In this document: positions 1-64,000 of the stretch, in pieces | Layout of the letters: each line of letters begins with the position of its first letter | Position numbering within the stretch: the stretch's first letter is position 1 | Source: Dactylosporangium siamense | Lineage (GTDB): Bacteria > Actinomycetota > Actinomycetes > Mycobacteriales > Micromonosporaceae | Assembly (NCBI RefSeq): GCF_016862795.1 | Contig: NZ_BONQ01000084.1 | Span: forward strand, 1-64,000 | Length of the DNA: 64,000 bases | Direction: 5' to 3' | Notes under the pieces: generated by a model | Seen by the model: the letters and a program-made list of their open reading frames with translations, nothing else | The model's database searches: none | Told to the model about the DNA's origin: nothing | Made by a program: the position numbers and the translations under genes

Positions 1-308
1 GACAGCCGTCCACACGACCATCCCACGCCTTCGATCACGAAGACCGCCCGCGTCCGGCAGTCCGGCCGACGCGACTCGTCAAAGCAAGGAACCTGCCAGC
101 ATCGAGCGGTCCAGAACAGCTCCGGGTGGATCACCGGATCTCGGCAGACCGCCCACAGGACTCGGCGCGACCGCAGCTGTACACCCGCCCGGCCCGCAGC
201 CCGACCGCCAGCGACAAGCCTCGTCACGGAACGGCGGGTGCTGAAGGGCATCGGCTGCGCGCCGTCGACGGCCGAAGCGCCGAAGTTGCCACGGGCGGGA
301 CAGACGAA
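1..308. other. no recognisable gene (left edge)
   Basis: I see no gene I can support in this stretch. In many actinobacteria rsmG (gidB), then parA and parB, follow jag in the leftward direction. The minus strand here has an open frame from a GTG at 227 to the window edge, but its translation is Arg/Cys/Trp-rich and lacks the SAM-binding motifs of RsmG. No strong SD sequence precedes it. rsmG could begin just outside the window. Confidence 0.5.
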
Positions 309-338
309 GGCGGGGCGCCCCAAGAGGAACGCCCCGCC
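309..338 (-). terminator. hairpin downstream of jag
   Basis: There is a perfect 9-bp inverted repeat, GGCGGGGCG at 309-317 and CGCCCCGCC at 330-338, with a 12-nt loop. It lies 37 nt past the jag stop. No U-tract follows on the minus strand, which is common for GC-rich actinobacterial terminators. It probably ends the rpmH-rnpA-yidD-yidC-jag transcription unit. Confidence 0.6.
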
Positions 339-375
339 AAGTGGCAGAACCAGAGAGCCGACCGGAAAGCGGCCG

Positions 376-1026
376 TCAGGCGACGGGCCGCACCACGATC
401 CGCCGCGCCGGCTCGACGCCTTCCGACTCGCTCTCCACGCCCGGGAGCGCGTTGATCACGTCGTGGACGCACTTGCGCTCGAAGGCGCTCATCGGCTCGA
501 GGCGGACGGCCTCGCCGTACTCCTTCACCTTCTCGGCGGCGTTCTTGGCGATCGCGCCGAGCTCCTTGCGGCGCAGTGCCCGGTAGCCGCCGACGTCGAG
601 GAGCAGGCGGCTGGGGGAGCCCGTCTGCCGGAAGACCGCGAGGCGGCTCAGCTCCTGCAGCGCCTCAAGGGTGGCGCCGCGCTGGCCGACGAGCGCCTGG
701 AGCCGGCGGCCGGAGCCGTCGCCGCCCTCGACGACCTCGACCACGGGACGACCGCTGACGACGAGCTCGTCGATGTCGCCGTCGTAGTCGAGGATGTCGA
801 GGAGGCCCTCGACGTAGTCGGCCGCAATCTCGCTTTCCCGGAACAGGTCGGCCGCAGCTCGGCCGTTCCCGCCGGAGGCTGCCGGCGCGGCGTCGCCGTC
901 GCTGCCTTCGCCTTCGCCGGCGTCGTCGCCGTCCTCGACCTCGTCGAGTTTGGCGTCCTGATCCAGAGCGTCGCCATCGGTGCCGCGCGCGTCGAGATCA
1001 CTGGTGGTGTCGGTCACGAAACTCAT
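376..1026 (-). CDS. jag: Jag/KhpB-type single-stranded RNA-binding protein (KH + R3H)
   Basis: This is a 216-residue protein whose start is taken at the ATG before SFVTDTTSD. An open frame extends further upstream, but its translation is Pro/Arg-rich and unlike the family. The first 60 residues are acidic and Asp/Glu/Gly-rich. A KH domain follows (DYDGDIDELVV to ALQELSRLAVF), then an R3H domain near the C-terminus (EPMSAFERKCVHDVI, ending RRIVVRPVA). Jag/KhpB proteins bind RNA and are linked to cell-envelope homeostasis. The position immediately downstream of yidC is the conserved one. The N-terminal Jag_N domain of Firmicutes versions is replaced by the acidic region, as is usual in actinobacteria. 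The SD-like GGAG abuts the start codon, so the exact start is moderately certain. Confidence 0.88.
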   Translation of the reverse strand: MSFVTDTTSDLDARGTDGDALDQDAKLDEVEDGDDAGEGEGSDGDAAPAASGGNGRAAADLFRESEIAADYVEGLLDILDYDGDIDELVVSGRPVVEVVEGGDGSGRRLQALVGQRGATLEALQELSRLAVFRQTGSPSRLLLDVGGYRALRRKELGAIAKNAAEKVKEYGEAVRLEPMSAFERKCVHDVINALPGVESESEGVEPARRIVVRPVA

Positions 1027-1100
1027 CTCCGCTTGTTTGGGGCGCCGAGGCGCCGTCACAGGTCGTCGGTGAGGGGTGGTGGTGCACAGGGAGCGCCACT

Positions 1101-1130
1101 CGCCGGCCCGAGGTGAGGGGTGGGCCGGCG
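1101..1130 (-). terminator. hairpin between yidC and jag
   Basis: A perfect 9-bp stem, CGCCGGCCC at 1101-1109 and GGGCCGGCG at 1122-1130, sits in the 112-nt yidC-jag gap. No U-tract follows. It may attenuate read-through, or serve as a processing or stability element between the two genes. Confidence 0.45.
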
Positions 1131-1138
1131 GGGTCGCA

Positions 1139-2203
1139 TCAACCCGACTGCCGCTTCGCGGCGCCACCCTTCTTCGGGTTGATCGGCTTGGCGCCGGGCT
1201 TCGGGGCGAGCGCCCGGCCGTTCGCCTTGGCCGCGGCAGCTTCGGCGGCTGCCGCCTGCTGCGCCGCCGCCTCGTCCTTGGCCTTGCTCAGCAGTGCCCG
1301 GAACCCGCCGGCCGACTTGGCCGCGGGGGCGCCGCCCTTGGTCAGGGACGTGGTGCCCGGCTTGCCGCCCTTGTACGGGGTGGTGTTCGCGCTGGCGCTG
1401 GGCGGCGGCGGGTACTTGTGCAGGACCCAGTACTGCTGGCCGAGGGTGATCGCGTTGTTGGTGACCCAGTAGATGATGACGCCGATGGGGAAGTACCAGC
1501 CGGACGTCAGCGTGAAGAACGGGATGCCGTACAGCATGAACTTCTGGATCATGCGCTGCTGCGGGTCGCTGTTCCAGCCCGTCTTCATAATCATCTGACG
1601 CTGGGTCAGGTAGGTCGTCGTGATCATCAGCGCGACCAGGATGGCGGCGACAATCTTGACCGTGGTCGAGTTGGCGTCGATCTTGGCGAGGTCCGAGGCG
1701 CTGCTGCTGAACTTCGCGACGATCGGGGCGTCGAACAGCCGGGCGTCGACGGCACCCATGAACTCGGGGATGCTCCAGCCGTACAGCTCCATCTGGTGGT
1801 TGGAGGTGCCGGGCTTGAGGTGGCGCAGCACGTGCAGGAGGCCGATGAAGACCGGGATCTGCAGGAACATCGGAAGGCAGCCCATGAGCGGGTTGACCTT
1901 CTCCTCCTGGTAGAGCTTCATGACCTCCTTCTGGAGGGTCTCCCGGTCGCCCTTGTGCTTCTCCTGCAGCTCCTTCATCTTCGGCTGGATCGCCTGCATC
2001 GCACGCTGCGACTTGATCTGCTTCACGAAGATCGGGAACAGCACGACGCGGACCGTGATCACCAGGAAGACGATCGCGAGAACCCACTGCCAGTTGGTGC
2101 CGAGCGTGCGGTGGTCAGGCACGACCTTGTCCCACACGGTGTGCCAGAACAGCATCACCTGCGAGATCAGCCAGTAGATCCCGCCCATCAGCTTGCTAAT
2201 CAC
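1139..2203 (-). CDS. yidC: YidC/OxaI membrane protein insertase
   Basis: This is a 354-residue integral membrane protein of the YidC/Oxa1/Alb3 family. It inserts and folds inner-membrane proteins, alone or with SecYEG. The sequence shows the first membrane segment (GGIYWLISQVMLFW), the conserved KIKSQ-type cytoplasmic region (QIKSQRAMQAIQPKMKELQEK), the PMFLQIPVFIGLLHVL segment and the late segments with WYFPIGVIIYWVTNN. The tail from about residue 285 is Lys/Ala/Pro-rich, ends PINPKKGGAAKRQSG and probably binds ribosomes. GTG at 2203 was chosen because GGAG lies 7 nt upstream and the open frame before it is unlike the family. It follows yidD by 13 nt, so the two are co-transcribed. Confidence 0.95.
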   Translation of the reverse strand: MISKLMGGIYWLISQVMLFWHTVWDKVVPDHRTLGTNWQWVLAIVFLVITVRVVLFPIFVKQIKSQRAMQAIQPKMKELQEKHKGDRETLQKEVMKLYQEEKVNPLMGCLPMFLQIPVFIGLLHVLRHLKPGTSNHQMELYGWSIPEFMGAVDARLFDAPIVAKFSSSASDLAKIDANSTTVKIVAAILVALMITTTYLTQRQMIMKTGWNSDPQQRMIQKFMLYGIPFFTLTSGWYFPIGVIIYWVTNNAITLGQQYWVLHKYPPPPSASANTTPYKGGKPGTTSLTKGGAPAAKSAGGFRALLSKAKDEAAAQQAAAAEAAAAKANGRALAPKPGAKPINPKKGGAAKRQSG

Positions 2204-2216
2204 GACACTGCTCCAG

Positions 2217-2471
2217 TCACGTCGACTCGGGCTCGGGCGAGGCTCCCCGGCGCGGTGGCACCGGATCGAACCCACCGGGGTGGAATGGGTGGCAGCGCAG
2301 CAGCCGCCAGATCGCGAGACCGATTCCCCGGATCGCGCCGTGAGTGCCGACCGCCTCCAGGGCATAAGCGCTGCACGACGGGTAGAACCGACAACGCGCC
2401 GGCAACGCCGGGCTTATCCAACGACGGTACGCGACGATGGGAGCGGCAACGACCCGGGCTCCGGCGTTCAT
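2217..2471 (-). CDS. yidD: membrane protein insertion efficiency factor YidD
   Basis: This 84-residue small basic protein of the YidD (DUF37/Hemolysin) family is thought to assist YidC-dependent insertion at the inner membrane. Family signatures are visible: YRRWISPAL, the Cys-containing [13 protein letters not shown], and [12 protein letters not shown]. Its ATG overlaps the rnpA stop (ATGA), which indicates translational coupling. Length and position between rnpA and yidC match the standard bacterial arrangement. Confidence 0.95.
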
Positions 2472-2899
2472 CGACGTCCTTCCCGGCTCCTGGGACGGCG
2501 CGCGGCCGTCAGTGCTGCCTCGAGATCACGGCCGAGGTCGTCGAAGCCCGCGGTGGCCGACGTCGGCAGCGCCCTGACAACGACCATCGACGCCGGCGGG
2601 AGGTCCGCCAGGTGCGATCGGATCAGGTGCCGGAGGCGCCGCTTCACCATGTTACGAACGACGGCGTTGCCGACGGCCTTGGACACGACAAAACCGGCCC
2701 GCGCCGGTGCGGCTGAAACCACGTCGGCCGGCGCAGACACGACGAAGCCGGCGCGTGCAGATGGTTGATCTGCTGGCGCCGGCTCGATGGTCGACTGCAG
2801 GAAATGCACCACGAGGGCTCCGCGACCGGCTCGGCGGCCGCTGCGAATGGTGACGGCGAAGTCTTCACGCCGCCTCAGACGCTGAGCGGCCGCAAGCAC
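2468..2899 (-). CDS. rnpA: ribonuclease P protein component (internally duplicated)
   Basis: This 143-residue protein subunit of RNase P binds the RNA subunit and the 5' leader of pre-tRNA. It starts [20 protein letters not shown], which is typical, and has the RNA-binding signature [16 protein letters not shown] near residues 77-92. It is longer than the usual 110-130 residues. The strand ARAGFVVS appears twice, at residues 48-55 and 66-73, giving an 18-residue insertion just before the signature. The second copy is followed by the normal KAVGNAV. The reading frame is intact. The start lies 26 nt after the rpmH stop, and the stop overlaps yidD. Confidence 0.94.
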
Positions 2900-2925
2900 G
2901 CTGCCTCCGAAGAGCCCGCGTCGGC

Positions 2926-3072
2926 TCAGGCCGAGCCGGCCGCCAGGCGGTCGCGCCCCTTGGCGCGGCGCGCCGACAGGATCGAACGGCCGGCACGGGT
3001 GCGCATGCGCAGCCGGAAACCGTGGGTCTTCGCGCGCCGGCGGTTGTTCGGCTGGAAGGTGCGCTTGCTCAC
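2926..3072 (-). CDS. rpmH: 50S ribosomal protein L34
   Basis: This 48-residue L34 protein is Arg/Lys-rich and begins with the invariant [22 protein letters not shown] after a GTG start. The body [21 protein letters not shown] is typical. A short extra GSA tail is present. It heads the leftward operon and faces dnaA across a 477-bp gap that holds both promoters. A longer open frame runs upstream through the DnaA-box region but is not coding. Confidence 0.97.
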
Positions 3073-3549
3073 GTCGGGCTCCGTCTTCGTAGCGGCGTAG
3101 GGCTGGTCACTGGAGTTTATCAGGGAAAGCTTCCCCAGCCGAACCAGGGTACGCGCGGCCCTACAGACCGTCAACGATGGCTGGGTACGCCCCGAAATCC
3201 ACAGGTTACTTGTGGACAACGGTTGAGTGGTTGTGGACAACGCTGTTAACGTGCCCGGTTGCCGGTAGACACCGCGACGACCGGCGACGGGACACAAAGG
3301 ACTTTCCGCAACTAATCGGATGCGCCACAGGGGGCACGGCACCACATCCGACCTGCAGAACCTCGCAAACTCGGTCGAAAACCGCCAGGCCGACACGGGG
3401 CGAGAGGGAATCAGGACGATCCGTCCACGGCACATGACTCGTTGATACACAGGTTGTGGAAAACCTGTGGACAATGGGGGCCGGGACGGGCGGAACTTCC
3501 GGCGCACGGTCCACTCGCGGTGGGGGGCGACGATGGGGGTGCGCGAACG
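3073..3549. promoter_or_regulatory. rpmH-dnaA divergent promoter region with DnaA boxes
   Basis: This 477-bp gap carries the divergent promoters of rpmH and dnaA. Three perfect DnaA boxes read TGTGGACAA (complement TTGTCCACA) at 3211-3219, 3232-3240 and 3466-3474. A degenerate one, TTGTGGAAAA, lies at 3454. The first pair has 12 bp between boxes. DnaA autoregulation of dnaA through such boxes is established in other bacteria; it is inferred here. The last box is 76 bp before the proposed dnaA start. Confidence 0.8.
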
Positions 3550-5283
3550 GTGACTGACACCGACCTCGCAGCGGTATGGCATGCGGCAACGGACGAGCTC
3601 GCAGACGAGATCGTGTCGGCGCAGCAGCGTGCCTATCTGCGGCTGACGAGGCTACGGGCCATCGTCGAGGACACCGCGCTGCTCTCCGTGCCTGATGCGT
3701 TCACCCGCGACGTCATCGAGTCGCGACTCCGCCCGGTCATCACCGAGGCGCTGTCCCGGCTGCTCGGCCGGGCGATCCAGGTCGCCGTCACGGTCCGGCC
3801 GCCGGAGGACGCCCCGCCGCTGCCGGCCCCGTCCGCCTCGCACTGGTCCAACGGCACCGCCGGCCTGCTGGCCGAGCCGGCCGCATACCAGGACCAGCCG
3901 CAGTACCAACCGCAGCCGCAGTACCAGCAACCCCAGTACCAGCAGCCGCAGCAGTATCAACAGCCTCAGTACCAACCGCAGCCGCAGTCCGATCAGTCCA
4001 GCCAGAACAGCGGGCAGCAGGCGCCGACCGTCCGCGAGGGCAGCGACCGCCTGTTCGACCTGCCGACCGAGACGGGCTGGACGCCGGCGGGGCGCACGGA
4101 GCACTCCGGCACCGCGTTCGAGGCCGGCCGCGACGAACGGCTGCGCCGCTCACCGCAGCAGGACGAGGACCCGCTGCCGCCGCGGCCGCCGTCGAACCCC
4201 GGCACCGGTCGCGAGGACCGGCGCAGCGCGCAGACGCCCGCCGGCGACTCGGCCGGGAACCGGCTGAACCCGAAGTACACCTTTGAGACCTTCGTCATCG
4301 GTTCCTCGAACCGCTTCGCGCACGCCGCGTCGGTGGCCGTGGCCGAGTCGCCGGCCAAGGCCTACAACCCGCTGTTCATCTACGGCGGCTCGGGTCTGGG
4401 CAAGACGCACCTGCTGCACGCCATCGGCCAGTACGCCACGATGCTCGGCAACGCCCGGTTCGTCCGCTACGTGTCGACCGAAGAGTTCACCAACGACTTC
4501 ATCAACTCGCTGCGGGACGACAAGACACAGGCGTTCCAGCGGCGCTACCGCGACGTCGACATCCTGCTGATCGACGACATCCAGTTCCTGGAGACGCGGG
4601 AGCGCACGCAGGAGGAGTTCTTCCACACGTTCAACACGCTCCACAACGCCAACAAGCAGATCGTGATCAGCTCCGACCGCTCGCCGCGGCAGCTCGCGAC
4701 CCTCGAGGACCGCCTGCGCACCCGGTTCGAGTGGGGGCTGCTCGCCGACATCCAGCCGCCGGACCTCGAGACCCGTATCGCCATCCTGCAGAAGAAGGCG
4801 GCGCAGGAGCGGCTGTTCGCGCCGCCGGACGTGCTGGAGTTCATCGCGTCGCGGGTCGCGTCGTCGATCCGCGAGCTGGAGGGCGCGCTGATCCGCGTCA
4901 CCGCGTTCGCGAACCTGACCCGCGCGCCGGTCGAGCTCGGGCTGGCCGAGGAGGTGCTCCGGGACTTCATCCCGGACGGTTCCGGGCCGGAGATCACCGC
5001 GGACCAGATCATGGCGTCGACCGCCGACTACTTCGGGGTCAGCCTGGAGGACCTGCGCGGGCACAGCCGGTCGCGGGTGCTGGTCAACGCGCGCCAGGTC
5101 GCCATGTACCTGTGCCGCGAGCTGACCGACCTGTCGCTGCCACGCATCGGGCAGGCGTTCGGCGGGCGGGACCACACCACGGTCATGCACGCCGACCGCA
5201 AGATCCGGCAGCAGATGGCGGAGCGCCGCTCGCTGTACAACCAGATCGCCGAGCTGACGAACCGCATCAAGCAGACCACGTAG
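3550..5283 (+). CDS. dnaA: chromosomal replication initiator protein DnaA
   Basis: This 577-residue AAA+ initiator binds DnaA boxes and melts oriC. Domain I covers residues 1 to about 85 ([17 protein letters not shown]...). Domain II is a long disordered linker with a striking Gln/Tyr/Pro-rich tract at about residues 112-157. Domain III has Walker [10 protein letters not shown] near residue 279 and Walker B ILLIDDIQ near residue 338. Domain IV carries the DNA-binding signature [21 protein letters not shown] near residues 525-545. The start is GTG at 3550; the frame extends upstream to 3442, but only the GTG fits the family N-terminus. It is followed by a strong terminator, then oriC. Confidence 0.97.
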
Positions 5284-5305
5284 GCGACCACAGCGCGCCC
5301 TGGAA

Positions 5306-5351
5306 GAGGGCCGGATCGGGGGTGTGACAGCCCCGGTCCGGCCCTCTTTTT
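5306..5351 (+). terminator. rho-independent terminator of dnaA
   Basis: A perfect 10-bp outer stem (GAGGGCCGGA at 5306-5315, TCCGGCCCTC at 5337-5346) with GC-rich inner pairing is followed directly by five Ts (5347-5351). It lies 23 nt after the dnaA stop. It is one of the few textbook intrinsic terminators in the window. Confidence 0.92.
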
Positions 5352-6209
5352 CGCATCGGCGGCAGGTGTACGGACACCGCCGGCGGACCAAACGTGAGCA
5401 GATCTCAGCAATGGCTTGTGGATACCGCTGTGGGTAACTGCTCCCGGGTGCGCCGATATGCGAAGAATGTACTGTCCACCGGCGTTGCCCACAGCCTGTG
5501 GACTGCGGCGGTTATCCACTGTTTCCACAGGCCTCCGACCTGGGATCCAGGCGCTTATGGACATAAGATGTCCACAGCTCCGTCCCCAGGATGTCCACAA
5601 CATGTGCGCATATACCCCCGTGGGGTTTGTCCAAGTTATACACAGACTTTGTCCACAGAACCTGTGGATAACTTCGATTGTGCCAACTCTTGGCCACGGA
5701 CCGTGATCGACCGCTCACAAGTGACGAAACGGCTACGCGTTGCACACAGGCGTCGTCCACAGTCTGTGGATAACTCCTGGGGAGGACGTGTGGACGGCAT
5801 GTGGAAACATCCGAAGAGTGATCGCCACGTGCACAGAACGTGAGGACGGCTCGGGACGAGTTATCCCCAGATCGTGGACGAACCCTGTGGATTGCCGGTG
5901 GATAGCCGGTGGACAACGCCTGTGGATGACCGCTTATCCACAATCCACAACCTTGTACACAGGGGGTTATACACACTCCATACCCAGAGACATAAGTGCT
6001 CTGAGCTGCTAAAACGAGGGTTGTCCACAGAATCCACAACACCTATGACTACGAAGTAAATCTCTTTAAAAGAGAGAAAAAAGCAATCATCAGCAAGTGG
6101 ATAAGTTCTCGGCTCGAAATTTGGAGGGGTCGGTGCACGGCACCGCTGTGGAAGCCCTAAGGTTCGATGCAGCACCACGCTTGAGACGAGACGACGCGGG
6201 AGGACCGCG
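5352..6209. other. chromosomal origin of replication (oriC)
   Basis: This non-coding dnaA-dnaN interval is packed with DnaA boxes. Perfect TTGTCCACA or TTATCCACA sites are at 5649-5657 (+), 5663-5671 (-), 5765-5773 (-), 5934-5942 (+) and 6021-6029 (+). Many one- or two-mismatch boxes lie among them: TGTGGATAC 5417, TTATCCACT 5512, ATGTCCACA 5568 and 5591, TTATACACA 5636 and 5967, TCGTCCACA 5753, TTGTACACA 5953. Several boxes come in opposed pairs. The AT-rich, probable unwinding segment is at the dnaN-proximal end (about 6050-6096). Short open frames across the region are artefacts of the repeats. Confidence 0.95.
6050..6096. other. probable DNA unwinding element of oriC
   Basis: This is the most AT-rich stretch of the origin. 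It is centred on the near-palindrome TCTCTTTAAAAGAGA (6061-6075), followed by a run of As and AATCATC. A TTGTCCACA box (6021) lies just to the left and AGTGGATAA (about 6096) just to the right. Location and composition fit a DUE; strand opening itself is inferred. Confidence 0.6.
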
Positions 6210-7340
6210 ATGAAGTTCCGAGTCGAGCGCGACGCGCTCGCCGATGCCGTCGCCTGGACAGCCAAGAGTCTGCCCAGCCGCCCTTCTGTGCCGGTGCTTG
6301 CCGGTGTTCTGTTGAGAGTCGGTGACGGCCGCCTGCAGGTGTCCGGCTTCGACTACGAGGTGTCCAGCCAGGTGACCGTCGAGGTCCAGGCGGACGCCGA
6401 CGGCGCGACGCTCGTCTCCGGGCGGCTGCTCGCCGAAATCACCAAGTCGTTGCCGGCCAAGCCGGTCGACGTCGCCGCGGTGGGGTCGCACGTCGAGATC
6501 ACGTGCGGCAGTGCCCGGTTCACGCTGCCGACGATGCCTGTCGAGGACTATCCGACGCTGCCGGAGATGCCCGAGCTGGCCGGCACGGTCGACGCGGCCA
6601 CGTTTGCCGGTGCCGTCTCGCAGGTGGCGATCGCCGCCGGCCGGGACGACACCCTGCCGATGCTGACCGGCGTGCGGATCGAGCTCGAGGGCAGCAAGCT
6701 GACCCTGCTCGCCACCGACCGCTACCGGCTGGCCGTGCGTGAGCTGGAGTGGCGCCCCGACGAGGACGACGTGAGCCTCGCCGCGCTCGTCCCGGCGCGC
6801 ACCCTCGACGACACCGCGAAGACGCTCGGACCGGTCGGTGGTCTGGTGTCGGTCGCGCTGTCCCGGGGCAAGCTCGGCGAGGGGATGATCGGTTTCGCCG
6901 GTGGCACCCGGCGCACCACGTCCCGTCTGCTCGACGGCGACTTCCCGAAGGTGCGGGCGCTGCTGCCCGACACGCACAACGCCCAGGCCCGGATCCGGGT
7001 CTCCGCGCTCAACGAGGTGGTGCGGCGCGTCGGCCTGGTCGCCGAGCGGTCCACCCCGGTGCGACTGTCGTTCAGCGCCGACGGTCTCGTCGTCGAGGCC
7101 AGCGGCAGCGAGGACGCGCGGGCCAGCGAGGCGATGGACTGTGCCTACGAGGGCGAGCCGATGACGATCGCCTTCAACCACCAGTATCTGCTGGACGGCC
7201 TGAAGGCGCTCGACGCCCCGATCGCCGTGCTGTCGTTCACTGACCCGAAGAAGCCTGCGGTCATGTCCCCTGCCAAGGATGATGGAGAAATCGTCCCTGG
7301 ATACTGGTACTTGATCATGCCGGTTCGCATCGGCAGCTGA
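6210..7340 (+). CDS. dnaN: DNA polymerase III beta subunit (sliding clamp)
   Basis: This 376-residue clamp forms a ring around DNA and tethers Pol III and other clamp-binding proteins. The N-terminus MKFRVERDALADAVAWTAKSLPSRPSVPVLAG and the C-terminal YLIMPVRIGS are characteristic, and the length is exactly that of the family. The three clamp domains are colinear (about 1-120, 130-250, 255-376). GGGAGG lies 6 nt upstream of the ATG. It is the first gene right of oriC, 18 nt before gnd, in the usual actinobacterial order. Confidence 0.97.
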   Translation: MKFRVERDALADAVAWTAKSLPSRPSVPVLAGVLLRVGDGRLQVSGFDYEVSSQVTVEVQADADGATLVSGRLLAEITKSLPAKPVDVAAVGSHVEITCGSARFTLPTMPVEDYPTLPEMPELAGTVDAATFAGAVSQVAIAAGRDDTLPMLTGVRIELEGSKLTLLATDRYRLAVRELEWRPDEDDVSLAALVPARTLDDTAKTLGPVGGLVSVALSRGKLGEGMIGFAGGTRRTTSRLLDGDFPKVRALLPDTHNAQARIRVSALNEVVRRVGLVAERSTPVRLSFSADGLVVEASGSEDARASEAMDCAYEGEPMTIAFNHQYLLDGLKALDAPIAVLSFTDPKKPAVMSPAKDDGEIVPGYWYLIMPVRIGS

Positions 7341-7358
7341 GTTTCGGAGGCACCAGAC

Positions 7359-8231
7359 ATGCAGCTCGGTCTCATCGGCCTGGGCAGGATGGGCTTCAAC
7401 ATGCGCGAGCGGCTTCGGGCCGCCGGGCACGAGGTCATCGGCTACGACCACCACCCAGACGTCACCGACGTGGCGTCGCTCAACGAACTGGTCGAGAAGC
7501 TCGCCGCGCCCCGAGTGGTGTGGATCATGGTTCCGGTGCAGTACACGGAGCCGACCATCGACGAGCTGTCCGGCCTGCTGTCGGCCGGCGACATCGTCAT
7601 CGACGGCGGCAACTCGCGCTTCAGCAACGACCGCCCGCGGGCCGAGCGGCTGGCGACGAAGGGCATCGGCTACCTCGACGTCGGCGTGTCCGGCGGGGTC
7701 TGGGGCCGGACCAACGGCTATGCGTTGATGGTCGGCGGCGACAAGAAGCACGTCGAGCACTGCAAGCCGATCTTCGAGGGCCTCAAGCCCGAGGGCGAGT
7801 TCGGTTTCGCGCACGCCGGCGGGGTCGGTGCCGGGCACTACGCGAAGATGGTCCACAACGGTATCGAGTACGGCATGATGCACGCCTATGCCGAGGGCTA
7901 CGAGCTGCTCGAGGCCTCTGAATACGTCGAGAACATCCCCGAGGTGTTCAAGTCGTGGCGGGCCGGGTCCGTCGTGCAGTCTTGGTTGCTGGACCTGATG
8001 GACCGGGCCCTCGACGAGGACCCCAACCTCGACGGTCTGCGTGGCTACGCCGACGACACCGGCGAGGGCCGCTGGACGGTCGAGGAGGCCATCCGGCTGG
8101 CAGTGCCGATGAACGTGATCGCGGCGTCGCTGTTCGCCCGGTTCGCCTCGCGTCAGGACGACTCGCCGGCGATGAAGGCCGTGGCCGCGCTGCGCAACCA
8201 GTTCGGCGGCCACGCGGTCAAGAAGGGCTGA
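7359..8231 (+). CDS. gnd: 6-phosphogluconate dehydrogenase, decarboxylating (short form)
   Basis: This 290-residue NAD(P)-dependent enzyme oxidatively decarboxylates 6-phosphogluconate to ribulose 5-phosphate in the pentose phosphate pathway. Visible features are the Rossmann start [15 protein letters not shown] near residue 86, the substrate-binding VGVSGGVWG, and [20 protein letters not shown] with the catalytic Lys. At about 300 residues it belongs to the short GndA/YqeC class rather than the 470-residue class. Its place between dnaN and recF is conserved across actinobacteria. GGAGG precedes the ATG, and the stop is 2 nt before the recF start. Confidence 0.95.
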
Positions 8232-8233
8232 GT

Positions 8234-9364
8234 TTGTACGTCCGGGGTCTCGAGCTCGTCGACTTCCGCAGTTATGAGCGGGTGGTCGTCGAGTTCGGGC
8301 CCGGGGCGTGCGTGCTCGTCGGCCCGAACGGCGTCGGCAAGACCAACCTGGTCGAGGCGCTGGCCTACGTGGCCACCCTCGAGTCGCACCGGGTCGCGAC
8401 GGACGCACCGCTGGTCCGGTTCGGTGCGACCCGCGCGGTGGTGCGGTGTGCCGTCGTCCACGAGGAGCGCGAGCTGCTCGTCGAGCTGTCGATCGAGCCC
8501 GGCAAGGCCAACAAGGCGCGGCTGGGCCGATCGCCGGTGACCCGTACCCGCGACATCCTGGGCGCACTGAAACTCGTGCTGTTCGCGCCGGAGGATCTTT
8601 CCCTGATCCGGGGCGACCCGAGCGAGCGCCGGCGGCTCCTTGACGAGTTGCTGGTGGCCAGGCAGCCACGCTTCGCCGGGGTGCGCTCCGACTACGACCG
8701 GGTGCTCAAGCAGCGCAACGCGTTGCTTCGCAGTGCGTATCTGGCCCGCAAGACGGGCGGCAACCGTGGTGGTGACCTGTCGACCCTCGACGTGTGGGAC
8801 ACCCACCTCGCGCAGCACGGCGCGCAGCTGGTCCGGGCCCGGCTCGACCTGGTCGCCGCGCTCGCCCCGCACGTCGCGAAGGCATATGCGGCGGTCAGCG
8901 CCAGCCGGTCCGACGCCCGGATCGCCTACAGCCCGTCGTTCCCCGTGCCGGACGCCTCGTCGGCGCAGGCGGACATCGAGCAGGCGCTCCTCACCGCGCT
9001 CGGTGAGGCCCGCAAGCAGGAGGTCGAGCGCGGCGTCACGCTGGTCGGCCCGCATCGCGACGAGTTGACGCTGACCCTCGGCGAGCTGCCGGCCAAGGGC
9101 TACGCGAGCCACGGCGAGTCCTGGTCGTATGCGCTGGCGCTGCGCCTGGCGGCCTACGATCTGCTGCGGGACGACGGCGTGGAGCCGGTGCTGGTGCTGG
9201 ACGACGTGTTCGCCGAGCTCGATGTGGGCCGGCGGGAGCGGCTGGCCGAGCTCGTGAGCGGCGCCAGCCAGGTCATCGTGACCTGTGCCGTCGACGACGA
9301 CGTGCCACGGGCGCTGCGCGGCGCACGGTACGAGGTGGGCGGAGGCGAGGTGCGACATGGCTGA
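8234..9364 (+). CDS. recF: DNA replication and repair protein RecF
   Basis: This 376-residue SMC-like ATPase loads RecA on gapped DNA with RecO and RecR. It has Walker [10 protein letters not shown] at about residues 30-38, the conserved [25 protein letters not shown], the signature region [10 protein letters not shown] with [10 protein letters not shown], and Walker [13 protein letters not shown]. The start is TTG at 8234, 2 nt after the gnd stop, with AAGAAGGG as SD inside the gnd end. The open frame upstream of it is the shadow of gnd. The stop overlaps the next gene by 8 nt. Confidence 0.96.
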
Positions 9365-9890
9365 TGGCGATGACGGGGCGGCCGGCAACGAGAAGACCGG
9401 CCCCGAGCTGGCGCGGGCCGCGGTCGAGGCCGCGCTCGCGAAACGCAGGGCACAACCACGCCGCAAGGCCGTCACGGACCCGGCGACCGGGGAACCGCGA
9501 CGGCGCCGGGGGTACACGGGACCCGGGCCCGACCCGAGGGATCCGCAGCCGTTCGGTTCACTGCTCGAACGGATGATGAAGGCGCGCGGCTGGCAGAAGC
9601 CGAAGGCCGAGGCGACCGTGTTCGGGGAGTGGGAGCGGGTCGTCGGCGCCGACATCGCCGCCCACTGCCGGCCGATCAAACTGGAGGACGGCGAGCTGAC
9701 CGTCGAGGCGGAGTCGACCGCGTGGGCCACCCAGCTGCGGATGCTCGCCGGGCGGCTCATCGCCCGGATCGCGGGTGAGGTCGGTCACAACGTCGTCAAG
9801 AAGCTCCATATTCAGGGGCCGAGCACGCCGTCCTGGAGCCGCGGGCCGATGCGGGTGCGCGGGCGCGGGCCGCGCGACACCTACGGCTGA
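9357..9890 (+). CDS. DUF721 / DciA-like protein, probable DnaB helicase operator
   Basis: This 177-residue protein starts at ATG 9357, overlapping the recF end. The first 75 residues are basic and disordered ([20 protein letters not shown]). The DUF721 domain then runs from [36 protein letters not shown] to about residue 150. DUF721 proteins include DciA, the ancestral loader or activator of the replicative helicase; mycobacterial Rv0004, at the same locus, is an example. The role at the fork follows from the family and from the recF-gyrB context; nothing in the sequence proves it. Confidence 0.85.
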
Positions 9891-9899
9891 TCGGGCCGG

Positions 9900-10457
9900 T
9901 CAGAAATCCGCGTAGACGGCGAAACCGCGGTTCGCGCAGCGGCGGTAGAACTTCGCGAGGACGTCCAGCTCGGCGATCGTGTAGCTCCACTGCGGAGCGT
10001 TGCCCGTGTCGTCGCTCAGCGCGTCGAGCCGGCTCTGCAGCCATCGCAGCTGCTGCTCGGCCAGGCGCGAGCCCTCCAGAGCGCGGCGCAGCACGGTGCT
10101 CACCGTCTCGAAGGTGATCTCGTCGCCGAACTCCTGGTGGCCGTTGACGAAGCGCTCGAGCCCGCCGGCGATCCAGGCGCAGTCGTCCGGGCTGATCACC
10201 GGATCCTCGTCCTCGGCGGCCGCATCGGTGGCGAAGAGCACGCCGTTGAGCCCGAAGAGCAGGTCGACCAGCTCCGTATATCCGGTCACGCGCACCGTGC
10301 CGGTCTTCGCCACGTGATCCGCCAGCGCCGCCGCCGGCCCGGCGTGCAGCGGCAGCTTCTCGGCCAGCCCGGCGAAGTCGACGAACTCGGCCGGCGCCAC
10401 CGGGTCGTAAAACCGCCCGGTGCGCGGCCACTGCACGGCGACGTTGTCCAACCCCAT
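9900..10457 (-). CDS. conserved hypothetical protein
   Basis: This 185-residue protein is not one I recognise. The start is the ATG before GLDNVAVQWP, with GAGGGG 8 nt upstream; an ORF extension of 16 residues upstream is unlikely. The product is acidic, soluble and predicted mostly helical, with Trp-containing segments (DDCAWIAGGLERFVNG, QQLRWLQSRLDAL, PQWSYTIAELDVLAKFYRRC). There is no signal peptide or membrane span. It lies on the opposite strand inside the replication block, convergent with the DUF721 gene and divergent from gyrB. Confidence 0.75.
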   Translation of the reverse strand: MGLDNVAVQWPRTGRFYDPVAPAEFVDFAGLAEKLPLHAGPAAALADHVAKTGTVRVTGYTELVDLLFGLNGVLFATDAAAEDEDPVISPDDCAWIAGGLERFVNGHQEFGDEITFETVSTVLRRALEGSRLAEQQLRWLQSRLDALSDDTGNAPQWSYTIAELDVLAKFYRRCANRGFAVYADF

Positions 10458-10906
10458 CGCGGACCCCTCGCTCTCACACTTACCCCGCCCCGCGGCGGGG
10501 AACATACGGCACGAACGGTCGCTTGCGCGACCCCCGCAGGTGCCGAACCCGGGGACAGCATTCCAGCGCTCGCCGTGCCGCCCATCATCGCCCGCCTGAC
10601 CCCCTCCCGCGTAGGGGGACCTTCAACCCGTACCGTTCGGGCCGCTACGGGGACTACAGCGCCGTCCCGATGCGAAAATGTCGCACGGGCACAGTAGGAT
10701 TGCCGCAGGAGCGAAGGCTCTGAGAACCAGCCGACACAACCCGCGTGCACGCGTCCGCGGTGTCGGCCCGCCGGTGGTCGCGGCGCCCGCTCGGTGGGGC
10801 GCAGGACTCCGGCGTGCCTGCGCCGTGACCGTAGTGCTCGCACGACTCCGCACGAGACCCGGGGCGCCGAGCGGCGCGGCCGGCCAGTGTGAGAAAGCGA
10901 CCGAGG
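10458..10906. promoter_or_regulatory. 449-bp upstream region of gyrB
   Basis: This divergent region must hold the promoters of gyrB and the leftward hypothetical gene. Two compact hairpins are visible: CCCCGCC/GGCGGGG at 10483-10500 with a CCGC loop, and CCCCCT/AGGGGG at 10600-10618. Rightward and leftward open frames here are short and unconvincing. gyrB expression is often supercoiling-sensitive, but I see no direct sign of that. Confidence 0.5.
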
Positions 10907-12853
10907 GTGGCAGTAAACAAGGCCGAACCGTCGTCCTACGACTCCTCATCGATCACGGTCCTTGAGGGGCTCGACGCGGTCCGCAAGCGGCCAGGTATGT
11001 ACATCGGCTCGACCGGCGAGCGCGGCCTGCACCACCTGGTGTGGGAGGTCGTGGACAACGCCGTCGACGAGGCCCTGGCGGGCTTCTGCGACACGATTGA
11101 GGTCACGCTCCTCGAAGGTGGCGGGGTGCGCGTCGTGGACAACGGCCGTGGCATCCCGGTCGACATGCACCCGAAGGAGAAGCGGCCGACCGTTGAGGTC
11201 GTCCTCACGATGCTGCACGCCGGCGGCAAGTTCGGCGGCGGGGCCTATGCGGTCTCCGGTGGTCTGCACGGCGTCGGCATCTCGGTCGTCAACGCGCTGT
11301 CCACGCGCATCGACCTGGAGATCCACAAGGACGGTTCCGTCTGGCGGCAGACCTATCGCAACACCGTGCCCGACCCGCTGCAGAAGGGTGAGGCGACCGA
11401 CCGCTCCGGCACCAGCGTCACGTTCTGGCCCGACGGCGCGATCTTCGAGACCCTCGACTTCAACTACGAGACGGTCTACCGGCGCATCCAGGAATATGCC
11501 TTCCTCAACCGGGCTCTCAAGATCACGCTGCGCGACGAGCGTGCCGACACCCCGGAGGAGAAGAAGGAGGTCGTCTTCTGCTACGAGAACGGCATCGCCG
11601 ACTTCGTGCGTCACCTCAACGCGACGAAGACGCCCATCCACCGCTCGGTCGTGGAGTTCGGTGCTGACGGCGACGGCATCTCGGTGGAGATCGCCATGCA
11701 GTGGAACGAGTCGTATGGCGAGAGCGTCTACACGTTCGCCAACACGATCAACACGCATGAGGGCGGCACCCACGAAGAGGGCTTCCGCAGCGCCCTGACC
11801 TCCGTGGTCAACAAGTACGGCGCGGACAAGAAGTTCCTCAAGGGTGACGAGAAGCTCACCGGTGAGGACATCCGTGAGGGCCTGGCCGCGATCATCTCGA
11901 TCAAGCTGACCAACCCGCAGTTCGAGGGCCAGACGAAGACCAAGCTCGGCAACACCGAGGCGCGCAGCTTCGTGCAGAAGGTGTGCAACGAGTGGCTGGT
12001 CGACTGGTTCGACCGCAACCCGGCCGAGGTCAAAATGATCATTACCAAGGCCTCGCAGGCCGCGCGGGCCCGCCTCGCCGCCTCGCAGGCGCGCAAGCTG
12101 GCCCGGCGCAAGTCGCTGCTGGAGTCGGGCTCGATGCCCGGCAAGCTGGCCGACTGCCAGTCCAACGACCCCCGGGTCTCCGAGCTGTTCATCGTCGAGG
12201 GCGACTCCGCTGGCGGCTCGGCCAAGCAGGGCCGGGACCCGAGGGTCCAGGCGATCCTGCCGATCCGCGGCAAGATCCTCAACGTGGAGAAGGCGCGCAT
12301 CGACCGCGTCCTGAAGAACAACGAGGTCCAGGCGCTGATCACCGCGCTCGGCACCGGCATCCACGACGAGTTCGACATCGAGAAGCTGCGCTATCACAAG
12401 CTGATCCTGATGGCCGACGCCGACGTCGACGGCCAGCACATCCAGACGCTGCTGCTGACGCTGGTGTTCCGGTTCATGCGTCCCTTGATCGAGCTCGGCC
12501 ACGTGTATCTCGCAGCGCCCCCGCTGTACAAGATCAAGTGGAACAAGAAGGGCGACGACGCGCAGTACGCGTACACCGATCGCGAGCGCGACGGTCTGAT
12601 CACGCTGCGCCAGCAGAGCAAGCCCAACGCCAAGCCGGACGACATCCAGCGGTTCAAGGGTCTTGGGGAGATGAACTACCCCGAGCTGTGGGAAACCACG
12701 ATGAACCCGGAAACCCGCATGCTCCGTCAGGTGACATTGGATGACGCTGCAACCGCCGACGAGCTCTTCAGCGTCCTGATGGGCGAAGACGTGGAAGCAC
12801 GCCGCTCGTTCATCCAGCGCAACGCCAAAGACGTTCGGTTCCTCGACATCTGA
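10907..12853 (+). CDS. gyrB: DNA gyrase subunit B
   Basis: This 648-residue ATPase subunit of type II topoisomerase introduces negative supercoils together with GyrA. It has the GHKL ATP site ([39 protein letters not shown]), the transducer domain, the TOPRIM motif [33 protein letters not shown] and DADVDGQHI, and the C-terminal [24 protein letters not shown] at 10907 (AVNKAEPSS) was chosen because GAGAAAG lies 9 nt before it; GTG at 10889 in the same frame would add 6 residues and lacks an SD. gyrA follows after 29 nt. Confidence 0.96.
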
Positions 12854-12882
12854 CCTGCGGATACTGAGAAAAGGGATAAAGA

Positions 12883-15393
<2,511 letters not shown>

Positions 15394-15396
15394 TTG

Positions 15397-16263
15397 ATGA
15401 CAGACACACAGGCGAAGTCGGGGACCGCCTCGGCAGCAACCGATGAGGCCAAGCAGGCCGGAGAGGCTGCCATGACGGGACTTGACTCGGGGGCGCCTGC
15501 CGCCGGCGGGGACGCCGGCGCGGTCAACGGGACCAGCACGCCCGGTGAGACCACCATCGGCGGCACGCCGAAGTTCCAGCGTGCCCCCGGTATGGTGCCG
15601 CCGCCCGACTCGTTGACGGTGCCGATCCAGTCGCCACCGTCCGTCGGCGTGGCGAAGGGCAAGGCCGGGGTCGTGACGCCCCCGCCAGTGACGCTCGGTT
15701 CCGCGGCGCCCACCAGCGGCGCGGCGACCGGCACGGCGAGCGTCGCGGTGGCCCGTGCCTCCGTGCGCCCGACCAACGCCGGCGCCACTCAGGCGCTGAA
15801 CGCGCCCGCGGCCGCGCCGGCGGCGAGCGGGTCCGCCCGCGTCACCGAGGCCGTCCGTGCGGCCCGGAAGACGGTCAGCTCCGCGGTGGGCCGCGGCCCA
15901 CGCCGGGCCCGGCTGCACCTGAAGCGCATCGACCCGTGGTCTGTGATGAAGTTCGCGTTCGCGGTCTCGTTCGTGCTGTTCGTCGTCGTCATCGTCGCCA
16001 CGTCGGTGCTCTACCTGGCCCTCGACGCGATGGACGTCTTCAACAGCGTCAACAAGGCCCTCGCCGACATCGTCAGCTCCACCGGTGGCCAGGCCGACAG
16101 CACCTTCCGCATCACCGCGAAGGGCGTCATCGGCGGCGCCGCCCTGCTCGGCGTGGTCAACGTGGTCCTCTTCACCGCGCTCGCCACCCTGGGCTCCTTC
16201 ATCTACAACGTCTGCGCCGACCTGGTCGGCGGCATCGAGCTGACGCTGGCGGAGAAGGACTGA
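15397..16263 (+). CDS. DUF3566 membrane protein
   Basis: This 288-residue protein has a long disordered Ala/Pro/Thr-rich N-terminal half (about 1-175) and then the DUF3566 domain. The domain includes a membrane segment at about 186-210 (FAFAVSFVLFVVVIVATSVLYL), an extracytoplasmic-type loop, and a second segment at about 245-270. DUF3566 proteins sit directly downstream of gyrA in most actinobacteria; their function is unknown. ATG 15397 follows the gyrA stop by 3 nt; TTG 15394 is an alternative. The N-terminal extension is low-complexity. Confidence 0.9.
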   Translation: MTDTQAKSGTASAATDEAKQAGEAAMTGLDSGAPAAGGDAGAVNGTSTPGETTIGGTPKFQRAPGMVPPPDSLTVPIQSPPSVGVAKGKAGVVTPPPVTLGSAAPTSGAATGTASVAVARASVRPTNAGATQALNAPAAAPAASGSARVTEAVRAARKTVSSAVGRGPRRARLHLKRIDPWSVMKFAFAVSFVLFVVVIVATSVLYLALDAMDVFNSVNKALADIVSSTGGQADSTFRITAKGVIGGAALLGVVNVVLFTALATLGSFIYNVCADLVGGIELTLAEKD

Positions 16264-16275
16264 CCTGCTGTTTTT

Positions 16276-16307
16276 CCCCACGGCGGGCCGTTCGGCTCGC
16301 CGTGGGG
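16276..16307 (+). terminator. hairpin after gyrB-gyrA-DUF3566
   Basis: CCCCACGGCG (16276-16285) pairs with CGCCGTGGGG (16298-16307), with further pairing inside (GCCG/CGGC). It lies 12 nt after the DUF3566 stop and before tRNA-Ile. There is no downstream T-tract, though a TTTTT run precedes it. It is the likely end of the gyrase transcript. Confidence 0.7.
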
Positions 16308-16391
16308 GGAACCGGTTTGAGGCTTCGGTGCCGGGTGCGGTAACCTTGGCCGTCGCGCTGATACGCCGCTTTTCGCGGGGATCGGTGTAAC

Positions 16392-16465
16392 GGGGCTATA
16401 GCTCAGTCGGTTAGAGCGCAGAGCTGATAACTCTGAGGTCGCTGGTTCGATTCCAGCTAGCCCCA
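16392..16465 (+). tRNA. tRNA-Ile (anticodon GAT)
   Basis: This 74-nt cloverleaf has acceptor arm GGGGCTA paired with TAGCCCC, D-arm GCTCAGTCGGTTAGAGC, anticodon stem-loop CAGAG-CTGATAA-CTCTG (anticodon GAT), and T-arm CTGGTTCGATTCCAG. The discriminator base is A. CCA is not encoded. It is the usual tRNA downstream of gyrA in actinobacteria. Confidence 0.97.
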
Positions 16466-16466
16466 C

Positions 16467-16595
16467 ATGTGGAAAAAGGTGCTCCTGGTGGTCGCAGTCG
16501 TCGGTGCAGCTGCCTACGTCGCCAAGCGCGTGAAGACCGCGAGCGAAGAGCGCGCGCTCTGGCACGAGGCCACCACCGCCCCGGACCTGCGCTAG
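16467..16595 (+). CDS. DLW-39 family small protein
   Basis: This 42-residue protein starts at an ATG only one base after the tRNA-Ile discriminator. It begins MWKKVLLVVAVVGAAAYVAKRVK, a single hydrophobic segment with flanking basic residues, and ends EERALWHEATTAPDLR. The C-terminal LW(H)EA pattern and the place between tRNA-Ile and tRNA-Ala match the small actinobacterial DLW-39 family, whose function is unknown. There is no room for a separate SD upstream, so translation may start on a processed, near-leaderless 5' end made by tRNA 3' cleavage. Confidence 0.82.
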   Translation: MWKKVLLVVAVVGAAAYVAKRVKTASEERALWHEATTAPDLR

Positions 16596-16601
16596 TCACA
16601 C

Positions 16602-16617
16602 CGAGGGGTTCCCCTCG
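16602..16617 (+). terminator. short hairpin between DLW-39 and tRNA-Ala
   Basis: CGAGGGG and CCCCTCG form a perfect inverted repeat around a two-base centre (TT). It ends 3 nt before tRNA-Ala, and could act as a processing or termination signal. Confidence 0.4.
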
Positions 16618-16620
16618 CCC

Positions 16621-16693
16621 GGGGGCGTAGCTCAACTGGCAGAGCACCGCCTTTGCAAGGCGGGGGTTAGGGGTTCGAGTCCCCTCGCTTCCA
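16621..16693 (+). tRNA. tRNA-Ala (anticodon TGC)
   Basis: This 73-nt cloverleaf has acceptor GGGGGCG with CGCTTCC (two G-U pairs), D-arm GCTCAACTGGCAGAGC, anticodon stem-loop CCGCC-TTTGCAA-GGCGG (anticodon TGC), and T-arm GGGGTTCGAGTCCCC. The discriminator is A and CCA is not encoded. Confidence 0.96.
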
Positions 16694-17069
16694 CGTTCCG
16701 CCAACCGGCGCGGCCTGCTCATCGGCTGCGCCGATTCGCCGTTGTGGCTCCACTTGTCCCCGCGCGGCCTTTCGGCCGCTCCCCGGTGGGGGAGCTTCGC
16801 TCCACCCACACCCCCTCAAACCCTTCCGGGGCTGAGCCGGGTTCGGACGGGTGACGATGCGGGCCGGCGCCGGAAGTCCGCTCGACCGGGACGCCGCGTC
16901 CGGGCCGAGCAGAGGCACTTGAAACTGGTCAGCTGACAGTTGCCGCGACGTTCGTCGGGCAGCAGGCTGTAGCTCCTGCGGGCGCTTTCTCCGCATGTAG
17001 CTTGCCGATTTTGACCGGCTCGGGGTGATCCGCGGTGGAGGACAGCGCAAGGCGGGAGTGACGTCCGGA
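16694..17069. other. intergenic region after tRNA-Ala
   Basis: No gene is supported in this 376-bp stretch. It contains a 42-bp dispersed repeat (16778-16819, listed separately) preceded by the hairpin CGGCCTTTCGGCCG. The remainder shows no coding signal on either strand. Confidence 0.6.
16778..16819 (+). repeat. tRNA-associated dispersed repeat, copy 1
   Basis: This 42-bp sequence matches 61863-61904 (reverse strand) at 40 of 42 positions. It contains a hairpin (GCTCCCC...GGGGAGC) followed by a conserved GCTCCACCCACACCCCC tail. Both copies lie within about 130 bp of a tRNA gene (tRNA-Ala here, tRNA-Leu at the other). It may be a small mobile repeat or a conserved transcription-end element. 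Confidence 0.75.
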
Positions 17070-17639
17070 TCAGGTCGCCGAGATCCTGCCGGTCGCCAAC
17101 GCGCCGGTGTCGAGCCGGATGGCGAACGGAGCGTCCGTGGTCAGGATTTCGCCGTCACTCACAACCGCGTGCTTGACGTAGTGGCCGCCGTCAAGGCGCA
17201 ACAGGTGCAGTTCCACCGAGGTCAGGGAGCCCTGCTCCACGAGCAGGTACCAGCCGATTCCCGCCTTGGCGTAGAACCCCATCTTCGAGACCCGGTCCGT
17301 ACCCGCGTTGCTGGGCGACACGATCTCGCCGACCAGCGCCACGTCGACCGCGTCGATTGTCGAGCCCTCTTCAACATCAGTCACGACAAGGTCGGGGATA
17401 ACGATCCGGCCGGTCTGCAAGCGGACGTTGACAGCCTCCAGAACTACCAGGCCGGCTGCTGACGCGCCGGGGTCGAGGGCGTTGGCGATGCGGCGGGACA
17501 GGATCTGGTGCCGGATGGCCGGCGCTGGACTTACCAGCAAGCTCCCATCAATCAGCTCAATCCGGGTTGGTGTCTCGCCGAGTGCGAAGTATTCGTCTTC
17601 GCTCCACGGCCCGACATGCTCCAGGACGTCAACCCTCAC
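17070..17639 (-). CDS. Uma2 family (DUF820) PD-(D/E)XK nuclease-like protein
   Basis: This 189-residue protein has the Uma2 fold: [27 protein letters not shown] with Glu28, IPDLVV with Asp83, GEIVSPSN with Glu105 and [21 protein letters not shown] with Lys119. These make a plausible PD-(D/E)XK active site. Uma2 proteins are abundant, often multi-copy, and biologically uncharacterised; restriction-like endonuclease activity is inferred from the fold. No partner gene is adjacent. The ATG start follows the family. Confidence 0.85.
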
Positions 17640-17747
17640 CGGCGACTCGCCTCCACACGCATGCTCTCACCAGGCTCCCACGCAAGCGCGCCCCATGACG
17701 ACACCAATCCGGACGACGGCTCTGCCGGGCGGTCTTGTGGCTCGAAG

Positions 17748-18425
17748 TCATGGCGTGGACCAGTGTGGTTCACGGCGCTTGGACACCTGTTCGGCTGCGA
17801 ACGCAACAACGGCGTTGAACTGTTCGACCTCCAACGGCGCGACCGCCAGGATCAGCTCTCCGATCGTCCAAAGCCACGGAACCGTTTTCCGCGCGGACGC
17901 GGACGGTGGCGGTCCCTCGGCCGGACGAGCTGCCATCGCCTCGAGGTCGTCGGGCCGGATGCAGAGTATTGCGGCGAGGAGCTCCAGGCGTTCCGGGCTC
18001 GGCAAGCGGCCGTTGCCCATCGCCATGGCAACCGTGCTGATCGACGAGCCCGTTGCGCAGGCCATTCCCTCGTGGCTGAGGTTCCGGACCTTCAACAGCC
18101 GTCTGAACACGGCTCCGAACGTCACCGTCTCCAGTGTCGGTAGGCCGGTCGGACCGCCCCTGATGGAGGTTCTGGGCAGCGACCGGGCGAAGTCTCGGGC
18201 CGCCGCGGCCTCGGAAGTCCGCAGGCCGTACCTGATCAGCGACTCGATCGGGCGGTCCAGGTCGGGAACGGTGGGCATGAACTCGGCCGGGATCTCACCG
18301 CCGGCGATCGCCAGCAGGTCGACGGCCCGTATCTCGAGCACCGGCGCGAGATCGAGCAGTCGTCCTGCCGGCGGCACCACGACGCCGCGATGTTCGCAGA
18401 GCCGCTCCAGCGGAGTGTCCGACAT
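17748..18425 (-). CDS. HTH-domain protein (XRE-like), probable regulator
   Basis: This 225-residue protein has an XRE-type helix-turn-helix in its middle to C-terminal part (VFRRLLKVRNLSHEGMACATGSSISTVAMAMGNGRLPSPERLELLAAILCIRPDDL, about residues 108-165). Unusually, the HTH is preceded by about 100 residues containing a second short repeat-like motif (PLERLCEHRGVVVPPAGRLLDLAPVLEIRAVDLLAIAGGEIP) that resembles a degenerate HTH segment. ATG 18425 was chosen; a TTG three codons earlier is possible. The target is unknown. Confidence 0.65.
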   Translation of the reverse strand: MSDTPLERLCEHRGVVVPPAGRLLDLAPVLEIRAVDLLAIAGGEIPAEFMPTVPDLDRPIESLIRYGLRTSEAAAARDFARSLPRTSIRGGPTGLPTLETVTFGAVFRRLLKVRNLSHEGMACATGSSISTVAMAMGNGRLPSPERLELLAAILCIRPDDLEAMAARPAEGPPPSASARKTVPWLWTIGELILAVAPLEVEQFNAVVAFAAEQVSKRREPHWSTP

Positions 18426-18462
18426 ATTGACCAATCTAAGCGTCCGCGACGCCGTACCGGAT

Positions 18463-19008
18463 TCAGACCGGCTGGTAGGTGAGGTGGACGACGCCGGTCG
18501 GGAAGGTTTCCGAGGCGGCGAGCCGCAACGGGGTCCGCTTGCCGTCGTCGTCGAAGAGGCGCTTGCCGCTGCCCACCACGATCGGGCAGACCATGAGGTG
18601 CAGCTCGTCGACCACGCCGGCGTGGACCAGTGACCGGACCAGCGTGGCGCTGCCCGTGATGGTGATGTTGTCGCCCGGCTCCTGCTTGAGCGCGGTGAGT
18701 GCGGCGGCCACGTCGCCGTCCAGGAGCGGCAGCAGCGTGGCGCCGGACCAGTCGACCGAGGTCAGGGTCGTGGACGCGACCAGCTTCGGGGTGTTGTTCA
18801 TGAAGTCGGCGATCTCGCCGTTCTGACCCGGCCAGATCGCCGCGAACTCCTCGTACGTGCGGCGGCCGAGCAGCAGGGTGCCGGTGGCGTCGCGGCGAGA
18901 CTTGATCGACTGGCCGACCTCGTCGCAGTAGAAGTCGAAGCTCCACTTCTCCGGCGACTCGATGACGCCGTCAAGGGACATGTGCAGGCCGGCGACGATC
19001 TTCCGCAT
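18463..19008 (-). CDS. dihydrofolate reductase family protein (RibD C-terminal domain)
   Basis: This 181-residue protein starts MRKIVAGLHMSLDGVIESPEKW and contains TLLLGRRTYEEFAAIWP, NTPKLVASTTL, ITGSATLVRSLVHAGVVDELHLMVCPIVVGSGKRLF. These are the hallmarks of the RibD_C/YyaP-YwjB family, NADPH-dependent reductases of unknown substrate. GGAGGAGA 4-11 nt before the ATG sets the start; a 25-residue upstream extension is rejected. It is divergent from the arginase-family gene over 128 bp. Confidence 0.88.
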   Translation of the reverse strand: MRKIVAGLHMSLDGVIESPEKWSFDFYCDEVGQSIKSRRDATGTLLLGRRTYEEFAAIWPGQNGEIADFMNNTPKLVASTTLTSVDWSGATLLPLLDGDVAAALTALKQEPGDNITITGSATLVRSLVHAGVVDELHLMVCPIVVGSGKRLFDDDGKRTPLRLAASETFPTGVVHLTYQPV

Positions 19009-19136
19009 GATGTTCTCCTCCAGGTCAAGGCGTTCTCTACCAACGCGTCGAACGGGCCGGCGGTCCTTCGACACGGGAGGCACGGGGAGGCAAAGAAATT
19101 TTCTGCACGCCTGTCGGTGGTGGCAGAAAATGCATC

Positions 19137-19898
19137 ATGACCACGATCTACGTGCCGTACCACCTCGATGAGCGCCTCGACGGGCTGGTCGATGAGCCGG
19201 CGGACGTCACCGTCATCGCCGAGTTTCCCGAAGGGCCTGACATCTGGGGTCGGCTGGCGGTGCTGTACGACCGGGTCGCCGACGAGGTCAGTCGGGCCGA
19301 GTCACCCGTCGTGATCTCCGGGGACTGCACCACCGCGCTGGGGACGGTCGCCGGGCTGCAGCGGAAGGCGCTGGACCCGGCGATCGTGTGGTTCGACGCG
19401 CACGGGGACGTGCAGACCCTCGAGACGACCACCTCGGGATACATCGGTGGGATGCCGTTGCGGGTGTTGGTGGGGTACCGGCCGGAGCTCATCGCCGATC
19501 GTCTGGGCCTCCGGCCGTTGGCTGAGGAGCGGGCCGTGCTCGTCGACGCCCGGGATCTCGATCCGGCCGAGGCGGAGTATCTCCACGGGTCGGGGATCCG
19601 GCGGTACCAACTCCAAGATCTTGAGCTTCCCGACGGTCCGTTGCTGGTGCACGTGGACCTCGACGTCGTGGACGGGGCCGAGTTGCCGGGGCTGCTGTTC
19701 CCGGTGCCGGGTGGTCCGTCGATGCGCGACGTGTTGGCGAAGGTGGAGGAGATCATCGCCACCGGCCGGGTCGTCGCGGTGGACCTGGCGTGCACGTGGC
19801 GGCCAGGGAGCGGGGCCGAGGCGCGGGCGTTCGTCCAAACGGTTTGCAAAGCCTTCGGAAAGGAACCGAACAACTTTCGGACGCAACGTGATCATTGA
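19137..19898 (+). CDS. arginase/agmatinase (ureohydrolase) family protein
   Basis: This 253-residue protein has the ureohydrolase order of metal motifs: ISGDCTT (residues 60-66), WFDAHGDVQT (85-94) and VHVDLDVVD (171-179). In true arginases the first motif is GGDHS; here the metal-binding His is Cys64 and the first Gly is Ser. The remaining Asp/His ligands (Asp87, His89, Asp91, Asp174, Asp176) are present. It may hydrolyse a guanidino compound with altered metal geometry, or have another role. No SD is obvious. The gene stands alone. Confidence 0.8.
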   Translation: MTTIYVPYHLDERLDGLVDEPADVTVIAEFPEGPDIWGRLAVLYDRVADEVSRAESPVVISGDCTTALGTVAGLQRKALDPAIVWFDAHGDVQTLETTTSGYIGGMPLRVLVGYRPELIADRLGLRPLAEERAVLVDARDLDPAEAEYLHGSGIRRYQLQDLELPDGPLLVHVDLDVVDGAELPGLLFPVPGGPSMRDVLAKVEEIIATGRVVAVDLACTWRPGSGAEARAFVQTVCKAFGKEPNNFRTQRDH

Positions 19899-19980
19899 AA
19901 TGCGGAGTGTACTCGTGTCGCGCGAATCCGTGTGACGAATACCCGAACGCGGGACCCATTTACCTCGTATCTAGGGAATA

Positions 19981-21696
19981 TTGGTACCCGTGAGAGGACG
20001 GCACGCAGCGGCGGACCTGAGGAGTAACGGGTTCGTCGCACTCGCCGCCGGCATGATCCTTCCCCTCGTTGTCATCGGTGCCGTCTACGGCGGCTACCAA
20101 GTGATGGCGTCGACGGGGTGCTCGGGCACGGTGCGGCTCTCAGTCGCGGCGAGTCCGGAGATCGCGCCGGCCATCAAGGACGCCGCGGCCCGGTGGATCA
20201 AGACCGAGCCGCGGGTCGACAACGAGTGTGTCGCGGTCGACGTCGTCGCCGTGGGCGCATCCGAGGTCGCCGCGGCGATCGCCGGTGAGCACGGCGTCAC
20301 CATCAACACACTCGGCCAGGCCGACGGCAAGACGCAGGTGCCGCACGTGTGGATCCCGGACTCCTCGATCTGGCTGCAGCGCATGCGAGCCGCCCGCGAG
20401 GACCTGGTGCCACAGAACGCGCCGTCGCTGGCGCGCAGCCCGATAGTGCTGGCGGTGCCGGAGCCGACAGCGAAGTCACTCGGCTGGTTGGAGAACAAGC
20501 TCACCTGGAAGCAGGTGCTGCAGCAGATCGTCGGCGACACCCGGATCACGCCCGGCATCGTCGACCCCAACCGTGATGCCGTCGGCGTCTCCACGATGGT
20601 GGCGATGGCGTCGGTACGCGACCAGTTCGGCCCTGAGGGCGACGCGCTGACCGTCGGCGCGATCAAGGCGTTGACCACCGGCAAGTCGGAGCAGCAGTCG
20701 GGGCTGATGGCACGGTTCCCCCGAGACGCCGACCCGCGGACGCTGTCGACCGCGGTGACCCTGGCGCCGCTGTCGGAGCAGGCGCTGCACGCGTACAACG
20801 CGACCGGACCGGCGGTGCCGCTCATCGCGGTCTACCCGGATCCGGCGCCGATCGCGCTCGACTACCCGTTCGCCGCGATGCCCCGCCTGTCGCCGAACCG
20901 GGCCGCCGCCGCGGAGCAGTTCCGGGCCGTCCTGGCCGGGGCCGACTTCCGCAACCTGCTCTCCACGCACCAGCTGCGCGCCAACGACGGCACCGTCGGC
21001 ACCGGCATGACACTCGGACCCAGCGCGGCGAGCAGCAGCGCCGTGACGCCGGTGCCGGATGCCAAGGTGATCAACACGGCGCTGCAGATGTGGATCGAGA
21101 TCACCCAGCCGTCGCGGATGCTGGCGGTCGTCGACGTCTCCTCGGCGATGAAGCAGACCGTCCCGTCCGCAGGCGGCCTGAGCAAGGAACAGATCGCTGT
21201 CCAGGCCGCGTTGGGCGGCCTGGACATGTTCCCGGAGAGCTGGGCCGTCGGGCTCTGGTCGTTTTCGACCGGGCATCAGCAGTTGGTGCCGATCGGCCCG
21301 CTCAACGCGCAGCGCGACCAGCTCCGCGGAGCCCTGGGCGGCCTGAAGCCCAACCCCAAGGGCGGCAGCGGGCTGTATGACACGGTGTTCGCGGCGTACC
21401 AGTCGGTGCAGCAGGGCTGGGACGCCACCCGTGGCAACTCGGTCGTGGTGATCACCGGTGGACGCAACAACAATCCGGCCGGGATGTCGCTCGAAACGCT
21501 CGTCAGCTCGTTGAAAAAGGCGGAGAACAAGGACCAGCCGGTGCAGATCATCATCATCGGTGTCGGCTCCGAGGTGAACCAGGGCGAGATGCAGAAGATC
21601 GTCGACGCCACCGGCGGTGCGGTCTTCGTGGCCCAGGACCCGTCGAAGATCGGAGACATCTTCATGAAGGCGCTCGCACTGGACGACGGCCGTTGA
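19981..21696 (+). CDS. membrane-anchored substrate-binding + VWA domain protein
   Basis: This 571-residue protein has a transmembrane anchor at about residues 18-42 (GFVALAAGMILPLVVIGAVYGGYQV). It is followed by a type-2 periplasmic-binding-like domain (about 50-330: GTVRLSVAASPEIAPAIKDAAARW, VPHVWIPDSSIWLQRM, SPIVLAVP) and a VWA domain (about 380-565: RMLAVVDVSSAMKQTV, LWSFSTG, SVVVITGGRNNN, IIIIGVGSE). Its MIDAS is DVSSA instead of DxSxS. Ligand unknown. TTG 19981 has AGGGA 6 nt upstream; GTG 19990 is the alternative. Its stop overlaps the next gene (TTGA). Confidence 0.85.
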   Translation: MVPVRGRHAAADLRSNGFVALAAGMILPLVVIGAVYGGYQVMASTGCSGTVRLSVAASPEIAPAIKDAAARWIKTEPRVDNECVAVDVVAVGASEVAAAIAGEHGVTINTLGQADGKTQVPHVWIPDSSIWLQRMRAAREDLVPQNAPSLARSPIVLAVPEPTAKSLGWLENKLTWKQVLQQIVGDTRITPGIVDPNRDAVGVSTMVAMASVRDQFGPEGDALTVGAIKALTTGKSEQQSGLMARFPRDADPRTLSTAVTLAPLSEQALHAYNATGPAVPLIAVYPDPAPIALDYPFAAMPRLSPNRAAAAEQFRAVLAGADFRNLLSTHQLRANDGTVGTGMTLGPSAASSSAVTPVPDAKVINTALQMWIEITQPSRMLAVVDVSSAMKQTVPSAGGLSKEQIAVQAALGGLDMFPESWAVGLWSFSTGHQQLVPIGPLNAQRDQLRGALGGLKPNPKGGSGLYDTVFAAYQSVQQGWDATRGNSVVVITGGRNNNPAGMSLETLVSSLKKAENKDQPVQIIIIGVGSEVNQGEMQKIVDATGGAVFVAQDPSKIGDIFMKALALDDGR

Positions 21697-22211
21697 TCGG
21701 GAAGCTCGAGACGGTGCCCGCCCTGTCGGCCACCGACCTGCTCGCCGCACCGGTTTCCGCCGCTCTGCACGACCCGGACATTCTGGTCGCGCCGATCGAC
21801 CCCACGCTCGCTGACACTGCGGAGTTCTGCGCCGCGTACGACGTCGGCCTCGAACAGTCGGCCAACTGCGTCGTGGTCGCCGGCAAACGCGAAGGCGAGC
21901 TCCGCTACGCGGCCTGCGTGATCCTCGCGACGACCCGGGCCGACGTCAACGGGGTCGTCCGCAAGCGGCTCGACGTGCGCAAACTGAGCTTCGCGCCGAT
22001 GGACGACGCGGTGTCGCTGACCGGGATGGAGTACGGCGGGATCACCCCCATCGGCCTCCCCGCCGGCTGGCCCGTCCTCATCGACTCGCGCGTGGTCGAC
22101 GTGCCCCAGGTCATCATCGGCAGCGGTCTGCGCCGCAGCAAGATCGTGCTGCCCGGCGCGGCCCTGGCCCGCCTCGCCTCGGCCGAGGTCATCCCGGATC
22201 TGGCCCGGTGA
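21693..22211 (+). CDS. YbaK/EbsC aminoacyl-tRNA deacylase-type protein
   Basis: This 172-residue protein of the YbaK/ProX editing family hydrolyses mischarged aminoacyl-tRNAs in known members. Conserved segments are FCAAYDVGLEQSANCVVVAGKREGELRYAACVILATTRADVNGVVRK (with the catalytic-site Lys), SFAPMDDAVSLTGMEYGGITPIGLP and the GSG motif VIIGSGLRRSKIVLPG. The TTG start overlaps the preceding stop, and its own stop overlaps the following GTG (GTGA), so the three genes form one translationally coupled operon. The function of this class in a VWA context is unknown. Confidence 0.88.
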   Translation: MIGKLETVPALSATDLLAAPVSAALHDPDILVAPIDPTLADTAEFCAAYDVGLEQSANCVVVAGKREGELRYAACVILATTRADVNGVVRKRLDVRKLSFAPMDDAVSLTGMEYGGITPIGLPAGWPVLIDSRVVDVPQVIIGSGLRRSKIVLPGAALARLASAEVIPDLAR

Positions 22212-23527
22212 CACAGCTTCCCAAGGGCGGCAACACCGCGATCCAGGCCGGCACCGTCCGGGTCGTCGTCGGCTGGCAACCGCGGCCCGGGGCGCCGGAC
22301 GTCGACTGCACGGCGTTGCTGCTCGACGCGTCGGGCAAGGTCCGCGGCGACGCCGACATGGTCTTCTACAACCAGCCGAGGCACCCGGGTGGCGCCGTCG
22401 TCCACGACGGCAAGCAGCAGGCGGGCGGCTCGGGTTTCGACGCGGTCAGCGTCCACCTCAGCGCCGTGGAGCCGGGCGTCGACCGGGTCGTGATCGCGGC
22501 CTCCGCCGACGGCGGCACCTTCGGCGCGGTCGCCGGCCTGCACGCCGTGGTCTACGACAGCGCCGGGGTCGAGCTGGTCCGATTCACCGACATGCGGGCC
22601 GCTTCGGAGACCGCGTTCGTCATCGGCGAGTTGTACCGCCGGCAGGGCGGCTGGAAGTTCCGGGCCGTCGGCCAGGGCTGGGACACCGGCCTGGCCGGGC
22701 TGGCGACCGCGTTCGGGATCTCCGTCGACGAAACCCCGGCGCCGCAGCCTGCCCCGACGCCGCGGCCCGTGCCTGCGCCGCAGCCCGCACCCGCGCCGGC
22801 GTCCGCTCCGGCGGGGGTTCGCTTCACCAAGGGCGAGGATCGGTTGCCCGCCGCCGACCGGCACCGGCTCAACCTGCGCAAACAGCAGGTCCTGGTGTCC
22901 CTGTCGAAGCGCGGCGCCGCCGGAATCCAGGCCCGCGTCATCGTCGTGCTCGACGCGTCGGGCTCCATGCATGGGCTGTACAAGCGCGGCGTGGTCGCCC
23001 AGGCCGTGGAGCGGATGGCCGCCGTCGCCGCCCAGCTCGATGACGACGGCACGATGCAGGTGTGGTCGTTTGCGAGCCTTGCCCGCCAGCTGCCCGACCT
23101 GACGATCGCCGACCTGCCCAGGTGGCTGCACGCCAACGCCTCGGCCCGGCCCAAGGACGTGGGCGGCAGCAACAACGAGCCGGTCGTCATCGATCAGGTC
23201 CGTCGCTGGCTCGCCGCAAATCCCGCCGCGGACCCGACCCTGGTGCTGTTCTTCTCCGACGGTGGGGTCCATCGCAACGCCGAGATCGAACGCCAGCTGC
23301 GCGCCGCCGCCCAGGAGCCGACGTTCTGGCAGTTCATCGGGCTCGGCCGGGGCAACTACGGCATTCTTGAGCGCTTCGACCGGATGCCGGGCCGGGTCGT
23401 GGACAACGTCGGCTTCTTCGCCGTGGACGACATCTCGACGGTCAGCGACGCCGAGCTGTACGACCGGCTGCTTCAGGAGTTTCCGACCTGGATCCCGGAG
23501 GTCCGCCGCCTCGGCATCCTCCGGTGA
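22208..23527 (+). CDS. TerD domain + VWA domain protein (TerF-like)
   Basis: This 439-residue cytoplasmic protein has an N-terminal TerD-type domain (about 10-170: WQPRPGAPDVDCTALLLDASGKVRGDADMVFYNQPRHPGGAV and GFDAVSVHLSAVEPGVDRVVIAASADG), a Pro/Ala linker (about 177-200) and a C-terminal VWA domain with an intact MIDAS DASGSMHG near residue 248. The TerD and VWA combination is known from tellurite-resistance and stress (Ter) systems, where Ca2+-binding TerD proteins pair with VWA proteins. Start GTG 22208 overlaps the YbaK stop. Confidence 0.9.
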   Translation: MTQLPKGGNTAIQAGTVRVVVGWQPRPGAPDVDCTALLLDASGKVRGDADMVFYNQPRHPGGAVVHDGKQQAGGSGFDAVSVHLSAVEPGVDRVVIAASADGGTFGAVAGLHAVVYDSAGVELVRFTDMRAASETAFVIGELYRRQGGWKFRAVGQGWDTGLAGLATAFGISVDETPAPQPAPTPRPVPAPQPAPAPASAPAGVRFTKGEDRLPAADRHRLNLRKQQVLVSLSKRGAAGIQARVIVVLDASGSMHGLYKRGVVAQAVERMAAVAAQLDDDGTMQVWSFASLARQLPDLTIADLPRWLHANASARPKDVGGSNNEPVVIDQVRRWLAANPAADPTLVLFFSDGGVHRNAEIERQLRAAAQEPTFWQFIGLGRGNYGILERFDRMPGRVVDNVGFFAVDDISTVSDAELYDRLLQEFPTWIPEVRRLGILR

Positions 23528-23541
23528 TCAGCAATCGGTGA

Positions 23542-23982
23542 TCATGATGTTGCACGTGAAACAGTGGCCTCGCGGACCTGGCGCTGGAGCCGGTTGAGGA
23601 CTGCCGTGCCGCCACGGACGCGCAGCGGGCTGATCGCCGTGGCGAGACCCATCCGCTGGTACAGGTCCGACGGCACCGCCAGGACCTCTTCGGTGCTGGC
23701 CCCTTCGAGCCCTTCGCTCAGGATGCCGGCGAAGGCGCGGGTGGTCGGCGCCTCGGGCGGGCAGTCGAAATACAGCTCCACCTGATCCTGCGGGGTGACG
23801 ACCGCCTTGAGGAAGAACGGCGTCTGGCATTCGGGCACCTGCTCCATGCCCTCGTGCCCCTCGAGCGACGCGGGCAGCGGCTTCACCGCGTCGGCGAACT
23901 CGAGCATCATCTCCAGCACCACCTCGCGGGGCGCTGACGCGAACTCGTCCACGATGGCGGCAAGTTTGTCGGGCATCTCCAC
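23542..23982 (-). CDS. SufE-type cysteine desulfuration protein
   Basis: This protein (146 residues from the chosen GTG) belongs to the SufE/CsdE family and passes sulfane sulfur from a cysteine desulfurase to acceptors. Conserved features are IVDEFASAPREVVLEMMLEFAD, the acceptor Cys in MEQVPECQTPFFLKA (Cys52 here), and YFDCPPEAPTTRAFAGIL. Alternatives are ATG 23976, whose GGAG abuts the start, and a longer form from 24006, which would run into a terminator hairpin. The nearby rhodanese gene at 25401 fits a sulfur-transfer neighbourhood. A ParB-site-like sequence is embedded in its last codons. Confidence 0.88.
   Translation of the reverse strand: MEMPDKLAAIVDEFASAPREVVLEMMLEFADAVKPLPASLEGHEGMEQVPECQTPFFLKAVVTPQDQVELYFDCPPEAPTTRAFAGILSEGLEGASTEEVLAVPSDLYQRMGLATAISPLRVRGGTAVLNRLQRQVREATVSRATS
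23548..23563. promoter_or_regulatory. parS-like ParB binding site
   Basis: TGTTGCACGTGAAACA differs at one base from the consensus parS palindrome TGTTTCACGTGAAACA. It lies within the 3' end of the sufE-like gene, about 17.5 kb right of oriC, which is the region where parS sites cluster in actinobacteria. I found no second copy in the window. Confidence 0.6.
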
Positions 23983-24007
23983 GAGTACCAACCTAGCCCC
24001 GGACACC

Positions 24008-24046
24008 CGAAACCGGCCGCTCGGAAGTAGCGGGCGGCCGGTTTCG
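24008..24046 (-). terminator. terminator of the CBS-domain gene
   Basis: CGAAACCGGCCGC (24008-24020) and GCGGCCGGTTTCG (24034-24046) form a perfect 13-bp stem with a 13-nt loop. It lies directly after the CBS gene stop on the minus strand, before the sufE-like gene. Confidence 0.82.
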
Positions 24047-24053
24047 CGGTGAC

Positions 24054-24479
24054 TCAGTTGTTCGGTGCGGCCTTGCTGATGCCGCCGAGCACGGAGTCGG
24101 GGTCGATCTCCCCGGCCAGATCGCCGATCGACACGATGCCGACCAGCCCCTGGACGTCGTCGCAGACGAGGACGCGGCGCACGGCCTGGTCCCGCATCAG
24201 CAGCGCGGCCGCGTGGATCGAGTCCTCCGGCCGGATGGTGACGAGGTCGCGGGTGACGATCTCGCCGATGGTCGTCGCCGCGGGATCGCAGCGCTCCGCC
24301 ACCGCACGCACGACGATGTCCCGGTCGGTGACCACACCGGTGAGCCCGGGACCATCGGCGACCACGACATCGCCGATGTCCTGCTCGCGCATGGTCCGGG
24401 CGGCTTCCGCGAGCGTGGTCTCACTCGGGAGGTACACCACATTGGTGGTCATCACATCGCGGACGGTCTGCATCGTCAT
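24054..24479 (-). CDS. CBS-domain pair protein
   Basis: This 141-residue cytoplasmic protein consists of two CBS domains (about 1-62 and 68-130): VRDVMTTNVVYLPSETTLAEAARTMREQDIGDVVVADG, GVVTDRDIVVRAVAE, then IVTRDLVTIRPEDSIHAAALLMRDQAVRRVLV and GIVSIGDLA. Paired CBS domains bind adenosyl nucleotides (AMP, ATP or NAD). Stand-alone versions are often hypoxia- or stress-induced in actinobacteria; no target is adjacent. GGGAGG precedes the ATG. It is divergent from the SGNH hydrolase gene. Confidence 0.9.
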   Translation of the reverse strand: MTMQTVRDVMTTNVVYLPSETTLAEAARTMREQDIGDVVVADGPGLTGVVTDRDIVVRAVAERCDPAATTIGEIVTRDLVTIRPEDSIHAAALLMRDQAVRRVLVCDDVQGLVGIVSIGDLAGEIDPDSVLGGISKAAPNN

Positions 24480-24628
24480 GGTTGTCCTCCCAGATGTTTG
24501 CTGCCCGTTTGTTACCCCCGGGTGGAAAGGCTGAACCAGGTGTGGCGTGCGGCAAAGTCGCTTCCAACGCTCCGGGAGCCCTGAAAGGATGCGAAGCAGG
24601 GCAGCAGCAGACCATGGGGAGGTATGCG

Positions 24629-25396
24629 GTGGCGGGGTGGACCAGCTACGTGGCGGTCGGTGACAGCTTCACCGAAGGCATGGACGATCCGAGACCCGAC
24701 GGCAAGGGCTACCGGGGTTGGGCCGACCTGGTCGCCGGTTGTCTCGCGGCGGACCAGCCAGATTTCCGCTACGCCAATCTCGCGGTGCGGGGACGCCTGT
24801 TCGACAACATCGTCGCCGAGCAGGTGCCACTCGCCACGGCGATGAAGCCCGACCTGATCAGTTTCGCCGGCGGCGGCAACGACGCGCTGCGGCGGGGATT
24901 CGAGCCCGAGGTGCTGGTCGCGCGGTTCGACAAGACGATCGAGCGGCTCAGGGCGACCGGTGCCGACGTGATCCTGTTCCGTTGGGCCGACCTGACCGGG
25001 CGGATGCCGGGCGGCAAGATCCTGCGGCCCCGGGTCGACGCGCTCAACACGGCGGTCGACGGCATCGGGGCGAAGCACGGCGCGCACGTGGTGGATTTGT
25101 GGGATGACTGCGAGTTCCTCAACCCGCGGCTGTGGGGGATCGACCGGCTGCACCTGTCGCCGGCCGGGCACCGCCGGGTCGCCGGCCACGTGCTGACCGC
25201 ACTCGGCGTCACCTGTGACGCGTCGTGGCTGGCCGCGCCGCCGCCGCCGGAGGACCTGTCGTGGATGTCACGGAAGGCGGCCGACGCGCGCTGGGCGACT
25301 TCTCACCTGGCCCCGTGGGTGAAGCGGCGGCTGACCGGAAAGTCGTCCGGAGACATGGTGACCGCCAAGCGTCCGGAGCTCGCGCCGCTAGATTGA
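24629..25396 (+). CDS. SGNH/GDSL hydrolase
   Basis: This 255-residue serine hydrolase of the SGNH superfamily has block [13 protein letters not shown] with Ser13, block [11 protein letters not shown], and block [17 protein letters not shown] with Asp and His. Substrate unknown; family members are esterases or lipases. There is no signal peptide, so it acts in the cytoplasm. GTG 24629 was chosen because GGGGAGG ends 6 nt upstream; the longer frame from 24482 has no such support. The stop lies 4 nt before the rhodanese start. Confidence 0.9.
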
Positions 25397-25400
25397 AAGG

Positions 25401-26258
<858 letters not shown>

Positions 26259-26265
26259 TGACAAG

Positions 26266-26297
26266 AGAACGGCGGCCACTGCAGGGGCCGCCGTTCT
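26266..26297. terminator. bidirectional terminator between sseA and GH130 gene
   Basis: AGAACGGCGGCC (26266-26277) and GGCCGCCGTTCT (26286-26297) form a perfect 12-bp stem between two convergent genes. Confidence 0.88.
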
Positions 26298-26310
26298 CCA
26301 TACCAACGTG

Positions 26311-27261
26311 TCACTCGTTTTCGGGTGGCAGGCTCACCAGGTAGTCGACCACCTCGGAGAAGCGGGCGCTCGCCATCGCGACGCACAGGTCGGCGGCGCC
26401 GTAGTACAGCCGCAGCTCGTCGCGCGCCTCGTCATGGACGAGACCGGTGGGGAAGACGACGTTGGGCACGTCGCCGACCCGCTCGTATTCGGCGTCCGGC
26501 CCAAGCACCCAGCTCGGTGTCCGACGGATGATCTTCGTGGGATCGTCCAGGTCGAGCATGATCAGGCCGACGCGGTACAGCGACGTCGCCACCATCTGCT
26601 TGACGCCGTGATACACGCACAGCCAGCCGTGCGGGGTCTCGATCGGCGGCGGGCCCATGCCGATCCGGGTGGCGTCCCACCAAGGGCCGGACCGTGACTG
26701 CATGACCGGCTCAGGGGTCGTCCACGCCTGCAGGTCGGCCGACTTCGACAGCCACACGTCGGCCCGCGCCGACAGCACCGACACCGGCCGGTGGAACAGC
26801 ACGTAGTTGCCGTCGATCCGGCGGGGCAGCAGCGAGGCGTTCTTGTCCTCGGGCGGCATGACGATCCCGAGCGGCTCCACCGTCTCGAAATCCTCGGTGC
26901 GGGCGAGCGCCACACACGGGCCGCTCGGACCGTATGCGGTGTAGGCGATCACGTAACCGCCGAGTTCGTCGACGTACGTGACCCGCGGATCCTCGACCCC
27001 CCAGCAGCTGTGCTGGTCGGTCGGGTCGTCGGCGATGAGCGGTTTGGCGTCCACGACCCAGTTGGTGCGACCGTCCTTGCTGCGGGCGACGGTCAGGTGC
27101 GAGATGCCTCGACGGTCCTCGATCCTGCAGAGCAGGACCGTGTCACCGTTGTGCAGGCAGGCACCCGGGTTGAACACGCTGTTGATCGGATAGGGCCAGT
27201 CCCCCGCGGTGAGCAGGGGGTTCGTGGCTTCCCGGTGGAACAGCTCCGCGTCAAAGTGCAT
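26311..27261 (-). CDS. glycoside hydrolase family 130-type (mannoside phosphorylase-like) protein
   Basis: This 316-residue five-bladed-propeller enzyme resembles GH130: NPLLTAGDWPYPINSVFNPGACLHNGDTVLLCRIEDRRG, the catalytic-acid motif CWGVEDPRVTY with Asp91, NYVLFHRPV and LCVYHGV. GH130 members phosphorolyse beta-mannosides; some are hydrolases. No secretion signal is seen. Its ATG lies inside the end of the glycosyltransferase gene (11-nt overlap), so the two are co-translated. The substrate is likely an intracellular mannose-containing glycan; this is inferred. Confidence 0.85.
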   Translation of the reverse strand: MHFDAELFHREATNPLLTAGDWPYPINSVFNPGACLHNGDTVLLCRIEDRRGISHLTVARSKDGRTNWVVDAKPLIADDPTDQHSCWGVEDPRVTYVDELGGYVIAYTAYGPSGPCVALARTEDFETVEPLGIVMPPEDKNASLLPRRIDGNYVLFHRPVSVLSARADVWLSKSADLQAWTTPEPVMQSRSGPWWDATRIGMGPPPIETPHGWLCVYHGVKQMVATSLYRVGLIMLDLDDPTKIIRRTPSWVLGPDAEYERVGDVPNVVFPTGLVHDEARDELRLYYGAADLCVAMASARFSEVVDYLVSLPPENE

Positions 27262-29710
27262 CGGAATGGCCCTCCGTGGTGCGCGAGCGGGGCGGCTGGG
27301 CGGTCGCGCTGAAGCCGGCTGAGGCCCGTCCGACGGCCCGGGTGCCCGTCGGTGCCTTGTTCGGCGTCGTCCGGGACGGACCGGTGACCGGCAGTGATGT
27401 CGGCACCGGGGTCGTGGCGACCACCGGATGGGGCAGAGCGGCCAAACCGGCCTTGAGCAGGCTGAGTAGCGCTTGGTAATAGGCTAGCGTGGACTCGGCG
27501 CCCTGGTTCCCATTTGGTTCAGTGGCAGACAAACCATCGTGGCAGGCGCCCGTCGCGTCGACGTAGAGCCGCGCGCCGGCCCGGTTCCGGCCCAGGAACC
27601 AGGAGTAGCCCCAACCGGCCAGCCGCGCCGAGGTCGGTTCCGCGGTGTGCTGCCAGGCGTCGACCATCGCCTCGGTGATCGCGGCCGCGTCCAGTGGCTG
27701 CTCGTCACCGTCGTCGGCGAGCCAGACCGCCGGCGACTCACCCCGCCGGTGCCACCGGTTCCCGACGCACCGCAGGGTGCCGTCGGCGAGTCCGACGTGC
27801 TGGGCGTACCAGTCGAGGGCCGCGATGGCACGCGCCGCCGCCGCGTCGTCCTCCAGCAGCGCGGCACCGAGCAGCATCGCCTGCGGCAACCGGGCGTTGT
27901 CGTAGGTGAGCTCCGGCTCGAACCAGCGCCACGACGGGTCCACCGCCGAGGTCGTCACCAGCGCCTCGTCCAGCCTGCGCATGAGCGGCGCGGCCTGGTC
28001 GGTGCGCCCCGCCCGGGCCAGGCCGATCAGCGCGTACGCGGCGGTCCGCAGCCCGATCTCGGGCAGCTGGTGGGTGCGCGGGCCCAGCTCGTCGAGCAGT
28101 GCGGCGGCCGGCCGCCGGATGTCGTCGGGCACGGCCGGCGTGCCGACCAGGACCCCGAGGGCCCAGACCGCCCGGCCGACGTGATCGCCGTGATGCGGCC
28201 AGTCCTGCCACGTGCCGCCGTAGCTCAGCACGTTGTGCATCGCTCCGGACGGGTCGTAGGCCGCGGTCAGGAACCGGATCGACTGGCGCAGCCAGCGGGT
28301 GGCCTGCGCGGTCTGCTTGGCGTCGGTGCCGACGGCGAGCAGGTCCGCCGCGACGATCGCGAGCCGGGCGACATCGTCGACGCAGTACCCCGATGCCAGC
28401 TCCGGGTTGGATCCGCGGGAGAACTGGATGATGCCGATCTCGTCGGTGAGCCGGTCCAGGTGCGCGAGGTTGAGCACCGGCGCGGCCGCGGTCGAGTGAC
28501 CGGGGCGCGCCGTGGCCGCCTGGGTCTGGCGCACCACATCGGCGACGAGCTCGGCCTCCCGAGCGGCGACCACCGGCCAGGGCAGCCAGGCCGCGCACGC
28601 CTCCGCCACCGACTTCGCGGCCGCGAGCGCGCGGCCGTCGGTGAGCAGGTCGTTGATCTCGGTCGCGAGCGCCGCGTCGTCGCCGCAGGGCACCACCCGG
28701 CCGGCGCCGCCGGCGAGCATGTCCTCCGCGTAGCTGTAGGACGTCGACACGGCCGGCAGTCCGGCGCCGAGGGCGAACGTCAGGGCACCCGAGCAGATCT
28801 GCTCCGGTGACCGGTACGGGGTGACGAACAGCGTGCTGGCGTGCAGGATCGCCGACAGCTCGTCCTCCGCCAGGAAGGCGTCGACGAAGTGCACGTTGTC
28901 GGTGAGCCCGAGCAGCTCGACCCGGGCCTGCAGGCTCTCCCGGTAGACCTCGCCGTCCCGCCGCTTGATCTCCGGATGGGTCGCGCCCGCCACGATGTAC
29001 TGCGTGTCCGGGTGCTCCTTGACCACCGCGGCCAGCGCGTCGATCGCGATGTCGATGCCCTTGCCCTCGCTGAGCAGGCCGAACGTCGTGAGCGTCGGCT
29101 TGTCCGCGACCGCTGCGAGCAGCTCGCGCAGGTCGGTGCGCAGCGTCGCCGGGTCCGGCGCCTGGCGCATCGCCTCGGGCGCGCCGTGCGGGACCACCAC
29201 GAGCTGGTGACCGGCGGCCACGCCGGTGCGGATCGCCACCCGGCGGGCGGTCTCGGTGAAGACCGTGACCCGCGCCGCCCGGGCGCACAACGCGCGCAGC
29301 GTCGCCGCCTGACCGGAGGAGGGCCGCGACAGCACGGTGTGCAGCGTCAGCAGGTAAGGGATGCCGCACGCGTTGAGCGCGCGGGTCAACTCGAGCAGGT
29401 GAGAGCCGTCGGTGCCGCCGAAGATTCCGTACTCGTGCTGGATCAGCACGACCTGGACGCCGGCCTCACGCAGTGCGCGGGCGGCGGCAGAGTAGTCCTC
29501 GATGCGGTCCTGGTTGATGGTGACGACGACCTCGTCACCGAAGCTGTGCCCGTCACGGTCGATGGCCACGACGACTGTTTCCAGATCGTCGCTGGCGACA
29601 CCAAGTGCCTCGCGCAGGTCCGCGGTGTACGTCGCGAGCCCGCAACGGCGAGGCAGATAGGTCGACACGATACCGAGGCGATAGGTCGCGGCAGGGTGTG
29701 ACATGTGCAC
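27251..29710 (-). CDS. GT4 glycosyltransferase fused to an alpha-helical toroid-like domain
   Basis: This 819-residue protein has an N-terminal GT-B (GT4) glycosyltransferase (about 8-400). Visible parts are the acceptor half with STYLPRRCGLATYTADL and QHEYGIFGG, and the donor half with TLTTFGLLSEGKGIDIAIDAL and SPEQICSGALTFALGAGLPAVSTSYSYAEDML. From about 420 to 770 it resembles an (alpha/alpha) toroid with repeated Trp- and Arg-rich helical hairpins (GYCVDDVARLAIVA, WLRQSIRFLTAAYDPSGAMHNVLSYGGTWQDWPHHGD, SWRWFEPELTYDNARLPQAMLLGAAL). The tail is disordered. GTG 29710 or ATG 29704 starts it. It is the first gene of the operon with GH130. Confidence 0.83.
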   Translation of the reverse strand: MHMSHPAATYRLGIVSTYLPRRCGLATYTADLREALGVASDDLETVVVAIDRDGHSFGDEVVVTINQDRIEDYSAAARALREAGVQVVLIQHEYGIFGGTDGSHLLELTRALNACGIPYLLTLHTVLSRPSSGQAATLRALCARAARVTVFTETARRVAIRTGVAAGHQLVVVPHGAPEAMRQAPDPATLRTDLRELLAAVADKPTLTTFGLLSEGKGIDIAIDALAAVVKEHPDTQYIVAGATHPEIKRRDGEVYRESLQARVELLGLTDNVHFVDAFLAEDELSAILHASTLFVTPYRSPEQICSGALTFALGAGLPAVSTSYSYAEDMLAGGAGRVVPCGDDAALATEINDLLTDGRALAAAKSVAEACAAWLPWPVVAAREAELVADVVRQTQAATARPGHSTAAAPVLNLAHLDRLTDEIGIIQFSRGSNPELASGYCVDDVARLAIVAADLLAVGTDAKQTAQATRWLRQSIRFLTAAYDPSGAMHNVLSYGGTWQDWPHHGDHVGRAVWALGVLVGTPAVPDDIRRPAAALLDELGPRTHQLPEIGLRTAAYALIGLARAGRTDQAAPLMRRLDEALVTTSAVDPSWRWFEPELTYDNARLPQAMLLGAALLEDDAAAARAIAALDWYAQHVGLADGTLRCVGNRWHRRGESPAVWLADDGDEQPLDAAAITEAMVDAWQHTAEPTSARLAGWGYSWFLGRNRAGARLYVDATGACHDGLSATEPNGNQGAESTLAYYQALLSLLKAGLAALPHPVVATTPVPTSLPVTGPSRTTPNKAPTGTRAVGRASAGFSATAQPPRSRTTEGHSDAL

Positions 29711-29852
29711 ATTGTTACCCCGGGCCCCGCCAAAAAACCTTGATACGCCCGGATGGGTGTCTGGGGCGAATGTGCAGCTCAGTCCGGCTTTAAGGAAACC
29801 CTTTCGGGCATGATCGTTTGGGTGAAAACGGTTCGCTGATCACGTAGAGTAC

Positions 29853-30740
29853 TTAGATCCAAGTGGGCAGCGGCTCACGGTGCTCGATCCACTGCGGCGG
29901 AACGCCGATCGTCCCGCGGGTGGCGTCGTCGCCGATGCCGGTGTGCGCCGCGATGATCCCGCCGGTGATCGCGCACATCGAGTCGGTGTCGCCGCCGGCC
30001 TGCACACAGGCCGCCATCGCGCTCGGGTAGTCGTCGAGGTGGGTCGCGGCCACCCACAGCGCGAAGGGCACGGTGTCCTGCGCCAACGCGTGGGAGCCGT
30101 TGCCGAGGTCCGCCGCCACGTCGCGTGGATCGGACTTCTCCGACATGCGCACGGCCCGGCCGATGCCGTCGCGGACGTCGGACGGCGGCAGCTGGTTGAG
30201 CACCATCCGGAGCAGTGACTCCCGCGGCGTGTGCCGGGCGGTCAGGGACGAGGCCAGGGCCACCGCCACGGCGCCGGACACCCCTTCCGGGTGGCGGTGG
30301 GTGACCTCCGCCGACAGCGCGGCCTGCCGGACCGCGACGTCCGGGTCGTCAGCGAAGAACGCACCGAGCGGTGCGACCCGCATCGCCGCGCCGTTGCCCG
30401 ACGAGCCCCGGCCCGAGAACAGGGCACCGGCCGCGGTCTGCCACGGGACCCCGTCGCGGATGCTGGACAGCAGCGAGACCGAGCCGCGGCCGTAGCCCCG
30501 GTCGGCGCTCCACCGCTGCGCGAACGCGGTCGCCAGCCAGCTCTGATCGACCCGGCCGTCGCGGCGGAGCCCCTCGAACAGGGTGCAGGCCATCTCGGTG
30601 TCATCGGTCCAGCGCCACGGCGCCGGTGGCGGGGCGAACACCGCGCCGTCCTCGAACGGCGGGTGCATCTCGAACGGTGCGCCGAGCGCGTCACCAACGG
30701 AGAGTCCGGTCAGGCTGTCGACTGCGGCACGGAGATCCAC
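29853..30740 (-). CDS. ADP-ribosylglycohydrolase family protein
   Basis: This 295-residue protein of the ARH/DraG family removes ADP-ribose from proteins or small molecules with two Mg2+ ions. Metal and substrate motifs are present: GLSVGDALGAPFE, WRWTDDTEMA, SSGNGAAMRVAPLGAF and CVQAGGDTDSMCAITGGIIAA. GTG 30740 (DLRAAVDSLTG) fits the family. ATG 30803 is a possible alternative and would overlap the divergent lipoprotein start. The target is unknown, and no ADP-ribosyltransferase is adjacent. Confidence 0.9.
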   Translation of the reverse strand: MDLRAAVDSLTGLSVGDALGAPFEMHPPFEDGAVFAPPPAPWRWTDDTEMACTLFEGLRRDGRVDQSWLATAFAQRWSADRGYGRGSVSLLSSIRDGVPWQTAAGALFSGRGSSGNGAAMRVAPLGAFFADDPDVAVRQAALSAEVTHRHPEGVSGAVAVALASSLTARHTPRESLLRMVLNQLPPSDVRDGIGRAVRMSEKSDPRDVAADLGNGSHALAQDTVPFALWVAATHLDDYPSAMAACVQAGGDTDSMCAITGGIIAAHTGIGDDATRGTIGVPPQWIEHREPLPTWI

Positions 30741-30801
30741 CTGCCGAAAATAGTCGATGCCGGTCGGGAACGAGACCTGCGGATCGCGGCTCGTGCTGGA
30801 C

Positions 30802-32022
30802 ATGAAGCGTCGTGAACTGTTCGGCCTGGGCGGGGCCGTCCTCGTGGCCTCCTGCGGGTCGACACCACCCCGTCGGGCCGAGCCCGGTGAACTGCTCGCC
30901 GTTGCCGTCAACGACGGCCTGACCGTCGTGGAGTCCGGCACCGGGCGCCGGATCGTGGCACCCGCCGCGACGCTCGCGACGGCCGACCGCCGGCGGCTCG
31001 TCAGCGCCGTCGCCGAGTCGGGCGTGTCGCGGGTCGTGACCCGCGACGCACGCACCGGCGACCTGGTCACGCAGACCACGGTGCGGGGCGCCGGGCGGCT
31101 CGCGGCCGTCGCGCCGGACGCCGGCCTCGTCGCGCTCGTCGACGGCGACCCCGACGGGCGGCTGGAGACCACGATCATCGTCGCCGGGCCGGCGGGGGAG
31201 CGGCACCGGCTGAAACTGCCCGGGTTCGTCCAACCGGAGGCGTTCTCCTCGGGTGGAACGAGCCTCTTCGTGCTGGACATGCTGCCGCCCGAGCACCCCG
31301 ACCACTACCGGGTGCGGGTCCTGGACCTGGCCGCGGGGCAGGTCAACGCCTTGAACCTGCCAGGGGAGAACGCGGGGGTGAAGGTCCTCGTGCCGGAGGG
31401 CGCGGAGGAGGAGATGCGGGGCGAAGGCCGGCAGGCGGTCTTCGACGCGAAGCGGGAGCGGCTCTTCACCCTGTACAGCCACCAGCCGGACCACCTGCAC
31501 GTCCGGGACCTGCTGCACCCCGAGACCGGGGCGCGCGACGGCAAACCCGAGGTGCACGCGTTCGTGCACACGCTCAACGTCGCCGACGCGTGGGCGGTCT
31601 GCGTCGACCTGCCCTCGTCGTTCGGCACCGGGGCGGTCGAGGGTCTGACGATCGCGCAGCACAACGACGAGGTCTGGGTCGCCGACGCCGGCAAGGGGGT
31701 CCTGGCGGTCATCCACGCCGACGCCCTGGCGGTCATCCACGAGCAGGCGTTCCAGCCGGTGACCGGCCGGGCCCGGCTGGCGGTGACGGGGTCGGCGGCG
31801 TATCTCGCGGCCGGCCGGCAGGTCCAGGTGTTCGACGTCGGTGCCAAGACCGTCCGGGCCACGTGGGCCCTGCCCGGCGACGCGCGGGGCGTGGCGGTGT
31901 CGGGGACGCAGGTGTACGTGGGGCAGCCCGACGGCGTGCACCGGCTGGATCCGTCGACCGGCGCGACGACCGCGACCGTTTCAGTGCCGGGTCTCACCGC
32001 CGTGGAGGGCGTCATCGGGTGA
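30802..32022 (+). CDS. lipoprotein with beta-propeller-like repeats
   Basis: This 406-residue secreted lipoprotein has N-terminus MKRRELFGLGGAVLVASC, which combines a twin-Arg-like motif and the lipobox VASC (Cys18). The remainder consists of propeller-type strands (VAVNDGLTVVESGTGRRIVAPA, VWVADAGKGVLAVIH, YLAAGRQVQVFDVGAKTVRATWALPGDARGVAVSG). Two near-identical stretches (LAVIHADALAVIHE) reflect a short DNA repeat. Function unknown; probably surface-exposed and ligand- or protein-binding. An upstream 15-residue extension of the frame is rejected. Confidence 0.82.
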   Translation: MKRRELFGLGGAVLVASCGSTPPRRAEPGELLAVAVNDGLTVVESGTGRRIVAPAATLATADRRRLVSAVAESGVSRVVTRDARTGDLVTQTTVRGAGRLAAVAPDAGLVALVDGDPDGRLETTIIVAGPAGERHRLKLPGFVQPEAFSSGGTSLFVLDMLPPEHPDHYRVRVLDLAAGQVNALNLPGENAGVKVLVPEGAEEEMRGEGRQAVFDAKRERLFTLYSHQPDHLHVRDLLHPETGARDGKPEVHAFVHTLNVADAWAVCVDLPSSFGTGAVEGLTIAQHNDEVWVADAGKGVLAVIHADALAVIHEQAFQPVTGRARLAVTGSAAYLAAGRQVQVFDVGAKTVRATWALPGDARGVAVSGTQVYVGQPDGVHRLDPSTGATTATVSVPGLTAVEGVIG

Positions 32023-32065
32023 GAACGGGGCGGAGAATGTCGGTGGGTCGCGGTAGCGTGCGCCC

Positions 32066-33853
32066 GTGGATCGGACGTTCCAGGTGGACCTGCGCGGGGT
32101 TGTGGACCTGCTCAGTCACCACCTCTATGCGAGCCCTCGCGTCTACGTGCGTGAGCTGCTCCAGAATGCCGTCGACGCGATCACCGCGCGGCGCGTTTCG
32201 GCCGTCGCCGGGGATCCACCCGTGCCGGCCCGGGTGCGCATCGAGCCGCCGGATGTGACCGGCGACGGCACCCTGCGCGTGTCCGACACCGGCATCGGGC
32301 TGACCGAGGAGCAGGTCCACCAGTTCCTGGCCACGATCGGGCGCAGCTCCAAACGCGACGACTTCGGCTTCGCCCGCCACGACTTCCTCGGACAGTTCGG
32401 CATCGGCCTGCTCTCCTGCTTCCTGGTCGCCGACGAGATCCGGGTCCTGACCAGGGCCGAAAACAGCCCGACGGTGCTGTGGCGCGGCTTCGCCGACGGT
32501 CGCTACAGCGTCGCGCTCGCCGGCGAGGACCGCCTGCAGGTCGGCACGACCGTGACGCTGGTGCCCCGCCGCGACGCCGACCAGTGGCTGGTGCGGCGGA
32601 CCGTGGTCGAGCTCGCCACGCTCTATGGCTCGCTGCTCCCGGTGGCGGTCGAGGTCGGCGACGTCGAGGTCACCGGCGACGGGCTGCCGTGGCGCCTCGG
32701 CGGCGACGAGCGCCGGCAGCGGCTGGTCGCACACTGCCAGGACGTCTTCGGGTTCACCCCGTTCGACATCGTGGAGCTGGCCGTGCCGGAGGCCGGGCTG
32801 ACCGGGGTGGCGTTCGTGCTGCCCACGCCGGCCAACCCCGCGGCGCGGGCCGGACACCGGGTCTATCTGAAGCGGATGCTGCTCGCCGAGGGCGCCGAAG
32901 GTGTCCTGCCCGAGTGGGCGTTCTTCGCCCGCTGTGTCTTCGACGCCGGTGAGCTGCGCCCGACCGCGAGCCGCGAGGCGTTGTATGAGGACCAGCTGCT
33001 CGAGTCGACCCGCGAGGCGCTCGGCGACCAGCTGCGTGGCTGGCTGGTCCGGCTCGCCACCCGCGACCCGCGGCGGCTCACGGAGTTCCTGGAGATCCAT
33101 CACCTCGGGGTCAAGGCGCTCGCGGTCCACGACGACGAGATGCTGCGCCTGGTCGAGCGCTGGTGGCCGATGGAGACCAACACCGGCCGGATGACCCTCG
33201 CCGACTTCCGGGCCCAGCACGGCCTGGTGCGATACACGGTCCAGGTCGACGAGTTCCGCCAGATCGGCGCGGTCGCCGCAGCGCAGGGGATGCCGGTGGT
33301 CAACGCCGGCTATGTCTATGACGCTCAGCTCATCGAGCGGCTGCCGCTCATCGAGCCGGGCGCACTCATCGAGCGGGTCGAGCCCAGCGACCTGACCACC
33401 CACTTCGACGCGCTGGAGCCGGGGCTGGAGCTGGCCAGGCGGCCGTTCGTGGCCAGGGCGCAGCGGGCCATGGACCGGCTCGGCTGCGAGGTGGTCCTGC
33501 GCTCGTTCGACCCGGCCGGCATGCCGGCGATGTATCTGGTCAACCGCTCGGCGGCGTTCGCCGCGGAGCTGCGGGCGACCCGGGAACGGGTCGACGAGGT
33601 GTGGGCCGACGTCCTCGACGCGCTCGCCCGCACCGACGAGGAGGACCGGCCCCAGCTGGTGCTCAACCATCGCAACCCGCTGGTCCGGCGGGTCAGCGAG
33701 CTGGCGGACGAGGACCTGGTGCGGCTCGCCGTGGAAGGGTTGTATGGCCAGGCGCTGCTGCTCGGCCACCATCCGCTGCGACCGGCCGACGCGGCCCTGC
33801 TCAACAGTTCATTCCTGGGTCTGCTCAACAAGGCGGTCGCGCATGAAGACTGA
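32066..33853 (+). CDS. HSP90 (HtpG-like) ATPase
   Basis: This 595-residue protein has the GHKL ATPase domain of HSP90: YVRELLQNAVDAI with catalytic Glu30 and Asn34, VSDTGIGLT with Asp74, and GQFGIGLLSCFLVAD (109-123). The middle domain includes the Arg-bearing TASREALYED. A C-terminal dimerisation-like region contains LVLNHRNPLVRRV and GLYGQALLLGHH. It is shorter and divergent from housekeeping HtpG. The start is GTG 32066. The last 11 nt overlap the TPR gene start, so the two proteins are made together. It is likely a specialised chaperone; the client is unknown. Confidence 0.9.
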   Translation: MDRTFQVDLRGVVDLLSHHLYASPRVYVRELLQNAVDAITARRVSAVAGDPPVPARVRIEPPDVTGDGTLRVSDTGIGLTEEQVHQFLATIGRSSKRDDFGFARHDFLGQFGIGLLSCFLVADEIRVLTRAENSPTVLWRGFADGRYSVALAGEDRLQVGTTVTLVPRRDADQWLVRRTVVELATLYGSLLPVAVEVGDVEVTGDGLPWRLGGDERRQRLVAHCQDVFGFTPFDIVELAVPEAGLTGVAFVLPTPANPAARAGHRVYLKRMLLAEGAEGVLPEWAFFARCVFDAGELRPTASREALYEDQLLESTREALGDQLRGWLVRLATRDPRRLTEFLEIHHLGVKALAVHDDEMLRLVERWWPMETNTGRMTLADFRAQHGLVRYTVQVDEFRQIGAVAAAQGMPVVNAGYVYDAQLIERLPLIEPGALIERVEPSDLTTHFDALEPGLELARRPFVARAQRAMDRLGCEVVLRSFDPAGMPAMYLVNRSAAFAAELRATRERVDEVWADVLDALARTDEEDRPQLVLNHRNPLVRRVSELADEDLVRLAVEGLYGQALLLGHHPLRPADAALLNSSFLGLLNKAVAHED

Positions 33854-36653
33854 AGACGAGCTGTGGGGTCTGCTGCGGGAGGCCGACCACATGCCCTATG
33901 GCAGCGGGCAGATCGCGCTGGTCGAGCAGATCGTGCAGCACGCCGACGCGGGCGGCTTCGACGAGCTGCGCTTCGCGGCCAGGATGCAGGCCACCACGGC
34001 ATACGTGCACGGCGGGGAGACCGCGAAGTCGTTCGTGACGTTCTCGTGGTGCCGCGCGGAATATGACGCGCACCCGGATCGCTTCGACCGGCACGCCGAG
34101 AGCCTGCTGCTGTGGCAGTTCAAATACATGGTGTCGGGGCTGCTGAAGTTTCCCGAGGTGCCGCTCGGGCGCACCCGTGACGTCCTCGACGACATGGAGC
34201 GCCGCTTCCGGGCCGGCGGGCACAGTCTGCAGGCCGTCCATTCGTATCGGCATGCCGTGGCCGCGCACGTCGGCGACCCGGCCGCCGACGAGTGGTATGA
34301 GAAGTGGTGCGCGACGCCCCGCGACGAAAACTCCGACTGCGTCGGCTGCGACCCGACCTCGAAGGTGTATCACCTGGTGTCGGCCGGCGACGACGAGGCG
34401 GCGGTCGCGCTCGCCCAGCCGGTGCTCGCCGGCCAGCTCACCTGCGCCGAGCAGCCCCAGTCGATCCTGACGTCGTTGCTCCTGCCGTATCTGCGCACCG
34501 GCCGGCTCAGCGAGGCCGCCGACGCGCACCGCCGGGCCTATCGCAGCCTCCGTGGCAACCTGGCCGACCTGCAGCGCATCGGCGAGCACGTGGTGTTCTG
34601 CGCACGGACCGGCAACGAGACCCGCGGCCTGGAGATCGTCGAGCGGCACCTGAGCTGGCTGGACAAGGCGCCGCACCCGCAGGCCGACATGTGGTTCTCC
34701 GCCGCGGCGGCGCTGCTGCTCAGCCGCCTGGACGCCGACGTGCTGGTCGGCGACGTGCCGGCGCCCGAGCTCGCCGAGCGGCTCGCCACCCGGGCCCGGG
34801 CCCTGTCGGCACGGTTCGACGCGCGCAACGGCACCGCCAACATCGGCACGCTCATCGAGTCCCGGCTGCACGCGCAGCCGATAGTGGAGCACCTGCCGCT
34901 CAGCGCCGTCGCCCGCACGCTGCGGGCCGGCGCCACCGTCCCGGCGGCCGCCCGGGCCACGGCGGGCCCGTTGCCGAGCGACCCGGCCGGCCTGCTCGAC
35001 CGTGCGGAGGAGCTGTTCGACGAATATCGCTTCACCGAGGCCCGCGCCGCGTGGCAGCGCTTCGACGAGTTGCACCCGGAGCCGCCGTTTGCGCTCGCGG
35101 TCCGGCGGGTCGAGGGGCGCGGCCGGATGGCCGGCGTCGACCAGGCGCCGGAGCAGGCCGAGGCCGCGTTCCGGGAGGCCGCCGCCGGCTACCGCACGCT
35201 CGGCGACGAGCTGGCCGCGCTGGTCGCCGAGGCCCGCGCGATCCTCGCCCCGGACGCGGAGGAGCGGCAGGAGGAGGTCCTGGCCGAGCTGACCACGGTC
35301 ACCGAGCGGATCGTGGCGATCGGTGACGCCGACGCCCGTGCGGAGGCGCGGCTGCGGCTGGAGTATCCGCTGCTGGCGCTCGACCGGCTCGACGACGCGC
35401 TCGCCGCGGTCGATCGGGCGATCGCCGAGGAGCCGCCCCGACCGGCGCTGCGGGCGGAGCTGGCCGGTCGGCGCGCCCGGTGCCTGCTGGTGCTGGAGCG
35501 TTTCGAGGCGGCGGCGGCCGCCGCCGCCGACTGCCGGGAGCAGTATGGCCGGCTCGGTGACCCGCCGCCGGTCGCGCTCGCGGCGCTGATCCACGGTCAC
35601 GCCCTGGCCAACCTCGAGCAGTTCGACGCGGCCGTGAAGGCGTTCGACGCGGCGCTCGGTGCCGCCGTCGAGCGCGACCCGCGGCTGTCGGCGCTGGTCG
35701 GCCGGGCCAGGGCCAGGCTTGCCGGTGGCCAGCCGGCCGAGGCCGTCGACGACCTCGTCGAGGCGATCGCCGACCACGTCGCGCACGGCGAGGACGCCCC
35801 CGCCGCGATCCTGCGGTTCGACCTGGCCAGCGCCTATGACCAGGCGGGTCAGCCGCTCGACGCGGCCGAGGCGGCGGAGAGCGCGATCGATGTGCTCGAC
35901 CGGATCGGCGCGCAGGACCACGCCGACCAGACCCGGTATCTGCTGTCCCGGATCTACCGGGAGCTCGACGAGCCCGACCAGGCCCTTGCACTGCTGGAGA
36001 CCCTCGCCGACAACCTGGACGGCTTCGACAACCTGCAGTCCCGGGGCAGGATGCTGCAGGAGGCGGCGCAGCTGCTCTACCGGGTCGACCGCGACGCACA
36101 GGCGGCCGGGAAGTTCGCCGCGGCGGCGGCGGCGTTCAAGGCGGCCGGGTCCAAGGCGTCGGGGGCAGTCCAGGCCGAGCTGTATTGCCGGCGGATGCGG
36201 GCGCTCGCGCTGCGCTGGGCCGGCAGCGTCGAGGACTCGCTCGCCGCGCTCGCCGAGGCCGACGCCCTCGTGGCGGAGCTGGCACTCACGGTCGAGGCGT
36301 CCGAGGCGTGGCTGGTGTGGCACCGTGCGATGCTCGACTGCGACGGGGCCCGCGTGCACCTCGGTGCCGGCCAGGGCGACGAGGCCCTGGTCAGGATCCA
36401 GGGGGCGGCCCGCGCGCTGCGCGGTATCGGTGCGTTCGGTGACGCCCTGGAGGCCGACCTGCTGCACGCCGAGCTGCTCATGCGCTCCGGTGAGCCGGCG
36501 ACCGCGGAGCCGTTGCTGCGCTCGGTGCTCGGCACGGCACCCGCGGGCTCGCAGGCGGGACAGAACGCGGCCTGGATGCTGGCCGAGGCACTGGAGGCCC
36601 TGGACCGCCCGGCCGAGGCCGCCGAGATCCGACAACTCCACCTCGAGCAGTGA
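33843..36653 (+). CDS. large TPR-repeat protein, partner of the HSP90-like ATPase
   Basis: This 936-residue soluble protein is rich in Ala, Asp and Glu. The N-terminal 0-330 region has a Cys cluster (Cys156, CVGC at 166-169, Cys201) that could bind metal, and helical repeats. From about 380 onwards there are at least eight TPR-like hairpins (LLDRAEELFDEYRFTEARAAWQRF, ALANLEQFDAAVKAFDAALG, DLASAYDQAGQPLDAAEAAESAID, YLLSRIYRELDEPDQALALLETLA). The ATG lies in the HSP90 gene's end (ATGAAGACTGA). TPR proteins are classic HSP90 co-chaperones in eukaryotes; here the partnership is inferred from coupling. It is not recognised as a named family. Confidence 0.85.
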   Translation: MKTEDELWGLLREADHMPYGSGQIALVEQIVQHADAGGFDELRFAARMQATTAYVHGGETAKSFVTFSWCRAEYDAHPDRFDRHAESLLLWQFKYMVSGLLKFPEVPLGRTRDVLDDMERRFRAGGHSLQAVHSYRHAVAAHVGDPAADEWYEKWCATPRDENSDCVGCDPTSKVYHLVSAGDDEAAVALAQPVLAGQLTCAEQPQSILTSLLLPYLRTGRLSEAADAHRRAYRSLRGNLADLQRIGEHVVFCARTGNETRGLEIVERHLSWLDKAPHPQADMWFSAAAALLLSRLDADVLVGDVPAPELAERLATRARALSARFDARNGTANIGTLIESRLHAQPIVEHLPLSAVARTLRAGATVPAAARATAGPLPSDPAGLLDRAEELFDEYRFTEARAAWQRFDELHPEPPFALAVRRVEGRGRMAGVDQAPEQAEAAFREAAAGYRTLGDELAALVAEARAILAPDAEERQEEVLAELTTVTERIVAIGDADARAEARLRLEYPLLALDRLDDALAAVDRAIAEEPPRPALRAELAGRRARCLLVLERFEAAAAAAADCREQYGRLGDPPPVALAALIHGHALANLEQFDAAVKAFDAALGAAVERDPRLSALVGRARARLAGGQPAEAVDDLVEAIADHVAHGEDAPAAILRFDLASAYDQAGQPLDAAEAAESAIDVLDRIGAQDHADQTRYLLSRIYRELDEPDQALALLETLADNLDGFDNLQSRGRMLQEAAQLLYRVDRDAQAAGKFAAAAAAFKAAGSKASGAVQAELYCRRMRALALRWAGSVEDSLAALAEADALVAELALTVEASEAWLVWHRAMLDCDGARVHLGAGQGDEALVRIQGAARALRGIGAFGDALEADLLHAELLMRSGEPATAEPLLRSVLGTAPAGSQAGQNAAWMLAEALEALDRPAEAAEIRQLHLEQ

Positions 36654-36659
36654 TGAACT

Positions 36660-36673
36660 TAACGACCGTTCAG
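36660..36673. promoter_or_regulatory. TetR-family operator upstream of the tetR gene (autoregulation)
   Basis: TAACGACCGTTCAG matches the arm TAACGATCGTTCAG of the dyad at 42826-42863 with one mismatch. It lies 32 bp before the TetR gene ATG, overlapping a probable promoter (TTGACA at 36682 and TAGGCT at 36694 are candidate elements). It implies autorepression. Confidence 0.6.
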
Positions 36674-36705
36674 CACTTGCCTTGACACCCGGTTAGGCTT
36701 TGCCA

Positions 36706-37329
36706 ATGACGCTGGAACAATCGGCCGTCCGCCCACCTGCACAGACTCGTGGCGCCGGCCCCGCCGGACAACGCCGCCGCTCACGGCGCGAGGAGATCCT
36801 CGAGATCGCCGTGGGCCTGTTCGCGACCCGTGGCTACCACGGCGTGTCGATGGACGACATCGGTGCGGCGGCCGGCGTGACCGGCCCGGCGCTCTACCAC
36901 CACTTCGCCGGCAAGGAGGCGATGCTGGCGGCCGCCCTCATCCCGGTCAGTGAGCAGCTGCTCGCCGGCGGTCAGAAACGCATCGCCGAGTCGTCGGAGG
37001 ACCCGGCCGCGGCGCTCGCCGCGCTGGTCGACTTCCACGTCGAGTTCGCCCTGGCCAACCCGGCGGTCATCGCCCTGCACCTGCACGAGCTCGACCGGCT
37101 GCCGGAGGAGCCGCGGCGGCAGATCCGCCGCCTCCAGCGGCTGTATGTCGAGGAGTGGGTCAACACGCTCACCGTCCTGCGCGAGGAGCTCAATGCCGGC
37201 GAGGCCCGCGTCCTGGCCCACGCCGCCTTCGGTCTCATGAACTCCACGCCGTTCCTCGGCGGTGAGGTCGATCGGGCCCGCCGCGCCGAGCTGCTCCGAG
37301 CCGCGACACTCTCCGCGCTGCAAGGGTGA
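36706..37329 (+). CDS. TetR-family transcriptional regulator
   Basis: This 207-residue regulator has an N-terminal HTH: REEILEIAVGLFATRGYHGVSMDDIGAAAGVTGPALYHHFAGKEAMLAAAL (about 28-78). A helical ligand-binding domain follows (LAALVDFHVEFALANPAVIALHLHELDRL). The position in front of biotin carboxylase and HMG-CoA lyase genes, with the shared operator, suggests it represses acyl-CoA catabolism and responds to an acyl-CoA, as do related TetR regulators of liu genes. ATG 36706 was chosen over the TTG at 36700. Confidence 0.88.
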   Translation: MTLEQSAVRPPAQTRGAGPAGQRRRSRREEILEIAVGLFATRGYHGVSMDDIGAAAGVTGPALYHHFAGKEAMLAAALIPVSEQLLAGGQKRIAESSEDPAAALAALVDFHVEFALANPAVIALHLHELDRLPEEPRRQIRRLQRLYVEEWVNTLTVLREELNAGEARVLAHAAFGLMNSTPFLGGEVDRARRAELLRAATLSALQG

Positions 37330-37340
37330 CCCTTCGGGGG

Positions 37341-37384
37341 TTATCCACAAGCCAGTTACGTGTAAACCCACAGAGTTATCCACA
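37341..37384 (+). promoter_or_regulatory. pair of perfect DnaA boxes outside oriC
   Basis: TTATCCACA occurs at 37341-37349 and again at 37376-37384, in the same orientation with 26 bp between. Both lie in the 68-bp gap between the tetR stop and the biotin carboxylase start, and the second touches the SD (AGGAGA). They are 31 kb from the origin. Confidence 0.75.
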
Positions 37385-37397
37385 GGAGACGCTCCGC

Positions 37398-38750
37398 ATG
37401 CTGAGTTCTCTGCTCGTCGCCAACCGCGGAGAGATCGCCCGACGGATCATCCGCACGGCACGCAGGCTGGGGATCCGCACCATCGCGGTCTATTCCGAGG
37501 CCGACGCCGGGCTGCCGTTCGTCAGCGAGGCGAACGAGGCGGTGCTGATCGGCCCGGCCAACCCGGCCCAGTCGTATCGCAGCGCCGAGGCGATCCTGGC
37601 CGCGGCCAAGTCGACCGGCGCGGAGGCGATCCACCCCGGCTACGGCTTCCTGTCGGAGAACGCGGCCTTCGCCGCCGCGGTCGTCGAGCACGGCCTCATC
37701 TGGGTCGGTCCCGGCCCCGAGGCGATCACCGCGATGGGCGACAAGATCAACGCGCGGAACCTCATGTCCGCCGCCGGGGTGCCGGTCGCGCCGGGCACCA
37801 CCGACCCCGCCGCCACGGTCGAGGACGCCCTCGCCGCCGCGACCGGGATCGGCTACCCGGTGATGGTGAAGGCCGCCGCCGGCGGCGGTGGCATGGGCAT
37901 GGCCGTCGCGACCGACGAGGCCGGCCTGCGCACCGAATATGAGAAGGTCCGTGGCTTCGCCGAGCGGATGTTCGGCGACGGTGCGGTGCTCATCGAGCGG
38001 TATTTCCCCCGGGTGCGCCACATCGAGGTGCAGATCCTCGGCCTCGCCGACGGCCGGGTCGTCGCCCTGGGCGAGCGTGAGTGCTCGGTGCAGCGCCGCA
38101 ACCAGAAGCTGGTCGAGGAGACGCCGTCGCCGGCCCTCGACCCCCGGCAGCGGGCCGACCTGCTCGCCGCCGCCGTCCGGGCCGGTGAGGCGGTCGGCTA
38201 CCGCAACGCCGGCACCGTCGAGTGCCTGTTCGACCCGACGTCCGGACAGTTCTTCTTCCTGGAGATGAACACCCGGCTCCAGGTCGAGCACCCGATCACC
38301 GAGGCCGTGTTCGGCATCGACCTGGTCGAGGAGCAGCTGCGGGTGGCCTCCGGCCTGGCGCCGACCTTCGACCCCGCCGCGCTGCGGGTCACCGGGCACG
38401 CCATCGAGGTCCGGGTCAACGCCGAGGACCCGAAGCGCTTCCTGCCCGGTCCCGGGGCGATCACGTCGTGGGTCGAGCCGACCGGTGCCGGCGTGCGCGT
38501 CGATGCCGGGTATGGCCCGGGCACTGTCGTCACGCCCAGCTACGACTCGCTGATGGCGAAGCTCGTCGTCCACGGTGCCGACCGGGCGGATGCCCTGGCC
38601 AGGCTGCGGACCGCGGTCGCCGGGTTCGAGGTCGTCGGGCCGAAGGTCAACCTGCCGTTCTTCGCCGAGCTGCTCGACAACACCGAGTTCCTCTCGGGCG
38701 ACTACGACACCGGCATCGTGGGCCGCATGCGCAGCGGAGGTGTGCGTTGA
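37398..38750 (+). CDS. biotin carboxylase subunit of an acyl-CoA carboxylase (no BCCP domain)
   Basis: This 450-residue ATP-grasp biotin carboxylase has N-terminal LVANRGEIARRIIRTARRLGIRTIAVYSEADA, HPGYGFLSEN, the Gly-rich ATP loop VKAAAGGGGMGM, LGERECSVQRRNQKLVEETPSP and FFFLEMNTRLQVEHPITE. It carboxylates biotin on a carrier protein. The protein stops after the biotin carboxylase domain with no biotinyl-Lys motif (AMKM), so a carrier must come from elsewhere. AGGAGA is 8 nt before the ATG. The last codon overlaps the HMG-CoA lyase TTG (TTGA). Confidence 0.92.
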   Translation: MLSSLLVANRGEIARRIIRTARRLGIRTIAVYSEADAGLPFVSEANEAVLIGPANPAQSYRSAEAILAAAKSTGAEAIHPGYGFLSENAAFAAAVVEHGLIWVGPGPEAITAMGDKINARNLMSAAGVPVAPGTTDPAATVEDALAAATGIGYPVMVKAAAGGGGMGMAVATDEAGLRTEYEKVRGFAERMFGDGAVLIERYFPRVRHIEVQILGLADGRVVALGERECSVQRRNQKLVEETPSPALDPRQRADLLAAAVRAGEAVGYRNAGTVECLFDPTSGQFFFLEMNTRLQVEHPITEAVFGIDLVEEQLRVASGLAPTFDPAALRVTGHAIEVRVNAEDPKRFLPGPGAITSWVEPTGAGVRVDAGYGPGTVVTPSYDSLMAKLVVHGADRADALARLRTAVAGFEVVGPKVNLPFFAELLDNTEFLSGDYDTGIVGRMRSGGVR

Positions 38751-39640
38751 GTCTTGTCTCCATCCGCGAGGTCGGTCCCCGTGACGGCCTGCAGAACGAG
38801 GACCCGGTCCCGGCCGCCGCCAAGGTCCGGCTGCTCGACGCGCTGTCGGCGACCGGGGTCGGCCGCATCGAGGCGGTCTCGTTCGTCCACCCCAAGGCGA
38901 TTCCGCAGATGGCCGACGCCGACGAGGTGTGGGCGGCCGCGCGGAAGAACCCGGCGGTCCACTACTCGGCGCTGGTGCCCAACTCGAGGGGCGCCGAGCG
39001 GGCGCTCAAGGCCGGCTTCGGTGAGATCGAGGTCGTCGTCTCGGCGTCCGAGACGCACAACCAGCGCAACGTCAACCGGTCGACCGGCGAGTCGCTCGAC
39101 GACATCGCCGGCCTGATCGACCTGCTGCACGGGGCCGGCGCCACCGCCGAGGTGATCATCTCGACGAGTTTCGGCTGCCCGTTCGAGGGCGACATCGACC
39201 CGGCGCGGGTGCTCGGGATCGTCGACCGGGTCGTCGCCGACGGCGCCGACCGGATCGCGTTCGGCGACACGACCGGTATGGCCACGCCCCGCCGGGTGCA
39301 GGACGTCGTCGGCCTGGTCCGGGACCGCCACCCCGACATCCCGTTGCTGCTGCACTTCCACAACACCCGCGGCGCGGCCCTCGCCAACATCCTCACCGCG
39401 ATGCAGATGGGGATCACGGAGTTCGACGCGAGTGTCGGCGGGCTCGGCGGCTGCCCGTACGCACCGGGAGCCACGGGCAACGTCGCCACCGAGGAGGTCG
39501 TGCACCTGCTGCACGACATGGGTCACGAGACCGGCATCGACCTGCGGGCGTTGATCGAGGCGGCCGCGATGGCTCAGGAGATCGTCGGGCGGGAGCTGCC
39601 ATCGGGCGTGCTCAAGGCCGGTCCGCGAATCCCTTTCTGA
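38747..39640 (+). CDS. hydroxymethylglutaryl-CoA lyase
   Basis: This 297-residue TIM-barrel lyase cleaves HMG-CoA to acetyl-CoA and acetoacetate, the last step of leucine degradation. Features are REVGPRDGLQNE, SFVHPKAIPQMADADEV, AFGDTTGMATP, LLLHFHNTRG and the catalytic Cys loop GLGGCPYAPGATGNVATEEVV. It starts at TTG overlapping the biotin carboxylase stop, so translation is coupled. This strongly supports a leucine or branched-chain catabolic role for the cluster. Confidence 0.94.
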   Translation: MSLVSIREVGPRDGLQNEDPVPAAAKVRLLDALSATGVGRIEAVSFVHPKAIPQMADADEVWAAARKNPAVHYSALVPNSRGAERALKAGFGEIEVVVSASETHNQRNVNRSTGESLDDIAGLIDLLHGAGATAEVIISTSFGCPFEGDIDPARVLGIVDRVVADGADRIAFGDTTGMATPRRVQDVVGLVRDRHPDIPLLLHFHNTRGAALANILTAMQMGITEFDASVGGLGGCPYAPGATGNVATEEVVHLLHDMGHETGIDLRALIEAAAMAQEIVGRELPSGVLKAGPRIPF

Positions 39641-39708
39641 CGCTCGCTGTCCCACTTGTGTCCGATTCGCCGGGATAGTGGCGTGTCCCCGGACGGGACG
39701 GTTCGTTG

Positions 39709-39766
39709 CTCAGTACGGAAACAGTCACATGTGGGGCGTCAAGCCCGACATTGAGCCCGTACTGAG
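39709..39766 (+). promoter_or_regulatory. long-range inverted repeat over the SD of the next gene
   Basis: CTCAGTACGG (39709-39718) and CCGTACTGAG (39757-39766) are perfect 10-bp arms with a 38-nt loop. The right arm shares its last GAG with the SD (GAGAGG) of the gene starting at 39775. In mRNA the stem would partly mask the ribosome site. A DNA operator is the other reading. Confidence 0.6.
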
Positions 39767-39774
39767 AGGCGGCC

Positions 39775-40776
39775 ATGGCCCAGAGGAGCGAGCGCAACCC
39801 GCGCACGACCCGCTGCGCCCGGTCTGCTGCCCGGATCGCCGTCAAGGGTCTGGTCGTCGCCGGTTTCGCCGGTGTGGCCTGGCTGCTGTCGGCGTCGGCG
39901 GCACACGCCTCCGACTCGTCGGGCTCCGACGGTTTCTCGTCCGGGGTCTCCCTGATCGCGCCGGTGACCAACCTGGTCACCGGGGCCGGCGGCTCAGGAC
40001 TCGACCTGCTCGACCTCGGTGCCGTCGGCAACCGTCACGGCGCCTCCAGTCACATCTCCGGCGGTCACATCGGGTCCACCGGTGCGTCCTCCGGCGCGAC
40101 GAAGCATGAGTCGAGAAGTGACCTGCTCACCGGGACGGTGCTGACCGTCCTGCAACCGGTGGCGGGCACCGTCCTGACGACGACCGACAGGGCTGGGGGT
40201 CCTCAGGACAAGGCGGCCAGCAAAGCCGTCACTCCGGCATCCGTCAAGATGTCCCGCTTGACGACGGTGAACGCGTCGAGCGCCACGAACTCACGCACCA
40301 AGAGGCCGGCAAAAGCCGGCATCAAGAACGCCCGCAGGACGCAGACGCAGGAGCCGGCCGTCCAGGCCGAGCCGGTCGGCGTCGGGTCGACAGGCGACGT
40401 CGTAGCCGCGGCGACCGGCACCTCCCGTGCCGGCGTCGACTCGACACGCGTCGTCATGTCACGTGCCCTGGACCAGTCCGACCGGCTCGACGCCGGCGGC
40501 GCCACGCACGTGAAGCCGGTCGCGGACCGGACTGAAGCGCAGGGTACGCGCCACGTACCGCTGCTGCCCCGCCCGGCGCCCGTTCCGGCGCCGGCGGTCG
40601 GTATCACCTCGGGAGCCCCGGGCAGTGGCTCGGGCCTCAACCACGACGGTGGCGCCGCCGCCACGCTGCCCGCCGCACCGGCCGGCACGAAGGTGCTCAC
40701 CTTCCGGCTGGACGCGGTCGAAGACGCCGAGCTACGGCTGCTCGCAGCCGAGAGGCCGACAGTCTCACCCGACTGA
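39775..40776 (+). CDS. secreted protein of unknown function
   Basis: This 333-residue protein has a Sec signal: a basic N-terminus RTTRCARSAARIAVKG, then GLVVAGFAGVAWLLSASAAHA with cleavage near residue 45. The mature part is low-complexity Ser/Thr/Gly/Ala/Pro-rich with short hydrophobic stretches (LLTGTVLTVLQPVAGTVLTT) and ends without a cell-wall anchor. I recognise no domain. GAGAGG precedes the ATG. It lies between HMG-CoA lyase and the chaplin-like gene, interrupting the catabolic cluster, and is probably a surface or aerial-growth protein by association. Confidence 0.72.
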   Translation: MAQRSERNPRTTRCARSAARIAVKGLVVAGFAGVAWLLSASAAHASDSSGSDGFSSGVSLIAPVTNLVTGAGGSGLDLLDLGAVGNRHGASSHISGGHIGSTGASSGATKHESRSDLLTGTVLTVLQPVAGTVLTTTDRAGGPQDKAASKAVTPASVKMSRLTTVNASSATNSRTKRPAKAGIKNARRTQTQEPAVQAEPVGVGSTGDVVAAATGTSRAGVDSTRVVMSRALDQSDRLDAGGATHVKPVADRTEAQGTRHVPLLPRPAPVPAPAVGITSGAPGSGSGLNHDGGAAATLPAAPAGTKVLTFRLDAVEDAELRLLAAERPTVSPD

Positions 40777-40964
40777 GGCCGGCCGGCCAGCCGACGCGAA
40801 GCGAAGCGGGCCGAGCCGGAGCCAGCCAGGGTCCGTTGACCCGTATCGACCACATCGCGGCATCTCGCAACACCGAACACGCACCATCCGGGCGCACGTC
40901 GACAGGGGCGGAGCCGGGCAGAGCCTGCCCGCACGCAGGTTCACGGCTCTGATCCGCGCCCATC

Positions 40965-41000
40965 AAAGCAGCACTTCAAAAGCAGCACTTCAGCAGCACT
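40965..41000 (+). repeat. 14-bp tandem repeats upstream of the chaplin-like gene
   Basis: AAAGCAGCACTTCA occurs twice in perfect tandem (40965-40978, 40979-40992), followed by a partial third GCAGCACT. The 3' copy also forms the small dyad CTTCA...TGAAG. It lies 37-72 bp before the chaplin-like ATG, in the promoter or leader. It could be an operator array. Confidence 0.75.
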
Positions 41001-41036
41001 GAAGAGAAACACCTACCGAAGGGTCTCACTTTCACC

Positions 41037-42719
41037 ATGAAGACGTGGGTTCGTAAGTCGCTCAACGTGGGCGTGCTTTCCGCGGGCTTCCTGCTCATCT
41101 CGGGCGGGGCCGCGCACGCCGACTGGACGACTGGCTACAACGCCGGCCTGCTCAACGGCAATCAGTTCGACACCACCCTCCAGCTGCCGGTCAACGTCTG
41201 TGGCAACTCGATCGCGGTGCTCGGCTTCGCCGACGCGTCCTGCGGTGGCGGCGCCGCGGCGATCGACACCGAGAGCGCGACGACCGAGGACTGGACCACC
41301 GGGTACAACGCCGGTGTCGCCAACGGCAACCAGTTCGACACCACCATCCAGGCCCCGATCAACGTCAGCGGCAACGCCGTCAGCGTCCTGGGCTTCTCGC
41401 AGGCGTCCAGCCAGGGCGGCGCGTACGCCGTCAAGGGCGGCATGGCGTCGGACAACGGCCGGGGCAACGGGCACGGCCACGGCCGCGGTCACGGGCACGG
41501 CGGCGGCGGCAACGGTGGCGGCAACGGCAACAACAACGGCGGCTACAACGCCAACAACAACGGTGGCTACGCCGCCGACGCTGACGCCGACGGCGACTAC
41601 ACCGAGAGCGCCGGCAACCGCACCGAGGACTGGACCTCGGGCTACAACGCGGGCCTGCTCAACGGCAACCAGTTCGACACCACGCTGCAGCTGCCGGTCA
41701 ACCTGAGCGGCAACGCGATCAGCCTGTTCGGCTTCTCCAGCGCCCAGAGCGCCGGCGGTGCCTGGGCGGTCAAGGGTGAGAGCGCCTCCACCGAGAGCGC
41801 GAACACCACCGAGGACTGGACCACCGGCTACAACGCGGGCCTGCTCAACGGCAACCAGTTCGACACCACCATCCAGGCCCCGATCAACGTGTGCGGCAAC
41901 GCGATCGCGGTGCTCGGCTTCTCCAGCGCCTCCTGCGGCGGCGGCGCGGTTGCCGTCGACGGCGACGGCTGGGGCGGCGGCAACGGCAACGGCGGCGGGC
42001 ACGGCCACGGTCACCACGGCAACGGCGGCGGCAACGGCGACTGGGACGACGACTGGGACGACAACGGCAACGGCAACGGTGGCAACAACGGCGGCTACGG
42101 TGACGACGACGCCGACACCAACGGTGGCTACGGTGACGACAACGCCGACACCAACGGTGGCTACGGCAACAGCAACCACCACGCCAACCCGAGCGCGTAC
42201 GGCAACGCCGCGGGCAACGCCAGCAACATGAGCTCGAACGGCGCCTCGGCGTCGCACGGCAAGGCCAAGCCCAAGGCCAAGAAGGTCGCCAGCGAGCACG
42301 GCCGCGGCAACGGCCACGGCACCGGCACCGCGAACGACGACGGCTACGGCGGCCAGAACAACGGCGGCTACGACAACGGCAACGCCGACGACAACGGTGA
42401 CGACGACGGCTACGGCGGCAACGGCAACGGCGGGGGCAACGGCGGGGGCAACGGCCACCACGGCAACGGCCACCACGGCCACGGCAACGGCAACGGTCAC
42501 AACAACGGCGGCTGGGGCAACGGCAACGGCGGCGGCGGCGCCACCGCGGTCAAGAACTCCTGCAGCGACTGGACCACGGGTTACAACGCGGGCCTGCTGA
42601 ACGGCAACCAGTTCGACACCACGCTCCAGGTGCCGATCAACATCAGCGGCAACGCGATCAGCCTGTTCGGCTTCTCGCAGGCGTCCAGCCAGGGCGGCGC
42701 GGTCGCGTACTCCTGCTGA
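41037..42719 (+). CDS. secreted protein with five chaplin-like repeats
   Basis: This 560-residue secreted protein is cleaved after AHA28. It contains five repeats of about 49 residues (29-75, 85-133, 198-247, 260-308, 511-560), each starting DWT(T/S)GYNAG(L/V)xNGNQFDTT and ending in GN(A/S)(I/V)xxxGF. Repeats 1 and 4 carry a Cys pair (Cys55/69, Cys286/300); repeats 2, 3 and 5 have Ser there. Between repeats lie Gly/Asn/His/Asp-rich linkers (about 135-190, 310-505). The PVNVCGN-type core matches chaplins, amyloid-forming hydrophobic surface proteins of aerial hyphae. No sorting signal is seen at the C-terminus, which ends AYSC. Confidence 0.85.
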   Translation: MKTWVRKSLNVGVLSAGFLLISGGAAHADWTTGYNAGLLNGNQFDTTLQLPVNVCGNSIAVLGFADASCGGGAAAIDTESATTEDWTTGYNAGVANGNQFDTTIQAPINVSGNAVSVLGFSQASSQGGAYAVKGGMASDNGRGNGHGHGRGHGHGGGGNGGGNGNNNGGYNANNNGGYAADADADGDYTESAGNRTEDWTSGYNAGLLNGNQFDTTLQLPVNLSGNAISLFGFSSAQSAGGAWAVKGESASTESANTTEDWTTGYNAGLLNGNQFDTTIQAPINVCGNAIAVLGFSSASCGGGAVAVDGDGWGGGNGNGGGHGHGHHGNGGGNGDWDDDWDDNGNGNGGNNGGYGDDDADTNGGYGDDNADTNGGYGNSNHHANPSAYGNAAGNASNMSSNGASASHGKAKPKAKKVASEHGRGNGHGTGTANDDGYGGQNNGGYDNGNADDNGDDDGYGGNGNGGGNGGGNGHHGNGHHGHGNGNGHNNGGWGNGNGGGGATAVKNSCSDWTTGYNAGLLNGNQFDTTLQVPINISGNAISLFGFSQASSQGGAVAYSC

Positions 42720-42730
42720 CAGCGGTACCG

Positions 42731-42757
42731 GGGTCCCTCTGATCCGCAGGGGGACCC
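42731..42757 (+). terminator. hairpin after the chaplin-like gene
   Basis: GGGTCCCTCTG (42731-42741) pairs with CAGGGGGACCC (42747-42757) with one T-G pair and a 5-nt loop. It starts 11 nt after the stop codon. Confidence 0.75.
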
Positions 42758-42825
42758 AGGGCCCACGCCGGGTACACACCGACCCGTGCCCGACGAGCCA
42801 TTGGTACTTGACCTCCGCTTCGGCT

Positions 42826-42863
42826 AACCTGAACGATCGTTAGGCATAACGATCGTTCAGGTT
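42826..42863. promoter_or_regulatory. dyad-symmetric TetR-type operator before the carboxyltransferase gene
   Basis: A perfect 17-bp inverted repeat, AACCTGAACGATCGTTA and TAACGATCGTTCAGGTT, is separated by GGCA. Each arm contains a smaller palindrome, AACGATCGTT, so the site could bind two TetR dimers. It lies 21 bp before the carboxyltransferase ATG, over its SD-proximal promoter region. A related site precedes the tetR gene (36660). Confidence 0.82.
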
Positions 42864-42883
42864 GCTGACGCGGAGGTCGCGCC

Positions 42884-44386
42884 ATGGTGGAGGGTCTTCG
42901 GAAGCGGGTCGAGGCCGGCGGTGCCGAGAAGTATCACGCGGCCAATGCCGCCCGCGGGAAGCTCTTCGCCCGCGAGCGGGTCGCGCTGCTCGTCGACGAG
43001 GGCACCTTCGTCGAGGACGGGATGTTCGCCAACGTCATGGCAGAAGGCCTCCCGGCTGACGGCGTCATCACCGGCACCGCGACGGTCGACGGCCGGCCCG
43101 TCTGCCTGATGGCCAACGACTCGACGGTCAAGGCCGGCTCCTGGGGAGCCCGCACCGTCGAGAAGATCATCCGGATCATCGAGAAGGCGTACGACACCGG
43201 CGTCCCCATGGTCTACCTGGTCGACTCGGCCGGCGCCCGGATCACCGACCAGGTCGACCTCTTCCCCGGCCGCCGCGGCGCCGGGCGCATCTTCCACACC
43301 CAGGTCCGCGCCAGCGGCAGCATCCCGCAGGCCTGCGCCCTGTTCGGCCCGTCCGCCGCCGGCGGCGCCTACATCCCCGCCTTCTGCGACGTCGTCGCGA
43401 TGGTCGAGGGCAACGCCTCGATGTACCTCGGCTCGGACCGCATGGTCGAGATGGTCACCGGCGAGAAGACCACCCTCGAGGCCATGGGTGGCGCACGGGT
43501 CCACTGCGCGGAGTCCGGCGTCGGGCACTTCCTGTGCAAGACCGAGGCCGAGGCGATCGAGACGGTCCGGCGCTATCTGTCCTACCTGCCGTCCAACTGG
43601 ACGCAGCCGGCCCCGGTCGCCGCCGCCGCGGACGCCACCGGCCTGCCGGAGATCCCCGCGAGCGAGCGCCAGGCCTTCGACATGCGCCGGTTCGCCAAAG
43701 GGCTGGTCGACGAGGGCTCGTTCTTCGAGATCCAGGCGCTGTGGGCGCGCGAGCTCACCACCGGCTTCGCCCGCATCGACGGCAAGCCCGTCGGTGTCGT
43801 GGCCAACAACTCGATGTTCAAGGGCGGGGTGCTCTTCGTGGACTCCGCCGACAAGGCGACCCGGTTCGTCCAGCTCTGCGACGCCTTCAACGTGCCGCTG
43901 CTCTTCCTCGCCGACGTGCCCGGCTTCATGGTCGGCTCAGCGGTGGAGAAGCAGGGCATCATCCGGCACGGCGCCAAGATGATCACCGCGATCTCCGAGG
44001 CGACCGTGCCCAAGATCTGCGTCGTGGTCCGCAAGGCCTACGGCGCCGGTCTCTATGCGATGGCGGGACCCGGCTTCGAACCCGACGCCACCATCGCGCT
44101 GCCCACCGCCAAGATCGCCGTCATGGGGGCGGAAGCCGCCGTCAACGCGGTCTACGCCAACAAGATCGCCGCCCTGCCCGACGACGAAACGCGTGCGGCG
44201 TTCGTCGCCGAGAAGCGCGCCGAATATGAGCGCGACATCGACATCATGCGCCTGGCCAGCGAGCTGGTCATCGACACGGTCGTCGAGCCGGGCGCGCTGC
44301 GCGACGAACTGGTCCGCCGCTTCGCCGCCGCCACCGGGAAGAACCGTCAATTCTCGCGCCGTCGCCACGGCGTGACGCCCGTCTGA
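42884..44386 (+). CDS. acyl-CoA carboxylase carboxyltransferase (beta) subunit
   Basis: This 500-residue protein has two crotonase-like carboxyltransferase domains, of the methylcrotonyl- or propionyl-CoA type. Seen are YLVDSAGARITDQVDLFPGRRGAGRIFHTQV, FGPSAAGGAYIPAFCDVVAM, VPLLFLADVPGFMVGSAVEKQGIIRHGAKMITAI and KAYGAGLYAMAGPGFEPDATIALPTAKIAVMGAEAAV. With HMG-CoA lyase nearby it is most likely the methylcrotonyl-CoA carboxylase beta subunit. GGAGG is 7 nt before the ATG. The acyl-CoA dehydrogenase follows after 14 nt. Confidence 0.92.
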   Translation: MVEGLRKRVEAGGAEKYHAANAARGKLFARERVALLVDEGTFVEDGMFANVMAEGLPADGVITGTATVDGRPVCLMANDSTVKAGSWGARTVEKIIRIIEKAYDTGVPMVYLVDSAGARITDQVDLFPGRRGAGRIFHTQVRASGSIPQACALFGPSAAGGAYIPAFCDVVAMVEGNASMYLGSDRMVEMVTGEKTTLEAMGGARVHCAESGVGHFLCKTEAEAIETVRRYLSYLPSNWTQPAPVAAAADATGLPEIPASERQAFDMRRFAKGLVDEGSFFEIQALWARELTTGFARIDGKPVGVVANNSMFKGGVLFVDSADKATRFVQLCDAFNVPLLFLADVPGFMVGSAVEKQGIIRHGAKMITAISEATVPKICVVVRKAYGAGLYAMAGPGFEPDATIALPTAKIAVMGAEAAVNAVYANKIAALPDDETRAAFVAEKRAEYERDIDIMRLASELVIDTVVEPGALRDELVRRFAAATGKNRQFSRRRHGVTPV

Positions 44387-44400
44387 GAGGCATACCTGCC

Positions 44401-45558
44401 ATGGTCGACTTCACCCTCGGCGAGGATCTCGAGGCGCTGCGATCCAGCGTCCGGGAGTTCGCCAACGACGTCGTCGCGCCCGTCATCGGCGACTACTACG
44501 AGCGGCACGCGTTCCCCTACGACATCGTGCGCCAGATGGGCAAGATGGGCCTCTTCGGCCTGCCCTTCCCCGAGGAGCACGGCGGCATGGGCGGCGACTA
44601 CTTCGCCCTCTGCGTCGCGCTGGAGGAACTGGCCCGGGTCGACTCCTCGGTCGCCGTCACCCTCGAGGCCGGCATCTCCCTCGGCGCCATGCCGATCTAC
44701 CGCTTCGGCACCGACGAGCAGCGGGCCCAGTGGCTGCCGCGGCTCGTGTCCGGCGAGGCCCTGGCCTCGTTCGGGCTCACCGAGCCGGGCGCCGGCTCCG
44801 ACGCGGGCGGCACCCAGACCCGCGCCGTGCTGGACGAGGCCACCGGCGAGTGGGTGATCAACGGTACGAAGGCGTTCATCACCAACTCCGGCACCGACAT
44901 CACCGCGCTGGTCACCGTCACGGCGGTCACCGGCGTCAACCCGGACGGCTCCAAGGAGCTGTCCGCGATCATCGTGCCGAACGGCACCCCCGGGTTCACC
45001 GTCCAGCCGAGCTACTCCAAGGTCGGCTGGTGCGCCTCCGACACGCACGAGCTGAGCTTCGACGACGTGCGCGTGCCGGCCGCGAACCTGCTCGGCGAGC
45101 GTGGCCGCGGCTATGCGCAGTTCCTGCGGATCCTCGACGAGGGCCGGGTCGCGTTCGCGGCGCTCGGCGTCGGCCTCGCCCAGGGCTGCGTCGACGAGTC
45201 GGTCGCCTACGCCAAGCAGCGCCGCGCCTTCGGTAAGGCGATCGGGGAGTATCAGGCCATCCAGTTCAAGCTCGCCGACATGGAGGCCAGGGCGCACACC
45301 GCCCGGCTGGCCTACTACGACGCCGCGTCGCGCCTGGTCAACGGCCGCGACTTCAAGCGGCAGGCGGCCATCGCGAAACTGCAGGCGAGCGACGCGGCGG
45401 TGACCAACGCCCGGGAGGCGACCCAGGTGCACGGCGGCTACGGCTTCATGAACGAGACCCCGGTGGCCCGCATGTGGCGCGACGCGAAGATCCTCGAGAT
45501 CGGCGAAGGCACCTCGGAGGTCCAGCGCATGATCATTTCTCGTTCACTGGGTCTGTAG
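44401..45558 (+). CDS. acyl-CoA dehydrogenase
   Basis: This 385-residue FAD enzyme desaturates acyl-CoA at the alpha-beta bond. Family motifs are SFGLTEPGAGSDAGG, VINGTKAFITNSGTDI, YAKQRRAFGKAIGEYQAIQFKLADMEA, ATQVHGGYGFMNETPVARMWRDAKILEIGEGTSEVQRMIISRSLGL. The Glu in GEGTS occupies the usual catalytic position of short- and medium-chain dehydrogenases; isovaleryl-CoA dehydrogenases place the base elsewhere. The branched-chain substrate is therefore an inference from context only. Operon with the carboxyltransferase. Confidence 0.92.
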   Translation: MVDFTLGEDLEALRSSVREFANDVVAPVIGDYYERHAFPYDIVRQMGKMGLFGLPFPEEHGGMGGDYFALCVALEELARVDSSVAVTLEAGISLGAMPIYRFGTDEQRAQWLPRLVSGEALASFGLTEPGAGSDAGGTQTRAVLDEATGEWVINGTKAFITNSGTDITALVTVTAVTGVNPDGSKELSAIIVPNGTPGFTVQPSYSKVGWCASDTHELSFDDVRVPAANLLGERGRGYAQFLRILDEGRVAFAALGVGLAQGCVDESVAYAKQRRAFGKAIGEYQAIQFKLADMEARAHTARLAYYDAASRLVNGRDFKRQAAIAKLQASDAAVTNAREATQVHGGYGFMNETPVARMWRDAKILEIGEGTSEVQRMIISRSLGL

Positions 45559-45606
45559 CGACATGGGGGATGTTGCCCCGCTTCGCCATCGTGCTTGCAT
45601 ACTCCG

Positions 45607-47862
45607 ATGTTCGCGAAACTGGGCACGTTCATGGACCGCCACCGCTGGCCCGTCATCGGGGTGTGGCTGGCAGTGACCGTGGCGGGTGCGGTTTTCGGTG
45701 GTGGGCTGTTCGACCGGCTCACCACCACGACCACCAACCGCGCCGACAGCGAGTCGGCGATCGCCCAGCAGCGCATCGACGAGCTCGCCCCCAAGGGCTC
45801 GTTGGTGATCGCCGTCATCGAGGGCAAGGACGTCTACGACCCCGGGCTCAACGCCAGCGTCACCAAGGCGAGCCAGGAGATCAAGGGCATGGCCGGGGTG
45901 GTCGAGGTCAACGACCTCTACAACGGCCCCGGCGGGCAGATCGGCGCCGACAACATGAGCTCGACGGTGCGCGTCGAGCTCGACCCGAAGCTGGGCGAGG
46001 ACGCCCGCGAGCGGCTCGAGGACAAGGTCAAGGCGCGCCTGAAGCTGATCGAGGCGCCGAAGGTCACGGTCGGCGGCACGAAGATCGCCGAGCGGGCGTT
46101 CGGTGAGCAGTCGGTGCGTGACCTGGCGATCGGCGAGAGCATCGCCCTGGTTGCCCTGCTCGTGGTGCTGGTGCTGATCTTCGGCGGGGTGATCGCCGCC
46201 GGGTTGCCGCTGGCGGTCGCGCTCGTCGGCGTGGCCGGCTCGCTGCTGCTCCTGCTCGGCCTGAGCTTCGCGACGAAGGTGAGCGAGTACTCCCTCAACG
46301 TCGTGACCCTGCTCGGCATCGGCCTCGCCGTGGACTACTCCCTGCTCATCGTCGCCCGGTTCCGTGAGGAGCGGCTGCTGCGCGAGCCGACCGAGGCGCT
46401 GGTCGAGGCGGTCGCCCGGTCCGGCCGGGCGGTCGCGATCTCCGGCATCGCGGTCGCGGCGACCCTCGCGGGGCTGACCGTGTTCGCCGAGCCGCTGCTC
46501 GCGGCGGTCGCGCTCGGCGGCGCCGCCGTCGTCGTCCTGGCGACGGTTGCCGCGTTGACATTGGTACCGGCGCTGCTGTCGCTCGCGAAGGACCGGATCC
46601 CGGCCGCCGGCGCCGGGCGGTTCACCTTCAAGACGGACCTGCTGGCGAAGCTCGCCGCGAAGGCGCAGCAGTCGCCCGGTCCGGTCGCGCTCGGCGTGAT
46701 CGTCGGCCTGCTGGTGCTGGCCGCACCGCTGCTCGGCGCGAACTTCGCCAACTCCGACGCGCGGGCGCTGCCGCACAGCAACGAGGCGCGGCAGGCCTAC
46801 GACGCGCTGCAGGCGAAGTTCAACAACGATCACCCCGAGGACGTCGTGGTGCTGCTGCAGGCCGGCCCCGAACGCGCCGACGTCCGCATGTTCATGAACC
46901 AGATCAACAGCCAGCTCAACGCGCAGGTGTTCCGCCAGGAGGTGCGGCCCGACGTGCCGAAGGGCTGGACGGTCCTGGACCTGACCCCGAAGGGTGAGGT
47001 CGGCGGGCCGGAAGGCCTGGACCTGGTGCGCAAACTGCGGGCCATGTCGACGCCGTTCCCGAAGTGGGTCACGGGCTCGAGCGCTGAGGTCGTCGACTAT
47101 CAGGAATCCCTCGCCCGGCGGCTGCCGATCGCGGCGCTCGTCGTCCTCATCGTGACCGTCGTGGTGCTCTTCATGCTCACCGGCTCCGTGGTCATCCCGC
47201 TCAAGGCCGTCCTGATGAACCTGCTGACCCTGATCGCCACCCTCGGCGTCCTGGTCGTGGTGTTCCAGTGGGGTTGGGGGCAGCTGCCGCTCTTCTTCGA
47301 CTCCTGGGGTGGCATCGACCTGACCACGCCGGTGCTGCTGTTCGTGTTCATCTTCGGCCTGTCGATGGACTACGAGGTCTTCCTCCTGGCCCGGATCAAG
47401 GAGGAGTACGACCAGCGCCCCGACACCAACCGGGCGGTCCTGCGCGGCATCACCAAGTCCGGGCCGGTCGTGACCGCGGCGGCGATCTGCATCGTCATCG
47501 TGTTCCTCGGCTTCGCGGTCGGCGGGCTGGTCGCGGTGAAGGAGATCGGCGTCGGCATGACGGTCGCGGTGATCATCGACGTGACGGTGGTCCGGGGGCT
47601 GCTGCTGCCGGCCTTGATGACGATGCTCGACAGCTGGAACTGGTGGGCGCCCGGGTTGCTCAGGTCGCTGCGCGTGGCTCCGGCCGTCGCGGCGCCGCAG
47701 CGGAAGAAGGCCGCGGTGCCCAAGCAGCCCGTCAAGGCACCCGCGGCCGTGGGCCCGGCCCCGGACGAACGGACCGTCGAGGTGCCCGCGTCCAGCCTTG
47801 CCGGGAAGTCGCCCGCCGACGCGCCGCCGGCGCCGTCCGACCCGCCGTCAGGTAACGCATAG
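45607..47862 (+). CDS. MMPL/RND-family transporter
   Basis: This 751-residue membrane protein has 12 predicted membrane segments in two halves: VIGVWLAVTVAGAVFGG, a large loop, and SIALVALLVVLVLIFGGVIAA with GIGLAVDYSLLIVARFREE; then IAALVVLIVTVVVLFML and FIFGLSMDYEVFLLARIKEEYD. It resembles actinobacterial MMPL proteins, which export lipids, siderophores or drugs. The C-terminus is a disordered Pro/Ala-rich tail. No SD is visible; CATACT lies 4 nt before the ATG, so a leaderless transcript is possible. Confidence 0.88.
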   Translation: MFAKLGTFMDRHRWPVIGVWLAVTVAGAVFGGGLFDRLTTTTTNRADSESAIAQQRIDELAPKGSLVIAVIEGKDVYDPGLNASVTKASQEIKGMAGVVEVNDLYNGPGGQIGADNMSSTVRVELDPKLGEDARERLEDKVKARLKLIEAPKVTVGGTKIAERAFGEQSVRDLAIGESIALVALLVVLVLIFGGVIAAGLPLAVALVGVAGSLLLLLGLSFATKVSEYSLNVVTLLGIGLAVDYSLLIVARFREERLLREPTEALVEAVARSGRAVAISGIAVAATLAGLTVFAEPLLAAVALGGAAVVVLATVAALTLVPALLSLAKDRIPAAGAGRFTFKTDLLAKLAAKAQQSPGPVALGVIVGLLVLAAPLLGANFANSDARALPHSNEARQAYDALQAKFNNDHPEDVVVLLQAGPERADVRMFMNQINSQLNAQVFRQEVRPDVPKGWTVLDLTPKGEVGGPEGLDLVRKLRAMSTPFPKWVTGSSAEVVDYQESLARRLPIAALVVLIVTVVVLFMLTGSVVIPLKAVLMNLLTLIATLGVLVVVFQWGWGQLPLFFDSWGGIDLTTPVLLFVFIFGLSMDYEVFLLARIKEEYDQRPDTNRAVLRGITKSGPVVTAAAICIVIVFLGFAVGGLVAVKEIGVGMTVAVIIDVTVVRGLLLPALMTMLDSWNWWAPGLLRSLRVAPAVAAPQRKKAAVPKQPVKAPAAVGPAPDERTVEVPASSLAGKSPADAPPAPSDPPSGNA

Positions 47863-47926
47863 ATAACCGTCGTAGTTCCGACGCCCGCCTTCTTCGCAAC
47901 GACTCCGATTAGTACTGTTCCTCAAC

Positions 47927-50275
47927 ATGTCTCCAGTTGCGGATCATGATCCGCGGGGCGCCGGGGCAGGGTTCGCCGCCGCGTTGCGGGCCCGCCGCCT
48001 GGCCCGGGGACTGACACAGGACGAGCTGGCCGCCCGGGCCGGCCTGGGCGTGCGCACCCTGCGCGAGCTGGAGCGCGGCCGGGTCGCCCGGCCGCAGCGG
48101 GGGACCCTCACCCTGCTCGCCGACGCGCTGGACCTCGTCGGCATGGACCGGGAGGACTTCCTCGCCGGGACCGTCACCTCCGCCCCGACGACCCTCCCGC
48201 TGCCCACCGTCCCGACGCTGATCGGCCGCGACGCCGACATCGCCGAACTGCTCGACCTGCTGGAGCGCGCCGACCTGGTCGTGCTCGTGGGCCTGGCCGG
48301 CGTCGGCAAGACCGGCCTCGCCCACGCCGTCGCGCACGCGGTCACGGGGACGGCGGTCTCGGTGACCGTCACCGACGTGTCGCAGCCCAACGACGTGTTC
48401 GCCGCGGTCGCGGCCGTCTTCGGGGTCGCCCGCGCCGAGGAGCTGGTCGACCGCCCGGCGCTGCTCGTCCTCGACGGGATCGACCGCTCGCACCGCAGCG
48501 CGGTCAAGGCGATCGCGTGGCTGCGCGCCAGGGTGCCCGCGGTGAAGATCCTCGCGACCAGCCGCCGCCCGCTCGCCGGCGTGGTGCCCGGCGCCGTCGA
48601 CTGGCGGGTCGAGCCGCTGGACCTGCCGCACGCGCCGAGCCCGCCGAGTGAGGCGCGCCGCGCCCCGGCCGTAGCCCTGTTCCTCGACCGGCTCCGGCAG
48701 GTCCGCCGCGAGCCGGTGCCGGACGCGGAGATCGCCTCCGTCGCCGAGTTGGTCCGGCGGCTCGACGGCCTGCCGCTCGCGATCGAGCTCGCCGCCGCCC
48801 GGGGCCGCGTCCTGGAGCTGCCCGAGCTGTTGTCCCGGTACGGCAACCGGGTGCTCGACCTCGCCGCCACCGATGCGGACGGTCAACGGCTGCGCGACGC
48901 GGTCGCGGCCAGCTACCACCTGCTGGACGAGCCGGGGCAGACCGCCCTGCGCTCCCTCGCGATGTTCCGCGCCCGCTGGTCGCTCGAACTGGCGGAGTCG
49001 CTGCTCGGGTACAACGCCGAGGCGGTGCTCGACCGGCTCGTGGGGCTCGGCCTGGTCAGCGTCCGGGGCCCGGGCGACCTGCGGTTCCGCCTCCTCGACG
49101 TGGTCCGCGACTTCGCCACCGAACGCTGCGTCGAGCGGGGTGAGCTGCGCGGCGTCCGTCTCCGGCACGCCGAGGTCATCACCAGGCTGGCGGTCCGGCT
49201 CGCGGCGGACCTCACCGGTTCGGCCAGCGCGGCCGCCGTGTCCCGGCTCGACTACCTCAACAGCGACATCCGGGCGGCCCTGCGCTACGCCTCCGTCCGC
49301 GAACCGGTGATGGCGCTGCGCCTCGCCGGAGCGATCCCGCGGTGGTGCCGGCTGCGTGGCCGTGACGTCGAGGCGCACAAGCTGCTCCGGCGGCTGCTCG
49401 ACGATCCTCGCACCAGCGGCTGCGACGTGTTGGTCCGGGCGAACGCCCAGGTCGCCGCCGGGATGCTGGCGATGGCGCACGGGCGTGGCGTGGCCGAGCT
49501 CTGGCCGACCGAGGCGGCGCTCGAGGTGCTCGTCGCCCGCGGCGACACGGTCGGGGAGCTGGCCGCCCGCGCGGTGCTCACCGGGGTCTGGCAGGCGGTC
49601 GGCGGCGCCGAGGAGTCGCGCCGGCACGGTGAGGCCACGCTCGGTCTGGCGATCCGTACCGGACGGGTCCGCGAGATCGCGGTCTCGCAGAACAACCTGG
49701 CGTGGCACGACATCCGCGCCGGCGATCTGGCCACGGCGGCACGCCGGCTGGTCGCCGCCGGTCGCCGCGCGCTCGAGGCCGGTGACGCCCGCATCCAGGC
49801 GTTGGCGCAGGCGAATCTGGCCGAGGTCGCCCGGCTGGACCGGCGCTTCGACGAGGCGGTCGACCTGGCCCGCCGGGCCGCCACCGCGTCCGCGGAGGTC
49901 GGGGACCCGACGCACCGCGTCCGTGCGCTCGGCACCCTGGGCCAGGCACTCGCCGAGTCGGGCCGGCTCCCGGAGGCGGCCGACGTCCTGGTCGAGCTGG
50001 CGGAGCTGCCCGGCAGCGCCGGCATGTCGGCGATGATCGGCGGCTACCTCGCGCTCGCCCGCGACGACCGTCCGGCGGCGGCGACCGCGTTCGAGGCGGC
50101 GGCCAACCTGCTCGCCGGTCGCGATGACATCCGGGACGTCCTGGAGGCGCTCACCGGGCTGGCCGCCAGTGCCGAGCCGGCCGATCGCGAGCGGGTGCTG
50201 GGCGAGCTGGACGGCATCTGTGCCCGGGGTGGGCTGGCGCTCCTACCGCGCGAGCGCGACCTGCTCGGGATTTAG
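47927..50275 (+). CDS. XRE-HTH / NB-ARC-type ATPase / TPR regulator (STAND family)
   Basis: This 782-residue regulator has an XRE helix-turn-helix at about residues 15-75 (ARRLARGLTQDELAARAGLGVRTLRELERGRV), then a NTPase with Walker A VGLAGVGKT at 121-129 and Walker B-like ALLVLDGIDRS. The winged-helix region follows (LDGLPLAIELAAARGR, LRSLAMF), then a long TPR-like C-terminal half. STAND regulators of this type control specialised metabolism or development in actinobacteria. Target unknown; the MMPL gene is 64 nt upstream on the same strand. Confidence 0.87.
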   Translation: MSPVADHDPRGAGAGFAAALRARRLARGLTQDELAARAGLGVRTLRELERGRVARPQRGTLTLLADALDLVGMDREDFLAGTVTSAPTTLPLPTVPTLIGRDADIAELLDLLERADLVVLVGLAGVGKTGLAHAVAHAVTGTAVSVTVTDVSQPNDVFAAVAAVFGVARAEELVDRPALLVLDGIDRSHRSAVKAIAWLRARVPAVKILATSRRPLAGVVPGAVDWRVEPLDLPHAPSPPSEARRAPAVALFLDRLRQVRREPVPDAEIASVAELVRRLDGLPLAIELAAARGRVLELPELLSRYGNRVLDLAATDADGQRLRDAVAASYHLLDEPGQTALRSLAMFRARWSLELAESLLGYNAEAVLDRLVGLGLVSVRGPGDLRFRLLDVVRDFATERCVERGELRGVRLRHAEVITRLAVRLAADLTGSASAAAVSRLDYLNSDIRAALRYASVREPVMALRLAGAIPRWCRLRGRDVEAHKLLRRLLDDPRTSGCDVLVRANAQVAAGMLAMAHGRGVAELWPTEAALEVLVARGDTVGELAARAVLTGVWQAVGGAEESRRHGEATLGLAIRTGRVREIAVSQNNLAWHDIRAGDLATAARRLVAAGRRALEAGDARIQALAQANLAEVARLDRRFDEAVDLARRAATASAEVGDPTHRVRALGTLGQALAESGRLPEAADVLVELAELPGSAGMSAMIGGYLALARDDRPAAATAFEAAANLLAGRDDIRDVLEALTGLAASAEPADRERVLGELDGICARGGLALLPRERDLLGI

Positions 50276-50332
50276 GGCACGGACGAAGACCCCCCGGGCG
50301 CGTGTTGCCTTCCCACCTGCTTCGTCCGTGCC
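50276..50332 (+). terminator. terminator after the STAND regulator
   Basis: GGCACGGACGAAG (50276-50288) and CTTCGTCCGTGCC (50320-50332) are perfect 13-bp arms starting at the base after the stop codon, with a 31-nt loop. A second, shorter hairpin (ACCGGCAG/CTGCCGGT, 50419-50437) lies before the convergent MarR gene's stop and may end that gene. Confidence 0.75.
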
Positions 50333-50476
50333 GGTCCCCGTAGTGGTGCCTCCCCGGGGCGGACAGTAACGAAGCCGTTCGTCCGGAATGCGGCTTTACC
50401 AGCTATTCACCGTGAAGAACCGGCAGAAGCTGCCGGTGATTCTGCCGGTCGCGTTCCAGGATTTTCATGGTTCGCG

Positions 50477-50965
50477 TCAGGCGGCCGCGGCGGTCGTCGC
50501 GGCGCCGGAGGTCGCGCCGGGGCGCACCGCGTCGCGGACCGTGCGGAGGCTGCACAGCAGGGCCTCGAGGGCCTCGGGAGACAACCGGCCGGTGAACCAC
50601 TCCTCGATGAGGGCGAGGTGATCCGGAAGGACCTCATGCATCTTGGCCACGCCGGCGGCCGTCACCACGGTGAACGAACCGCGCCGGTCCGTCGGGCAGG
50701 CCCGGCGGGTCGCCAGGCCGTCGCGCTCGAGGCGGTCCACGACCCGGGTCACGCCGCTGGTCGACAGCCCGGTCTGTGCGGCGAGGTCGGTCATCCGCAG
50801 CTCGCCGCCGGGCGAGCGGGACAGCCTGACCAGCACCTCGAAGTCGACGTTGCCGAGGCCGTGCTCGGCCAACTGGACGTTGAGACGCGCGGTCACACCG
50901 GTGAAGGCCTCGACGAACAGGCCCATGGCGGTGATTCGCGGATCTTCCAGCATCTCGTCGGTCAC
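50477..50965 (-). CDS. MarR-family transcriptional regulator
   Basis: This 162-residue winged-helix regulator has FEVLVRLSRSPGGELRMTDLAAQTGLSTSGVTRVVDRLERDGLATRRACPTDRRGSFTVVTAAG, with the Asp-Arg wing DRR. It is divergent from the YceI gene over 96 bp containing a palindrome, so autoregulation together with yceI control is likely. GTG 50965 or ATG 50953 starts it. Ligand unknown; MarR proteins often sense oxidants or phenolic compounds. The C-terminus is an Ala/Thr tail. Confidence 0.92.
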   Translation of the reverse strand: MTDEMLEDPRITAMGLFVEAFTGVTARLNVQLAEHGLGNVDFEVLVRLSRSPGGELRMTDLAAQTGLSTSGVTRVVDRLERDGLATRRACPTDRRGSFTVVTAAGVAKMHEVLPDHLALIEEWFTGRLSPEALEALLCSLRTVRDAVRPGATSGAATTAAAA

Positions 50966-50987
50966 AGTGGCAGTCTAACAGAAGAGC

Positions 50988-51030
50988 TTGACAAACGAGA
51001 GTCTGCTGAGCGTATATTTGCTCCAGCAAA
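50988..51030 (+). promoter_or_regulatory. promoter and candidate MarR operator of the YceI gene
   Basis: A -35 TTGACA (50988-50993) and a -10 TATATT (51013-51018) are 19 bp apart. The 6-2-6 palindrome TTTGCT/AGCAAA (51017-51030) overlaps the -10 and the start region, as expected for repression by the divergent MarR protein. Confidence 0.65.
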
Positions 51031-51061
51031 CATCTTCAACACCGCTCATCTGGAGGGCATC

Positions 51062-51637
51062 ATGACCGCAGCGGTCAACACCCGCGAGTTCAACGGCGTC
51101 ACCATCCCCACGCCGGGCAAGTTTGACCTCGACCCGGCCCACACGCGCGTCAGCTTCGTGGCCAAGCACCTCATGGTGAGCAAGGTGCGCGGGGGCTTCA
51201 CCAAGGCCAGCGGCAACATCGTCATCGCCGAGGACCCGCTGCAGTCGCACGTCGAGGTCGACATCGACGCCGCCAGCATCGACACCGGCGTGGTCGACCG
51301 TGACGGTCACCTGAAGAGCCCCGACTTCCTGCACGTGGAGCAGTGGCCGTCGCTGACCTTCAAGAGCACCCGCGTGGTCGGCTTCTCCGGTGGCGAGTTC
51401 AAGCTCGTCGGCGACCTGACGATCCGCGACGTCACCCGCGAGGTCGAGCTCGATGTCGAGTTCGAGGGTCACGCGAAGAGCCCGTGGGGCCAGGAGGTCA
51501 TCGGGTTCAGCGCGACCACCGAGATCGACCGCGAGGAATTCGGCATCACCTGGAACCAGGCGCTCGAGACCGGCGGCGTCCTGGTCGGCAAGAAGATCAA
51601 GATTGAGATCGGTGCCGAGGGTGTGCGCCAGGGCTGA
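51062..51637 (+). CDS. YceI-family lipocalin-like protein
   Basis: This 191-residue beta-barrel protein binds isoprenoid or polyprenyl-like molecules in characterised members. Conserved parts are TPGKFDLDPAHTRVSFVAKHLMVSKVRGGF, DIDAASIDTGVVDRDGHLKSPDFLHVEQWPSLTFKST, LTIRDVTREVELDVEF and FSATTEIDREEFGITWN. There is no signal peptide, so it is cytoplasmic. GGAGGG precedes ATG 51062. It is divergent from the MarR regulator and likely controlled by it. Confidence 0.92.
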   Translation: MTAAVNTREFNGVTIPTPGKFDLDPAHTRVSFVAKHLMVSKVRGGFTKASGNIVIAEDPLQSHVEVDIDAASIDTGVVDRDGHLKSPDFLHVEQWPSLTFKSTRVVGFSGGEFKLVGDLTIRDVTREVELDVEFEGHAKSPWGQEVIGFSATTEIDREEFGITWNQALETGGVLVGKKIKIEIGAEGVRQG

Positions 51638-51718
51638 GTCGGCCCAGGCCGGCGGCGCCAACTGTAAGACCTGCGGTGGGGCCGATTATGGCTTATGCCG
51701 GAGTTTGACCATCGTGCA

Positions 51719-51744
51719 GAGGGTGGGCGAAATCTCCCACCCTC
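51719..51744 (+). terminator. hairpin downstream of the YceI gene
   Basis: GAGGGTGGG (51719-51727) and CCCACCCTC (51736-51744) form a perfect 9-bp stem with an 8-nt loop, 81 nt after the stop. The surrounding 222-bp gap also holds the promoter of the next gene. Confidence 0.7.
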
Positions 51745-51859
51745 CGCAAGGTTTCGATCACCCTAGGCTGAGGTTGCGCCCGTTTTGTCCCTAGCGGTAC
51801 ACCCCGCCCACTCTTAACGTGGAGGGTCCACGGGGTCGGCCGGGGATTTGGGGAACGCA

Positions 51860-53335
51860 ATGGGGCAAGACGTCATTCGGGGGGCATTCTCGCGTGAGGA
51901 CCGTGCCCGATATCGGTATAAAGTCCGCCGATGTCTTGATGTCTTCGCGCTGATGCTCAACGACTTCCGGTTCGATTCGGACCGGCCGATGACGGGGCTC
52001 GAGATCGAGCTCAACCTCATCGATCCCGACGCCCAGCCGGCCATGCGCAACGCCGAGGTGCTCGCCGACCTGGCGGACCCGTCGTTCCAGACCGAGCTCG
52101 GCCAGTTCAACCTCGAGATCAACGTCGCGCCGCGGGTCATCGAGGGCGACGGCCTCGACGTCTACGAGCGGGAGGTCCTCGCCAGCCTCGTCCACGCCGA
52201 CGAGCGCGCCCGCAAGTCCGACGCCCAGCTGGTGCTCATCGGGATACTGCCCACGCTGCGCCAGGAGCACACGGTGCTGGCGAACCTGTCCAACAACCCG
52301 CGCTACCAGTTGCTCAACGAGCAGATCATCAACGCGCGGGGTGAGGACATCGCCCTGGACATCCGCGGCCAGGAGCGGCTGGAGGCGGAGTCCGACTCGA
52401 TCGCCGCCGAGTCCGCGTGCACCAGCGTCCAGTTCCACCTGCAGGTCGCGCCCGAAGACTTCGCGATGCACTGGAACGCGTCCCAGGCGATCGCCGGCGT
52501 CCAGGTCGCGGTCGGTGCGAACTCGCCGTACCTGTTCGGCAAGCGGCTCTGGGCGGAGACCCGCATCGCCCTGTTCGAGCAGGCCACCGACACCCGGCCG
52601 GAGGAGCTCAAGGCGCAGGGCGTCCGGCCGCGGGTGTGGTTCGGCGAGCGCTGGATCACCTCGATCTTCGACCTGTTCGAGGAGAACGTCCGCTACTTCC
52701 CGCCGTTGCTGCCCATCACCGACGACGAGGATCCCGTCGCGGTCCTGGAGGCCGGCGGCGTTCCGCACCTCGGCGAGCTGCGGCTGCACAACGGCACGAT
52801 CTACCGGTGGAACCGCCCGGTCTACGACATCATGAACGGCCGGCCGCACCTGCGCGTCGAGAACCGGGTCCTGCCCGCCGGCCCGACCGTCGTCGACCAG
52901 GTCGCCAACGCCGCGTTCTACTTCGGCCTGGTCGGCGAGCTGGTGCAGCAGGATCGCCCGATCTGGACCCAGATGACCTTCTCCGCGGCGGAGGAGAACT
53001 TCCACACCGCCGCCCGCGAGGGACTCGACGCGCAACTGTGGTGGCCCGACCGCGGCGAGGTGCAAGTTGCAGATCTGGTGCTGGACGAGCTGCTGCCGCT
53101 GGCATCCGCCGGCCTGGACCGCTTCGGTGTGCACCCCGGCACCCGCGACCGGCTGTTAGGCGTGATCGAGGGACGCTGCCGGACCGGCCGCAACGGGGCG
53201 GCCTGGCAGACCGAGACGGTCAACGACCTGCAGTCCAGGCATCACCTCGACCGTCGCTCGGCGCTGCGGGAGATGCTGCAGCGCTACAGCGTCGGGCTGC
53301 ACGCCAACGAACCCGTCCATACCTGGCCGATCTAG
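51860..53335 (+). CDS. GCS2-family glutamate-cysteine ligase-like protein
   Basis: This 491-residue carboxylate-amine ligase has MTGLEIELNLIDPDAQPAMRNAEVL, LGQFNLEINVAPR, HTVLANLSNNPRYQLLNEQI, SACTSVQFHLQVAPEDFAMHWNASQAIAG, AVGANSPYLFGKRLWAETRIALFEQA and HLRVENRVLPAGPTVVDQVANAAFYFGL. These are ATP-dependent ligase motifs of the GCS2/EgtA-like superfamily. Actinobacteria make mycothiol rather than glutathione, so gamma-glutamylcysteine may feed ergothioneine or another product. ATG 51860 has GGGGA 5 nt upstream. Confidence 0.85.
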   Translation: MGQDVIRGAFSREDRARYRYKVRRCLDVFALMLNDFRFDSDRPMTGLEIELNLIDPDAQPAMRNAEVLADLADPSFQTELGQFNLEINVAPRVIEGDGLDVYEREVLASLVHADERARKSDAQLVLIGILPTLRQEHTVLANLSNNPRYQLLNEQIINARGEDIALDIRGQERLEAESDSIAAESACTSVQFHLQVAPEDFAMHWNASQAIAGVQVAVGANSPYLFGKRLWAETRIALFEQATDTRPEELKAQGVRPRVWFGERWITSIFDLFEENVRYFPPLLPITDDEDPVAVLEAGGVPHLGELRLHNGTIYRWNRPVYDIMNGRPHLRVENRVLPAGPTVVDQVANAAFYFGLVGELVQQDRPIWTQMTFSAAEENFHTAAREGLDAQLWWPDRGEVQVADLVLDELLPLASAGLDRFGVHPGTRDRLLGVIEGRCRTGRNGAAWQTETVNDLQSRHHLDRRSALREMLQRYSVGLHANEPVHTWPI

Positions 53336-53419
53336 CGCCGATCTGGGCGCCGAATCGGTTCAGCACTTCCCGGCGGCCGTCTTCCGCGGCAGCGGGCAGT
53401 ACCGGGTGGGGCCGGGTGG

Positions 53420-54922
53420 CTACTCGCCGGACCGACCGCGACCGCGACCACGGCCGCGGCCCGGAGCGGGCTTGGGCTCGGTCGGGGCGCCCGTCCCGGT
53501 GTCCGACGGCCAGAGCGGCTCGACCGAGCCACGCGCCGCGGCCGGCTTCGCGGGCTCGGGGTCGTCGTCGGTCACGGTGTCCTCGGCGTACGCCCGGTTC
53601 GCGGACTCCGACGTGTACGTGCGGCCGGACGACTCGGTGCCGCCATAGGCGCGGGCCGGTGCGTACGCGTCGGATTCCAGGTCCTTGGCCGAGTCCAGGT
53701 CGGCGCTCTTCGTGCTGACGTTCGCCTTCGCGGCGGTGACGCTTGCCTTGCCGGCCGGCGCCGCGGTCTTGCTCGTGCTCTTGCTCGTGGTCGCGGCCTT
53801 GTTGCCGGTGGCGGCCGGGGACTTGCTGCCCGCGCCGATCGTGACCGGCTCGGCGGAGCGGTCCGGTGCGGCGGCCCACGGGTCGTCGCCGTCCGGCTGC
53901 TCGCCCGTCTCGGTGCGGCGGCGGGCCTCGGCGGCGTCCGCGTCGGCGAGCGCCTGGGTCCAGTCGGCGATGTCGGAGGCGGCCCGCGCATCCCGGTCCG
54001 CGGCGGCGGCCTTGCGGTCCGCCCGGGCCTGCGCGCGGGAGCCGCGCGGGCCGATCGCCGACACGATGACCGAGCCGGCCAGGCCGGCGAGCACCGCATA
54101 CGGGGCGATGACGAACGCGGACAGCTGCTGGTTCTGCTCGCCGACGGCGGGCGCGGCGAGGAAGTAGGCGAGGGCGACGAGCAGCGGGCCGGCCGCGCCG
54201 GAGACCGCCACGCCGACCCGGTTGTCGCCGCGCCGGCTGGCGGGCCAGGCCGCGAGCGCGCCGATGACCAGTGCGATGGCGAGCATGAGCAGCGCCCCGG
54301 GCAGGTTGACCATGCCCCGGATCCAGGTCGCGTCGGTGAACTGCCAGGTGCCGAGCTGGGCGGCGGTGGCGAGGTTGCCGTCGGCGCGGACCACGTCGAT
54401 GACCGCGACGACGGCGAGGATCCACAGCCACGCGGAGGAGGCGATGACGTTGGCGGCGATCGCCCGGGCCGCGAGGGCACCGACCGCGATCAGCAGCCCG
54501 ACGATGATGCCGGCGATGGCATAGCCGCCGGCGGTGAAGTAGGGCGCGACGTTGTCGGGCCGGGGCGTGCGGGACGGCACGGCGACCAGCGGCACGATGA
54601 TCAGGGCGCCGACCGCGGCGGACAACGCGATCACGATCCGCCAGGCGGCGGTCAGGGCGTGCTCCGCCGGGGTCGAGGCATCACCCAGGACCGGGGTGTC
54701 GGCCGGGCTGAGCCGGTCGGCGCACAGTGCGCCGATGACCGTCGAGGACGCCGCGAGCCACGCCACCCAGGCGAGGCTGCTGACCCAGACGGTCGCGCTG
54801 TTACCGGTCGGCTGCCAGGAGATGATCCCCAGGCCGTAGCCGAGACCGAGCTGCGCGGCACCCGCGCCCGCCGCGACACCGATCGCGGTGAATATTGAGG
54901 TTGCCCAGCTTCTTGCGGCCAT
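53420..54922 (-). CDS. polytopic membrane protein with long cytoplasmic tail, unknown function
   Basis: This 500-residue protein has eight or so membrane segments in residues 1-305 (IFTAIGVAAGAGAAQLGLGYGLG, WVSSLAWVAWLAASSTVIGAL, WRIVIALSAAVGALIIVPLVAV, AGGYAIAGIIVGLLIAVGALAA, WLWILAVVAVIDVV, ALLMLAIALVIGALAAW, GPLLVALAYFLA, VIAPYAVLAGLAGSVIVSAI). A charged, Lys/Ala/Ser/Thr-rich tail follows, ending in an RGRGRG run. I recognise no family. It is convergent with the GCS2 gene and divergent from the PASTA protein gene. Confidence 0.78.
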   Translation of the reverse strand: MAARSWATSIFTAIGVAAGAGAAQLGLGYGLGIISWQPTGNSATVWVSSLAWVAWLAASSTVIGALCADRLSPADTPVLGDASTPAEHALTAAWRIVIALSAAVGALIIVPLVAVPSRTPRPDNVAPYFTAGGYAIAGIIVGLLIAVGALAARAIAANVIASSAWLWILAVVAVIDVVRADGNLATAAQLGTWQFTDATWIRGMVNLPGALLMLAIALVIGALAAWPASRRGDNRVGVAVSGAAGPLLVALAYFLAAPAVGEQNQQLSAFVIAPYAVLAGLAGSVIVSAIGPRGSRAQARADRKAAAADRDARAASDIADWTQALADADAAEARRRTETGEQPDGDDPWAAAPDRSAEPVTIGAGSKSPAATGNKAATTSKSTSKTAAPAGKASVTAAKANVSTKSADLDSAKDLESDAYAPARAYGGTESSGRTYTSESANRAYAEDTVTDDDPEPAKPAAARGSVEPLWPSDTGTGAPTEPKPAPGRGRGRGRGRSGE

Positions 54923-55073
54923 GCCGCGCAGCGTACGCCCAGCAGTCCAGCCGGGCGAGTCGATGTCAGAGGAACGTCAGGCGGTGCCGCCGGCGGTCGC
55001 GGAGGGTGGACCTGAGGTGGGCAACCTGTGCACAAGCACGCGACATGTCGGACAAGGTGGTGAACTGGGAACC

Positions 55074-55910
55074 ATGCCTGACGAGCCGGACGCCACCGCC
55101 CCGTTCGATCGACCGGGGCCCTCGGGAGAAGACCCGGACGCGACCAGGATCGGCCCGTCGGAGCCGGTCGACCCCTGGGCGAAGGACCCGGACGCGACCG
55201 GGACCGGGCCGTCGAACGCCGACCCGGACGCGACCAGGATCGGCGGCGGCACCTCGCCGCTTCGCCCGGACGACAGCGGTGCGACCAGGATCGGCGGCCC
55301 TCTCGGCCACGACGAGCCGCCCCGGTGGACGGCGCGCGCCAATGTCCCCCAACCGGGTGACCCTTCGCTGCGCCAGCCGACCCCGGAGGAATGGGTCGAG
55401 GAGGACCCGTATCAGGGCCGGTCCTGGTTCACCCCGGTGATCGTCGGCGTCGTCGCACTGGTTCTGGTCGGCGCGTTGAGCGTCGGGCTGTACCTCATCT
55501 ATCAGGCGACCGCAGACGGCGACAACGCGCCGCCGAACCAGCTGCCGACCGCGGGCGGCAACACCAGCGCCGTCGTGCCGTCGCCGACGCCTACCCCGCC
55601 GCCGACGAGCGCGGCACCCTCGTCGGCGGCCCCGTCCGAGACGACGGCCGCACCGCCGACCGCCGTGGCGATCCCGCCGCTGCGTGGCAACACCCTCGCC
55701 CAGGCGACGGTCAAGCTGCAGCAGCTGGGCCTCGAGGTGAAGGTCGTCCGCCGGGCCGACGGCTCCGTGGAGCCCGGCGAGGTCCTGGAGTCGGACCCGG
55801 GCCCGGGTGAGATGGTCGCGACCGGCGAGACCGTCACGCTCTACGTGGCGACCGCCCCGACAGCCGCGCCGTCCAAGAGTTCGGTGTCCCCCTCCGCGAA
55901 GTCGACCTAG
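55074..55910 (+). CDS. single-pass membrane protein with one PASTA domain and DATRIG repeats
   Basis: This 278-residue protein has a disordered cytoplasmic N-terminus (1-115) with four related motifs: DPDATRIG (20-27), DPDATGTG (38-45), DPDATRIG (50-57) and DSGATRIG (67-74). One membrane segment (about 120-143) and a Pro/Thr/Ser linker follow, then a PASTA domain (about 205-262: NTLAQATVKLQQLGLEVKVVRRADGSVEPGEVLESDPGPGEMVATGETVTLYV). PASTA domains bind peptidoglycan fragments. The repeated Thr motif resembles kinase or FHA substrate sites. There is no kinase domain, so it may be a PASTA kinase partner. Confidence 0.83.
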   Translation: MPDEPDATAPFDRPGPSGEDPDATRIGPSEPVDPWAKDPDATGTGPSNADPDATRIGGGTSPLRPDDSGATRIGGPLGHDEPPRWTARANVPQPGDPSLRQPTPEEWVEEDPYQGRSWFTPVIVGVVALVLVGALSVGLYLIYQATADGDNAPPNQLPTAGGNTSAVVPSPTPTPPPTSAAPSSAAPSETTAAPPTAVAIPPLRGNTLAQATVKLQQLGLEVKVVRRADGSVEPGEVLESDPGPGEMVATGETVTLYVATAPTAAPSKSSVSPSAKST

Positions 55911-56182
55911 GCGGAGACCGGCACGCGGCTGGCCACCCGTTGCACGGCCTTGACGAATCCGGGCTGCAATCCCTGGAGCTGGACGAAGATCGACCGGCGC
56001 TCGATCGCATCGCCCGCGGCGTTGAGCTGGTATCCGTCCAGCCACGCCCATCCGTCATAGGTCTGCCAGTCGTGCACCCGGATCACCCGGAACAGCATCG
56101 GCTGCACGAACTGCACGCTAGCGGCCTTGGTCACGCGCAGCACGTCACCGGTCTTCGGTAACACAGTTGGGACTCCCGTCAT
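55907..56182 (-). CDS. small conserved hypothetical protein
   Basis: This 91-residue protein (TGVPTVLPKTGDVLRVTKA..., YDGWAWLDGYQLNAAGDAIERRSIFVQLQGLQ) resembles small actinobacterial conserved proteins of unknown function found near XRE/DUF397 genes. It is compact, soluble and beta-rich. ATG 56182 was chosen; the open frame continues upstream for 140 codons, but that part looks non-coding. The stop shares the palindrome CCTAGG with the stop of the convergent PASTA gene. Confidence 0.7.
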   Translation of the reverse strand: MTGVPTVLPKTGDVLRVTKAASVQFVQPMLFRVIRVHDWQTYDGWAWLDGYQLNAAGDAIERRSIFVQLQGLQPGFVKAVQRVASRVPVSA

Positions 56183-56513
56183 CCGTCGGCATGGAGAAGG
56201 CCGGTTACGAGCTTGCCGTAACCGCCGATCGGCTCGATCGTTTGTCGCTGCGTCCGCGGTGGTGACCAGGTCGTCTCGATGGCTCGAAGATGAACGGACC
56301 GTGACCGCCGCCACACCCACAGATTGCCCGAGGACAGTGATCAATGCAACTTGCAGGGCGAAAATTCCATCCCACGCATGAGTGAACCGCTCCCAGGTGG
56401 CGGAGACTCCAGACGATGGCGAAAATGTCGTGCCGGAGCCGGGTTGCGCAGCTTCATGAGGTTGCGCTGATCTATACGTATCCGATTTACGTGGCTCGGC
56501 GGAGGTGCGACGC
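56183..56513. other. 331-bp gap before the XRE gene
   Basis: No gene is convincingly supported. The minus-strand frame continues through the region without stops but lacks a recognisable domain; a short stretch (WERFTHAWDGIFALQVALITVLG) could be a decayed coding remnant. The plus strand near 56462-56500 has a possible promoter (TTGCGC, then TATACG/TATCCG) for the XRE gene. Confidence 0.5.
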
Positions 56514-57362
56514 GTGGCAAGTCGACGAGGCAGCCCGACGCTTCGACGGAGACAGCTCGGTATGGAATTGCGACGCCTCCGCGAGGCGGCGCACGTCACC
56601 ATTGATCATGTCGCCGAGCGGTTGGAGTGCTCCGGATCCAAGATCTCGCGGATCGAAACGGGACAGACCGGCGTCACTCCGCGGGACGTCCGGGACATGC
56701 TGGACATCTACAGCGTCGAGCCGGAATACGCCGACCAGCTGTTGAAGATCGCCAGGGAGGCGCGCCAGAAGGGTTGGTGGCAGCTCTACGGTGACGTGCT
56801 CACCGGCGCCTACGTCGGCCTCGAAGCGGCCGCTGATCACATCCGCTCCTATGAGGCACTCGTCGTGCCGGGTCTGCTCCAGACCGAGGAGTACGCACAG
56901 GCCATGATCCATGCGGCCCGCCCGGACATCAGCGTCACCGAGGTGGAGAAACGCGTGCGTGTCCGTATAGGCCGCCAGTCGTTGGTCACTCAGGATGACC
57001 CGATTGATCTCTGGGTGGTGCTGGACGAGGCTGTGCTGCGCCGCCCGGTCGGTGGAAGAGCGGTCATGCGCCGCCAGCTCGAGCATCTGAGCCTGGCGGC
57101 CGGGTGGCCGAATGTGACCCTTCAGGTCCTGCCCTTCTCCGCCGGTGCGCATGCCGGGATGGACGGGACATTCACGATGTTGCTGTACGACGAGTCCGCC
57201 GGGCAAAACTTCGTGTTCGCCTCGAACGCGGCTGGCGGTCTCTTTCTCGAGAAGGACGACGAGCTTCAGCGCTACGGATTCATCTTTGACTACTTGCGCG
57301 CCAACGCACTCCGTCCGGACGAGTCAGTGTCAATGATCGTGAAGCTGACAAAGGAGCTGTAG
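56514..57362 (+). CDS. XRE-family regulator with DUF5753 domain
   Basis: This 282-residue protein has a helix-turn-helix (LGMELRRLREAAHVTIDHVAERLECSGSKISRIETGQTGVTPRDVRDMLDIY, about 14-70) followed by DUF5753 (IRSYEALVVPGLLQTEEYAQAMIHAARPD, VLDEAVLRRPVGGRAVMRRQLEHLSL, ADECDP-type LQVLPFSAGAHAGMDGTFTML). Such proteins are paired with a short DUF397 protein and act in developmental or antibiotic regulation in streptomycetes. GTG 56514 has GGAGG 8 nt upstream. Its stop overlaps the DUF397 GTG by one base. Confidence 0.9.
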   Translation: MASRRGSPTLRRRQLGMELRRLREAAHVTIDHVAERLECSGSKISRIETGQTGVTPRDVRDMLDIYSVEPEYADQLLKIAREARQKGWWQLYGDVLTGAYVGLEAAADHIRSYEALVVPGLLQTEEYAQAMIHAARPDISVTEVEKRVRVRIGRQSLVTQDDPIDLWVVLDEAVLRRPVGGRAVMRRQLEHLSLAAGWPNVTLQVLPFSAGAHAGMDGTFTMLLYDESAGQNFVFASNAAGGLFLEKDDELQRYGFIFDYLRANALRPDESVSMIVKLTKEL

Positions 57363-57589
57363 TGGAAATCGAAGCCAAGGGCTTCAGCGTGAATCTCGAG
57401 GGTGCCGCTTGGCGCAAGAGCACCCGCAGCGGTCCGTACTCGGACAACTGCGTCGAGGTCGCGTTCGTCGGCGGGGCTGTGGCGCTCCGTGACTCGAAGG
57501 ACAAGGCCGGGGCCGTTCTGCTGTTCACTCCGGAGGAGTGGCTGGCCTTCGTCGGTGGGACCAAGGACGGGGAATTCGATCTCGCGTAA
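57362..57589 (+). CDS. DUF397 protein
   Basis: This 75-residue protein is the typical partner of XRE/DUF5753 regulators: AAWRKSTRSGPYSDNCVEVAFVGGAVALRDSKDKAGAVLLFTPEEWLAFVGG. The RKSxxS-NCVEV core is the DUF397 signature. The pair is thought to work like an antitoxin- or modulator-type two-gene unit; the mechanism is unknown. The one-base overlap (TAGTG) with the regulator indicates coupling. Confidence 0.93.
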   Translation: MEIEAKGFSVNLEGAAWRKSTRSGPYSDNCVEVAFVGGAVALRDSKDKAGAVLLFTPEEWLAFVGGTKDGEFDLA

Positions 57590-57612
57590 GTGAAACGCCA
57601 GGTCTTGAAATC

Positions 57613-57662
57613 GACCGGCCCGGCCCGCGACGGTGGCACCGCCGTTGCGGACCGGGCCGGTC
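57613..57662 (+). terminator. terminator after the XRE/DUF397 pair
   Basis: GACCGGCCCGG (57613-57623) and CCGGGCCGGTC (57652-57662) form a perfect 11-bp stem, with additional inner pairing of CGACGG and CCGCCG. Confidence 0.82.
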
Positions 57663-57740
57663 ATCGTTGTATTCGATGAGCGCTCAGGCACTTTCCACTG
57701 GAGACCCGAACACACCCGAGTCAGATAAGGCTTGTATCCG

Positions 57741-58208
57741 ATGAACAATGGCCCCGACAACTTCGGCAACGGATCGTCGAAGACCGACGACCGTTTCTCC
57801 GGGCAGCTCGGAAGCTACCGCCCGGGCGGGCGCCGGGACGTCATCGGCGACGGGCCGATCGACGACCTGTCGCCGCGCAACGGCTCGCCGCTGGACCGTG
57901 CGTCGCTGCCGCTGGACAACTCACCGATCGCCGCGTCGTTGACGCCGCCGAAGCTGCCCGAGTCCTCGCTGGTGGCGGACCTCGGCCCGCTGACCGAGCC
58001 GATGTTCGGCCGCACGGGCGTGCTGCAGGACTCCTGGCTGGACGGCCCCGCTGTCTCGATGGCCGACCATCCGCTGCTGCGGGGTCTGCTGCTGGAACTG
58101 CCGCCCAAGGGCACGATGCCGCAGCAGGAATGGCTGGACCGGTGGTTCGAGGCGGCCCGCTCGATCCTGGAGCTCATCTACTCCCAGGAGGCGCGTGGGC
58201 TGAAATAG
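57741..58208 (+). CDS. hypothetical protein
   Basis: This 155-residue protein is not recognised. Residues 1-70 are disordered and Asn/Gly/Asp/Ser/Pro-rich (DNFGNGSSKTDDRFSGQLGSYRPGGRRD). The C-terminal part is more ordered (DHPLLRGLLLELPPKGTMPQQEWLDRWFEAARSILELIYSQE), with an amphipathic helix rich in Trp and Leu. There is no signal or membrane segment. ATG 57741 was preferred over TTG 57732. It is 155 nt upstream of adenosine deaminase on the same strand. Confidence 0.7.
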   Translation: MNNGPDNFGNGSSKTDDRFSGQLGSYRPGGRRDVIGDGPIDDLSPRNGSPLDRASLPLDNSPIAASLTPPKLPESSLVADLGPLTEPMFGRTGVLQDSWLDGPAVSMADHPLLRGLLLELPPKGTMPQQEWLDRWFEAARSILELIYSQEARGLK

Positions 58209-58363
58209 CGCCCACCAGTGCATGCCGGCGCACACCAGCGCACCAGCTCGCCTGTCGACAGGTCGAATCCCATGCCGTAGAAACGCAGGGAGACTCGACC
58301 TGGGGAGGTCGGATGGGCTCCGGTGCGCGCGTGCGTGCCGGGGCCCGTCGCTATTTTGAACGG

Positions 58364-59332
58364 ATGAGCTTCCCCAAGATCGAGCTGCACGTGCACCTCG
58401 AGGGGGCGATCCCGCCCGCGACGCTGCTGGAGATCGCCCGCCGCAACGACCTGCCGCTGCCGGTCGACACCGTCGAAGGCATCCGGGAGCTCTACGAGTT
58501 CACCGACTTCAAGAAGTTCGTGGAGGTCTGGATCCTCACGACGAACTGCCTGCGCACCGCGGCCGACTTCCGGCAGATCGTGGTCGACTACGCCGGCGTG
58601 GCGGCGTCGCACGGCGCGGTGTACCTGGAAGCCATCTTCTCTCCCGGCGAGCGGGCGCAACGCGGTGTCGCCTGGGAGGACCTGTACGAGGGCTACACCG
58701 ACGGCATCGTCGAGGCGCAGGAGCGGTACGGGGTGATCGTCCGGTTGACCCCGGACCTCTACCGCGGCATGCCGGCGGACCTGGCCGAGGACGTCGCGCG
58801 GTGGAGCGTGCGCTACGCCGACCGGGGCATCGTCGGTCTCGGTCTGGGCGGCAACGAGCAGGCCGGCCCCGCGGTGACCTACGCGAAGGCGTTCGAGCTG
58901 GCCCGTGACGGCGGACTGGCCATCGTGCCGCACGCCGGGGAGTCGGCCGGCGCCGAGTCGATCCGCGAGATCCTGACCTTCGCACCCGACCGATTGCGTC
59001 ATGGCATCCGGGCCGTCGAGGATGCCGGTGTACTGGCGGAGATCGTCGATCGTGGCCTGGTCCTTGACGTGTGCCCGACCTCGAACGTCCGGACCCGTTC
59101 GGTGCCGTCGCTGGCCGAACACCCGCTTCCCGCGCTGCTGGCGGCCGGTGTGCCCTGCACGGTCAACACCGACGACCCGGCGATGTTCAACACGGATCTG
59201 GCTCAAGAGCACCGGGTCGCTGCCGATCTCGGTCTTGGTGCGAGGGAGGCCTACCTGGCCGGCGTCGCTGGCGCGGCCTGCGACGACGCCACCCGGACAC
59301 TGCTGACAAGCAAGATCAGTGATATCGGCTGA
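58364..59332 (+). CDS. add: adenosine deaminase
   Basis: This 322-residue Zn-dependent amidohydrolase converts adenosine to inosine. It has the metal motif ELHVHLEGA (His9, His11), GLGLGGNEQA, the catalytic HAGES region (IVPHAGESAGAESIREIL), HGIRAVED, and the C-terminal TVNTDDPAMFNTDL with the second metal Asp. The promoter looks leaderless: TATTTT (58352-58357) ends 6 nt before the ATG. The longer open frame beginning at 58130 is non-coding. It acts in purine salvage. Confidence 0.93.
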   Translation: MSFPKIELHVHLEGAIPPATLLEIARRNDLPLPVDTVEGIRELYEFTDFKKFVEVWILTTNCLRTAADFRQIVVDYAGVAASHGAVYLEAIFSPGERAQRGVAWEDLYEGYTDGIVEAQERYGVIVRLTPDLYRGMPADLAEDVARWSVRYADRGIVGLGLGGNEQAGPAVTYAKAFELARDGGLAIVPHAGESAGAESIREILTFAPDRLRHGIRAVEDAGVLAEIVDRGLVLDVCPTSNVRTRSVPSLAEHPLPALLAAGVPCTVNTDDPAMFNTDLAQEHRVAADLGLGAREAYLAGVAGAACDDATRTLLTSKISDIG

Positions 59333-59446
59333 ATGTCCGATTGGCTAGCTACGTTCGGCTTAGGCCGGTGTCGCAAAGTTGATGGTCGATCTTGAAATGT
59401 CCGCTTAGCTTTGGGCAGGTTCGCTGGTGGTAACGGGGAGGCAAGG

Positions 59447-59752
59447 GTGAGTGACGTGTCTGATCTGATGTTCGCATTGATGAGTGGCGGCGGCCTCCTG
59501 GCCCTCAGCATCGGCGCGTTCGGCGTCCTTGACGCCTACCACAAGCGGGGAATCGGCGAGAAGCGTGTCGATTGGCTGATCGCGCTCTACGCGGCCGGTG
59601 TCGTCATGAACATCGTCGCGTACGTGATGCTCGACCGCTGGTACATCGCGGCGCCGCTGGCGCTCATGTTGGTGCCGGCCGAGCGCGCGCTGGAGAAGCG
59701 CGGCACCTTCAAGCGCCGGGCCGTCAAGGTCGACGCGATCACCGGTCGCTGA
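59447..59752 (+). CDS. small membrane protein
   Basis: This 101-residue protein has GTG 59447 preceded by GGGGAGG. It has two or three hydrophobic segments (LMFALMSGGGLLALSIGAFGVLD, LIALYAAGVVMNIVAYVML, YIAAPLALMLVPAERAL) and basic ends (HKRGIGEKR, KRGTFKRR). No family was recognised. It is followed by a bidirectional terminator shared with the convergent glycosyltransferase gene. Confidence 0.75.
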   Translation: MSDVSDLMFALMSGGGLLALSIGAFGVLDAYHKRGIGEKRVDWLIALYAAGVVMNIVAYVMLDRWYIAAPLALMLVPAERALEKRGTFKRRAVKVDAITGR

Positions 59753-59764
59753 ACCCGAATGATT

Positions 59765-59795
59765 GAAGCCGGCTCCCCGAACGGGGGCCGGCTTC
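59765..59795. terminator. bidirectional terminator between convergent genes
   Basis: GAAGCCGG and CCGGCTTC form the outer arms, with CCCC/GGGG pairing inside and a 4-nt loop (GAAC). Confidence 0.85.
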
Positions 59796-59802
59796 AGACC
59801 GC

Positions 59803-59844
59803 GCTCAGACCGCGAACGTGACTTGTGCTCAGACCGCGAACGTG
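59803..59844. repeat. 18-bp direct repeat duplicating the glycosyltransferase stop
   Basis: GCTCAGACCGCGAACGTG occurs at 59803-59820 and 59827-59844, separated by 6 bp. The second copy spans the C-terminal codons and stop of the WecG/TagA-type gene; the first is an untranslated duplicate just beyond it. It looks like a slippage or tandem duplication event. Confidence 0.85.
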
Positions 59845-60635
59845 TTGAGCGGCTCGGTTGCCGGCGCCGGCGGCGTCGCCCGCCACAGGTGCGCCTTCTG
59901 CGCGCCGAGCCGGGCCAGATACGCCGGGTTGAGCAGCACGTAGCGGCGCCAGAGCCGCTTGGGCTCCAGTCCGAGCCGCCAGAGCCACTCCAACGCGTAC
60001 TTCTGCATCCACGCGGGCGGGTTCTTCAACCCGCCGGCGTGATAGTCGAACGCCGCGCCCACGGCCAGCATCGGCGCGTCCACCAGGTGACGCATGCCGT
60101 AGACGAAGATCTCCTGGCGGGGGCAGCCGAGGCCGACCATGACCACGCGGGCCCCGGACTCCTTGATCCGAGCGGCGATCTCCTCGGGCTCGCCCGGCTG
60201 CGCCGGACGGAACTTCGAGGCCTCCATGCCGGCGATCTTCAGCGCCGGGAACCGCTCGTGCAGCTTGCGCACCAACTGCTCGAGCGTCTGCTCGGTCGAG
60301 CCGTACAGATACACCGGCACGCCCTGCTCGGCGCTGGCCCGCAGGACCCGCAGCGTGAGCTCCGGCCCGTAGACGCGGTCGGCGAGCCTGGCCCGGTGCA
60401 GCAGGTTGAGCGCCCAGCGCACCGGCTGCCCGTCGGGCGTGACCAGGTCGAACGCGTTGAGTCGCGCGCCGTGCGCCTTGTCCTGCACGCCGGTCATCAC
60501 GCCGTGCACGGCCAGCGCGGTCACCGCGAGCGGCCGCCCGTCCCGCGCGGCGCTCATGACCTTGTCGACGGCGCTGTCGTAGTCGACGGCGCTGACCTGG
60601 ACGCCGAGGACGTTCTGCTTACCCTGGTCGATCAC
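59829..60635 (-). CDS. WecG/TagA/CpsF-type glycosyltransferase
   Basis: This 268-residue GT26-family enzyme transfers a hexosaminyl-type sugar to a lipid-linked acceptor. Motifs are [62 protein letters not shown] and [55 protein letters not shown] 60635 lies 2 nt after the epimerase stop, so the two are co-transcribed. The operon probably contributes to a cell-wall or exopolysaccharide glycan. Confidence 0.92.
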
Positions 60636-60637
60636 GG

Positions 60638-61711
60638 TCAGGCTTCCGGGGTCCACTTGTCGACGTTGGCCTCGTAGATCTCCTGGCAGATCATCGGCAC
60701 GTCGTAGACCTGCTTCCAGTCCGGGTAGTCCAGCTGGAAACGCTCGTTGGACCCGATCCACCACTGGTGGTCGCCGACCCGGTTGGCCTCGTGATACTCG
60801 GTCACCATCTCGTTGCCGGTGATCCGCTGGGCGAGCGAGAACACCTCCAGGTGCGAGGTGTTGGAATGCCGCCCGCCGCCGAGGTTGTAGACGGCGGCGC
60901 TGCGCGGCGCGCGGAAGAAGGCCTCGAACGCGGCGACCACATCGTGCGAGTGGATCGCGTCACGCACCATCTTGCCCTTGTACCCGAAGATCTTGTACGT
61001 GCGCCGCTCCATCGCGCAGCGCATGACATACCCAAGGAAGCCGTGCAGCTCGGTGGCCGAGTGCGCCGGCCCGGTCAGCGTCCCGCCCCGGAAGCACGCG
61101 GTCTTCATGTCGAAATAGCGACCGTACTCCTGCACCATCACGTCAGCGGCGACCTTCGACGCCCCGAAGACGGAGTGCAGACACGCGTCGATCGACATGT
61201 CCTCCTTGATGCCGTTCTCATATGGGTGACCGGTCTCGATCTCCCACCTGGTCTCCTGCTCGACCAGCGGCAGGCTGTTGGGCCGATCGCCGTAGACCTT
61301 GTTGGTCGAGCAGTGGATGAACGGCGCCTCGATGCAGTGCTCCCGCACGTTCTGCAGCATGTTGAGCGTGCCACCCGCGTTCACGTCGAAATCCGTGAAC
61401 GGGTCCCGCACCGCCCAGTCATGGCTCGGCTGCGCCGCCGTGTGCACCACCAGCGCCACGTCGTCGGCGTAGCGCTTGAAGATGGCCGCGAGCGCGTCCC
61501 GGTCCCGGATGTCCACGTCATGGTGCTTGTACGAGTCCCCCAGATCACTGGTCAACCGCACAACGTTCCACGCGGTCGAGGCCTCAGCCCCGAAGAACTG
61601 CTTCCGCATGTCGTTGTCGATCCCAACGACATCCAGCCCCAGCGAGGCGAAGTGCCGAACAGCCTCGGACCCAATCAACCCGGCAGACCCGGTGACGATG
61701 ACGACGCTCAC
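60638..61711 (-). CDS. NAD-dependent epimerase/dehydratase (CDP-tyvelose epimerase-like)
   Basis: This 357-residue extended SDR enzyme has the Rossmann motif [11 protein letters not shown] near residue 6, [44 protein letters not shown], and [27 protein letters not shown]. The motif set resembles CDP-paratose/tyvelose 2-epimerases. GTG 61711 has GGAGAG 6 nt upstream. The sugar nucleotide is inferred. It is first in the operon with the WecG-type glycosyltransferase. Confidence 0.88.
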
Positions 61712-61862
61712 GACACGCTCTCCTCGCGGCTCCAGCAGGACCGGCCGAGCATACCCCGCGGCCAAGAGTCACCTTTTTGACGCACAACCCAGCCAGCACA
61801 CCCCGTACCAACGCCAAGAGGAAGAACACAGGGGCGGGACGAAGAGCCCAGCCACCGAGGTC

Positions 61863-61904
61863 TTGAGGGGGTGTGGGTGGAGCGCAGCTCCCCCACTGGG
61901 GAGC
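61863..61904 (-). repeat. tRNA-associated dispersed repeat, copy 2
   Basis: This is the reverse complement of the 42-bp element at 16778-16819, matching 40 of 42 positions. It lies 78 bp from the 3' end of tRNA-Leu(CAG), so it is downstream of a tRNA like copy 1. Flanking sequence on both sides differs between copies. Confidence 0.75.
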
Positions 61905-61981
61905 GAAGGCGCAGCCGAGCGCGAGGAATGACGGAACGAAAAGTGAGCGCACTCCGCGAACAGAGTGCGCTCATCGTTCTG

Positions 61982-62064
61982 TGGGGAAGGGGGGAGTTGA
62001 ACCCCCACGCCCTTTCGGGCACACGGACCTGAACCGTGCGCGTCTGCCATTCCGCCACTTCCCC
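61982..62064 (-). tRNA. tRNA-Leu (anticodon CAG)
   Basis: This 83-nt class II tRNA has acceptor GGGGAAG with CTTCCCC, anticodon stem-loop CACGG-TTCAGGT-CCGTG (anticodon CAG), a long variable arm (GCCCGAAAGGGC) and T-arm GGGGGTTCAACTCCCCC. The discriminator is A and no CCA is encoded. Confidence 0.96.
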
Positions 62065-62226
62065 TGGCAGTGCTCAGAGTAGCGTGTCTCAACTCGGCGA
62101 TTTCACCGGGTTAGTACTACGCTGCCCTGGGCGCCACGGAAGAGTAGCACGGGCTAGCCGGTGAGGTTGCGACCGGGCGTGCGGGGTCCGGATACCATCA
62201 TGACCTCGGAACCCGAGGAGGAACCG

Positions 62227-62976
62227 GTGAGTGTGCTGCAGCGCTTCGAGAAGCGCCTAGAGGGCCTGGTCGAGGGGGCCTTCGCAAAGGTCTTCAAGGG
62301 GGTCGTCCACCCCGTGGAGATCCTCAACGCCATGCAACGGGAGGCGGAAGCCCACAAGGCGATCTTGGCTGGCGGGCGCACGCTCGTGCCGAATCGCTAC
62401 GTGATCGACCTTTCGCCCTATGACCACAGTCGGTTGGCGCCGTATGCCGCCGCGCTCGCCCAGGAGCTCGCCCAGTCTCAGGCGGAGTTCATCGGCGAGC
62501 AGGGCTGGACGGTCTACGGCGACGTCATCGTCGAGATCGAGCGGGGTGACGGCCTCGACACCGGGATGTTCCGGGTGACTGCCGAGGTCTACACCGGCGG
62601 GGAGGTGGCACCGCAGGCCGCGCCCGATCCGTATGGCGGATACAACCAGGGTGGCGGCTACGGGCCAGGTGCCGGCGGCCCCGGTGGGCCCGCCCGCAAC
62701 GTACGACTGGTGTCCGGCGACGGGCGCAGCTACCCTCTGTCGATCGGCTCGACCGTGATCGGCCGGGGCGACCAGGCCAACATGCGGCTGCCAGATGTCG
62801 GCATCTCGCGTCGTCACGCGCGACTCGACTTCGACGGTGCGCAGGTGGTGCTCACCGATCTCGGCTCGACGAACGGCACGATGGTCAACGGTCAACGCGT
62901 CTCTGCGGTCGCGTTGAATCCGGGTGACATGATCCAGCTCGGCACGACCACGCTCACCTACCGCGTGGATGGCTGA
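62227..62976 (+). CDS. fhaA: FhaA-type protein (DUF3662 + FHA domain)
   Basis: This 249-residue protein begins SVLQRFEKRLEGLVEGAFAKVFKGVVHPVEILNAMQREAEAH, the DUF3662 N-terminal domain. A Gly/Pro/Tyr linker follows (about 145-165), then an FHA domain (about 170-245) with IGRGDQANMRLPDVGISRRHARLDF and LTDLGSTNGTMVNGQ. FHA domains bind phosphothreonine. In mycobacteria FhaA (Rv0020c) binds phosphorylated MviN and acts in peptidoglycan regulation. GTG 62227 has GGAGG 6 nt upstream. It heads the kinase cluster. Confidence 0.94.
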   Translation: MSVLQRFEKRLEGLVEGAFAKVFKGVVHPVEILNAMQREAEAHKAILAGGRTLVPNRYVIDLSPYDHSRLAPYAAALAQELAQSQAEFIGEQGWTVYGDVIVEIERGDGLDTGMFRVTAEVYTGGEVAPQAAPDPYGGYNQGGGYGPGAGGPGGPARNVRLVSGDGRSYPLSIGSTVIGRGDQANMRLPDVGISRRHARLDFDGAQVVLTDLGSTNGTMVNGQRVSAVALNPGDMIQLGTTTLTYRVDG

Positions 62977-63065
62977 AGTTCCTGCACCACGTGGTCGACG
63001 TTAGGCGGATCTGGATGAGCGCACCTGCTCGACCGGGCCTTCACCGGGCCCCTGATAGGTCGTAG

Positions 63066-63545
63066 ATGGAATTTGTCATTACGGTCGCCCGCTACGGGTT
63101 GCTCGTGCTGCTGTGGATCTTCGTGTTCACGGTCGTGGGAGTGATCCGGCGGGACCTGTTCGCGGGCTCGCAGTCGAGCCGGATCGTCGCCGCGCCCCGG
63201 GGGGTTGGTGCGGCGACGGCTCCTGGCCGTCCGGCGAAGGTGAAGCGCGGCAAGGCCGCTCACCAGCTGTTTGTCACCGCCGGTTCGCTGGCGGGCACCC
63301 GGATCACCCTCGGTGAGGCACCGATCACGATCGGCCGCGCCGAGGATTCGACGTTGGTGATCACCGATGACTACGCCTCGGCGAAGCACGCCCGCCTCGT
63401 GCCCCGAGCCGGCCAGTGGTATCTCGAGGATCTCGGCTCCACCAACGGCACCTACCTGGACAAGACCAAGGTCGGTGCGCCTACCCCCGTCCCCCTCGGC
63501 GTGCCGATTCGCATCGGCCGCACTTCTCTCGAGTTACGGCCATGA
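63066..63545 (+). CDS. fhaB: FhaB-type membrane-anchored FHA protein
   Basis: This 159-residue protein has an N-terminal membrane segment (FVITVARYGLLVLLWIFVFTVVGVI, about 3-27), a linker and an FHA domain (about 80-155) with ITIGRAEDSTLVITDDYASAKHARLVP and LEDLGSTNGTYLDKTKV. FhaB (FipA) of mycobacteria interacts with FtsZ and FtsQ under stress. The ATG is preceded by GGTCGTAG. The stop overlaps the next gene (ATGA). Confidence 0.94.
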   Translation: MEFVITVARYGLLVLLWIFVFTVVGVIRRDLFAGSQSSRIVAAPRGVGAATAPGRPAKVKRGKAAHQLFVTAGSLAGTRITLGEAPITIGRAEDSTLVITDDYASAKHARLVPRAGQWYLEDLGSTNGTYLDKTKVGAPTPVPLGVPIRIGRTSLELRP

Positions 63546-64000
63546 CCCTCACCTTGCGCTATGCGGCCCGCAGTGACCGCGGTCTGATTCGGAGTGGCAA
63601 CCAGGACTCCGTCTACGCCGGACCGCGGCTGCTCGCCGTGGCCGACGGCATGGGCGGCATGGCCGCCGGTGACGTCGCCAGCAACATTGTCATCGCCACC
63701 ATGGCGCCACTCGACGAAGATGTGCCCGGCAACGCCATGATCGACACGCTTCGCGGCGCCGTCGACCTGGCCAACCAGCAGATCCGGGACGCGGTCGAGG
63801 AAAACCCCGCCATGGAAGGCATGGGCACCACCCTCACCGCCATGCTGTTCTCCGGCAGCAAGATGGGCATGGTCCACATCGGCGACTCCCGCGCGTACAT
63901 CACGCGCGACGGGGAGTTCGCCCAGGTGACCAAGGACGACACCTACGTCCAGATGCTCGTCGACGAAGGCCGGATCAGCCTGGAGGAGGCCAACAGTCAT
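63542..64000 (+). CDS. pstP: PP2C-family Ser/Thr phosphatase (5' part, PstP)
   Basis: The first 153 codons are present; the gene runs off the right edge. The PP2C metal motifs DRGLIRSGNQDSVYAG, VADGMGGMAAGDVAS and GMGTTLTAM with HIGDSRAYI are intact. PstP dephosphorylates Ser/Thr kinases and their targets. The usual order after it is rodA-pbpA-pknA-pknB, expected just outside. Start overlaps the fhaB stop. Confidence 0.94.
   Translation, partial: MTLTLRYAARSDRGLIRSGNQDSVYAGPRLLAVADGMGGMAAGDVASNIVIATMAPLDEDVPGNAMIDTLRGAVDLANQQIRDAVEENPAMEGMGTTLTAMLFSGSKMGMVHIGDSRAYITRDGEFAQVTKDDTYVQMLVDEGRISLEEANSH

Follow-up and report, generated by a model that had tools for sequence, protein, structure and literature searches.

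Results

An HSP90-family gene overlaps the gene for a predicted solenoid protein

The DNA analyzed here, a 64-kb stretch of the Dactylosporangium siamense genome (hereafter the window), carries a gene for an HSP90-family ATPase whose end overlaps the start of a second, larger gene (Table 1). An original prediction, made from this sequence, had described the pair as an HSP90-like ATPase coupled to a large TPR protein, and the coordinates, reading frames and 11-nt overlap (33843-33853) are all as it described them. The roles attached in Table 1 to three residues of the ATPase, namely catalysis for E30 and R303 and nucleotide binding for D74, are predictions that follow the roles assigned to these residues in the HSP90 literature.

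Table 1. Features of the gene pair, in coordinates of the window.
Feature	Position	Strand	Evidence
HSP90-family ATPase, NF010683/PRK14083 type, 595 aa, GTG start	32066..33853	+	NCBIfam NF010683, 818.4 bits
Codon of E30, predicted ATPase glutamate	32153..32155	+	E in 34/34 relatives and 21/21 HtpG rows
Codon of D74, predicted nucleotide-binding aspartate	32285..32287	+	D in 34/34 relatives and 21/21 HtpG rows
Codon of R303, predicted middle-domain catalytic arginine	32972..32974	+	R in 34/34 relatives and 21/21 HtpG rows
Overlap of the HSP90 and solenoid genes, 11 nt	33843..33853	+	Sequence; also in six Dactylosporangium pairs (L061-L066)
Predicted alpha-solenoid/TPR partner protein, 936 aa	33843..36653	+	AlphaFold2 model m6750bc3e110c, pLDDT 87.7; Foldseek matches to TPR-type solenoids
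Conserved core domain of partner, residues 1-354	33843..34904	+	24-row alignment A4; core-only partners in Listeria and Paenibacillus
C166-x2-C169 motif	34338..34349	+	Invariant in A4; 28/28 paired partners; absent in the G624 partner (L116)
C201, third conserved cysteine	34443..34445	+	Invariant in A4; 28/28 paired partners
C-terminal predicted TPR superhelix, residues 381-936, lineage-specific extension	34983..36650	+	Regular model helices; weak Pfam TPR matches; missing in Listeria and Paenibacillus partners

The HSP90 protein belongs to a named family that is separate from HtpG

The first protein is a member of NF010683 (PRK14083, 'HSP90 family protein'), scoring 818.4 bits against a cut-off of 455 with its residues 2-593 matched to positions 5-598 of the 604 in the NCBIfam profile. 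Against the HtpG model NF003555 it reaches 150.9 bits, below the cut-off of 371, and the Pfam HSP90 model (PF00183) alone matches it only sub-threshold (15.8 versus 24.4). The HSP90 gene itself is not new, since it belongs to this named family; the NF010683 model covers a single protein and names no specific function for it. The closely related protein of Dactylosporangium aurantiacum is 95% identical.

Residues E30, N34, D37, D74, G76, G78, G109, F111, G112, G114 and R303 are all present. Every ATPase position tested is identical in the 34 aligned relatives and also kept in all 21 HtpG rows, in agreement with the earlier statement that the GHKL ATPase residues are retained. A profile built from nine diverse relatives (A5) finds the solved HtpG and TRAP1 structures over nearly their whole length; for example, its positions 4-582 align with residues 5-612 of E. 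coli HtpG (2iop; E 1.4e-75). Therefore the N, middle and C-terminal regions are all present, and with the GHKL residues and the middle-domain arginine the window protein has the architecture of the HSP90 superfamily. Its structure model was poor (pLDDT 52.8) and was left unused as evidence.

The 12.7-Mb source genome also encodes a separate canonical HtpG of 634 aa on another contig (C83; 776.6 bits to NF003555). The window gene is therefore a second HSP90 and not a shortened housekeeping copy, and its 595-aa product is, as had been noticed, shorter than the organism's own HtpG. A C-terminal EEVD or near match occurs in none of the 34 relatives, including Pseudanabaena, whose row was trimmed at 650 in this set and whose real C-terminus also has no EEVD; the advice not to read the HED tail of the window protein as an EEVD-like signal was sound, and the MEEVD tail is absent.

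In a maximum-likelihood tree of 55 rows, a single branch with 100/100 support divides 34 HSP90s of the window kind from 21 HtpGs, a split recovered in 100% of 200 bootstrap trees. Long-branch warnings were raised for rows that include Pseudanabaena, G419, Listeria, Paenibacillus and a fecal contig, and the 34-row side includes one HSP90 without a partner (L067) and one with a different partner (L115). A Methylobacterium match was rejected as a window-kind HSP90, having been judged an HtpG by eye, and on that assignment it is placed with the HtpGs in the tree. With hand-chosen starts, the window kind spans 581-636 aa (33 rows, the Pseudanabaena fusion omitted) versus 610-689 aa for HtpG. Of ten genomes checked for HSP90 types, four yielded only a window-kind HSP90.

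The partner is predicted to be a helical solenoid with a conserved core

No NCBIfam model matches the window partner, and none matches the proteins P0003, P0004, P0007 and P0012 either. All Pfam TPR matches of the 936-aa protein fall below their cut-offs, the best being TPR_12 (E 8e-6; 26.4 bits versus 30.1). Its AlphaFold2 model is an all-helical solenoid with a mean pLDDT of 87.7, dropping below 50 only at residues 355-374 and weaker (60-68) in the ten-residue blocks around the cysteines. The top Foldseek matches of this model are IFT-A and Ski-complex subunits, LGN and OGT, with low whole-query TM-scores. At the level of fold class only, the model thereby identifies the partner as a probable helix-pair superhelix of the TPR type. 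The earlier TPR assignment accordingly stands on the modeled solenoid and not on Pfam, where it stays sub-threshold. Similarly, the large TPR partner that had been proposed is a real gene, but its conserved core is confined to the first ~350 residues and the large TPR part lies outside.

Within this core, alignment A4 (24 rows, first ~350 residues) has invariant positions that include G144, W155, C166, C169, C201, P205, F325, D326, R328 and N329, although the rows were cut using the FDxRN motif, so that its invariance there is partly by choice. Among the 28 paired partners the motif (F325-D-x-R-N329) is found in 25 and is missing in L054, L055 and L135. Three of the four cysteines singled out originally (C166, C169 and C201) are invariant in the 24 rows and present in 28/28 paired partners, and the fourth, C156, is not conserved. 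The same three also occur, as judged by pattern or by eye, in six partners that stand without an HSP90 gene (L058, L059 and L111-L114), and therefore serve the core domain itself. No C-x2-C was found in the partner of genome G624, whose single 732-aa frame contains two divergent matches to the core; the cysteine site is therefore not essential everywhere. Going by the secondary structure of the model, helices 148-157 and 172-180 flank the C-x2-C and helices 184-195 and 204-218 flank C201, which puts all three cysteines along one edge of neighboring helix pairs. The three cysteines may perhaps form a metal-binding site.

The two genes are inherited together

To place the pair in its lineage, 394 genomes of the source organism's class were surveyed, with HSP90 and core-domain searches run on matching genome sets. 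This survey returned 53 NF010683 genes (46 genomes) and 58 genes with a total of 59 matches to the core domain (49 genomes), and a core-domain gene lay directly downstream on the same strand of 52 of the 53 NF010683 genes, because of which chance can be dismissed as the cause of the adjacency. Counted by genome, and ignoring relatedness, co-occurrence gave a Fisher p of 2.5e-53. The sole exception (G419) is a divergent NF010683 member that scores 470 bits, just above the cut-off; 167 nt downstream of it lies the gene for a 240-aa protein that matches TPR models weakly. In the named set a partner is found at 13 of 14 loci, one of them cut by a contig end; L067, from a metagenome-assembled genome, has the HSP90 and no partner within 8 kb. 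In a phylum sample, partly shared with the class sample, pairing was seen in 12/12.

The members of the pair also resemble each other in their histories. A mirror-tree comparison over 28 pairs, relatedness not removed, correlated the two distance matrices at r 0.965, the maximum in 2000 permutations being 0.55, and in the two genomes compared that have two paralogous pairs (G023 and G161) type stays with type. Spacing was measured in 26 other pairs with hand-chosen start codons: six overlap by 11 nt, and in the remaining 20 the spacing extends from 8 nt of overlap to 25 nt of separation; the pair on L135 overlaps by 4 nt. Thus, of the checks proposed with the original prediction, conserved gene order and tight coupling were found in the survey and in the mirror-tree comparison, and conservation of the overlap was found in part, in that spacing is tight throughout (11-nt overlap to 25-nt gap) but the exact 11 nt is confined, among the pairs measured, to Dactylosporangium (the window and L061-L066).

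As a control, the next called gene was inspected at 20 canonical HtpG loci, with rough gene calls, and at none was it a same-strand TPR gene. Nine of these genes are on the other strand and 11 on the same strand; the nine of the latter within 300 nt have no Pfam TPR match (two matched nothing), and the two farther away look by eye like other enzymes. An NF010683 gene is also present in two of the named genomes used as controls, those of Corynebacterium glutamicum and Deinobacterium chartae.

Partners without HSP90 and neighboring genes

As evidence that would count against the pairing, the original prediction had named wide occurrence of the TPR gene without the HSP90-like gene. In the 394 genomes, six of the 58 partner genes stand without HSP90, and the pairing holds. 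One of these orphans (G655; L114) belongs to genus g8, which from its gene content we take to be Streptomyces; its neighbors are a recG-like and a DAK-like gene, an interval in which paired relatives have the HSP90 as well, and its genome keeps another HSP90-partner pair elsewhere. The orphans of G204 and G466 are preceded by and fused to YbjN domains (PF10722; by Pfam in G204, by sequence in G466), and G466 likewise has a pair elsewhere. Those of G171 and G641 are alone, and that of G565 (L112) adjoins a cNMP-binding protein and a cyclase. Similarly, Actinomyces oris has YbjN genes close to a core-domain protein, and the 17 kb inspected there contain no annotated HSP90. In the HSP90 pairs inspected, YbjN domains were not noticed. 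In the available text of PMC5398634, the YbjN fold is said to resemble type III secretion chaperones. The pair is thus asymmetric: the HSP90 hardly occurs without its partner, and the partner can live without the HSP90.

In the window, lipoprotein and ADP-ribosylglycohydrolase genes lie just upstream of the pair. The lipoprotein gene was rejected as a component, being directly upstream on the same strand in just three of 14 named Micromonosporaceae loci. A downstream block of TetR, biotin-carboxylase-like and HMG-CoA-lyase-like genes (functions judged from sequence, TetR by Pfam) recurs in 10-11 of the 14 Micromonosporaceae loci; it is unseen in g8 loci and is therefore read as local synteny and not as part of the module. 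Among five g8 loci, neighbors look, by sequence, like housekeeping genes (recG, coaD, thiD and thiL).

Related pairs occur beyond Actinobacteria

Seven PLSDB records have relatives that span 80% or more of the query: three from Streptomyces, two from Listeria and one each from Paenibacillus and Pseudanabaena. In Paenibacillus a core-only partner of 353 aa overlaps the HSP90 gene by 4 nt, and in Listeria two tandem core-only partners (324 and 320 aa) are followed by a SUKH/SMI1 protein. From the neighboring fri, we presume the Listeria genes (L075) to be lmo0941 and lmo0942. In the passages available from Listeria papers, lmo0941 or lmo0942 is named singly, in a heat-shock gene list, as a selection signal and as a fragment beside fri. 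Two genes downstream of its HSP90, Pseudanabaena encodes an evident TPR protein; this protein and that of G419 were rejected as homologues of the core, with which they have no detectable relationship.

Among gammaproteobacteria, the HSP90s of Pseudomonas and Salmonella score higher with NF010683 than with HtpG (292.9 versus 192.0 and 285.8 versus 195.4, respectively), under both cut-offs, and their family aligns with that of the window protein (E 1.3e-38). Related gammaproteobacterial HSP90s are each followed by a TPR-like protein, at 36 nt in Pseudomonas, 24 in Xanthomonas, 2 in Salmonella and 1 in E. coli. These partners have 764-774 aa and 42-63% identity to the Pseudomonas one; they are TPR proteins by annotation in Xanthomonas, with weak TPR matches in Pseudomonas, Xanthomonas and Salmonella. 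We presume the Pseudomonas partner (L080) to be PA1069, from the locus order and the sentence on its operon in PMC4053335. Among 5426 E. coli genomes, 149 have a homologous pair, with every match spanning at least 80% of the two-gene query; in the one genome inspected, the pair lies between fdhD and yiiG. In an hhalign comparison (62%, E 7e-5), the gammaproteobacterial C-x2-C falls on that of the core. HMMER gave no core match of the Pseudomonas partner at E up to 10, and the best alignment of a full-length actinobacterial profile with the gammaproteobacterial partner lies elsewhere (35.5%). On these comparisons, the gammaproteobacterial partners are candidate, not proven, homologues of the core.

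The phage collection gave 34 matching records, and a fecal contig filed there as phage (L135) carries an HSP90-partner pair. The two records examined (L134 and L135) both look bacterial, on which ground a mobile or phage origin was rejected; a scan of viral_contigs gave nine loci matching at most about 160 of the 595 residues. While the non-actinobacterial cases are a handful of individual loci and not a survey, they show that the actinobacterial frame originally proposed, within which pairing is indeed conserved, was too narrow, with pairs in Bacillota and TPR-like pairs in gammaproteobacteria. The finding is real, and it is more conserved and wider than was visible from the window alone.

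Regulation of the pair

No CIRCE and no HAIR match was found in the window at up to 3 mismatches. In Pseudomonas aeruginosa PAO1, according to the available part of PMC4957987, PA1069 falls on heat (-1.98) and htpG rises (2.83); an excerpt of PMC7044273 has it falling with inulin and FOS. A classical heat-shock role is disfavored by the lack of a CIRCE or HAIR site and by this fall on heat. According to the accessible text of a 2014 paper (PMC4053335), PA1069 appears to form an operon with Hsp90 and is counted among stress proteins that respond to calcium or to growth as a biofilm by induction. Co-expression of the two genes, which the original prediction had raised, is supported by their overlap and, for Pseudomonas, by that apparent operon.

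Discussion

Relation to known HSP90 systems

The window HSP90 shares its profile coverage and ATPase residues with HtpG, and differs from it in falling under the HtpG cut-off, in its separate clade, in being shorter as a rule and in having a neighbor of a kind that adjoins none of the 20 HtpG loci. In the available text of Chen et al. 2006 (PMC1525184), HtpG is split into groups A, B and C, and a second HTPG is already recorded for S. coelicolor (615 aa) and B. fragilis (588 aa); by length only, these two are possibly of the window kind. The words TPR and operon are absent from that paper. The PA1069 and Hsp90 genes of P. aeruginosa are a gammaproteobacterial form of the pair, but what PMC4053335 offers, in its accessible portion, is a passing remark on one species that gives no TPR, co-chaperone or wider conservation. 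PA1069 is also a row in an interaction table (excerpt of PMC13411936) and in a proteome table (excerpt of PMC5541441). A 2021 paper (PMC7926864) states, in the passage available, that bacterial Hsp90 has no identified cochaperones, and the available part of a 2014 paper (PMC4428384) that none has been identified for E. coli HtpG. No account of the HSP90-solenoid pair as a module was found in the open literature, subscription papers and preprints lying mostly outside the scope of the search. As far as these searches show, the conserved module has had no description beyond the passing remark on Pseudomonas; the earlier suggestion of an undescribed system thus survives for the module, but its HSP90 family was named and the Pseudomonas pair had been remarked on as operonic (PMC4053335, in part).

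An HSP90 with a TPR-type partner, as we infer for the bacterial pair, is reminiscent of the eukaryotic systems (Hop/Sti1, Cpr6 and PP5). In eukaryotic co-chaperones the HSP90-binding part is the TPR clamp. The bacterial core is, by contrast, a ~350-residue predicted solenoid, usually with three cysteines, in a protein that is gene-coupled to its HSP90, and the bacterial HSP90s are without MEEVD in 34/34 cases.

A proposed function and its alternatives

The sequence comparisons and the model show the clade, its residues, the pairing, the core domain with its cysteines and the fold class; beyond these we infer a complex, an ATPase activity, a docking face, a role for the cysteines and the handling of clients. 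The two genes would encode one ATP-dependent chaperone unit. The HSP90-like protein, a full N-M-C HSP90, would by homology hydrolyze ATP as a dimer. The solenoid, made by translational coupling, would bind it co-translationally in a fixed complex as a dedicated co-chaperone or client adaptor, its conserved ~350-residue core docking on the HSP90 without an EEVD tail, and the variable C-terminal TPR superhelix of Actinobacteria may bind clients or further partners. We hold it slightly more probable than not that ATP drives such a chaperone and that the solenoid is its dedicated co-chaperone or client adaptor. The idea of a dedicated co-chaperone module, present in the original prediction, is strengthened by conserved pairing (52/53; r 0.965); the co-chaperone role is a putative one, and the HSP90 family already had a name.

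The main alternative is that the solenoid is a dedicated client, folded or activated by the HSP90 and then acting as a scaffold, sensor or regulator. Tight coupling and co-inheritance would suit a chaperone with a single client just as well; the core of the partner evolves at about twice the rate of the HSP90 (about 1.01-1.14 versus 0.52-0.57 between g8 pair types), and the orphan beside the cNMP-binding protein and cyclase (L112) looks regulatory. However, six orphans persist without HSP90, including the g8 case in which the HSP90 is missing between the recG-like gene and the partner (L114), and it is the HSP90 that almost never stands alone. Such an asymmetry fits an adaptor, and because of its direction we favor the co-chaperone or adaptor and regard a client as rather unlikely. 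Gene order, gene overlap and the apparent operon of Pseudomonas (from the partial text noted above) would also suit two co-regulated members of one pathway that never bind each other, adjacency being no proof of binding. Yet the pairing spans Actinobacteria to Bacillota, and in gammaproteobacteria TPR-like proteins accompany HSP90s of a similar kind, so that we consider this improbable.

A conflict system, anti-phage or otherwise, in which a GHKL protein would act as sensor and a TPR protein as scaffold, is suggested by weak PADLOC matches (best 21.5 bits) that link the ATPase domain to TmtA and to a restriction enzyme, and by the Pseudanabaena homologue, which has a sub-threshold C-terminal TIR match and an adjoining TIR gene. 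The PADLOC matches, however, span only the shared GHKL fold (11.8-21.5 bits), and the partner has a single TPR match there of 10.8 bits; NCBIfam, Pfam and PADLOC found no effector domain in the window pair, and the neighbors look like housekeeping genes, both at the g8 loci and in the E. coli genome with fdhD and yiiG. This possibility appears very slight.

Returning to the dedicated co-chaperone or adaptor, we tentatively put forward, at a little short of even chances, a broader view in which bacteria would have an HSP90 co-chaperone system of their own: an ancient non-HtpG clade, spread over Actinomycetota, Bacillota, Pseudomonadota and Cyanobacteriota, that would be functional only together with an alpha-solenoid partner, gene-coupled to the HSP90 and attached to it without an EEVD tail. 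With the compact two-gene pair occurring in Streptomyces records and in natural isolates of E. coli, the existence of bacterial HSP90 co-chaperones becomes directly testable, and the pair indicates what function to seek in a family that has a name in annotation but no explanation. It suggests that some bacterial HSP90s may come with a built-in helper, like those of plants, animals and fungi; if this is true, the TPR-type partnership would have arisen, or existed, outside eukaryotes.

Core-domain genes and HSP90 genes apart from the pair

Core-domain genes that lack an accompanying HSP90 gene were found in several settings. At L114, recG-like and DAK-like genes flank a retained partner gene, and the HSP90 gene that is present at this position in relatives is missing. 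At L112, two genes come directly after the orphan gene, one encoding a cyclic-nucleotide-binding protein and the other a protein with a cyclase domain. At L058 and L113 a separate YbjN gene precedes a gene encoding the core domain fused to a YbjN domain (the Pfam scan behind this YbjN assignment covered only the L058 proteins). Conversely, no partner was found within 8 kb of the HSP90 gene of a Dactylosporangium MAG, an absence that may reflect gene loss or misassembly. The partner from G624 contains two diverged core-domain matches within its single frame and lacks the C-x2-C motif; the next ORF downstream encodes 1051 aa.

Features at the examined loci
Feature	Location	Remarks
GHKL-ATPase-like protein, window's genome	L003 (G000:C77:206042-206443)	in 1334-aa open frame
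560-aa ORF	window 41037-42719	signal-like start, repeats
G624 partner	L116:6458-8656	one 732-aa frame
Orphan core-domain/TPR protein and two downstream genes	L112:6873-11130	
Core domain-YbjN domain fusion	L058:5532-7609	
Core domain-YbjN domain fusion	L113:6969-9019	
Partner gene without HSP90 gene	L114:6551-9379	flanks recG-like, DAK-like
Pseudanabaena HSP90-like protein	L079:6932-9565	877 aa; C-terminal extension
HSP90 gene, Dactylosporangium MAG	L067:7905-9797	

The phage collection includes bacterial-looking contigs, namely a Salmonella contig with housekeeping genes (L134) and an unverified fecal contig carrying the HSP90-partner pair (L135).

Other ATPase-like and repeat proteins

The window's genome encodes a third GHKL-ATPase-like protein, with 39% identity over about 115 ATPase-domain residues. 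Within the window, the 560-aa ORF contains DWTTGYNAGLLNGNQFDTT-type repeats separated by low-complexity G/N/H/D stretches.

In Pseudanabaena, a TIR gene adjoins the HSP90-like gene on its upstream side, and the C-terminal extension of the HSP90-like protein matches the CAP12/Pycsar TIR domain with a score below the threshold. This protein is a possible HSP90-effector fusion.
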